Part shown: positions 1 through 64,000 of the stretch, one piece after another
How positions within the stretch are numbered: position 1 is the stretch's first letter
How the letters are laid out: each line of letters starts with the position of its first letter
Origin: Nymphaea colorata
Lineage: Eukaryota; Streptophyta; Magnoliopsida; Nymphaeales; Nymphaeaceae
Assembly (NCBI RefSeq): GCF_008831285.2
Contig: NC_045139.1
Location: forward strand, 6,108,204-6,172,203
Reading direction: 5' to 3'
Length of the DNA stretch: 64,000 nucleotides
Translations under genes and position numbers: made by a program
Notes under the pieces: model-generated
What the model was told of the DNA's origin: nothing
The model's database searches: none
What the model saw: the letters and a program-made list of their open reading frames with translations, nothing else

Positions 1-608
<608 letters not shown>

Positions 609-1340
609 ATGTCGACCAGTAAGAGGCACCGTCACCCGCTCGTGGTCTCGGTAGGCTGCGGTTGCCGCGGCTCTAAAATCTTCTTCCCAGGGAAGCAGAG
701 GCCGTCGTCTCCGTCGCCGCATCCACCGCCGTCTTCCCTGCTCAAGCCCCAGCGACTTCTTCCCGACGCTCCCTCCCCTGCCACCAAGCAATCGTCGTCC
801 GACGACCTTGGTCCCTCCATCTCCTCCAGCGAAACTTTCGCCCTCGGGAAGAGCTTCTCCGACGAATTCTCCGCCACCACCGATGAGGACGACCTCTCCG
901 GCCTCACCTTCTCCGGCCTCCTCTGCCAGCTTAACGAGCTCGAGCAGAGCCTCCTCGCCTGGTCAACAAAGGACCCGCTCCCAAGGACCCCCTCCCCTCT
1001 TCCTGCGCTTCCTCCGCCGGAGAAGGTGTCTGGGGAGGGGCGGCTGGGGGAGAGCGTGGCGGTGGTGAAGACTTCCGACGACCCTCTTGCCGATTTCCGG
1101 TGGTCGATGCTCCAGATGATAGTGGAGAAGGAGATCGTGGCGGTTGACGACCTCCGGGAGCTCCTCCGTTGCTTTCTCTCGCTTAATTCCCCTCAGCACC
1201 ACGATCTCATCCTTCGCGCCTTCGTCGAGATCTGGAGCGAATTCTTCTCTCCGCCACCGCGTGGACGCCACCGCCACCACCACCACGACGAGCAGCGCGG
1301 CGGCGTAGCAAATTACACTTTTACTCCAAAATACTTGTAA
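609..1340 (+). CDS. OVATE family protein (OFP-type transcriptional repressor)
   Basis: Single-exon gene of 243 codons starting at an ATG and ending in TAA. The C-terminal part, residues about 165-215, carries the OVATE domain: DPLADFRWSMLQMIVE, then a D-L-R-E-L-L core, the L-SLNSP-HHD turn and I-AFVEIWSEFF. OVATE family proteins are plant-specific nuclear repressors that bind TALE homeodomain and TRM-type proteins and affect organ shape and cell elongation. The N-terminal half is basic, Ser/Pro-rich and probably disordered; the conserved LXLXL repression motif is not evident. A His-rich stretch (RHRHHHHDE) follows the domain, with about 15 further residues. The coding part is much richer in GC than its surroundings, as is common for intronless OFP genes. 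The family is secure; the subfamily member is not assigned. Confidence 0.9.
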   Translation: MSTSKRHRHPLVVSVGCGCRGSKIFFPGKQRPSSPSPHPPPSSLLKPQRLLPDAPSPATKQSSSDDLGPSISSSETFALGKSFSDEFSATTDEDDLSGLTFSGLLCQLNELEQSLLAWSTKDPLPRTPSPLPALPPPEKVSGEGRLGESVAVVKTSDDPLADFRWSMLQMIVEKEIVAVDDLRELLRCFLSLNSPQHHDLILRAFVEIWSEFFSPPPRGRHRHHHHDEQRGGVANYTFTPKYL

Positions 1341-2609
1341 AAATATAGTCCAGTCTCCGATTTCTTCTTGTAAAGGGATGCATTGGTCATTTCCTAGAGG
1401 CGCAACACTGTTCATTCCTTCTGCCCACAACTCCCTTCTCCATTTTCTCTGTTTGTTGCATTTGGATCCCTGAAGATCCGTAGGAATTGGAATTCCATTT
1501 CTACTAAGTTCTTCTCCTTGAGTGGAAATTAAAAGTACATGTGGTAAAATTTCTGTTTGGGAGTGGAGAAATCTTCCTTCTGTTTTTGGGTTTGTTGAGG
1601 TGGAGAATTATGCTTCACCATTGCAGACATCTCTCTCGGAATCATTTTCTCAGGCAAATGCAAACACGAGAAAATGGTCCTCCGCAGAAGGCAGCCTCTT
1701 TCATGTGAGGGAAAGAAAGCCTTTACCCTTTTTCACAAGTAGAGCCTGCTTTTTAACGGTTGGTAAAAAGTAAAACTAGAAGCGTCCCTTTTGAGATAAT
1801 TGGCTTTCACTCCAAAATCTCAAATATATGATCAAAACAAGATCATGCTTGTTTTTCATAAGTAGAACTTTCATAACAATGAAAGTTACCATAGGTGAAT
1901 TAAGTTGAAAAGGTTTTCTTGTGAGAGTATGAGAAAGTGATCGTACAAGGTTATTTTATGGTGCTTGAATTCCTGCTATGCACTATTTGTATATCGGTAT
2001 CTTTTTTAACAGCACAAAAAGTTGACGCTACCAGAAATTGCTACCGGCAATCGCATCGCACCAACAACTTAAGGATGTGAAACATCATACTTTGAAATCT
2101 TCTTTGTTTATTATTTCGTTTACCCTAAATCAAATGTGGATCCTTCACCGAATCTCGCTTCTCCATTATGTGGAGAGAAAAAAAAAAAACAACATAAAAA
2201 ATGTCTTTTCATGTGAAAGCACCCTCATATTTTTTTTCTTTGAGTTGAAATCTCAGATCTTAGAAATATATAGTTTAATGACACAATACAGGAAGGCTCC
2301 CGTTTCTATTACGCGTTTAATTATATAGAAAACATCGCTAAGGCGGATTGGTGGTTGGCCTCAGAAAATCGATTTTATTATACAAACACCGTGTTTGCTT
2401 GCTACCACAAGAAACTTCGTTCATGTGAGCTTTCGGAACATCTGCAATGTACTCCTTTTTTTCAAAATATTGCTAAAAGCAACAAAATTTAAAAATAAAG
2501 TTCATTATATCAAGATGAAACGTTTTTTTTATGAAGTCTGACTTCTTAAACTTGTATCGTTGTAATTTATGTCATCCTGTTGACAGGAAGCTCGAGAAAG
2601 GAATAAAAT

Positions 2610-2790
2610 AAAGGGATTGGTGGCGGTAAAGTGTGGCCACTAATGAGGTAAGGAGTCGCAGGATTCACGTGACCTGGTTTCGATTCTGTACCGGATGCAC
2701 TATGTTTCCGGATCTGGCACGAAAGAAGTTGGACAGATCCAGTATCTGAATTAAATGATAAGAGTCAAGGCCGAACGTGGTTTATGAAAT
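2610..2790 (+). repeat. Possible tRNA-derived SINE
   Basis: The stretch carries an A-box-like sequence (TGGCGGTAAAGTG, near 2620) and a B-box-like sequence (GGTTTCGATTC, near 2674), spaced roughly as in a pol III promoter. No clean target duplication or 3' tail was found, so this is tentative. Confidence 0.25.
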
Positions 2791-4060
2791 TCTCACAGCA
2801 GACTTGGATTGAAATCCAGATGAGGATCCCCAGTTTCAACATGGGAAGAAGAAATTCAAGATACATATTATTTTGTCAGATGTGTGTCGGATCTAGTTTA
2901 TTTTTCTTAATCACACTTATTATTTTCTTAATAATATTTATGCCCTCTTATCACATCTTAATTGTCTTTAGAGCATGCAGTACTGTTGAGCCAGTGAAAG
3001 TTCGGTCATCAGTTGGATTTTCATGCTTTAAATTGCAAATGGCGTGAGAACTGCAGGTGCAATTAAATGGGTCAATTCGGATTACCTACACAAGAATTTA
3101 AAATTCGATAGGACGGTCTACCTGATTCAAGATGAACTCAGGAGAAAATCAAATCTCTAGGATAGAGGAAAAGGAGAAGTACATTCCTTGGAAAAATTTT
3201 CTCAAGAATGAGATCCATCGATGACAACAAACACTAATAATAACAATGAAATCGATGTCCCTTTCCCACCCAACTCTTGGACGCGTGGTGAGACCAGAGG
3301 CCAGAATCGTTTTTAACTTTTAGGGGCCAAAAGAAAGTCCAAAACCAAATGCTTGTAAAAAATGCGCTGCCATTTATGGAGCATGTCCTTGTCGATGAAG
3401 GGAAAGTGAAACACCTTAGCTTAGAAGCTTGCCGCTTCCCGCGGATGTTTCACCTTAAGGTTGTGTTTGATTGCTGGATTTCAAATCCCAAAGGAACAGA
3501 CGGCGTAGAGTTTTCGTATCCAACCATAGATCTAAATTCTTTATTTGTAGTAGTAAAATAAAAATCTTAAGTCATTTCGAATGCCGCTATCAAACACATC
3601 CTAACACATGCGGTGTCGCTTGCTCTATAATGAATGCGAGGATGTTGCTTAGTGGGGGCATTTAATGGACGCCTTTGTTTGAGCATATGACGCGGCAGAA
3701 CCGTCGATTCTAGCATCCAGCGGCTGTGATTGCCGGTCCCGGGGCACCGAGTGGTCCACGGAACCCGTTACCTCCCACGTGATGGCCTTGGAACTGGCCA
3801 GAACGTAGGAATTCGTACTTGGGAAAAGTTTTCACACCAACACATCTTGAAGGTGGCGTTTGCAGACCAAGTTGTCAAGATCAAGCCTCATTGGCGTTGC
3901 TCTCTCGGGAGCTTTGCCATGTCGTCTCTTCCGGTTTACTTTTTCAACCCCGTCTTCTTTTTTCTTGTTTTTTACAAAACATATTTGAACCTTTGGTCTT
4001 GATTTGAAAAAAAAAAAAAAAACAACTTAGATTTTCTTATATTGCTAAAAGTACACTTAA

Positions 4061-4136
4061 ATTTTGTACTGGTAATAAAAAGTAATTTTTCATCAATTAT
4101 TTTGTACTGGTAATAAAAAGTAATTTTTCATCAATT
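4061..4136. repeat. Tandem duplication, 38-bp unit
   Basis: Two head-to-tail copies at 4061-4098 and 4099-4136, starting ATTTTGTACTGG. They look identical, which suggests a recent duplication. Confidence 0.9.
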
Positions 4137-4502
4137 AGTAATGCATGATCTATCACTAACTTAAATTAGGCTAATAGGGTAGGATGTCTAGAAGAGCCTC
4201 CATATAAATAAGTTTTGTATTCATTAGTTTGCATTGGTATCTCTAAAGATTATTTTTTATTGACATCTATGTCAGTTAGGTAAGATTTTTTTTTTATTAC
4301 TGCTAAAAAGTCATGCAAGCGAAATCTAGGTGCGCTAAGGAACCTAGGTGTTTAGTATTTAATGTCTTTTCCTAGTGCGTAATTATAACTTTTAGTAGTT
4401 CATTTGGTAAAAAAAAAAAATGAACTTTAAGATAACTTTTTAATTGAAAGACTCAAAGTAAGGTCTTCCTTTTTATTATTGTCAAATGTTTCAAGTTTGT
4501 CT

Positions 4503-4576
4503 ATAAAAGTTCTCCTAGTTTTAAATAGCCAAATTGAGCATAAAAGTTCTCCTAGTTTTAAATAGCCAAATTGAGC
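4503..4576. repeat. Tandem duplication, 37-bp unit
   Basis: Two adjacent copies at 4503-4539 and 4540-4576, starting ATAAAAGTTCTCC and ending AAATTGAGC. They look identical. Confidence 0.9.
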
Positions 4577-6372
4577 CTGGTCAAGCCCATGCTTGTTGAA
4601 ACTTATGACTTAACCCTTCTATCCAAAGTCGCTCGAGATGGGTGGGCAGTCGCTCGTTCGAATGGCGTGGTTATTAACCTTACTTGTATTAATTGAATGA
4701 AACCAACCTATGACCTAGGTGCATTAGCAGCCTACACCAGGTATCAATGCAACCCTAAATTTTATGACAAAGTACAGTTGAGTTGATGGTGATGTGTGGC
4801 TATGATTTCTCTTACGAAATGAAATGATGTTTCTAAAGAAAATGATTCTAATCATCTTATGATCCATAAAATATATTTTAATTTTAAAATTTTTAGAATT
4901 TCATATAAAAATTCATTGATATATGTGCAGTCTTCACCAAGTACGCCCCCAATTCGGCAATGTGTCGGAATCCCACATGGCTCTCATTAGCGGATGCCTT
5001 AGTGGTAAGTCTTGCTTTCATTTAAAAAAACAAAAAATCACAATATTAAAATCTTTCTTCCACCATCACCCTTTAACAAATCCAAGTTGACGACGACCTG
5101 GGTTTAGTTAACAGGAAGAACATTTTCTCACCCAAGATCTGCATTCTTTCATGAGGTGGAAAGGAAAACATTTTCTTTGCAGACCACTTCCGATGGGATT
5201 TAATTTTCCCATGAAATAGAACATAAATGAGACAAGTATGGGCTTCATATCTTGCAGATCGTACGTACTCTTCTTATTTACCTCTTATAAAGCTTGTTTG
5301 TTTCCTCCATTGGTGGAAAAAAAAATGCTACATTTTCTTACCCTTTTCATACGCAGCTTTAATAGAGTTACGTACTCGTTTAAAATTCCTTTTTTTCAGA
5401 TATTTTTTTCAACTGTTATTTTCCGTAAAATGTAAATTTTATAATAAAAAATAGTACCTCAGTTTTGTGACTGCTTAAAATTGCTTTTAGATGGTCGTTT
5501 TCATGATTTGCTATATTCTCAAGAGGAGAACAAAACGGAGTTTGCATTTTTGTGACATAGAGTATGAAGACATAAAATGGTCCCTCCTGATCCTTTTTCT
5601 GGAATACAACGTATTGTAAAAACTAAAAACATTGAACCTGAACTAGTATTCGCTGTGTTTGAAAGCATCATTTTGTAACTTTTCTTAGAAAGAGTTGAAA
5701 TGGGGCCATCTTGCAGTCAGTGTTGTTAAAATCAGTTTCTAAATCGGATCAGTCAGCCAAGAGATTTAAAAAGGCCATCGATCCAAACTGGAAATATTTG
5801 GAACTATTTACGAATAAAAAGATAAGTGAAGTTAATACTTTTAAAATAAAAAAGAAGAAAATATTAAAAAGTTACCCCCTAAAGAGGATAACATGGTATT
5901 GAATGTTCCATGAATAAACGAGGGCAGATTCATGAAACACTGACTTCTACTTTTTACATAAATTTGTCTAATTTTTGTAACATGAGGACCATAGAATAAT
6001 CACATAGTATTCTAATTATCAAAGTGGTTCTGAGTGATCCGTGATAGGAAATCCCATTGCCTGAGTGAAGGCCACCAAAGGGCCTTCCCCTTCCCTTCAC
6101 CGACCCCAGTCAGCCACCGATTTGAGTCTGATTCCTGGGTTTGCCAACTATGATGATGTTGTTCTTATCACGATCACCCATCCTGCCTAAAGCTGAATAT
6201 GAAAAATATATGAAAGACTATTTTAGATAAAGAATTAGTTTGTAAATTTCCTTCTATAGATTTTAAATTTAGATGTTACTATGTATCCCCTTCATTCTCA
6301 TGGATAGGTAGTTGTTTTTGTTTTCTTTATCTCTCGTTTAATAAGATATAAAATGAAAATATTATCTCTAGG

Positions 6373-6690
6373 GCTGTACACCAGCCAAGTCGAGCTACCT
6401 CAGCCAGACTCAACTCAATTCATGTCTTGAGTTCGACTCGATAGACCAAGTACTGGCTCAACGTCAACTCATTTAAGCTAGTTGACTCCAGATTTGAGTA
6501 CTTGATCTCTTTTCTTAGCTTTAAGTTTGCAAAACCTTGATTAAACGAGCAAGCTTACTCGAGTCAAGTTCATATAACGTGAACTCAGCTCATTTATAAG
6601 TTCGAGTTTTCGGTTACGCTTAAGCCGACAAATTTACAGAGCTACTTCGAGTCGAGCTCAAGTTGGCTTGACTCATTGTACTGCATTCCT
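6373..6690. repeat. Degenerate CTCGAG/GACTCA-rich interspersed repeat
   Basis: Starts near TAGGGCTGTACACC and is dense in CTCGA, GAGTC and AGCTC words. It ends near GGCTTGACTCATTGTAC. The same vocabulary recurs at about 48120-48290 and 52270-52695. The ends resemble degenerate terminal inverted repeats of a non-autonomous DNA element, but I found no clean target duplication. Confidence 0.4.
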
Positions 6691-6941
6691 TAATGGTATC
6701 TTCTCTATTTATATGATTTCTCAAAAACATCTCTCTGAAGCAGTGCAGGCCTGACTATAACTTGCTGGTGTCCTCTATTAGTTTTTCTAATCACATTCTT
6801 ATTCTGCGTGAAGTGGAATATGGAAATGTATCAAAGGCTAGCTTATAGATGTGGAACCGGTTTGTAAATTTCCCTTCTCTAGTTTTTAGATTTAATTGTT
6901 ACAATCTATTCCCATGGTTCTTATATTTATATATATATATC

Positions 6942-7536
6942 TGATCTTTTTCATGTACCTAGTTGCATGCGAAGCTTATGAAAGCTGTAAAATTTAAGAG
7001 TAACTTTACCATGGGTTGCCTTTAATAATTGCATAAATGGGAGTTTGGTAGATGAAATGAAGGCTTTTGTAGTGATATTGTTCGAGATCTTTTAGCTTTA
7101 TGCTTATTGTTTTGTGCTACTAATGACAGCTGCTTGAGCCTGAATACTTCGTATCTTCTTAGTAGAGAATGTGAACGATGGAGGCATTGTTCTGATTTCT
7201 TGTGCACTGATATCTGCAAAAAAATGGGGCATCACTATTGCAAACTTCAATGCACAAGAATTCGGAATCGCGAATCCGTTATTCACATTCTCAACTTAGA
7301 ACATATAGATATATAAGAAACATTCAGGCTCACGCAGATTTTTCCAACAGTAGTCATTAATAGCACAGAAACAGAAAGCACAAAGCTAAAACTCTCGATA
7401 GAACAGTGTCACTACAGAAGGCATCATTTCATCTACCAAGCTTCCATTTATGCAAATGTTCCGGGCAACAGGCCATGATAAAGGTGCTCATGAATTCTAC
7501 AGCTTTCATTTGCAATTAAATGCATGAGAAAGATAA
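6942..7536. repeat. Large imperfect inverted repeat (foldback, about 595 bp)
   Basis: The left arm (about 6942-7217) is complementary to the right arm (about 7240-7536), with a loop of about 22 nt at 7218-7239. Matching blocks include GCATAAATGG, TTGGTAGATGAAATGA, TTTTAGCTTT, TGAGCCTGAAT, GAGAATGTGAA and TTCTTGTGCA. Outer blocks such as ATGAAAGCTGTA and ATCTTT-TCATG extend the pairing. Mismatches and small indels are spread along both arms. It could be a foldback element, or an inverted gene-fragment duplication that would give a long hairpin RNA. No protein frame spans it. Confidence 0.8.
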
Positions 7537-9637
7537 AAGCACAAAACTAAGTCGAAACAAAAAAGGAAGAAAGTAACAGAAGGAAGAAGATAAGAATGCC
7601 GCCACAGTGGAAAGAAATAAACAAGCGTAATACGAGAAAACACAAAACAGCAGAGATCCGACGAAGAATGTGAGAGAGAGGCAAAGCTACTGACCCTCTG
7701 CACATGCAAACAACTAAAACCTCTATCTTTTCTTTCATTTTCTCCTTATTTCCCTCCTTGCATCCAAAAAGGCTGTTAATTAGAAACAAAGTTGTTAAAT
7801 ATTTAACCATATTTTGTTAATATACAAGCAACTGTTCGAGCACAAAAAAAAAAAAAAAGCTTAAGCAACATTTTTTAACAATTTAAAAGGCATCATATAT
7901 ACTCATAGAATTTCTTCATTTACTAAAGAAATAAAAGCAAGTGCTACTTTATCGGGCATTTTATTTTCATGGACTCAAAATTGGATATCATAAAGGTTTT
8001 GGAGAATATTCTAGAACAACACTATAAAATTGAAAACCCATGGCAATAAAAATTGATGCCAAATTTTCGTGATTTGAAGAACGTATTTTCACTATTTGAC
8101 AAAGAACACACAACTCAAGAAAAAAATACGATTTGGAAACACAGTTATCAAATTAATCATGACATATTTACATATAGAAGAGAGAGAGAGGGAAAGAGGA
8201 AAATCCCATCCTGCTGAATGTTGTTGGATGACTTCAAATGAAAATTTTATCACTAAAAATGATCATTAATTATGTTGGTATTAGTGGAGGCTTATGGTGT
8301 GAATTCGGTTTGTGCATGGTAGCTTTAATAACGATTTATGATTTTTTTAGCAATGAATTTACGAACTTTAGCAATCCGAAGTCCAGCTGCATTTATTCCG
8401 TTGGATACACTATGTTTTTGGATGGATGGGAAAAAATATTGTTGGAAAAATGAAAGGAATTATCGAAAATCTTGTTTGTTAGGCTATATAATGGAAGGAA
8501 AGGAAAAAAAAAAAAGTAATTAGACATCTTTCCCATCTTGTGAGGCTTTAGCATTCAAAATAATCACACAATATATTTACTAGGTATGAGATTTTTTTTA
8601 TGAGAATGATTAAACTAATATATATATATATATATATGGTTCAGATTCTAAAGACCAAATCCTCAAGAATTTTGCATTGGTTTTTTGCTGAAATTGAATT
8701 TAGGAGATATGGTGTTTATTCCTGTCATGACCATACTCAATGTTTATTCTTATTTAAAATCCTTAACGTTCATTTTTCTGACATCTTAGAAACCTTTGAC
8801 GATGTGCGGAGAGTTACTAATAGGGTGTTTGATCGTTTAATTCAAGAATGAAAATTTCAGAATCATTTTTTCTCTTCAAACTGGAATTGAATAAAAAATT
8901 CTAAGTTTCCAAGTTCCTAATTCTTGAACCAACATAGCCTATTCATTTAATAAATTATAATTTCTTAAAAAATGAATATCTTGATTACATGGTTTTAAGT
9001 ATGTGAAACGCCCTCTCTGGAATCTCTGCCAAAATTAATCGTTATTATGAAGGGAAACGTACGCTTTTTCTCCTCTTGCTTTCCAAGCATCTCGAACCTA
9101 GGACAACATAAAAGAGCGTAAACCAAGATAGGGGACTCAAATTTCAAGGATGTGGGCGTGAAGATTCTAACACAAGGAGACGAAAATAAAATGTTAGAAT
9201 ATGCGTGTTTTTCCGGGAAAAGCAATACTTAGTTAGATTTGAAAATATTGTAATATTTTACAAATAACTAAATTTAAAACATTAAAGATTTTAATGGCAA
9301 TATTATGGCTATTTGTTGACACAAATAAGAATAATGATAACAGTTCTTGAAATTAAAAGTAGAAAAGCAAAGGGGGAATAGTGTTTAGATAGAAAAGCAA
9401 TAAAATTTAAAATTATATTATATTATTTGTTAAAAACTTAATAAATTTTGTCTTGGCTGGACTTTATTGGTCCTGATCGGAAAATTCAAGTTGATGCTGA
9501 ACAACGGACCCAATCTGCTAGCCTTGGTCGAGTCCTCTTATCTCTGACCGAGACAGCCCAGTGGCGACCGGCTTCGACAAAACGTCGTTCTGTTCGTTGC
9601 CGCGCGCACACGTACGCACACGCACCGTAGAAAGGAA

Positions 9638-9809
9638 ATGCAGGCAATGGTACGAGCAATTGGGCGGACGCAAGAGATGAGGGTCTCTCCGGCGGCGTCA
9701 CTGCTCTCCAGAGGCGGGCGGCTGCTGCCCTTCTTCCACTGCAGCCCCAGACGCAGGCGCCATTCCTTCCGCGTTCTTTCCATGTCGCCACAACACCAAC
9801 AGCAGAAGG

Positions 9810-9847
<38 letters not shown>

Positions 9848-12800
9848 GTATGGCTTCTCTGAAAATTGTCTTCACCGTCCCCCTTCTCCTCCTCAGTTTG
9901 TTTTTAAACAGAAAATGGGGGTGAAAGAGAACTTTCAATATCATTGTATCTCAAGAAATCCTTCTGTAGGTCTTTCGTGAACTTTGTGATAACCATTTTA
10001 GTTGTACATAGTTGTACCCTTCGTCACAATGGGCATCTTTCAAATGCAATCAACACAAGTTTTCTGATTAATTATTTCGAAGATGTTGATGGTTTTATCT
10101 AATTTCCAGTTGTACGCTGTTTTCTCTATCCCAATCGAAACAAGTCTCCCCACATCACAAGAATAATGATATACGAGTTCGTGGCGTCCAGTAGAAAACC
10201 CCCAAACAAGAAACTTACTCCGTCACGTTTTGAGCAGGTTCTGATTACGCGTATTAAGCATTTGGCCAACGTTTTTGTAGATGAGATGTCGTGATGTTTT
10301 TTTGCTATAGATTCGTCTCTGATTGAACTAACAGAGATCTATTGAAAATAATTGCTAAGCACATTCTTTTACACAAGTTGGTGAATAGTCTGACGATTAT
10401 TCACTAGTCCACTTTATTGACAAAAGACGTTTACCATGACACTCCGAGTACCACGTTGTTAAATTTCGTCTGGTTTTTTATATGTACTTGCAATTCTCTT
10501 TCTTGTTGAGGCTGCGTAGTGCTATAAACGAGCAATACGATAACTTAGTATCATTTCTTTCACTGGATTGTGTGATCGTTGGATCATTATGGTTGTTCTG
10601 ACAAATATGTTGCTGAAGCTGCCTCTCCTGTAGAACAGGAGCCAGAGGTGTACAGATTTGGAGAAATCATAATTGATAAGCGTCAAGTGTTCTTTAGTAC
10701 GAATCTGTCTTTTGCATTGGTCAATATCAGGCCGGTCGTACCGGGTGAGTGTCATTCTTCTAGAGTCTGATAAACATCTTCCATCCTTTTTCCCCGCTTT
10801 TGATTAATCATTCAAGACTTATTTCAGGCATTTTTTTCTTTTTCTATTCTCTCTGTTTATACCTATAAGTACTTGCACGCTGACCTCTTCGCATTTGTTG
10901 ATATTTACAGGTCATATCCTCTTTTTATAAATATTCAATATTGAAACAAGTGGACATATAAGGGTAGCTCCGGTAAATGTATGTCAATGCCATTTTGTAT
11001 GTTGTTTCTGACCACAGATTTTGTAACTATAAGATATCAAACTGTATTCTTTCTGATTTCTGCATGCACTTCCAAAGTTTGTTTGCAATTTTTGTCAGTT
11101 CTTGAGGTAGCTTATATATTGTTATCATTGCATATCTTGAGGAATCTGGTACGTTGTTATCATGCTTAGTCTGTACTGCATCCTCGCACCATGAAATGCT
11201 TGGCTTTTGCATACGACAGATGATTTTGATGGCTTGGACCCTAATTTGTTGTGTATGCAACTTCCCTTTCTTTGTGCCATTTGAAGGCAGATGGCATTAG
11301 TTAATAAGCATTGCAAGTTTGATTCCCTACCATGCTCAAATATTACCTGTATTGTTAGCCCACTTTTGGTTTTAATTTTCAGTAGTTTGTGCTCTTGAAA
11401 TGTTTCATCTCCTTGACAATGAACACATGTTTTGGTGACTCCAAAGCGATTGGCAAAGCGGTTTGTTGATCTCACTGCTGAAGAAACTGCTGATCTCTGG
11501 CTTGCAGCAAGGCATATTGGTTCCAAAGTTGAAAGCTATTTTGGCGCTTCTTCCCTTACATTTGCACTTCAGGTAATGGTTTTTGAACTTTGTCAATATG
11601 TCTACTTAAACTCCTCTCTATTTCTTATATGTCAGCAACAGGTCAAGTTGTGAGACGGTTTATCTTTGTTAAGTGCTTAATTTAAAATTGCCTCGTGAAA
11701 ATATTAGTGAGCAATCAAATGCTTTCAGGCAGATTAACTTCAACGTTAGAAAACCATATTGTCTCTTTTATGGCTAACCTAATTCTCAGGGCTCAATGAT
11801 GACAGAGACAGATGATAGTGCAACTCTCACGAGCTATTAGATGATTGTAGCTGATGGCACTCTTAACTATAATTGTAACTGTCAATAGTTATTGAGACGT
11901 TCTGTCAATAGTATATGAAATGATGTTGGGATGGTGGCATTAGTTGTGATGACTTGAAGTTTGAACCGGAGAACATCATGATGGACATCCCTAATGTCGC
12001 TTTTCTGTAGGAAGGAAAGCACATCTAGCTAAAACATCTGCCTGGAAATCCCATTCTCTCCATATTTATGAAAGGAAATTTAGAACACTATGTATGAGGT
12101 CTTTATCGAGATTTTTCTTTACTACAACTGGGAAAAAAGGTTTAAAATTTGTTTCGCTTCATTTGATTCAAATGAGCAATGCTTGGTTGTACTAATTCTT
12201 ATCATTTTTTGAGATGAAACCGAAACTATTAGGAGACGGGTTGGGATTCGCCAGATCAAAAGTCTGGATAGCAGAATGTTGCATGGTACAGCTCACACAG
12301 CTCACGCCTATACGCATGATAGCCCTAGAATGGGTTAGCTCATTACAATGATATCAAAGCATAATTCAACACTAGGACTTGGAATCCTATACGTGGTGAC
12401 ACATGTGTCTTAAGCTTGACAAAAGTTTAGTCGTTTCTTGGTTTCTCGTCTTATCTGGTCATCTTCAATAAACCTTGTAACAGATATGAGCCTTGAGGAA
12501 CTGCATATTTCTTACGTGCTCCGGTGCCTTTCTTTTTCCATGGAAATAACAAATAATTCATCACTGGGCCTATTGGTCTTATTAAGAACACAAGCAATTC
12601 TTGCGAGCTTGAAGATTTGCTTAGGGAATTAAAACCATGATCCAGTGGGTTCTCACAGTTTTTCTGTAATTGTGTGTGTTGGAACCGAACCGGATTTTTG
12701 TTTTTGTGTACTTGTTTTCAAATAAAAAAATGGTAACCGTTTTTAGGTAAATTTGACCGGTTTCTAGTGTCATGCTTTGCATATATCAGAAATATTTCTG

Positions 12801-13231
12801 TATGCAAATATCTGTAATATTTGCATGTTGACCGGTGAGTACTGATTGAGTATTTATGTGTACCCGGCTATTTATATATATAGCCTTAAGTGTACTTGGA
12901 ATTAATCAAACATATGATGGTTTTTTCTGATGTGACAGGACGGTCCAGAAGCAGGCCAAACAGTTCCCCATGTTCATGTGCATATCCTCCCAAGGAGAGC
13001 AGGTGATTTTGACAAGAACGATGACATATATTATGCCGTAAGTTTGATATTCATGCAATTTTATTCCTCCTCAGCATCATGAGTATTAGCATTATCACAT
13101 AAGTGATCATATTGCAGATTGAAGATAAAGAAAATGTGCTCAATTTAGATGCAGAGCGGAGGAATCGCACAATGGATGAAATGGCAGAAGAGGCAGAAGA
13201 ACTAAGGAAGCTCATCCCTCAAAATGGCTGA
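9638..13231 (+). CDS. FHIT: FHIT-like bis(5'-adenosyl)-triphosphatase (histidine triad)
   Basis: Spliced gene of 212 codons. Exons: 9638-9808, 10639-10744, 10911-10913, 11427-11572, 12939-13037 and 13118-13231. The histidine triad HVHVHILP is at residues 153-160 (His153, 155, 157), preceded by [10 protein letters not shown]. The core [14 protein letters not shown] through [10 protein letters not shown] is typical of FHIT. Family members hydrolyse dinucleoside polyphosphates such as Ap3A to AMP plus ADP. Two things are odd. The PGHVLV block is rebuilt only if a 3-nt exon (GTC) lies between a GT-AG intron and a U12-type AT-AC intron. The first exon also adds an Arg/Ser-rich 50-residue extension before a second in-frame Met (MSPQHQQQK), which could be an organelle-targeting peptide. 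The choice between the two starts is open. The family assignment is firm. Confidence 0.9.
9812..9845. repeat. (CT)n microsatellite beside the FHIT exon 1 donor
   Basis: About 17 CT units begin a few bases after the donor AAG|GTTCCT of the first FHIT exon, so the tract lies at the very start of intron 1. Confidence 0.9.
10911..10913 (+). other. 3-nt microexon of the FHIT gene
   Basis: The three bases GTC lie between a U2-type acceptor (ATTTACAG) and a U12-type donor (ATATCCTC). Exon 2 ends with one base G, so G+GT gives Gly and C+AT gives His. This produces VVPGHVLVTP, the conserved FHIT block. Leaving the triplet out while keeping the flanking junctions gives Asp in place of Gly-His. This is inferred from sequence; no transcript was seen. 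Confidence 0.7.
10914..11426 (+). other. U12-dependent AT-AC intron in the FHIT gene
   Basis: The intron begins ATATCCTC, close to the minor-spliceosome 5' consensus ATATCCTT. It ends in AC, and CTCCTTGAC, which fits the U12 branch-point consensus, lies with its branch A 10 nt before the 3' end. No AG acceptor that restores the frame exists in this stretch. Confidence 0.8.
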
Positions 13232-14461
13232 TTCTTGGTTTCAAGCGTGAATACTTGTTTGAATGTGCTCTCTCGTTATGATTAGAGTGTCTTGTTGAGC
13301 TGCTTTAAAGCGGTATAAATTTGTACCAACAAAATAATCCTACACCTACGAAGCAAAACAATTATGTGTTTCATATCACGAATTAGAATGTATTCAGACA
13401 TAATTTCTCTCCGATTCGGTGGAAGCAATTAACAATATTCATCTATAATTTGCTTGGACCATTGCAAACACACAATCCAAATGAATTTTCTCAAAGTTCA
13501 TGTGCCTAGAAATTGCAGTCTTTGCTTGTCCTGAACAGCTCAATGAAATATGGAAAAGCACACTTTAATTATGATTTTCACTTGAGAATACTCCAGTTTT
13601 GAAATTTGCTGATCGTGGATACAACATCAACCTTTTGACGAGTAATCACAGGTTACTCATTCTCAGCTGCGACCAATTTTCATTCTCACCTGCAACCAAA
13701 AAAGGAAGGTTCGCAAATTCAAGGAAGACGTCTCTCTCTTCCTCTCTTTCTGCCCCAAGGGGTATAATGTAACTGGTCTAAGGGATGTGCGTAAAATAAT
13801 GGATCTCCAGTTCAGTTCCCATAGTTCCCATGAGTGCTACTTTTATTGGGGTTGAGAAGTTCAGTTCCCATGAGTGCTACTTTTATTGGGGTTGAGAAGA
13901 GTGCGCCCCCTCTCTCTCTATCACTCTCTCTCTCTTATATCTGTGTTTTAGATTAGTACTCTGCTTGGTTCACTTGTGTAAACTGCTTCTTCTTTATCAA
14001 CAACTATGTTCTTTTGCAGTGGCTCAGCTTATAATATCACGTACATATGCTTCAAATCTGTCCTGATTAGTTCATTCGGCCACTGTAGCAGCGGTAACAG
14101 GGAGATGACCCTGCAAACACTAATACCATGAGATCGGAACGTGGTTTGATGAGTGGGTCCAAAAAATATATCAGAGAAAGACGATATATATAGACCAAAT
14201 CGTCAATGGGATTTGGGTGTAGGTCCAAACAGGATATAATGAGTTCTGGATCAGGTGCATTTTCCAAATATCTGATAGAAGTTTAGAACTCACCGTATTT
14301 CTAACATGTCCATAGCAAAACCCGTTGATGGCATAAACGCAGAGACAAAGAAAGGGAAATCCGTGGATTCTGGATCAAGTCTTACATCCGACCTACGAAC
14401 AATTGAAAATCCAGACCGTTAAAAATATCCGTTGGTTATCCCGTCACCCCGGGCTTGTTCC
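13232..14461. other. Intergenic region between FHIT and methyltransferase-fold genes
   Basis: Includes the FHIT 3' UTR and the promoter of the next gene. A 40-bp unit starting GTTCCCATGAGTGC is repeated in tandem at about 13824-13900, followed by short CT-rich runs. No further gene is visible. Confidence 0.6.
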
Positions 14462-17400
14462 ATGGCTGCTACTGCTGCTGCCGTTACCGTCTTCCCCTGC
14501 ATCAATGGTCACCAGCCTCGCCTCGGTCTCCTTCGCCATAGATTACCCGCCGGAAAGCCTTCGTCCATCTCAACACGTTTCCATTGTCACGGTTCGAGAG
14601 CCAGGCGTCTGTTCCCGCTCGCTGCAAAGAGTCGGCGGGAGCCCACCCAAGCCGGCGTAGAAGAGAAGGATGAGCCAGAATTCTCCCTTCTTACCGCCAT
14701 GACGACTCCCCATAATGAGATTGTCATCCTTGATACCACCGATTCGAGGATCTTGCTCCTTGATCCTTCCCGTAAGCGTCTTGTTTCTCATTTCTCTTTC
14801 CGGATGATACGGTTTTGGTGCTTTTTCATAGTGCCATGTTGTTTCGCGCTTTCTATTTCTCTTTCCGGATGAAGTGGTTGCAGTGTTTTTTCATTGCGGG
14901 ATGATGTTTCGTGTTTCTTTTTGTTGGTGATGGTGAAGCTGCTTTTTCGTGCTGAATTGTTGTTTTGTTTTTCTGTTTCTTGGTGATGCTGGCGTTGGCC
15001 AATTGCAGCTTGTGCTTTCGGTTTTTCTCTTTAGTGGACCAGTGGTTATGGCGATGGAGTTTTCTCGTTGTGGTTTTGTATTCTATGCTTTTCTCTTTTT
15101 TGGTGATGCTGGTGGCATGTCTATTTAATATTTCTCTTTCACTGTTTGGGGTGGGTTTTTCTTTGTGGGCTGATACATAGTTCTCTTTCTAGTGTTGCAC
15201 TTATGGGGCGACTTCAGTATGGTTTTATGGCTTCATTTGTTGAAGTTGCATTTAAGACGGGACCGCAAAGGGCCGGGCATTTCGTGACCCACTTCTAAAT
15301 TTCATTGCGATTCCAAGAGGGGCCGTACTTAAAGCGAGCTAGCTGTTAGCTAATCATATGGCTACTGATCTTAGAAGAACCTGGGCTTATAGATCAGCCA
15401 TAATTTAGTTACGGCCTCTTCCAGTCATAGGGCATTGCAGAAAGATCTGTTTGTCTCCGTATTAGTAGGTTTCCTCATCTAGTTTGCAATGCTTTATTGA
15501 ATAGTGGCTATCTTCCCTGCCCTTTCATAAATGGGGAAGATTCCATTTGGGATGCGTTTAAGTAATTGCCTGCGAGACTCCAAAACAGTAAACATGTTGT
15601 GTGTATTAGTTAAAACTTAAAAATTGTCTGTTGGAAAGCTTTCAACTCAAGCATTTTGCTTACTGTTCTTTTTTGACCGACACTTCATGAGAACTGAGGT
15701 ATAGATATTATCATAGTACTCTGAATCTATGCAGCTCAAAGTGGGAGGCTTGTAAAACCTTTTTGTTGCCAGAGAAACAAAATTGTGAATGAACATGCAT
15801 CCTATAATGGATGAATAAAAAAGTGTATGTAGTTTAAACTATATAGCAACAAATACGTTTGTACACGAATCAGTTAAAATGGAGATGAGAGTGTAATCCG
15901 TGCATCTTAAAGTGGAGAAGCTTATGGATCTTTCTTGCCTGAGAAATATAATCGTGAATGCATATGCGACCTATAATGAATGACAAATACGTATCTGTAG
16001 GAAACAGGCAAGGAATAGCATGTCAAGTTCTATAGTGCCTCCAATAGGCATAACAGTAAGCTGAATTCGGTTTAGCAGTCAGATTTGAACATGCATATTG
16101 ACTTGCTAGGATATCTGAATATGTCAGTTCACATTACTTTTGTTTGCATCATCACGTTTGTGATATCTGAAACTTTTGCAATTGACTTTGATAACGTCTG
16201 ATATGATTATGACCCTGTTACAAAATACATCCATGCAGATAACATCCACAGCATATACATGAAGGAGACAAAATGGACAGGTTCATATTGGGTAAAGAAT
16301 GCTTTTCTCTCCTTTGATTGTTTTTTTCTTTTTTAATCTGCATTTTTACCATTTGATTAAGAAAACTGAATGGTCCTGTATTTGGATCATTTCTACCGTT
16401 CTTACTATCAGATCAGTTGCCACTATTTCTTAGTTGCATACATGGACATATTCTGAAGACATTCATGCAAAAGGTTCTCAAACTAATTCAGGAACTATGA
16501 ACTATGCCTTCTTCAATACACTCTGATTAATGATGCAATTGTTGTGTCATGGTTTAACTTTCAGTCTGTCAATTTGACTGTGAACAAAATGATAGCAAAC
16601 CAGTTCCTGATTTCATATTCTGGTTATTCTAGGCAGTTGGGCATACTTTCCTAATAAAAACTTTTTTTCTTTCATTTCAGGTATTTCTTGAAAGCTTCCA
16701 TATTTTTATTTGCGTATGCTTCACTGACTAATAATCCTAATGATAGAAAAGTTCACAAGGTTTAAAGCAAAAAATCCATATGCATGTGAAGAGTACTTTG
16801 TCATATCATCATTTCTGGTTCTATCCTCTCGTCCACATCTTTCTCTCTCTCCCCCATATATGACACTGTTTTATTTTCATGTGATGCCTTTATGTTCCCA
16901 CTCCCCATTCATATGCAACTACCAAACCCATGAAACAAGTGATTTGCTTATGTTTGCCTTTGTATTTTGATTGTAGAATTAGAAGTGTTAACTATTCTAG
17001 TGTTTCAACTGCATCCGGTAGTGATATTTATGTAATTAAGTTCTCATTTTGTATCCATTTGAGAACATAGCAGAACTTTAATAATTTTATCTAAAAGATA
17101 GTTTCTGTGCGAAATTTCCAAAGAAACAGGCTGCTGTTTGAATTTGAAAAAAAAATGTCAGTTCATCATTGTCTGTCTCCTCATTGTCATTTATCATGGA
17201 AAACTGCAGTGACTGTTCAATAGCGTCATCCTTTCCTATTTTTGAACATCTTCACAGAAGAATGTTCATTCTCCCTATGCAAGTTGACTGGACTCTTTCT
17301 AGTACCATCTGCAGCATGGGTGGTAAATTTGTTCTTTTACCATTGTCAATATCAAGCCACATGTCGTTGCTCACCTAACCACATAAATCCTATTCAAATT

Positions 17401-20400
17401 CATATGTTCTATTTTTTCCTGTACCATCTATGTTTGTAAAGATTTTCCCAACGCTTTTATGGTTATGTTGCTTACATCTTTTATATTCATACGTATTTTT
17501 TCAGACGTTGAACTCAATTTTTGGCTTTTTAAACTTTGTGGTCATGTTTTGTTTCACTCAGGATGAGTTTGCAAGTCTTCCAGCTATTGTACCTTCAGGT
17601 CCTATTGCTATGTTGGGTCTGGTAATTGACAATAACCTGCTCTCACTTATTTTAAGGAGCTCATGTATTTTAGATTATTATGTGAAAATTGTATTGAACT
17701 TGTTCTGTGCACAAAAATCTGTCCCTAGGGTGGCGGAACTGCAGCTCATTTGATGCTGGACTTGTGGCCTTCCTTGGAGCTTGATGGTTGGGAGATTGAT
17801 GAAATTGTAAGAAATTCATTTGTTTAGCTTGCTTTCTTTATCTTCTCTTGTGAATGAACTTCCTTTTCCGGATGCCCATATTACTCCTACCTGAATATGC
17901 TTGATCTGGTAGGAAGACTAGAGATCCGTCTTCTGTCACCTAAACGTAGAAATGCTACTTCACCAAGCATGACTGTGGCTTTATGTGGAAGGAAAATGTG
18001 TAATTCAGTATATACCATGAATTGTCTCACTGACTGGATAAATAATCTGAGGCTAGTCTACTGGCTAAGCTGAGTGAGTTTGAACCAGTCAAAGCCTGGC
18101 TTCCTTTTAGCTGCTAGATTCACAAGGCTCTTATATAAACTGTATCTGCCAAGTTTGAATTTTAGAGGTGCATTCTCAGATAAGCATGACTTGGACTAGT
18201 GTACCTTGAGTTTCCAAGTGTGACAATTAATATTGTTCTACAGAGTTCCACTAAATCAACTTCTGGGTCTGCAAATGAAGCTAACTCATCTAAGTACAGA
18301 GTCCATCTCAAGTCCCCCATGTAGGACTATTCACTGAACTTCAGAATGATATCATGGAGTTGAGATGACATTTATAGATATTTGATCTATGTATATGTTG
18401 AACAATCCAACTTTGTTTTGATGCTTTGCAGCTTGCTTTGCTACATATAGTTATCATCTTTCATGATTCAACGGTAATATTTCCTAAATCGATGAATCCT
18501 CATTATTTTTTAGTTATCATCTTACATCACAACTTCATAAGTTCAAAACATATAGTTATCATCTTTCATGATTCAACAGTAATATTTCCTAAATCGATGA
18601 ATCCTCATTATTTTTTATGAAAATGAGCTAAATCTCTCCCTCCGACGCCTCGTGGAGTCTTTAAACACAAGAAGAGAGAGAGGGAGGAGTGTTTAAACTT
18701 TAATTTTTGTGTTTTTCCCTGTATTGTATGATATGGGGGTGTATCGTCCGTATCGTATGATATGGGCAATACGCTTACAATACATGACCGTATCGTGTAT
18801 TGTAAGCATACCGTAGAGGTTTTCTAGACCTATATGGTAGGTCCGTATCGTATGATATGGATAACATTGCGTATTATCATTTTTAAGCCTCAGGATATCT
18901 TGGTTGATAGCTGCACATCTTATCCTTCTCAATTGCAAATGCATTTCTAGTGCAATTCATGTATGTTTCTTTTCCTTAAATCGTCATCTATGTAGCTGAT
19001 AGATAAAGCAAGGGAGTATCTCGGCTTGTCTATCTTGGAGAAGCGTAATGATGCTGGTGGAGTTCTTCGTGTTCATGTTGGTGATGCACTTTCTCCTGAT
19101 GTTGCTGTTCCTGGTGGGTTTGCTGGTAAGCTAATAGAAACCAAGAAGCTATCAAATGTCATTTGCTGAAGCAACTTACTCTTCGACAATAAATCTGATA
19201 GTTCTTCTCATACTCTCTGTCCTGTTTCCTTTACATGCTTGCAGTGAAGAGAAAACCAAGTGAATTAAGTGCTTTTTTCTATCTTTCATGAAGAAAGGCT
19301 TAAGAAATCATCTAGTACATAAGCATACTGAAATAATGGGGCTGCAAAATATTATTGAAGAAAACAAATCACACTGCAAAAAAATTGCCAATATGCAATG
19401 AAAGCGTAGTAGCAGATTGTAATTCTTTTTCTGAAAGCTAAAGGCAGTCAGATTTTACCTTAGCAAAGCATTTGTATCTACACAACTTGACATGTTGTTC
19501 TGATAATCCAAGCATTTTCTTCTTCCTTTTTGTTGAACTCTTTGATTATTATGAGTTTTTCAGGTATTGTGGTGGATCTGTTTGCTGATGGGGAGGTTCT
19601 ACCTCAATTAGAAGAGGTTTGTTTCTGATTCTTGTTTGGGTTGGATTAAGAGTAATGACGAATACCCCTTTAGTATAAGAGAAGTTACGAACTCATCCCA
19701 CAACTTCCATAAGTTACATGTATGCTTCTTTAAACTGCATGGTAACAGGTTTCAACATGGATGCAACTTGGGAAGAAGCTCATGTCAAATGGCCGTATAA
19801 TGGTGAACTGTGGTGGTACTCTTGATGAAGATTGCAGTCTTGGCAAACGAATGGACCATGTACATGTCTCTTCCCATGGTATCTTAGGAAAGAACCCAAC
19901 AATGGAGGCAATGAGGGAAGCCTTTTCAGAAGTATGTCCAGCTCACTACTCGTTTTTTCTTCTTCCCTGATTTTGTGTTCCAGCCAATTAGCTTATAATG
20001 GAGCGTGATGCTCTTTTTTTTACTAAATAACTGTTGAGGGTTTGCTTCGGTATCTGATGGCTCAAAGGCAATGCATCTTGTATAAAAATTATTGAAAAAA
20101 TATAAGTTTTCATGTACAGAAACAGAACAAGAGAAGAGAAAACCTCTGCGACGCTAGTCACAAAAACTTCGCATCTAGGTCATTATTAGCTCCAACTGAT
20201 ATCAAATGTTTGTTGTGCATTTATGTTCCAAGACACCCAAGAAATATAAAAAGTATTATAGTTATTCAAGAAACAGTATTACATATATATATTGAAGTAT
20301 TCTAGTGCAATACTGTTCCCATCTACGTGCATGTCCGATGTGGTCTATGACTCTGTTCATTCTTTTTGCATAAAAAACAGGTGAACTGGAAGAAAATGGA

Positions 20401-20527
20401 ACAAGGGGAAAGCCTCAATTTTCTTGCCCTCACAGGACCTCTACCAGACGTGGACCAATGGGCACAAGCTGTTCCTGAGAAATTGAGTTCCAATGTTAGA
20501 CAATGGAAACCATGCAGCTCTTTGTGA
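14462..20527 (+). CDS. Spermidine-synthase-like protein with SAM-dependent methyltransferase fold
   Basis: Eight-exon gene of 337 codons: 14462-14771, 16239-16291, 17562-17621, 17729-17806, 18996-19125, 19564-19616, 19749-19931 and 20381-20527, all GT-AG. Residues 138-148 (MLGLGGGTAAH) form the glycine-rich SAM-binding motif I. The acidic strand end follows at residues 162-166 (WEIDE), and VHVGDAL lies further on. This order matches the spermidine-synthase/methyltransferase Rossmann fold. The specific polyamine-synthase active-site signature is not apparent, so the substrate is unknown. The N-terminus (MAATAAAV, then Ser/Arg-rich and nearly free of acidic residues for about 70 residues) looks like a chloroplast transit peptide. 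Intron 4 holds part of a hAT-like element. Plants have uncharacterised proteins of this type; I cannot name the exact orthologue. Confidence 0.85.
18445..18869 (-). mobile_element. Partial hAT-like non-autonomous element, relative of the copy at 33787-34480
   Basis: Shares long blocks, in reverse orientation, with 33787-34480: GTTATCATCTTTCATGATTC, the GGAGGAGTGTTTAAACTTTA region and the terminal GATAACATTG. The end corresponding to CAATGTTATCC is present at 18869. The opposite terminus (CAATGTTGTAAAAGG) is missing, so the copy is truncated. A block of about 65 bp is duplicated inside it at a 105-bp offset (18445 and 18550). It lies in intron 4 of the methyltransferase-fold gene. Confidence 0.7.
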
Positions 20528-22783
20528 TATGTCATATACTTGTTGAGGGCAGATTCATTTAGTGGGCTGTTTATTCTGCCTCTCTCTGAATATTGGATTC
20601 AGAAGAACCAGAAGCACTAACATTCAATTTCGGACTGCAATCAGACGAGCTGCTCTGAAATGGCGAAAAGCAAGTTGCCTCTGAGATTTTGAGTTACTGT
20701 TGGACCTGGACCTTGGCTTTGTGGTGGAAGAAAAGTAAAAGTCAAGTGTCTGGTGCTTCCATGCGCTTCAACCGACTCGCACTTTGCTGGAGGACGAATC
20801 AAATTAGATCCGTCAGTGAATACTCTTCAATACCAAAGGAAATCATGTTGTGAGCAAATCAAATTTTTAAGTTTCCTAATCTGTTGCATAGGCTGCTTTT
20901 GCAAGCTTAGTTGAATCTGCGCATTCTAGTTTATCATTGGCTCTGTTTATAATTAGATCTTTCTCTTCTTTCCCCGATATAGGGTGTACCAATTTTAACA
21001 TGTGATGCAACTAATGCTGTAAACATCAATGTCCCAAATTGATCATCTGCCAGATAATCATCCTGTGGCGGTGATATTGAATCATTTAACCCACACATTT
21101 AAGAATGCGACCAAGCCACTATTGTTTTGTAGAATGAACCAGAATGGGCAGTACCAGCTTATTCACACATTCCGCCTATTGCACACTTAAAATCAGCCTC
21201 TTCTTTGTGAAAGGTTCGGTGAAGGGTTCCAAATCAGTCCAGTAAGGTGCCAATCCAAACCAATGCAGATTCCTTTCTGCTCCGATACAGATACCATGTT
21301 TTGTTCCTTCCTTGAAGTGAATCTCTCTCGTACTGAGTCTGCTTAAAGTGAGGAGAGGGGTGGGTAGGTACGAGGTAACTGAGTTTCAAAAATTTCTCTC
21401 ATGGATCATCTTTTTCCATTCTTCTCTCGACCATCGTTTTGCAAGGAATTTTGGAAAAAGCTCAGTGAGTCGGACAGAGTTCACATTAAGTTTGCAATAT
21501 GTAGAGCAGATCCACTTGAAGTTTTCGTGTGATTGGCAACATTCACGCTGAAAGTGTCAGCAGTACCAAGAGTCCGGCGCTTTTACAAGGATTTCACTGA
21601 CAACTTGGTAGTTTAATATCATACTCAAATCCGTTGGGCGTTGCTGGGGGTCAAGTATGCCCCTTGGTACAACACCAAGAACACAGTAAGCCTGAAGCCC
21701 GACCAGTCTGGCATGCAAGCGAAGGGACTCGGGAACCCCAAAGAACAAATCATTGCGATTTATCAGTTCCCATCTTTGGAAGAACTCTATAAAACGCCTT
21801 ATCCTGCTAGTTGGTGATCCACCGTCTTAATTGTTAAAACATATAAGGTGGCATCTTCACCTACTAAGAATAGTAGAAATTGAGACGTTTAGTACTTCAG
21901 ACTGGAGGCAGAATCTGACGACCGGACCTACTTGTGTTGCTCAGGATGAAGTTCACCCCTTGGAACAACACAAATAACTGCGTAAACCTGAATCCCAACC
22001 AGCCTGGTATCCAAGCGAGGACTCAGGAACCCCAAGAGCAAATCATTTTCATTTATCAAAGCTCCTTTTGGAAGAACCCTATAAAACACCTCATCTCCTT
22101 GGTGGTGATTCACCGTCATCGTCGTTCAACATATGAGGTGTACTTTGTGTGGTGACTCATCCAGAATGGCTGGATCAGAACGAGGATAAGTCGCATAAGG
22201 TCCATGTGATTTGGCAGATGACCATGTGTGTTCTCGTATAACATATAGACTCCACAGCTCACGAGGGGAGAGACATGTCCTCGACAACCTCGTCTTAGTT
22301 ATCAAGTTAGGAAAAGAATCCTTGGAATCAATTTGTTCCTAAAATTAACAGCCTAGCAGGGTAACTGCCTGAAAAGAACTGACGGCACATACTCTTTATC
22401 AGCATTCAAGAAGAATCATTTTATTCTACACTACATTTTCCACCTTTTGCATGGCACTGATGCATATATTTTACCAATTATAAATGCAAAGTAAATGCAT
22501 AAGCCTAGCTAGGTTAAGCAGGAAGATAATATAAAAAATGTACGCAGAAGACAACAACTTTCCCTTTAAATCAAGAACAGGAAATGAAACTAAAGGGAAC
22601 ACTAGAGAGAATGGTGGCAAAAAACAAGATTAATATAAGCTAGAACCCCCTAAATTTGTGGTAGCCTGCTGAACCAGGGTGTTAGACTACAGTGAAATGC
22701 AACCAACTAATCCAAAAGATATCTGCTACTCCAATCAAAGAAGCCACTGTACACCAGCTGCTGCTGCACCCATCGATGCTTGA
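20528..22783. other. Intergenic region between two convergent genes
   Basis: Holds the 3' UTRs of the methyltransferase-fold gene (+) and the NERD-like gene (-). The only notable content is a duplicated coding-like segment at about 21600-22135, listed separately. Confidence 0.6.
21600..22135 (-). pseudogene. Duplicated coding-like segment, family not recognised
   Basis: Two diverged direct copies, about 21600-21850 and 21930-22135, read best on the minus strand. Both encode a similar peptide, for example LVGLQAYCVLGVVPRG and LVGIQVYAVICVVPRG. Many differences fall in third codon positions (GTC/GTT, GTA/GTT, GGC/GGT). Relative to each other the copies carry a 1-base and a 2-base indel that together restore the frame. 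Upstream and downstream frames stop quickly. This looks like the remnant of a duplicated exon. I do not recognise the family and assign no function. Confidence 0.35.
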
Positions 22784-25700
22784 TCATGGATGCAAGAAGT
22801 CACAAGATGCACCTTTTTTACAGTAACCATTCTCATGGAACTTGCAAACTTTTTGACTTCTAGGAGGCCTAGGCCCACCACCGCTTACACTGCTCCCACT
22901 GCCACTGCCACCCCCACCAGGTGGCTTGCTCCATGGCCTCATCCCATGACCTTGACCACCATAACCACCCCTATCACCATATCCAGAGTACCTGTCTCCT
23001 TCTCGCCTCTGTTGCTCCCATACTCCTCTTTGATTTACGGAGTCAACTCCCCATCTTGCATTTGTATTTCCAGGTTGTTGGCTCCACCCTGCTCTAGAAC
23101 TTTCTACGGATGGACCCCAACCACTTCTCCTTGACACAGACGGTTCGCTGACCCCCCCAGGTCTCCAAGTGCTGTGAGAAGATGGTACCCCCTGTTTATC
23201 AGTTGGGCCGGCCAAATTCTTTGAAGGTGAACCCCAGCTTTCTGGGACAGCTGACCTGTAGCTGCTCTTACCTAGATACAGATTGGCAACACCACTTGAA
23301 GTATTTCCTGCCATAGGAGGGGGGAGCGAAGAGACGTTACTACTGTTTGCACTTATCTGTGTGCTCCAAGCATCAGATGAAGCCATTGGTACAGTAGCAG
23401 TGGCAGTAGCTGAAACAGAAAAACCTCCACTTCTCGTTGTTTGAGGATGCCGAACTTTATTGGAAACAGCATCCCAAGCACTAGGAGCTCTGGCTTGTTC
23501 TGCAGCAGTTGGAACAGAAAAATCTCCAGAAAAGATACCAGATATTTGAGAATTTGAAGTTGCAACGGCCATATCACTCACATCATTACTAGATGGGACT
23601 TGTGCTTCAGAAGCTGAAACAGAAAAGTTGCCAGGCAACCGGTTAGATCCTTGAGAGTGCTGAACAGTAGGAGGAACATCGCCTGATCCACTGGTAACTG
23701 GGGTTTGTTCTCCGGCTGAAACAAGTAAAGGACTTGAATCAGAAGCCCAAGAAACATCATGCATACCCTGATCTGCAGTGTTGGAAGAGGCCACAGATCC
23801 TGCTGCATCAGTTGCCACCAAAGATGCGCCAGCATCTTGATCATGTTCAGAACATGGATCAGAGGTTCCGGTAGGATTGACCGACTGAATGACTTCAGAA
23901 ACCTCAGGTGATGTCTGAGGTGAAAGCCAGCCATCACGAGGGATGTTACCCTGAGGGATATCAACAGGCTTTTGCAAAGACTCCTGCCTTTCAGAAGCCA
24001 GGCAAAAGCCCTCACCTTTATCATTTGAAATATAGGCCACTGGCCGCGAAATCATTTCAGAACCTTGACTCATAGGAATAGAAGCAGCTGTAGATGAGAC
24101 ACCACACCCAGAGGCACTGCTTCCAAAACCACTATCAGATACCCAGCCATCAGGCTGTGAGGACCCTTCTACTGAAACTGGAATTTGTGACCCAGACAAC
24201 TTTATTTTGGAGTCTTCCACTTGAGAAGGTGAGCTGCAAAATGGAGCTGATTCGATGGAACCTTCAACCTTGTCAGTGTCCAGATCCTCAGGGAAAAAAT
24301 CAGTGACTGGCTCACCACCTTCAGCATCCAAAAGGCCATCCCAAATCTCATCAACCGTGCTATCTTCAGCAGCTATTATAACAAACTGACTGCTTTCAGG
24401 GTTCTCATTAGCAAGCAAAGCATCTTGAGTATCCATGGGCTCATGAAGAGAGTCGGCAGAACCTGTGTCTGCATGTGCAGCGTCCTGTGCCAGAAGGTCC
24501 GAAGACATGTTATTATCACAATTTTGGCCATCATTGTGAATCACATGAGAAAGACCTGCAGTTACTGACTGCAGAAGAGCATGAGTTGAAGGACCCAAGC
24601 CTGCTGATGAAATAGGATGAATTGCTACTGGGACAATCTTAGGGTATTTGTCTGCATCAAGAACAACACCTATAGTAGGCTCAGGAGATGAACCAGCAGA
24701 CATGGCCCCAGAATTCTGACCACTTGTCCAAACACCTCCAATTTGAGTTGAACCTAATGTCATAGCATCCTGTTCCATAGCTGAAGTTACCAAATTTGCT
24801 TGCTGCCTATCTGTAGCTGTGGATGTTATGGTAGGCTGAGTTCCTGTAATAGGAGATTGTCGCTCCAAATCATTTACAGGGCTCAATGGCTCATCAGAAA
24901 CTTGTGCATTTTTGGAAGTTTTGTCCACCGACTGAATGGCAGTATTAGAAGATCGTAGCTTGTCATTCACAGCACTCACTGGTTCAAGCAAAACTTGTGA
25001 ATCAGATGTCTTCTTTTCAGAAGTCCAATCCTTTGATTGAATTGCTGCAAGAGAAGACTGTTGCTCCAAATTATTCAAATGGCTCACTAATTCAACAGAA
25101 GCATGTAAATCAGGTGCTTTACTTTCAGAAATCTGATTCTCCATTTGAGAAGATGTGACAGAGGATTGCTGCCTCAGATTATCCACATGGCCCACTGGTT
25201 CACCAACACTGTGTGGAGCCACCGGTTTATTTTCAGTTTGATCCTTCATCCACTTACTGGTAGCAGATGTTTGGGTTGGGTCCAACTGGTCAGTTCTAAT
25301 GCTGATTGCATTACAGTGACTCCCTGCAGCAGAAGTTGCACTTGCAAGTGGTGATGCCTCTTTAATTTCCTTTGAAGGTATATTTTCTGTATCAGATTTT
25401 TCACCATCCCCCAATGATTGGGTTGAAGAAGCCAAACTGTCCAGATGATTATCATATCCATTGCTTGCATTCCAAGTTCCACTAGGCTGAACCTCCAAAG
25501 GCTTGGCAGGACTCCAACGACTCATGTGGCTCTCAGAATGGTTAAACTTTACACCTGAAACCCCGACTCGAGTATCTGTAGTTGGTTGCAGAGATGCTGT
25601 GTAGGAGTTATCTACATGTGATGGAAGCATCTTAGGACTGTGCCCAAAAGATTCGCTTGACCGAGGAGTAGATCCCCCTGATGGATCCTGAGCAGAAGAA

Positions 25701-28700
25701 ACAGTTGTAACATGCCCCTGACTGGGTTCAAGCGATTCCATTGATGAACTTGTCCAACTAGTTGATTGTCTCTCTTGTCCATCTTTTCTTGTTATTTCAG
25801 CACTGCCACTAACAAAACCACCAGCTTCCTTCCAGCTGGGTTTCCAGTTCCCATCTCTTTGGTCACTACCTGTCCAAGTTGAATGATTGGCCCCAGGCAG
25901 GTTCCTATCATGACTACTATTATCCCAGCTACCAACTCCACCAACCTTCTGAGCATTTGCATAAGTTCCTTGCAGATCAGACTGGGATGACTCCTGATGA
26001 TACTTTCCCACCAGAGCATCATTTAGCAATACAGCATCTTCTTGCTTCTCAGAAGTTCTCCATATTCGAAGATCTGAAGGAAAATAACCTGTTGTACTCC
26101 ATTTACGCAACTGCACCATAGAAAACGGCCCCTGAATTTTACCTGATGGATCAGAATAGTGCCACATCTTCTCTGTGTCAATATTGTTAGCTGATGCTGT
26201 GACACCAACAGCTTGAGGTGTTGTTGGAATTTCTGGCAACATGCCACTAGAAAGTTGATTAGAGCCTTGACTCCAAGCTCTGTTTCTTGTATCATTATTT
26301 TGCTCACTACAATGAGAATAGGAATTTTTGCTTTGGCTCAATGTTTTATCACCAATGACACATTGGCCTCTCTCAATTCTAGGTTCCCTTGATGCAGAAG
26401 AACTCTTGATTCTATCCCAAGGACTATTTGAGCTTTTTTGAGAACCATCCAGGCCATCAACAACTACTCCTTTCCCAGGAGAGAGTGCATCCCGTCCTCG
26501 TTTAGGATATCCAATGTCCCTAGGCCGTGCATAATTCTCTGAAGAAGAGCAAAAAGTTAAATAAGTTGCTTACAGAAGATCAAAGTATAACCATGAATCA
26601 GATTTAAATAGATCATACTTATACCTCTTTTCCGATCATCTTCTTCTGTTTCTTCAGATTCATAATTTGGATCCATATTAGGATCAGCATGCACTTCTGC
26701 AACTTCCTGTAGTCTTCGAGCTCGTTCAGCAGGATCATTAAGAACCTGGAGCTTTTCTACACATTCTCTAAGCGTGAAAAATAGGTTAAGAATCACTCCG
26801 CTGCTGGTTTGCCCTTGTTCATTTTAGAACAAAAGAAAAAAGAAGTGGACATAAAACATCAAGATCTTTTTTCCTTCCATTTTTGGTTTATGGGGTGTAT
26901 GACACAGTTGTCAAAAAACATACATGTAGAGTTAAGCAAGTATCCATTGCATGGGAAACAGATTTAATTGTTAAGACAATATTGTTGTCCAGTGGGACGA
27001 GTTCCAAAATATGCATTAGCAATTTTCCTAGAAAATTTTACCTGAAACAATAAAAGAACCAGAAACAAGAACAATGTCTAAAAAGAACCCAGAAAATATA
27101 AAGCGAATAAAGAAAAAGTTCTATAAATTTTATAACAAGAACAAATTGAGCATGAAAAGCTGGTATGAACTTTCATTAAAGTCAAGCGGCTCGAGCCTAT
27201 ATAATTGGTTACTTTAATACTCCATTACATGGTTTTGCATGATAAAGCACTCATCAACAACATTAATAGTTTAATGCATGGAAGGTACATTATTTTAATA
27301 TTTTCAAATCCTTGTATTGCATTCACAGGGTTTAGCACTAGGACATTGTATAGAACTTGTGATGACGGCTCGAGCCTATATAATTGGTTACTTTAATACT
27401 CCATTACATGGTTTTGCATGATAAAGCACTCATCCACAACATTAATAGTTTAATGCATGGGAGGTACATTATTTTAATATTTTCAAATCCTCGTACTGCA
27501 TTCACAGGGTTTAGCACTAGGACATTGTATAGAACTTGTGATGATATGTTACAGTAGAAGCAAGTAATATCGTAAACTCATTTTTTTATTTGAAAGAGCA
27601 TACCAATTTTGTCTCCAACAAACTGAGAGTGGGCATGGGGTGTGGATGCAAATGCACCATTTTTCACAAGTGCTCGGTTCAGGTGCTGCAGTGGTGGTAT
27701 AGACATATAGGTGCATGTCTATACATGCATTTCAGTTGGAGAATAAACATAATAGCCATCAATTTATTAACAGATTAACAGTCACACCCAAAAAACACCA
27801 GGTGTGGACACACACGCACCCGGTGCACACCCCAAGTCAGATGCAGCAGCCTATTTGAAGCAACAGTGTGACACAGGCATGAGGATGGTAACCAAATACG
27901 TCACTGCCACCAAATAGTAGCACATACAATTAATCATAGTTTCATGCAGGAAATTTCTTAATCATGCCTTTTAGATCAAGGATAAAATTTAGGAAATTTA
28001 AGGAATTATGCAGAAGAAGAAAAGTGTCAAATGTCATACAACAAAAGCATTTAAAACTTCACGTGCCTAAACACCAAAAAGCAGAGCTTATAAAAACAGA
28101 AATTCTGAAAAAGGATATTCTTTTCGACGGCCCTTTTCACTAGCTCGATCGCGAAGATGACCAAGCTTCAGTATCTCTGTATCAAACCACTGCACGATGA
28201 ACACATGTATAAGCAATTTAGCACCAGAATTTGCAGGAATTGAAGCATTTTGTAGATATAAGCACACTCAGTCTCACATCATTAACTTTGACTTGCTGAA
28301 GTGCCTTCGCTTTCTCGTGAATCTCACCCTACAAAAAATTAACATATGAATAAACAAATAGCCTGCAGAAATATTAACAAACTGTCAAATTCAGGAGACC
28401 TACAATCTTACCACGGTTAGCCGGCTAATAAACCCACACTTTATGCTTTGACGTAGCCGTTTACATTCTTCCTGCAGACATAACCATTTTGTGGTCACTA
28501 ACTAACAGAAGTGCACTATTATCAAAACTGACCAAAATGTGCAAATGACCACACTGTTTCATTGTTCACAAAAAGGCACATCAAAATGTGAAATAATCTT
28601 TTCAAAATTTGCTTTCAAAGGCTTACTCCATCTTAACAGATCAATATATATCGTACATAGAAGAATGATATAAATGAAGGAGCAACTCCAAGCATGATAT

Positions 28701-31700
28701 AAATGGAGGAGCAACTCCAAGCAACAGCTATGGTCATCATATCCATGTGATAGAAACAAATACAAATGCAAAAGAAACTGGAAGTTTGGAACCATGCAAT
28801 GACCATAAGTAGCAAAAGACTATTTAGCTTTCATCCACAAATTGGTAAAGAACACAGTGGTCTTATCGTGCCTGCAAAATTTTCAAGATCAACTCAATAT
28901 CCAGCTCCAACTTTTATTCAAACTTTAAAAAGAGATTTTTTTTTTTTCTTTTGGTTCTGAAAAGATCTAACTGATGGATGTTTAAGTTGTTGAATTTCAT
29001 TCAGAGAGCAAGTAGCATTATTTCCTCTATGTCAACATGGACTCACTTAAACAATATCCCTAATTAAAACGCATATTCATATGGTAATGGTATAATTTTT
29101 TGGAGCCACAAGTTGTTGGCTCTTATTTAACCTGACCTTTTCTTAACTTGTTCTGCGTGTGAAACAAACTGTGCAAACCAAAGAAAGCACCACAGAACAC
29201 TACAGCCATGCCCCACACATGCACTACGAGCTAGTTCCTTTCTGATAGATACTAGCTATTAAGCAACAATGAGGCCTAAAAATTATCCAATGATAACCCA
29301 CTATGCTTATCCAAGCGTCCTTTGCAAATTTAAGCTCCGCCATGTCCAGAGTTAAGAGGGCTTGGCAATTGGCATGGGTACTCTCACCCAGTATAGAATG
29401 ATGAAGTTCAAATGCAGAGTGTGTGGTCCGGAAGTAAGAGCATGCACATCACCTTCACATCAAAAAATCAAACAACACTAAGCTACTTGCACTAAAAAGC
29501 ACCTTGCAACAGAATCTATAATATACAACATTGCTAAAGGTGTGCACTCTAAAACTGAAAAATAAAGCAAACATACAACAACGTGTGGATCATGGACTTA
29601 ACCATGCCAAACACAGGGTTGACTACATCTATATAACACAGACACTTCCAAAAGGGAGAAGTACCTGTGTCGATACAATCTGCCACGGTTAAAGGTGCAG
29701 GTGCAGCTTTAGACACAGCTTGGGTGCGGCTCTGACCATGTCGGTTGTGCTCAACAGACTCAACTTACCCAAGGCTGAATCTGTCCAATATTGGACTCAG
29801 TAATTTTTGTTCAGCTCCAAGATCATCCAACATTTAGGGTTTTCTTTTATTTTTTAATCCTTACGGAGTCATTAGTGTTTTTTATTATATGAATATGATC
29901 TGATTTGGCACTATAATCTTATTTTTAAGACTGCTCATTGCATGTTGTAATCATATTTTGCTTATGTTTATCTGTTGGTGTTGTTTTATCCAACGAATAT
30001 GAAGTTATGAACTGATGTGGCAATTGGCACTTATAATCTGATTTTGAAGTACGATCTTCTGCTATTTTTGTCAGATGTTTATCAGGTTTTCTGTTAGTGT
30101 TTTCACATTTCAGATGCATATAAATCATTATCACAATTATTGTTCTTCGGTTTTTAACAGCAAATTTTTATTGGGTAATTTTTTACAAAGTTAATTTTCT
30201 CATGAAAATATCCAGAAAATGAAAAAAATCAAAAATTAGGTAAGGATAAAATAAATGAGAAACTAATAAGGCAGACATAAAAGAAGCTAGATAAAATGAC
30301 AAAAATAATGTTGTAATGATGGTAAATAACTTCATTTAAGTATAAATTTGATTCATGATAATATTGATGCAAAAAACAAGAAAAACAAAAAATGAAAAAA
30401 AAAAGCGATAAGAAAATTATTAAAATGCAATAAATTTGTTTTCATGTTCTTTTTCAGAAAAAAGCACTTTTTCAGGATTTTCTATTGTTTTTGTTTTCTT
30501 AGTTAATATCATGATGTTTTCAAAAATACAACGATATCTGTGACAATTGTATAAATATGAACAGCTACTGCACAAGTAGGTCATGTTGCTGATCTGTTTT
30601 AAACTTTTATTGCTTTATAACTGCTATCGATGTATGTGTGGGTGTGGTGGGTACGGCCATGTCCCTGTACCCAAGCTTTTTGAAAATGTTTCGCAGTTGT
30701 ACCATACCCATGTGAGATAGGTGCAAAGCTTTGCATTAGGGCTTTGCACTATATCAATAAAAGTGTTAAATCCAACAAACCCAAACATAGAAAACAAGAA
30801 GATTCAATGTTATTTCAATCTGCATGAGAGTATATCGGCAGCAGCAGCGAAACTCTTCACGTCATTCTCTTCTTGTGTAAAAGAGAAAGTAACAGCAATA
30901 GGGAACAAAACCCTAACTAATACTCAACTAAAGACAGTAAAATACAAGACTACTCTTAGTTAATAAAAGACTGACCTCACTTACAAGGGGTAAAACTGTA
31001 AACTAAGTTAAAACATATTACAATAAGAAGGACATAAATAGACTTTGACTAACATGAGCCGAATTAGACCTACTAACTTTAACAAAAAGGAGGTACAATC
31101 TAGATGCCAAGTGACATATCTACATGACAAGGAGCATATGCTTTTTTTTTTAACTCCTAAAAGAATATTTTTATTAGTGCAATTAAGTGCACTTTCATGA
31201 GTCGATCCTCATGATTTTACTTGAAAGATCAAGAAAAGAAATTTAACATGCTGGTAAGTAGAACACCTGGTTATTAATTGAAGAAAATCTGTTCCAACTG
31301 TTACAAGCATAAACCCTCAAGGAGATTATGAATAGCCTAATGATGATTTTTTTTTGTCACTTTCAAGAATTAATTAAGTTCCCCACAGTAATTTTTTGAT
31401 CTAACGTCATTGCCAGCTTCCACTTGCATGTTCACGAAAAACAGTTTTCAACTCATGGCATCAAGAACTAGTTGTGGGACAAGCACTGCTCAGCACTAGA
31501 AAAACAAATTGGAGAAGATAATATCTCTATTTCAATGTGGTCAATGGACTAAATATGAAAACAACGAGTAAAAAGGAAAAAAAGAGGGAAGACATCATTA
31601 TGCTCATGCACCAGAGAAAACAACCAAGAACTAAAAAGTGAGAAATAATTCAATTTTGCTTAAACATTATCACAAAACAAACAATAATGTTTTTCTGCCA

Positions 31701-34700
31701 CAAAATACGGGTTAAATGAACCACTTACTGTAAGGCATGGAACAGAAAATAAAGGAAAAGAAAGAAACACGAAGAACAAAAACAATATATTTTCCTGTCA
31801 AAAGGATATCAAGTGAACTCATAAAACTTGTACCAACTAACGCTGCAAAGTGCAAACTAATATTTAGGATATTTACTATATAAAGCTAAAGATGTCAAAC
31901 AGGAGGAAAATAGTTAACCAGGAAATTAACCTCCAGAAACACCAAACATGATACGATGATAAATACATGAATTACTGAGCCCTACAAATGCAGACTGAAA
32001 GAAAATAAATTTAGGTCCTCCCATTTACCTCAGAGAACTCTTGATTTGAAACAGAGTCAGTTGTTATAGCTTCCGTCTTGTTCAGATTTAGAATCTCCAG
32101 CATGATATCAGTCGACTTCTTGCCAGTTTTATATTCTTTAGCTGCCTTACTGGTACCTGTAAAGATACCATAAGACAACAATACTCAGGTATCCACACAT
32201 ATTTTCATGCATAGAAAAATTATCCGAATGAAAAGCCAAATAATTTTCAATTTGCAAACAATATACGAAAAAAAATAAATTATTATTACCTACAACTTGG
32301 ACAAGCCTGTACATGTCTTGCTTATTACCCGATCCAGAAATCCTGATTCTTACAAATGAACCAACAACTTTTTCCTGGAATTTCTCCATGTCATCAAGCA
32401 AATCCTCTACTAAATTTCGTCGCAAGTAAATTAAGTTAATGTTGTGTGTATCTATTGCTGCATAATCATTCACATTTGTCTGTTGTGTACCCTCATCAGC
32501 TTTCTTCTTCAATTTCCGTTTTTTATCTGACCCTGTCTTAGGTGTTGTGATTCCATCAAGTTCAACCTGTGTAGTATCATCCTCAGCATTTCCCCTTTGA
32601 ATTTTATGGGCCTCAGGGGAGGTCTCTTTTTTGAGAATGTGAGATTCAATAAGCTTCATCATTTCAAGATGCCCAAGACGAGCCTTACCAAAAAGACTTT
32701 GGAGCCTTGCATCACAAAGAATCTGACTCTTCTTATGAGGGTCACGAAGTTGATATTTTGTAACATATTCCATCAAAAGAGACTGAACCTCAAAAACAGA
32801 TAAGGTTGACTTATCAACATTCATATGTTCAACAAAGTACAATAGCTCCTTTGAAGCCCATCTTTCAGAATCAGTTAGTTCAGAAGCCCCATCTCCAGAT
32901 ATATCTCTGGTTATGCTTGGCAGCACCTTGTCTGCAGCATCGATCCTTGGCTTTTTCTTTTGCCTCTTAGGTGCTGATTTGTCCTTCTCAAGTTGGTGTT
33001 TCAAATTGTCAGAACCATCATTCTGTTCATTGTCAGCATTGTGCAATTCATTAGATGCAATTGGCGGGACACGAGCTCCTACTCCTTTCCATGGATTACT
33101 AGCATTAATAACCTCTTCACGGTTCAATGACATCTTCCGCTTCACATCTTGCCAGTACTCCTTGAATAAGTACTCCCAGCTACTTTTATCATCAAAATCC
33201 ACTACAACCTACAAAAGTGTACATAGATCATCACATACATGTGTGTCCTATAGAGTATAGATCACCTACCAAGAGAAAAATTTACTCTTTGTTCTATCAA
33301 ATGTGTGCCTTGGTACATCAAGTAAACATCTCATGCTCAAGAAGAACCATTTTTTCTTTACTTCACAAATGCGATGATAAAAAGGAGATAAAATGATATA
33401 TTGAAATCACATATGACATATCTAACTGCAACGGCGAGCAGGACAATAAGATGATACATTGACATTACATATCGACATATCTAACTGCAATGGCGAGCAG
33501 TTTGAGTAGTTCTACAGTCATAAGATTAGGCAATTACACTATAGACACGAGGCCAACACGCTGCCTTTAATCTGCTCTTTGAAGCAATTGGATCTGATAA
33601 GAAGGTTATATGGTTAAGACTAATATCAGGCATGCATTTGGAACTACTGATATCTCTATTTCCTATTCTCTTTTTTGCATTGCGAACACTGATAACTTAA
33701 ATCTTGGTCGCACTATAATAAAGGCAAACTGAACAAAAAAATTCTTATGTTACTCCAACTAGATCCCTCTAGAAGGTAGTGACATCCAATGTTATCCGTA
33801 TCGTATGATACATATGTATAGGTTTAGAAAACTTATACGGTATGCTTACGATACACAATATGCCCGTGTATCATAAGCGTATCCCCATATCATACGATAC
33901 GGGACAAAATTCTTTATTTTTTTAAAGTTTAAACACTCCTCCCTCTCTCTCTTCTTGTTTTTAAAGACTCCAAGAGATGTGAGAGGGAGAGATTTTTCCC
34001 ATTTTCATCAAAAATAACCGAAGATTTGTCGATTTGGGGAGATATTATCGTTGAATCATGAAAGATGATAACTATATATTTTGAACATATGAAATTGTGA
34101 TATAATCTAAGTCCTAAGACTCCAAGTCCTAAGACTCTAAGTTCTAAGATTCTATAAAATTTCAAGTTTAAAATTGTGATGGATGCTTATTATGTTATTT
34201 TGAATCTCTGATTTCTTATTTTTGAATGTGTTGTCGATACACATGAATGTTCCTTATGTATCATGATCTTTTTTCTATTTGAATATATTTTTCTTGATTT
34301 CTGATTTTCTGTTTATTTTTTCAGATTTTTAATTATTTTTCTCTATTTTTATGATTTTTAAATTTTTTAAAATTAAAAAATTTAATTCTACGAGACGCCA
34401 CACTACATTTGTGATATGTTATGATACGACTTATAGGTCAGCCCGACCGATACGCATACGCTACACCTTTTACAACATTGGTGACATCCAAATTTAACCA
34501 AATCTCTCCATGATACTAATCTCTTCAAATTCAAGGTGGAGGATTAAGCCATGGTTCACTTCAAGTTCAAGCAATACCTTATTGATTGAGTCCACGTGTA
34601 ACAATCCTCACTCTTGAAGCAACCTAGTGATTAAAAAGCTAAATCGTCCACACATATGCCTGTTAAGACCCAACCATCTGTCAACACTGCAGATAGAACT

Positions 34701-37700
34701 TAGAAGTCTAACCACTTCTACTAAAGTTCCATTAACATGCACTCAGTTAAATAGACAACAAGGCACCATCACAAACATATTTGTCATCATCCCGTACCTG
34801 TCGCTAAGAATCCAAAGAGTCAAAGTTCATTTAGCCATCCAGTTACTAAAATTATGTATCTTAGGCCATTTTGGTCACACACTATATCATCAAAATTTGG
34901 TGTCATATGAAAGATTGTTGAATAGCTAAGCATTCTGACCTCTTTGGATACTGGAACCAAATGGTTGTTCTTTATATGATGGACAAGTTTTCCAGCATTT
35001 GTAGCATAACCAAGTCATTAGGTATGAAATCTCATATATTGTAATCAGGATTGTTCAATGTACACAGACAGTCAGACTGCTTATGTTTTTATTGAACCAC
35101 TCGTAAGGGGCATTTGATGGCATAAAATATTTCTTGTCATGCTGTACAGGGGTTGAAATTTTGCTGGAAAAAGTCCGAGCTCAAACCTCCAACTGAAATT
35201 TTGGAAAATCCATCATAACCCATTATAAAAACAGAACATGTTTTCTTGAATTTTTTTGCAGAATGTGAACACTTTAACAGTTTACTTACAGCACTTGAAA
35301 CTTTTCATACCTAAATAACAGAAAATTTTCAAACACCCCTTAGAGATCCCAGAAAGATCATTGGTACAGAAATATATGCATGTACATAAATATTAATTGA
35401 ATTCTACGAGTAGGCAACAGTTTACTGAAGAAAGTATAAACCCTTATATAAAAAAAAATAGATAAGAGATGGCAAAAAGAAAGGGGCAACTGATAACAAC
35501 TAGATTCGTGAAAAACATACAATAAGCATTGCAAGCAACCAGCATAACAAGTAAGAATATCCAAAAACCCATTTTGTATTAAGTACAAAAAAAAAAAAAA
35601 AAAAAAAACTCTTTAAAGCTATGATAAACACTGAGCGAGCACGAAATTGCTATCTAAAAGACCTACAAGCAACAGAATGAAAAAAAAATTGGTTAATCAA
35701 TTGATTGACTGCTGGTACCACTACAAATAATAGTTAACAACAGTGACAATAATAATTCACAATAATGTAACTCCCAGGTGATGGGCTATATCCAAGGAAG
35801 ATATGTGATATGGACATGACAACACTACGACATTTAAGGGGAAAAGAGTTTTCCTATGTCTCTTTAGTCCTGGGGAAATGCAACATCCACATCAAAAGTA
35901 GTGATGACGTACATTTTCCTTGTTTGCATCCTTATTCTCTATGAGCATCACCAATCTCATGCAATTTACGCATAAACCTTTGTTTGCCCGCACGCATAAA
36001 AAATCAGATTGTCTGATGCATCCTTTGCAAAGAGAATATGTACATGTGTAGCATAAGAAATGCGCTGCCTTCTCACAAACACTACATAGATGCCAGCCTG
36101 CATCAAATAAAATCTCAATGAATATAACTCAGTACCTATATATTACCCATAAAAAAAACATATTAATCCCCTATAAATTGCCACTGGAGAACAGCATTCC
36201 ACAAAACAGAGGTCGAGAAGGAACATCACAAACTTAACTTCATGGCAACAAGATGAACATAAAAATCCAGATCAAACAATCATCATCATCATCACATACA
36301 ATACCTTCCTTCTCCCTTTTTCCTCTCCAAATGAAAATCGAAGGATAGCACACTCATGTGGAACACTTTAAAATTGTTGCTGACAAATAGTTCAGTAAGA
36401 ACTTCACTACAAAATTCATGATTGATCAAATCAGAATCAAGACAAACAGCCATTCAAAACATCACCAACCTTTTGACGAAAAGTTTAGTATTTTCATGCT
36501 CTCAACCTTTTATCAACACAAAGACACCATTCTCTTGCTCTCAATATTTTCTTTTCCAAAACTTGTTTTCCACATCCCATATGAGTTCACCCACAACTAT
36601 TAAAAGGTTTATCTGGTCAAGATAATTGTTCAATGAATTGTTCCTACAACTAGTGCTAGCAGCTGTCCTCAGAAGGCCATGCTGTTGATGACCTCATTAA
36701 TGACCATTTACTAGAATTTAAATTATTAAAAAAAAAAGAATCTCCTGAACAGATGCTTTTGATGTGACACCGTTTTCCATTGGACCTTGCAGAGACCTTC
36801 TTCATGTAAATGCAATAGAGAACCTATAGCCCCTGCAAATTTAACCAAGAGAATGATGTAATTTCTTTTTAGGCACAAAAGTTCACTTCAATAATGCCCT
36901 CTACCACCTTGGTTAAAAAATTAAAAGTACATTCGTCTTTTTGTGTCCTCCCGAAACAAAAGGACTAGTCTAACACAACCCAAATTGTTTGGCACAGTTC
37001 GAGTGGGCGGTGGCTATCTGTCAGGCAAGCAGTCGCACTTCATCTCCTGGGTACTAAAGCAGGTGCATCTCCTGGGTCAAGAAGGATCACTAGGTGTTCT
37101 ACCGTTATTCCCACAAGGGTTCAAGTTCAGGTCTTGGTTATCCATTTGACTCAATCGATTTTTTTTTTTTTTTGGCGGTGGGATTGTACTTGTAGACGAG
37201 AATCTAACCAAAGAAATAACTATGTTCTTCAATAATCCTACTATATTTAAGGGTATCTTGGCCATAGAGGCATGCACATATAGAATAAGGTCCTAAAAGC
37301 CACAGTAAAATGGTAAAGAAACCAATTAACCGCTGTTAATGGAAAACAGGGCAACTAGGTGCTTAAGCAAAGGTGCAGTTCTCCCCAAGACCTCAGACCC
37401 TAATTTGGGCAATTTGAATCGCCAACTTCCAGACTAAAGAGTCCCCAACTTTCTTTCACATACAACATGGACATTCTACTGCCTTCTTAGTTTGGGTGTA
37501 TATTTGGCTCGGTTAGAACCAGCATCCATTTTGATTATTCCTTTGACTCAAGCTCAAGCTTTAAATGGACACATCAAACCAAGACTTGCTATTTAAATTT
37601 ACGAATGAAGATCAGCTTTAACCTGGTGAGTTTATTAAATTCCAAAACGTCCAAAGATGATTGTGTGATACCCATACTTGGGTAAGAGGAGGAAAAACAA

Positions 37701-39554
37701 TTTTAATATGTTGATATAAATTTCTGTGCTCACCTAAATCCTACGTCATTCATACAGGACTTACAAAATATTTTTCATAAAAAAAATCTACAAGCCATTC
37801 TATGAAAGCATCTCAAAAATGATGTTCCTATTTGTCCATGTTAGAGTCCCCAAAAAAAATAAATAAATATTCCTAGAAATCATACTTGAACTATTTCTGT
37901 TTTATTCAGAACTTCAACTGTTATTGGCATTCTAATATTTTCCTGTTCTCCCTGTGCATAATTGACAACAATCTGGCACTCTATCCTTATTGTTGGAATT
38001 TACTCTTATTGGCTTTACTTCCAAGTTCCAAGTTCCAATAAAGATTGCTTTTGCATGAGTACCGCCAATGTCATTCCTTCCAAAAAAGAATCCCCATTAC
38101 ATCAAATAATAGGCTTTTCCGCAGGTTCATTCTAAAATTATTATGGTACGAAAGCCATTTTCTGACTGAATTACAGAATCCCCATTTTTCACCTCAGAAA
38201 CTTTTCTTGACAACAGTTATTGTTTGGGTTTTTTTTTTTTTTCTTTTTCCTCCAATCACATGATCCAGTTGTCCTTGACTTCATCATTCATCCAAAATAG
38301 AGATACTTGTCCTTCGTTTTCTCGCCTTCACTTGTATAACCTAATCCGGTTTCCCTACTTTATTTGTCCAAGATTATTGTGCTGAAATGTTATACAATGA
38401 AAGTAGGACAAGGACATGCACATAATCTGTACAAAGTAGAAAGTACAAACCAAGATGCTCTGTTTCATCAATTTTCTCTCAAGATATGCATGTAAAATAG
38501 TAAACCTTATAGCATCATAGTCATGTTTGTTGGAGAAAATTTAGGCCTCCCACACTACATAAAAAGCACAACCAGAGAAGGCCGTCAGCCCTTGCGTCTA
38601 TGGGATTCTTTTAAGTGGACGACTTGTTCAAAATTCATTTCATAGTCAAACTCAATACTCAGAACAGAAACATCAAAAGCCCCACATCATGCATTAAACC
38701 CGTCTCCTCCAATATAACCCAAATGAAGAAGAAACGGGAAACACACCAAAGATAGAGAAAAAATGACGAGCAAGTAGCACCGACCACAAATAAGATTTTC
38801 CAGGGATCTCTTCGCAAATAAAAACATTAATACTCCGAAGAACGAGAAGAAACAGCAAGTGGTACCTTAGTGAAGCATGAACTATTCGTACCAAAGAAAT
38901 AGAGAGAAAGTGAGATAGAGAGAGAGCTCACCGCAATTCCAGCGGCCTTTCTTCCGAAAGAAGGCCTCATCACGGTTAACGCACGTAGGGTGGTACGCCT
39001 TAGGGCACATCCTGTAGAAGGAAAAACGCCATGATTACTCCCCCAATGAAAGAAACCCCAAAATTAAACACGCCTATAACCCAAAAACACGGAAATAACA
39101 TCAAGAACCATCTCCCCAATAGCAGAAATCCAAGGAGAATATCATACTTTCTGTCGCAAAGCACGAGATTTCCCCCATCAAAGCAAATGAAGCAGACGTC
39201 CTCCTCCTCCTCGCTCTTCTTCGTCTTCACAGGAGTCCGCCCACCCTTCCGCCCTCTCTTCCGCTTTACGCCACCACTCCGGCCCCGGCCCGAGCTGGAC
39301 TCCCGGGCACCACCACGGTCCTGCGCCGTAACAGCCGCCATCTCCACATCCAACACCCCATCAACCAAGGTCCCACCAACGACATGATGAGAAGGAGAGG
39401 GAATGAGCTCCTGCAACTCTCCACCGTCGCAAGGCACCAAATTCGAACCCAGGGCCGCGTTCTCCGCCACCGGCGCCGCGGGGACCATTGACCCATCTTC
39501 CGGCTGGTCGAATTGCAGCGGCCGGTAGACGTCGGCAGCCCCCTGGTCGTCCAT
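22784..39554 (-). CDS. NERD/ZC3H44-like protein: PHD, SWIB, Plus-3, GYF and CCCH zinc finger
   Basis: Ten exons, 1934 codons: 39148-39554, 38932-39011, 35913-36097, 32290-33208, 32029-32156, 28412-28471, 28278-28328, 28119-28189, 26625-26773 and 22784-26538. Domains in order: Cys-rich PHD-type module from Cys121 (CFICFDGGNLVLC) to about residue 210; SWIB at about 341-416; Plus-3 at about 482-610; GYF at about 808-862 (WHYSDPSGKIQGPF); a long Ser/Thr-rich disordered region; Trp-Gly motifs; a terminal CCCH finger (Cys1915-x7-Cys-x5-Cys-x3-His1933). Arabidopsis NERD has this plan; it binds histone H3 and AGO2 and acts in RNA-dependent DNA methylation. That role here is inferred. The ATG at 39554 has a strong context (GCCATGG); upstream frame starts only at GTG. 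Intron 8 is AT-AC. Confidence 0.92.
24840..25205 (-). repeat. Imperfect protein repeats within the NERD-like gene
   Basis: About four units of 31-37 codons, each built around EP-(V/L)-x-x-V-N-x-L followed by a Gln/Ser-rich part. Examples are EPVGHVDNLRQQSS, VELVSHLNNLEQQSS, EPVSAVNDKLRSS and EPLSPVNDLERQS. They lie in the disordered part between the GYF domain and the GW-rich tail. Confidence 0.7.
26774..28118 (-). other. U12-dependent AT-AC intron in the NERD-like gene
   Basis: Read on the minus strand, the intron starts ATATCCTTTTTC after the codons CGT CGA AAA GA. It ends CAC before GCTTAGAGAATGTG. The branch-point-like TTCTTAAC lies 12 nt before the end. Splicing gives RRKELRECVEKLQ in frame. 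No GT donor exists at the exon end. Confidence 0.85.
27187..27545. repeat. Tandem duplication, 179-bp unit, inside the AT-AC intron
   Basis: Two head-to-tail copies (27187-27365 and 27366-27545) starting CGGCTCGAGCC. They differ at only a handful of positions, so the duplication is fairly recent. Confidence 0.9.
33391..33500. repeat. Tandem duplication, about 59-bp unit
   Basis: CATATCTAACTGCAACGGCGAGCAG recurs with few changes 59 bp later, within intron 3 of the NERD-like gene. Confidence 0.75.
33787..34480. mobile_element. Non-autonomous hAT-like element with 8-bp target duplication
   Basis: A 694-bp element in intron 3 of the NERD-like gene. Its ends are CAATGTTATCC at the left and, as reverse complement, CAATGTTGTAA at the right. 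It is flanked by the direct repeat GTGACATC at 33779-33786 and 34481-34488. The 8-bp duplication and CA(A/G)NG termini fit the hAT superfamily. Inside are palindromic GTATCGTATGATAC-type motifs and a CT-rich stretch. No transposase frame is present. Confidence 0.8.
36985..37171 (+). repeat. Possible tRNA-derived SINE with poly(T) end
   Basis: An A-box-like TGGCACAGTTCGAGTGGG near 36992 and a B-box-like GGTTCAAGTTC near 37118 are followed by a T run. A short internal duplication (CATCTCCTGGGT) widens the A-B spacing beyond the usual. Tentative. Confidence 0.35.
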
Positions 39555-42500
39555 GGCGGATTTTCTCTTCAGACCACCTTTAGAATCGTCGGTGTTCCTC
39601 CAATAGACGGCTGTTTGACAACAGGGAAGGGCATCTATTTCCCGAGAATTCCCCCCTCCTTGCCCTTCTTCTCCTTCAGAGCTCAAGCTCACCCTTCTTC
39701 TTCTTCCTCAAAGCTCACCCTTTTTCGTCTTCTTCAGTGAAGCAAGAAGGGTGGGTGAAGAAGCATCCCGCTTGAGAAAGGTCGTCCCCTTCTCCGCCAG
39801 ACTCTCTTGTAACGAAAACCAACCCTCTCTCTCTCCTACTCTCTCTCTCTCTCTAACCTTCACTTATACCACTCCCCCTCTCTCCCTCTACCACCGTCTT
39901 GTCTTATTATCCGGAAATTGCATCCATTTACCGGACATGACCTCCGATATTGGATTTTTTTTTCCTTTTTTTGAGAAATCGTGGAAAATTAATTAAAAGT
40001 GGGATAACTGCAATGACTTTTCTGCCCTTCATATTTAAAATTTAGTCAAAGCGTCGAGCATTTGTTCTGAGGAGATTGAAGTCGGACCCACTTCACTTTT
40101 CTCAAAGAAGCTTTTGTTGCTGCAGAACTTTCCACTAAAGCTTAAACAGTGTGATCCTAAATTGTGATTATGGTCCCATCGTAAGATGATCAATTGAATT
40201 GTTCTAGAGATAATTCACACTATAATCGAACCGAACAAACGCCTTGATAAAGTTCATGTTCTAACTTACTTTTAAGCTGTTGGAACTTATCAGTTCCAAG
40301 CCTTATTAAATGCTGGAACTTGTTAAAATTAAGTTGGTTCGTGTTTATGTATCTATTCTCATTATTACAGTGGTGTTTAATGATAATTGTGTTGAGTTGG
40401 TTGCTGATTTACTAAAGCAATGTTAAAGATTGGCTTTAACAAACTTAGGAAGTGGTTGTAACTAGGTACCCTTTTTTTATGGGACATAATTAAATATATT
40501 GCGTAGTATAGTTTTGTTTTATTTGCTAATATACTTTGTGCATTTTTTTTCTTCGTAGACAAGTCATGCCTTAAATTAGACGTGTAGATTCTTTAGTCTT
40601 TATTGATCTTACCTTATTCTTCGGCCCAGAAGGTCGACATTTCAAAAGTTGTGATTGCACAATTCAGTCGTATATTATGAATAATTATCACACCTTTATG
40701 TTATTGTAAAGAAAATGTACAAAAAAAAGAGAGAAAAGAACATTGCAAATGACCGGAGTTTTAGTTGAGATAATTCAAAATTTTTCCTTTTTTTCAACTT
40801 GAAGATTGTGCGCTTTACTTCTATTTTAACTATTTAGATTATTCAGCGGTAAAAACCAGTTGAATATTTTGATATTTTTTAAATACTGTTACTTAAATGC
40901 TTCATTTTTTATCTTCAACTAGCATTTCATTGAGTTTTATGCTTAAACTCAAGTAGCCTTTGTAATAGTATGTGATGATCATGTGACACCATTAAAAACA
41001 AAGCAATCGTCATTGTGCAGAAATGCATATTTGCTTTGCGTGATCGTTGAAGTATTGTTTTAACTTGTAAATGTTTCTTATAATATTTATTTGTCTACGT
41101 TTGCATATTTCGTGGGTTGCTTGGTGGGTTCTTCATTGATATTATATAAGCTATTGGCCCATAAGCATTACTAATCATGTGTCTCATCATTTTTTCAGCA
41201 CCGACTACTCTACTCTGTTTACCGCACGGATTTAATTGTATAAATTTGATGATCTACAATTAAGTTAACCAACAAAGCACTTAAATTATAAGATTGCACC
41301 AATCGAAGGCATGTTGCATGCAACAACTGCAATGACTGTGGTTTTACCATAATATCTTCTCGCGAGTTATAATTTCACACATGAAATATTGTTGGATTAA
41401 TCATGTGTTGATCATAAAAGTGATCATACTACAGTTTAATAACCCTTTTATACTTTTATTGTGTTTGAAACATCATTACATTGGTGATTTGATGAGAGGT
41501 CGAAGCCATCTTCTCATTTAACCATTCCTGGGGTTCAAAGCTACATCAGGACTTGGGTAAAAAGCGAGATACACTGTCAACAGTACTTGTTGCTTAAGAT
41601 ATAAAATGTGCAAAAAAAAAAAAAATTCTAAATCTTTCATAAGATCTAGACAGGCTATGCACTCAACTCCGACAATTTCTATAACTATATTAACCAGAAC
41701 AGGTAATATAGCAGTGATACGTGCGGCAAAAATAAACTAACTTTTTACCTGTCAACAATTCAAGTGACTTCTTTTGGAAACCGTGAAAATACTCAACACT
41801 TCAATGAAACAAACATCGTTTTCTAAATGAGAACATTCTCTGACGACGATAACAAAGTTCTCCATCTTCTAACTAACTATGATGGGAAACATTCCAAAGA
41901 CTTGGTTGAAGAAGCTGAATAAGAGCTGATGATACATCTCACAATACACAGTGTTACTGATAACGACCATAGCTCAAACGTGTTGATAAAAAGTCTATTT
42001 CAAATAGAAAATACACGTCCACACATGCCCACGAGGGAAAAAAGAGGTTGTATCCATCAAGTAGATATATGTTTCAGTCAAGGCACTTAGCTCTACATGC
42101 GCTCTGTTGGGATGAAATCATTTAATCACTCATTGATAATGTACATTTCACTAATGAAACTGAGTTATATTATTTTAATAAAAAAAAACTAAGTTGGGCA
42201 GCATATCCATTAAATTTGAATGAAAGGCCAGTCGTGTACATTAACTTTGTTGGTTTAAATGCTCAATAATTATATGCAATAACATAGGAAAAAGTCAACT
42301 ATAGATACATATAAAAAATATATATATTATCCTTTCAAGAAATTAAATGGTAGAGAAAGCAGTTTAAGATAGACAACCTGTCTCCAAAGTGAGCCCTCCA
42401 TTTAAACAGAGGGAAAGAAGTTAAGGGACACCCTCCCCATTTCACAAACATGAACTCTTAACATGACATGGTAAAAACTCAATTTAGAAAGACAAAAATA

Positions 42501-43442
42501 ACTTTCATCAACCAAAGGGAAGAGTGGTTGTTTATTAGAGTTTTTCTTTCTCATTTTGTCTAAGAAACTAAAACTGCATGTCAGTAGCTGTGTACTTGAA
42601 ATTTTATATCATAGTTGAGCATCGATCTATCAACAAAACGTCGAATGGCATTATGTTAGTCTATTGTTTGCCTAAAATTGAAGCCCACTTTGTTAATTTT
42701 TCTAATACATATCATTTAAAAAAAGTTACTTACAGTAAACAAATAATTAGTTAATAAGAATGGAACACTCAAGAACAAAGCCAATTTGTGATAATCTAAC
42801 AGCAAATTTGTCTTGAAAACAAATTAGCTATGCACCAAGAATTGACATTGCTTTATCAAAAGTCGAAGAGAAAACCTTGCTCTTGCTCGCTAGTTCGCAT
42901 TAAGATGCAAACAAAGCCTTACAACGTCTTTAATATCAACAGTCAACCTGCATAAAAAACGATGCTTTTCGAATCAGAGGTGCTCGTTTGACTGCTATGA
43001 CTCCATTACGTTCGGCTCCCTTCAAAAGGTGGTGTAAAAAAAAACAAGGGGATGACAGCGCTTTTCAAGCAATGCAACTGCCTACCTTTAACTAGAGGGC
43101 ATTTTCGTAAATATACTGGAGAATATTGTCAGGCTATACTTTTACCGTTACAGGAGAGCGATCCTATTAATCAATATGGGCATTTTGGTCATTTTTGGTC
43201 CAAAACATAGTGATAGACATTTGGAAGTCATTTTTAAACAATGGGACGTGTTTTTGAAATAATAGAAAGTAAAACTTCCAAATTTGAAAATGGTTCAATT
43301 AAAAAGCGAAAAAATAAATTTCTTAAAAGCCCGAAGCGAAAGGCCGTTATAAAAGGTGAAATGCTTCCTGTGCTCTCTCCCTTCCACGACGGGGACACGC
43401 AACCAGAGAGAGAGAGAGAGGGAGAGAGAGAGAAAGAAAGAA
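39555..43442. other. Divergent intergenic region between NERD-like and PHAF1 genes
   Basis: About 3.9 kb, with the 5' UTR and promoter of the NERD-like gene at the left end and those of the PHAF1 gene at the right. CT-rich runs occur at about 39820-39890, just upstream of the NERD-like start. The stretch 40.0-43.2 kb is AT-rich and shows no gene or structured repeat that I can support. Confidence 0.6.
43404..43440. repeat. (GA)n tract in the PHAF1 5' leader
   Basis: Imperfect GA repeat that ends within a few bases of the ATG at 43443, so it very likely sits in the 5' UTR. Confidence 0.85.
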
Positions 43443-53288
<9,846 letters not shown>

Positions 53289-56200
53289 CTATTGCCTGTT
53301 TGGTATGTCAACTATTCTAGAAGAGCCATCTTTGTGTCCACACACATTTGTGTCTCAAAGTTTCTAGTTATCTTGTTGCTTTTCTTATGAAAACTGTTCA
53401 TTTACTGATGTTCATCATGCTGATCTTTAATTAAATTATTGATTTCATTACCCCAAGTGGTTGGTAGATGCACTAAAAAATGGGAGGCTTGAAGATTAAA
53501 TTTGTCATACTCCTTTTACTTATTTTGATGTCAAAATATGGAAAAGGATATCAGCAGTGTCTTGTAACAAAGCTGAAGAGTTTTGACGTTTTTCATTTAC
53601 AAGAACACTTGACTGAATGGATCAGTTTTTGGTGCATTTATGAGTTCTTTTTCATTTTCATTAGTACCTTTGCATGTGTATATATGCATAAAGGTCTCAT
53701 TTAAGCAGCTAACACTAACTAGCTAATTTGTTACTTTTGGTACTTTCCAATTGGTTAGCTTATTTAACTACCTTTATTATTAATTATCTAACTCTCTCCT
53801 CTCCTCCTGTCCCCTTCTCTCTATACACCAGGGGAGAAAGCTGGGGGTTTTCCTAGGGGACGCCATTATATATTTTCCCAAATTTTCACTGGGGCAAATG
53901 GAAATTTTTATAAACTTTACATGGTAAATTTTGTTTTAGTGGGGGAGGATAGCTCCTGCCATCTGCTCTATACACGTGAACTATGTCTCAACGCATCACT
54001 TGCAAGCATGCTATCAGGCACGTCACTGACCAGCGTTATCAGCATGCTTTGTGTGGCATACAGACTCGTATATGTCTGGGTAGGACCAACTTTTCCTTTT
54101 CAGGAACTTGACCTTCCTGTGACCATCTTCTGATTTTGACAGTTCCTGCTTGTTCTATTTTCGCTATTGTGATGTCCGCAGGAGTGGAGGGAGAACGGGA
54201 TGGGGATTGGGGGGAGGGGTGTGTGTGTGGCAAGGGGCATGGCCATGGTCCCCACACCTGCCCGGCTGCCCCACCTATGATTTTGAAAAATAAAAAATTT
54301 CTTTTTAAAATGTTCAAAAATTATAATTTGGCCCATGTAAAATTTTTGAAAAATACAGTTGGCCCCTGACAAAATATTTCAGAAAAATTATTTAGTTATA
54401 TCGTTTGCTGTTACCTATCCCCATATGAAAAAGGACCTGGTTCTGCCCCTGGATGTCCACTTCCTTTCTAGAAAGATGCACATCTTATTTTCAAATGTTG
54501 AAACTGTAATTTTTTGCTTTCATGCATTTTGCTTTAGTCATCTCAAGTCTTCTTTTTGGTTGCCTAGATTGTTGTTTTCTGATGTGAGAAAAAGACCTAT
54601 ACGATGCAAAATCTTTTCTTGAATGATCTGGACGAAACTAAGGTTAGGTTTTATTCAGGGTTGTGCACGATTCAATGTTTGTTTCCTTACCAATGCTTCT
54701 AATGTCAACGCGCTTAAGATTCATTTGGATACGAAGCTTTTAGGTGTGCATCTTTTACACTCTGTTTTCTGTCTAGATAATGTGGCGGGCATTGACTTGA
54801 ATACTCTCCGTGGTTATTGTACTAAAAGTTCTGATTTGGTTGCAGGAACATAATGTACAGAAGAATTTATCGTTGCCCAGCTATAACTTGAAGGCGGAAG
54901 ATGAACGGGATGTGAGAACCTGCATACTGTTGCCTCGTGTTGGTGAAAGACTAAAGTGATTTGACTTGTAGAGAACATATTCAAGTCATGTTCCCTAAGC
55001 AATGGAACCAAGCTTCCTTCACCTACTGGTGAGCTGGAGACAACGCATGTACAGATGGGTACTCTGTAAAGATTTTTCATAATGCCTTAAGTCAAAATCC
55101 ATGTAGTCAAGTTGCATTTTACTGTAAATTCTGATTGACAACAATGTAAAGCGATCAAATATAGGAAATATCTGTTGTCATATACTTCTCTTTGCCAGAT
55201 CTAACTGATATGACTACAAGGGCACTGTTGCACTACCTAGTACGGTTGGATCGCATATTAGCGATGCTTCTACTTAAGGTAACAGGAACCTGATGGAGTA
55301 CATTGAAGTCTAAGTAGGAAACTTAATTGGGTTTTAAAGTGAAGCCAATTATGTTTTCACATTTAAAAAATCCCGACCTTGTTTTGTAGGGCTTCTTTCT
55401 TAGTGCCGGTTGTATGGTATGTAGCCTTTCTTTATTTGTTTTTTAAATGCTTTGCTTATGCTTTTTTTCTCGTCTTCCATCAGGTGGTTATCGAAATGTC
55501 AAATATCATAGGTCCAGCTGACCAAGTGCATCTCCTTCTTTAGAAAATGCCAGAAAGATGCGTTTAGAAGACACTAACTTCTGGAACCACACTCTTGGTA
55601 TTTGCACGCATCCTCTAGTGTCTGAACTAACATGCAGGCTGTTGGAACCGAACATCTTGTCAAACTGGAGATGATTAAACTGTGAATGGCTGCACATCAT
55701 AATCTTTTATAAACTTGACTACTAGAATCTCGATAATTTTTTAATGGAAATTTTATTTCTTACCACCTATTAAAGCTTGATGAAGGCATTGTATTTTGTA
55801 TTTTATGGTCTTCTGTCGTTTAAACGACGAAAGCCTTTTATTGTGCTGTGGCTATTGTCATGTTATGTAGGGTTGTCATTATATGTGACACAATACATAT
55901 GCAAGAATTTATTTAATAGTGTATTAGTCACTTCAATAAAATTTATTTCCGAAAAGGAAAGCTTGACAGCACTGGCGAGAGTGTCGTAGACTGGCTTCCC
56001 AGCGGTTGCAAACACTGAGCGAGAACGGTCAGGGGCGCACACACAAACAATGCGGTTCTCTATTATCTCTTAACTACATTCGAAGAATTAATAGTCGTAC
56101 TCTTTCTATCTCCTAAGACCTTCTCTCTCTCTGTATGTGTGTGTGTGTGTGTGTGTGTTTTGTGTGTGTAGAGCTTGCTGATTTCCTAATGGGACATGGG

Positions 56201-57207
56201 AGAACTCCATCCACATTCTCTACCTCTCAAGCCCAGCCACCCACTCTTACAAGGTGATAAATGGACAATAAGAGTAGACTCGGATTGAATTTAGTATAAA
56301 GAAGTCTGGAGCAAGTTTAATGTTAAGTGCTACTACTAAGTGTGTAAGTTACAACAAATTAATCCCACCATTTAGTAGAAAATGAATCTCAAACTAGAGC
56401 AGAAAATTTATCCAAATATGATCCACATTCTATTAGATCTGAATATGATCTGAAAACACCGCATTAGCAAAATCCGTGATGCAGAGTTGAATCTGAATTG
56501 GGAATATAATGTAGTTCTATAAAACAATAAATTAGAAGTGGATTAGAATGCTCTGTTTACATGCAGAAGTTGCGCTCATTTTAGATTTGAATCGATATCC
56601 ATTTTAAATCCAGCGTAAATCATTGACCTGGATATGTCCAAATCCAAATGAAACATGAACTAAGATGTACACCCACCAAATATACATTTATATCTTTAAC
56701 AGTTTGAATCCGAGTACAGAAGTAGGTACTTGTATACTTTTCCATCTGCTGGTAGTTATATTATGTAGACAGGCCCAAATGAAGTTACTGTATTTGGGAG
56801 AAATGGGCTGCTGGGACTATGGTTTTAGGCAAAAGCTTTTCTCTCCAATAAGGAGAAAACCTTTTACTTTCAAAAGTTTTGCGTTGACAATTTTTTTTTT
56901 TTTTTCTGCCTATGCAAGACGACTGGCAACTTTACTTTGTCCCGTGAATCAGTTTGCGTTGGACCAAGCTGGAATTTGCAAAGCCTGTAGGCCCATTATC
57001 TTGTTCAGGAACTTTACCCACTGACGACAAATTCTAAACTGTGACTAGTCTTGAAGACTGTGGACTCTCTAAGAACTTATTCTGCCGCGGATCAGTTCTT
57101 GTCGAGCATGAAGGCCTTGTTAGGTACCCACCCTTTCTGAATTTAACTGTTACTGCATTTGCTGTCTTGTTCGCTGGCGTTGCCATTTGTTTGCTTCTTA
57201 ATACTGG

Positions 57208-57211
<4 letters not shown>

Positions 57212-57251
<40 letters not shown>
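57212..57251. repeat. (CT)n microsatellite
   Basis: About 20 CT units; the 82- and 88-codon frames that cross it have no other support. Confidence 0.9.
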
Positions 57252-57253
<2 letters not shown>

Positions 57254-58150
57254 TCATTTACATTCATCGTAATAGAAATCAAGCCCTGTACAAGGTATCC
57301 GGCTTGAATGTATTTGTAGGGTTCACATGATATACTTTCAAATTCAGTCTCAACTGCGAAGTTTTATTTGTTTGGTAGTGGAGAAACTACCCTGGAAGGG
57401 AGAAACTAGGTGAAATAGTCTAACTTACGGTAACTAGGGACTGGCTTCCCAACTTACAGGAGTCCGCTCACATCCCAACATACAGGAATTCGCTCACATC
57501 CCTAACAGTTTATCTTCCCCTTTACCAACCATATGACAGCTTTCTAAAGGACCCAGCTGTTAATTCATGGATCTCGCATCAATGCGTGGAGCAGGTTGCC
57601 TTCACAGTAGTGTAATTTAGTTAAATGAGCTTTTATTTGGAAGAACCTTTGTTTGAGCAAACATTAATTTATCCCTGTAAACTGGTTTCATATTGATTAA
57701 ATAATCAGTGGGTTTACTTTCTTTGCTCTTGAAGTAGTCAGATTTCTTAAGGGTCGGCCATTTCGTAGTGCCAGCATATGAATATTGAAATTTAAGGCTT
57801 TTCTCATGTTTGATCTCAATTTAAACTTAAACTTGGTTGTCCTATTTGGGTGGGATTAATGGATGAAGGTGTTTGTACATGCAGTTGCACGCACCTGTGG
57901 TGTATGTGCGTCTGTGTGAGAGACAGAGAAAGTGAGTTTTTTCGTGCATTGAGCGTTCTTTCGATACAGTTTGGACTGCCAATTTGTTCCCTTGCAGTTA
58001 AGAGGTTAGTAGGTTTGTTTGTATCAGTACGAGTTCAATCTCATTAGCTGTCAAAATATTTTTCTCCTTAAGACAGCAGTGACCAACTTACATTGCTTCT
58101 CATAACCTCTGAATCTGATCTGTCAGAGTGACCATGTAATATACACTACT

Positions 58151-58385
58151 TTTTCTTGATGTTTAGGTAGGCCAGAGTAAAATATCTGGTGCCCTTGACC
58201 ACAACTAAATCTCCCTTGCTACAGGACCTTTTCTTGATTTTTAGGTAAGCCAGAGTAAAATATCTGGCGCCCTTAACCACAACTAATTCTCCCTTTCAAC
58301 AGGACCTTTTCTTGATTCTTAGGTAATCCAGAGTAAAATATCTGGTGCCTTTGACCACAACTGAATCTCCCTTGCCACAGAATCT
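58151..58385. repeat. Three tandem 78-bp repeats with a small hairpin
   Basis: Copies begin TTTTCTTGAT at about 58151, 58229 and 58307. Each contains CCAGAGTAAAATATCTGG, whose ends CCAGA and TCTGG are inverted repeats, and each has TTTAGGTA or TTAGGTAA near its start. They lie just beyond the 3' end of the pectinesterase gene. Confidence 0.85.
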
Positions 58386-58567
58386 CCGCATATTCGGACT
58401 TCGACGACCGCAGGTTATACATCCCATATTACACTTATCTAGAGTCATAAAAGCTGGATGAACATAAAGGGCAGGAGAAACTGTGCAGTATTATATTAAT
58501 GTGTTTGTTCACAAAATCAATCGGCAATGCGGGACTGATTCTAACAGGCGCACAGTCTAATCTCTAT

Positions 58568-60911
58568 TCAGTAATGGAGCCATTCAGAGCCATCAATGAA
58601 GTTTAGCGAAAGAAAAGGTTCGGCCTCCTGGGGGGTGAGCTCCTTGGACCACGAAACCCTTCCTGAAAAGTTTGCTCCAGGCCCATAACATTTGTATTGC
58701 CCATAAAAAACGGTCCTGTAAATTCACAACATACACTGCCTCTATTAGTCCACCAGTCCAATGTAAAAGAAATATTGTTGTAGCTTCATCTCACCTACAC
58801 ACACTTGTAATTTGTAAACCTCCATACTCTTTGGACACTTGCAAAGTTGCTCTCCGCTTATAGTTTGCATGAGCTATTAATTATTAGAACCTGACACAGA
58901 TTTTGTTTTCTAAGGAAAAACGGGTATAATCATTTTGATTCTCAAAAACTTCTGTCTGTTGATTTCTAAACCCTATAAGATCCTGTCAGTCTCCTGTATT
59001 TTGACAATCCAAATGTCAATTTCCAGATAGCAAGGCAGATCAAGAAATCCCTTCAAATACTCAACTACGAACACACACACATATATATAAAGTCCCAGAT
59101 GTGCCTGATCTTGTTTAGTTGTGCGTTGAGAGAGAGAGAGAGGTTTGTCCTTACATTTGTCTTCTTGGATCACCCCAATTGTACCATCCCCTAGACATGA
59201 TAATGTTGTCCATGAAGGTGTAGGCAAAGACCACCCTTGAGAAGGTGCCCCAAGCCCTCCCTAGGTACAGTGCTCCAGAACCAGTGACCTTGCACCTCAA
59301 GAAGGAGAACCCAGTCTCCTCCAGAATGCTTCCCCTCCTCTGCGCTGTCAGTGCTCCATATGCGTCAGATATGGCATGGAGGTGGCACCCTTCATACAAG
59401 GACAGGCCATTGCCGAAAACGAAGTCCACAGAGCCTTCAATGTAGCAGTCCCTGAAGTAGTGCCTACCCACGTGATCATACAGTGTGTCTTGTCCACCGT
59501 AGAATTTGCACCCCACAAATGCAGCCGTGTCGCCGGAGATCCGGAGCGCCACGCCCTGCTTGCCTGATGCACCTGATGGCGGAAGCGGCGCCGTGTTCTG
59601 TTGGAAAAAAGCAGAATATTTGACGTGAATGCTTCATGATGATTAATCAAGTGCAGAAGTTTCCTTGTCAATATGAGAGTTATTGAGACATTTCCTAAAA
59701 TTTTCAGACGTTGATATTGTATTGGGGAGGCATTAATACAGGTAGGATTATTGTATATTTCTCTTTCAATTTTTTTATTGTAGAGAACAGCTGTCTGGAT
59801 GAACTGGCCCAGATTCATTGGTAGGTTGTGTCGGTTACTCGAAAGATTTCCTCGCATCAAGTCCACTCTCAAGCCTAGAATCTGTTCAACTGGTTCATGC
59901 CGAATGCAGAGTACAGAATATTGGTACCTGCCTGGAGCCCACTTGAACAGATGCAGCAAACGGAACCAAGTACTACTTGGCAGCGCGCTCTTTTTGTTAG
60001 GTGTTTCTCGAGTCTTACAAACCATTAAGCGTACTAGACATCTGAAAATTTTGTTTGGTTTTGTTCTATATCAATAACTTGATCTAACCTTTGGAATGAT
60101 CTTCACAAATTCGGTAAAAAGAAAAGCAAGGATAAAAAGCAGTGGTGTTGTCTGCAACTTGAAGCATATGAAAGGGCCCCATGATCTGCAACACCTAGCA
60201 CTAGCAGATCAAATACTGTTGCTTTGCACCTGATGTGCTCCATCAATTAAGTCATGCGAGATATGGCAATAGGAAGAAACTAGTCCGCAGTGCGAACACC
60301 AAAACCCGTCATACCTTGAATGTGATGTTCTTGGCACAAAAGTATGGAGAGTTAACCGCAACAGTTGCAGACCCAAATGTTCCTAATGGCTTTCCATCTT
60401 TTCCAATGTGGTCTGCGCTGTCCCCCCACTCAATGATGGTCTTATCTGCTCCTGCACCAACTAGTGTAATGTAGGCCTTGGTGGGCGGAACCTCAACCTT
60501 CTCCCTGCAAATTTTTTGCTTCATTAGAACTATTGAGCAGCATAAACATCAGTTACAAAGATGGTCAACATGCAAAGGGAAAAGGGGCGACTCCGCTTAC
60601 TTGTACACCCCTTCATGTATGTTAATGATCACCCTCTGAAGACTAACAGAGGGAAGAGAATCAATGGCCTTCTGCACTGAAACAAAGCAACCCTTTGTGT
60701 TGGTCTTGTCAACTGTGAGTGTCTTGGTGGGAGTCACCTTATTCTTGGTTGCCTTGAAAACAGAATGTTTTAACGAACCCATCTTCTTTATCCATTGCAA
60801 GTAAGCATCTTGTATCATCACCTTCTTACTAGACTCGCTCCAGTTCTCTTCTAATGATGACTGCATGCTCTTGAAAAGCAACAGAAGAGGTAAAAGCCAT
60901 CTGTAGTTCAT
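58568..60911 (-). CDS. Pectin methylesterase, type II (no PMEI domain)
   Basis: Four exons, 363 codons: 60601-60911, 60315-60504, 59155-59597 and 58568-58715, all GT-AG and in frame. A hydrophobic start ([13 protein letters not shown]) predicts secretion to the cell wall. The enzyme removes methyl esters from homogalacturonan. Catalytic positions are intact: Gln181 (GKQGVAL), Gln203 and Asp204 (GGQDTLYD), Asp225 (VDFVFGN), Arg281 and Trp283 (LGRAWG). The fold ends in [11 protein letters not shown] and [12 protein letters not shown]. There is no N-terminal inhibitor-like PMEI domain. The LGRAW form (rather than LGRPW) and the YGALTAQ loop resemble the Arabidopsis PME53 group, though that assignment rests on memory of motifs. 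The last exon is too short to stand out alone but is required to complete the protein. Confidence 0.95.
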
Positions 60912-63900
60912 CTTCCTACCACCACCAATAAGAATAATACAAAGAGGAGGAGAAGGAGGAGGAGAGAGAAAAGTGGGTAGCGATGGTTATGAAGAGAATG
61001 TTATTTGGCTGGAGCCTGAAGGATGAACAACGGGAGGTGTAAGGACCTAGAGCAGAGTTGTTCACGGAAAAAAAAAGTCAAGATACGGGGCCAGAGGAAT
61101 CTGGCAGAGCAATGTCATCTTGTCTGTGACTCTTTCTTTTCACATCAACCTCCCTAGGGAGGTGTCCTTTTGAATGAGAATATTGTACCTTTCAGTATAG
61201 TTGGCCAATAGCACAGACACGTTTTTGACCTTACAGGTTTATTTGGTCTGTTGTTCTTAAAAGCGTAGACACTTTTACAACGCATCAACATGCACACGCA
61301 CACGCACGCACACAGAGATGTGCTGCGCTGAAAGTGTACGCGCTTACACAGAACTCATGGACAGAGAGAGAAGGAGAGCATGTTCATGTGCTTTCATGCT
61401 ATAGATGGATGTATGTGGACAGTTTCATGGCCATGTATTTCAGGGGGAATACCAAGACCATACCATGGAGCTCACAGCCTCAAACTATTAAACCCCAAGA
61501 AAATGCGGTCCGATACATTGTTCCCTGTCAAATGATGCAATTTTACGAACATCACCCTAGTCCTGCAGAAAATTTTTAGCCTTGTTATTAGCAGATCGTG
61601 CAGGAACTTGTCATTGTGGATGAACCGTGCTTGAGAAATTGAAACTCTAAACCCTATAGAGGGCAGCTGTAAAACCCTTCGCAGCTTACATTACCTTTGA
61701 CAAGATTTATAAACATAACTGGTCCGTGTTTTAGTTTGCTGATGGCTATTAACACAAATATACGTTACCTTCCTTGCGAAAGATCTCCTGTTGCCTCACT
61801 AAATGAGCCAATTGCAAAGTGGGTACTTTGTATTTGTTAGAAAGAATTAATAAACCACTCTTGAAGTGGTAAACCCGATTGTGTATCAATTTGCCTGCTA
61901 TACCAATTGTTCCCTTCTTTAATAGAACTAACTTTGAGTCAAAACCTTCAAATTTAGCTGGCATGGGGCTTCTTCTCATATGGTAGGGCTCTGCTCCAGC
62001 AGAGGAGCTACATTGAGGTCGGTAGTTGCCTGCTGACTGAGGCATCTTCCCGGTTGTGTCATCCCTTCCGGTTTTGTTGTCTTTGGCTATGCATACAGTA
62101 TCCATGGATTTAGCCGTCTAACATATATCGCCATCAAAACTTTTGGCCAAAATTCCAGCACTAGTTTCTCAAAACCGAACTGCAAGGATGTGGTCAGTCG
62201 ACTCTCTAAAAGTATATGTCAACAGAACCAAAAGCTGATGTTCAGATTGTACTTTGTTAAATCACCAAAATTCAGGATTTTAGATTAATCATCACGAAAT
62301 CTGATTACACATTGGAGTTCAATGTTTAGCTTGAAAATATGTACTTTTGGTATATTATATATATATACAGTACGTATTACTATATTATCCTGTACCATTC
62401 TATTCCTCAATTTTTTGAATTTTAAAATTAATATAAAATAATCCATTTATTTCAAAGTAAAAAAAAATTAACATGCATTGACCCTCTGTTTTTTCATCAA
62501 ACAAGGGTTTGACGTTGACACGATGTAATGTGGTTCATGTCCATCCGCATCATTGTGACGTAAATGGGCTGCATGCCACAAAACCCTAAGCTGTATGAAG
62601 TGAGTGACGTTCATGATGCAAGATCTGCAATGTCTAGATGTTGCTAACATTACATCACGGTCTCGCTTAAATGCGATCGCGAACAAGCAGCTACATCTAA
62701 TGATGGCTACATTACATGCATGATCATTCGAGGAACCATGCATGTAGACTGTCCAAAGATACAGTAGAGATAGACCATACAATGTCATAAATGGGGCAAC
62801 ATAACAGTCCATAGGCAACCTTTTACCTAACAAATTTTCAGCTGTTTCCAGTGAGAGATATATACACACACATTTTTGAATAATTACGATATGTTAACAG
62901 CATTTTTAATCAACTAAATAATTATTTCAAATTGTCGGTGTTTTCCTGCCTTATTCTTTAGTCTAGAGTCTAAGAGTTATAGTTCTGTGACAGAAGAAGA
63001 GGGCGACATGCTAAATGATCAAGAAAGACAGATGGTCGCCCTTGACGACATGTTGCTGTTCAACATGGGTGGATGTCATCACATGTCATGCCATGTCATG
63101 ACCATCAACAACATGCATTGGTGCTACGCAGGTGTGTCCCACATGCATGTCCTATGATGATACATAAGAAAAAAAAAAGGAAGAAAGAAAAAGAGCCATG
63201 CAGGTGCATGACACATGAGAAAGCATTTTGAAAAAGGGACTTTCACTAGCCATGCGCATGCATATGTCACATGGACTCGTGCATGGCTTTTGAGCCACTT
63301 CACTACCTTTCCCATATTTTGTGGATGCAGCAAAGTGGAGACCCTCTCACGCCTTCGGGGATCCCACTCCAGTAACATGCTTCAATAATTTTCTTATTTT
63401 AATACGAACACACACACAACTTTCATAAAACAAAAAGTTTACTTTTGTTTTTTATTTATATTATAAATTCCTTTTTAATGTATTTTTCATATTTTATGTA
63501 AATAATTTCCCGAGATTTCCTCAAAAGGAATCTGAAGATTAGAGAAGCTAATAAAAAAAGATCTATTGACGCCCCAAAAATAATATCACTCACATGACAC
63601 TCATCAACATTAAAAAGTTGCAGTTCCTAATATGAAGTTGTGGACTTGGTTTTTGACCGTCTTCCAGATGTGAACCCGCAGTGCAGTATAGTCCGGATAG
63701 GGTCATATACCATCCGCTAACACCCTACAGATATGTCCTGTCATATACTGTCCGTCGACACCCTACACAATGTTGTCACAGTGATGGAGAAAAGCATGGT
63801 AATGGCATTTTCAATCTTCATTCAACCGTAAGGGATTCTCCTCGACACATTTGGTCTTTTTATGCTGTACTTGTTTGATTTAAGTGTACCCATTTGGAAT

Positions 63901-64000
63901 TGAACCAGACGTTGGCAGGATCTTAAAACAAAACTGATATTTGATTATTGATTAGATTGAGCCATCGCTAACCAAACCAAGCTAACTAGATTCAGTTCTG
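60912..64000. other. Region upstream of the pectinesterase, no supported gene
   Basis: Holds the pectinesterase promoter and 5' UTR near 60912-61000 (GGAGGAGAAGGAGG-type purine run). One ATG-initiated open frame of 118 codons at 61749-62105 is listed separately. A stretch of CATG-rich words lies at about 63050-63130. I see nothing else that I can name. Confidence 0.5.
61749..62105 (-). CDS. Unrecognised 118-codon open frame
   Basis: Starts at a true ATG and stays open to a stop at 61749. The product has a basic, Gly/Ser-poor C-terminal half (KFEGFDSKLVLLKKGTIG then LAHLVRQQEIF). I recognise no family, and no splice partner was found. Chance, a decayed transposon or a real small gene are all possible. 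Confidence 0.2.
   Translation of the reverse strand: MDTVCIAKDNKTGRDDTTGKMPQSAGNYRPQCSSSAGAEPYHMRRSPMPAKFEGFDSKLVLLKKGTIGIAGKLIHNRVYHFKSGLLILSNKYKVPTLQLAHLVRQQEIFRKEGNVYLC

Follow-up and report, generated by a model that had tools for sequence, protein, structure and literature searches.

A Plant FHIT Gene with a Predicted Three-Nucleotide Microexon That Separates a U2-Type Intron from a U12-Type AT-AC Intron

Results

A FHIT-Type Gene Containing a Putative Three-Base Exon

The window, i.e., the 64-kb stretch of DNA that was analyzed, carries on its forward strand a gene that we call FHIT-a (all coordinates below are on the + strand). Its profile score places the product among the HIT proteins (Pfam HIT, PF01230, 92.0 bits), and within these it belongs to the FHIT group, with the bis(5'-adenosyl)-triphosphatase type of HIT protein. 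It matched human Fhit (1fhi) at 5.1e-43, the segment PVVPGHVLV being identical in the two, and its best match among structure chains was 9uch (3.1e-46). The frame is open and includes the HVHVH active-site motif (HxHxH).

Exon 1 (9677-9847) starts at the first ATG and encodes a basic N-terminal extension. When donor/acceptor pairs with an open frame were enumerated, six exon-1/exon-2 choices stayed open, which leaves the N terminus uncertain; the 3' end of exon 1 is likewise uncertain, because a CT repeat lies there. A donor after 9847 used with the acceptor at 10639 gives a protein of 212 residues, and a donor after 9808 with the same acceptor gives one of 199. The N-terminal extension resembles an organelle-targeting peptide, and a second Met precedes FHIT proper. 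Exon 2 (10639-10744; 106 nt), which can be aligned to a second gene, FHIT-b (see below), with no gaps, encodes EPEVYRF...NIRPVVP and the first base of a Gly codon. Its 3' end is CCG G (GTCGTACCGG), followed after 10744 by GTGAGT.

The intron that follows (10745-10910; 166 nt) is, from its sequence, a U2-type GT-AG intron. It runs from CGG/GTGAGT to ATATTTACAG, with a branch-like CTGAC at 10880-10884 and the acceptor TTTACAG ending at 10910. Next comes a putative exon of only three bases, GTC (10911-10913), which would supply the last two bases of the Gly codon and the first of the His codon in the conserved PGH; the same triplet occurs in FHIT-b. Across it, the spliced frame of FHIT-a reads RPVVPGHVLVTP. 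The triplet is followed directly by a U12-type AT-AC intron (10914-11426; 513 nt), with the 5' splice site ATATCCTC (ATATCCTY; 10914-10921) and the branch element TCCTTGAC (11410-11417), both located by motif scanning (that for the 5' splice site covering the 64 kb), and with the 3' splice site CAC (11424-11426), where FHIT-b has TAC. The earlier note had placed a GT donor after CCG G at 10744, an acceptor ending at 10910, the GTC triplet and, beyond it, a U12-type donor, a branch element and a terminal AC (11425-11426), and every one of these elements lies where it had been placed.

Exon 3 (11427-11572; 146 nt; ATGTTTTGG...CTTCAG), which was recognized by Pfam HIT, encodes (H)VLVTPKRL.... Exon 4 (12939-13037; 99 nt) contains the active-site HVHVH, and exon 5 (13118-13231), assigned from its sequence and open frame, extends to the stop codon TGA. 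Within the U12-type intron there is also a competing, strong-looking U2-type acceptor, CTTTTGGTTTTAATTTTCAG (11363-11382), followed by TAG; it ends 44 bases upstream of exon 3 and is a possible cryptic or regulatory site. Further downstream, at 14462-14770 on the same strand, is the likely start of another gene (MAATAAAVTVFPCINGHQPRLGLLRHRLPAGK...), with an N terminus resembling a plastid transit peptide.

Both FHIT genes have the 5' splice site ATATCCTY characteristic of U12-type AT-AC introns (ATATCCTC in FHIT-a and ATATCCTT in FHIT-b), as well as a TCCTTRAY branch element near the 3' end with a terminal YAC (TCCTTGAC..CAC and TCCTTAAT..TAC, respectively). The distance from branch to acceptor is about 9-10 nt in both, slightly less than the optimum of 11-13 nt given in the available text of PMC3584512. 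The upstream introns have the U2-type ends GTGAGT/TTTACAG (FHIT-a) and GTCGGT/TTGGCAG (FHIT-b, with a weak donor), the U2-type assignment being made by comparison with the consensus sequence.

The GTC Triplet Is Needed to Read the Conserved Block

It had been claimed that the conserved FHIT block is obtained only when GTC is included, and this was borne out by enumeration of splicing models. With donors at 10691-11400 and acceptors at 11380-11499, 2039 single-intron models of FHIT-a were in frame if any intron ends were allowed, 22 of them with GT-AG, GC-AG or AT-AC ends. None of these 22 gave VVPGHVLV; the nearest, an AT-AC intron joining 10753 to 11427, reads VVPGECHVLV, i.e., with two residues inserted. 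When the U12-type intron was fixed and an upstream intron added, 14 of 60 two-intron models were in frame, and only the one joining 10744 to 10911 gave an uninterrupted VVPGHVLV. The 13 others were rejected, all having residues deleted from, or inserted into, the conserved block.

The exon 3 frame has a TGA at 11420-11422 (one of two in-frame TGA codons before exon 3) and no AG ends within 11386-11445; therefore, no GT-AG intron delivers HVLV in frame. When the donor at 10745 was paired with AG acceptors and the AT-AC intron was not used, 26 of the 32 pairings led to premature stops, including that with the acceptor ending at 11382. The six acceptors that left the frame open start at or beyond 11484, within exon 3 or just past it.

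Omission of GTC lowered the Pfam HIT score of both genes (FHIT-a, 92.0 bits with the triplet and 76.2 without; FHIT-b, 101.1 and 85.4 bits, respectively). Because the proteins without it are still far above the HIT cut-off of 21.5 bits, the drop in score does not by itself exclude skipping of the triplet. The product of skipping, in which a single GT-AC intron (10745-11426) is removed, keeps an open frame and has PD in place of PGH. As to the claim that the total frame closes at 212 codons, the figure holds for the 9847 donor and the 10639 acceptor, but its value as evidence does not: GTC is three bases long, and frame closure does not discriminate between its inclusion and its omission.

A Diverged Second Gene Has the Same Arrangement

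The genome searched was an assembly of 407.8 Mb in 783 contigs. A HIT-family search, with 12 candidates scored, yielded at least five matches on at least three contigs: two were FHIT-a itself, one lay on contig C1, and two represented FHIT-b on contig C10. The stop codons marked inside the two matches in the window are as expected for stretches whose starts lie within the introns preceding exons 3 and 4.

FHIT-b has an open reading of 160 residues, and its first exon starts at an ATG 12 nt before the part that could be aligned. Exon 2 of FHIT-a and the aligned part of FHIT-b (whose start was set by the alignment) are both 106 nt, and exons 3 and 4 are also of equal length in the two genes, at 146 and 99 nt. 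The reading begins MAAEDPGF, without the N-terminal extension of FHIT-a. The aligned part ends ...CTTCCTG/GTCGGT, and the U2-type intron of 2179 nt that starts there ends in TTGGCAG/GTC/ATATCCTT, with the GTC microexon at C10:24700364-24700366. The U12-type intron that follows is 465 nt long, with the branch element TCCTTAAT, a terminal TAC and the 3' junction TCCTTAATGTATTTAC/ATGTGCTGG. The U2-type intron of FHIT-b (L012:9685-10000 plus L010:2-1864, on C10) is thirteen times as long as its counterpart in FHIT-a, and its donor, GTCGGT, is unusual in having C at +3 and G at +4, a poor match to GTRAGT.

The two genes are well diverged, with 68 of 118 residues identical, a dS of 1.51 and a dN of 0.31 (Nei-Gojobori method; about 80 synonymous sites, hence a large error); dN/dS is about 0.2. 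A genome duplication in water lilies is placed at a KS of about 0.9 in the accessible text of PMC7015852. With a dS exceeding that value, although the estimate is rough, the split between FHIT-a and FHIT-b may be older than the duplication. Outside the exons, the best matches between the introns were short (10-29 bases, with an E value of 0.013 at best), and those between homologous introns (U12/U12, 0.013; U2/U2, 0.61) were no better than those between non-homologous ones (0.013 and 0.050). Because the introns around it are without clear similarity, the composite site stands out as a conserved island. The evidence for conservation comes from two genes of one genome, in one lineage. Since the long-diverged FHIT-b has the same arrangement, the microexon pattern of FHIT-a is probably real and under selection, and not due to chance. 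The proposed FHIT microexon of 3 nt, with a U2-type intron on one side and a U12-type AT-AC intron on the other, is well supported, and the matching structure of this diverged paralogue adds to that support.

Among our other sequence collections, no plant FHIT gene was found in genome_contigs, where 111 candidate stretches yielded two bacterial loci of 28-33% identity; 18 candidate stretches from viral_contigs yielded no FHIT relative.

The Composite Pattern Is Rarely Reproduced by Chance

When 10745-11426 was shuffled 4000 times with its dinucleotides preserved, the motif ATATCCTY by itself arose in 170 of the shuffles, and a loose combination, YAG followed after 1-30 nt by RTATCCYY, in 219. 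The stricter YAG-NNN-RTATCCYY arose in 9, the set of U12-type donor, branch element and YAC/YAG in 4, and YAG-GNC-ATATCCTY in none. In 2000 shuffles of the corresponding interval of FHIT-b (2647 bases), 288 had ATATCCTY alone and 85 had YAG followed by ATATCCTY after 1-15 nt; the composite pattern was not seen at all. The single motifs are weak evidence for the composite site, and the combination is strong evidence.

The 14-base composite YAGGTCATATCCTY occurs 10 times in the genome (408 Mb, both strands), compared with 4 occurrences of a reversed-pattern control. A U12-type branch element with YAC lies no more than 1.5 kb downstream in 2 of the 10 copies, which are exactly those in FHIT-a and FHIT-b, and in none of the other 8. 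Estimated from these 8 genomic copies, the number of chance sites expected in the FHIT-b interval is about 2.6 x 10^-5.

On the + strand of the window, ATATCCTY occurs only twice, at 10914 and at 12982. The second, also a perfect ATATCCTC (12982-12989), lies within exon 4 of FHIT-a, where it codes for HILPRR. The only branch-like elements that could be paired with it, at 14727 and 14757, are beyond the stop codon of the gene, and the site is probably a coincidence.

Genes for Components of the Minor Spliceosome

A search for U6atac small nuclear RNA genes gave 5 matches over the cut-off, the best scoring 97.6 bits, and a U12 small nuclear RNA gene was found at 88.9 bits. By contrast with this genome, the same two families had no match in 14 control genomes. 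Judged by the presence of U12 and U6atac genes, the organism has a minor spliceosome. The U6atac matches comprise two strong genes and three weaker ones (67.4, 58.2 and 34.9 bits; L018-L020), the latter perhaps being variants or decayed copies.

Discussion

A Probable Hybrid Microexon and Its Proposed Sequential Splicing

We consider it very probable, on the strength of the sequence evidence above, that the triplet GTC is a conserved microexon of a plant FHIT gene, flanked by one intron of each spliceosome, and that the two introns are spliced in sequence. In the element CAG/GTC/ATATCCTY, only three bases would separate the 3' splice site of the U2-type intron from the 5' splice site of the U12-type one. 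The two would be too close to be bound simultaneously, so that the introns would have to leave one after the other, and sequential splicing at this site can soundly be inferred. Either order of removal would produce the identical mRNA, because each step leaves GTC joined to an exon of normal size. The incompatibility of the two spliceosomes may at the same time protect the triplet: a U2-type donor would hardly pair with an AC acceptor, which would bar plain skipping of GTC, while splicing of that donor to any of the ordinary AG acceptors that were tried would lead to premature stops or to partial loss of the HIT domain.

The earlier note had suggested, as one solution, an order in which the AT-AC intron leaves first, but this part of it found no support, the U2-type intron of FHIT-a being short and transcribed earlier; removal of the U2-type intron first is at least as likely. 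We somewhat favor the latter order in FHIT-a, because the intron is only 166 nt long, has a GTGAGT donor and is transcribed first (its acceptor is made 516 bases ahead of the U12-type acceptor), and because U12-type introns are slow (early experiments in vitro are reported to show splicing 3-5 times slower; PMC3584512). In FHIT-b, removal of the U12-type intron first may be the commoner course, because its U2-type intron of 2179 nt is long and has the weak donor GTCGGT. The stronger view that the AT-AC intron is always removed first, thereby giving the U2-type acceptor a normal exon, is unlikely to be correct. The U12-type donor and branch element of FHIT-a are near consensus, and the order is plausible in FHIT-b, given the length of its U2-type intron and its weak donor. 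However, in FHIT-a the short U2-type intron lies upstream and U12-type introns are reported to be slower (PMC3584512, as far as its text was available), and the assumption is not needed, since removal of the U2-type intron equally gives the U12-type donor a normal neighboring exon.

Less likely still is that the site serves as a regulated switch, in which some transcripts are diverted to premature stops, either by competition within the composite site or by use of the 11382 acceptor, so that the level of FHIT is tuned. The large share of AG acceptors that give premature stops when used with donor 10745 (26/32), the strong-looking one ending at 11382 among them, is what such a switch would exploit, and the slow removal of U12-type introns has been proposed to be rate limiting (PMC3584512, in its available part). 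However, cryptic acceptors that break the frame are expected in any intron, and we saw no sign of regulated use.

It is very improbable that GTC is not an exon at all and that a single hybrid GT-AC intron (10745-11426) is removed, giving a protein with PD and not PGH. Such an intron would keep the frame open, its donor and acceptor both exist, and its product passes the HIT cut-off. However, it would require a U2-type donor to be used with a U12-type acceptor, and mixed GT-AC ends are reported to be disfavored (PMC3584512, in the text available); it destroys PGH, which lowers the HIT score of either protein by about 16 bits, and it leaves the presence of CAG/GTC/ATATCCTY in two diverged genes unexplained. 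That the locus is a non-functional copy, or the pattern an accident, is hardly credible: single motifs and looser combinations are indeed common in shuffled sequence, but the frame is open and contains HVHVH, dN/dS between the genes is about 0.2, and the whole pattern recurs in FHIT-b and is absent from 4000 and 2000 shuffles, respectively.

A sequentially spliced microexon thus being the preferred reading, we tentatively raise a more far-reaching one, which we think somewhat doubtful: CAG/GTC/ATATCCTY might be a ratchet between spliceosomes that is old and under selection in plant FHIT genes. As a hybrid splice site of the recursive type, it would let splicing to the acceptor by one machinery prepare the donor for the second, and the mismatch between the two would make a 3-nt exon practically unskippable.

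Origin of the Intron Pair

We take it that in human FHIT the His35 codon is interrupted by an intron behind its first base (the end of exon 5, at c.103), a position that coincides with that of the U12-type intron. If this is right, the AT-AC intron is perhaps old, and the U2-type intron three bases upstream a later arrival. An origin of the U2-type intron by tandem duplication of the junction between exon and U12-type donor was unsupported: the similarity between the end of exon 2 and the flank of the microexon was reached in 266/2000 and 237/2000 shuffles. Nor did the intron appear to be a repeat, in that the sole genomic match to the query 10739-10918 was the query itself, although a search of this kind does not prove rarity.

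Comparison with Known Systems

In our literature searches, no report combining FHIT with U12, minor-intron or microexon terms was among the matches listed, and no case combining U12 with a microexon, a twintron or recursive splicing was among those listed for these terms (titles and starts of abstracts). Several known arrangements nevertheless share features with the FHIT exon. U2- and U12-type introns can lie side by side, and PMC8034651 reports that the two spliceosomes can interact by exon bridging. As in those genes, a single FHIT exon has a U2-type acceptor upstream and a U12-type donor downstream; unlike the normal-sized exons that are bridged there, its three bases would leave no room for bridging. 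In the U2/U12 twintrons, such as that of prospero and 18 human cases (as described in the available part of PMC3564746), the sites of two spliceosomes are also closely packed. However, twintron introns are competing alternatives, whereas the FHIT introns are adjacent and non-overlapping, and both must be removed to obtain VVPGHVLV.

Another parallel is with the ratchet points and RS-exons of Drosophila (PMC8605326, in the text available), where an acceptor abuts a donor and the first splice prepares the second. The recursive exon is there mostly left out ("0-nt" splicing), although some are included, as in Ubx. At the FHIT site, by contrast, the acceptor and donor are offset by three bases, the donor is of the type used by the second spliceosome, and the mRNA would retain the three coding bases; U12 is not mentioned in the available text of that paper.

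The plant microexons cataloged by Yu et al. (2022; PMC8831610, as far as its text was available) range from 1 to 15 nt, down to the 1-nt exons of APC11 and VPS55, and are often unannotated. By its sequence, GTC is likewise an internal coding exon within this size range that is required to spell a conserved protein block, and it is conserved in a related gene, the paralogue FHIT-b. That survey, to judge from the same text, took only GT-AG or GC-AG introns, whereas the intron downstream of GTC in FHIT is U12-type AT-AC. Because AT-AC introns were not considered, an exon of the FHIT type would have been outside its reach; this is a blind spot in which such exons would be missed and their genes could be misannotated. 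The FHIT pair offers a natural, duplicated test case for whether an exon below the size needed for exon definition can be spliced when its two ends belong to different spliceosomes, and for whether spliceosome mismatch enforces exon inclusion.
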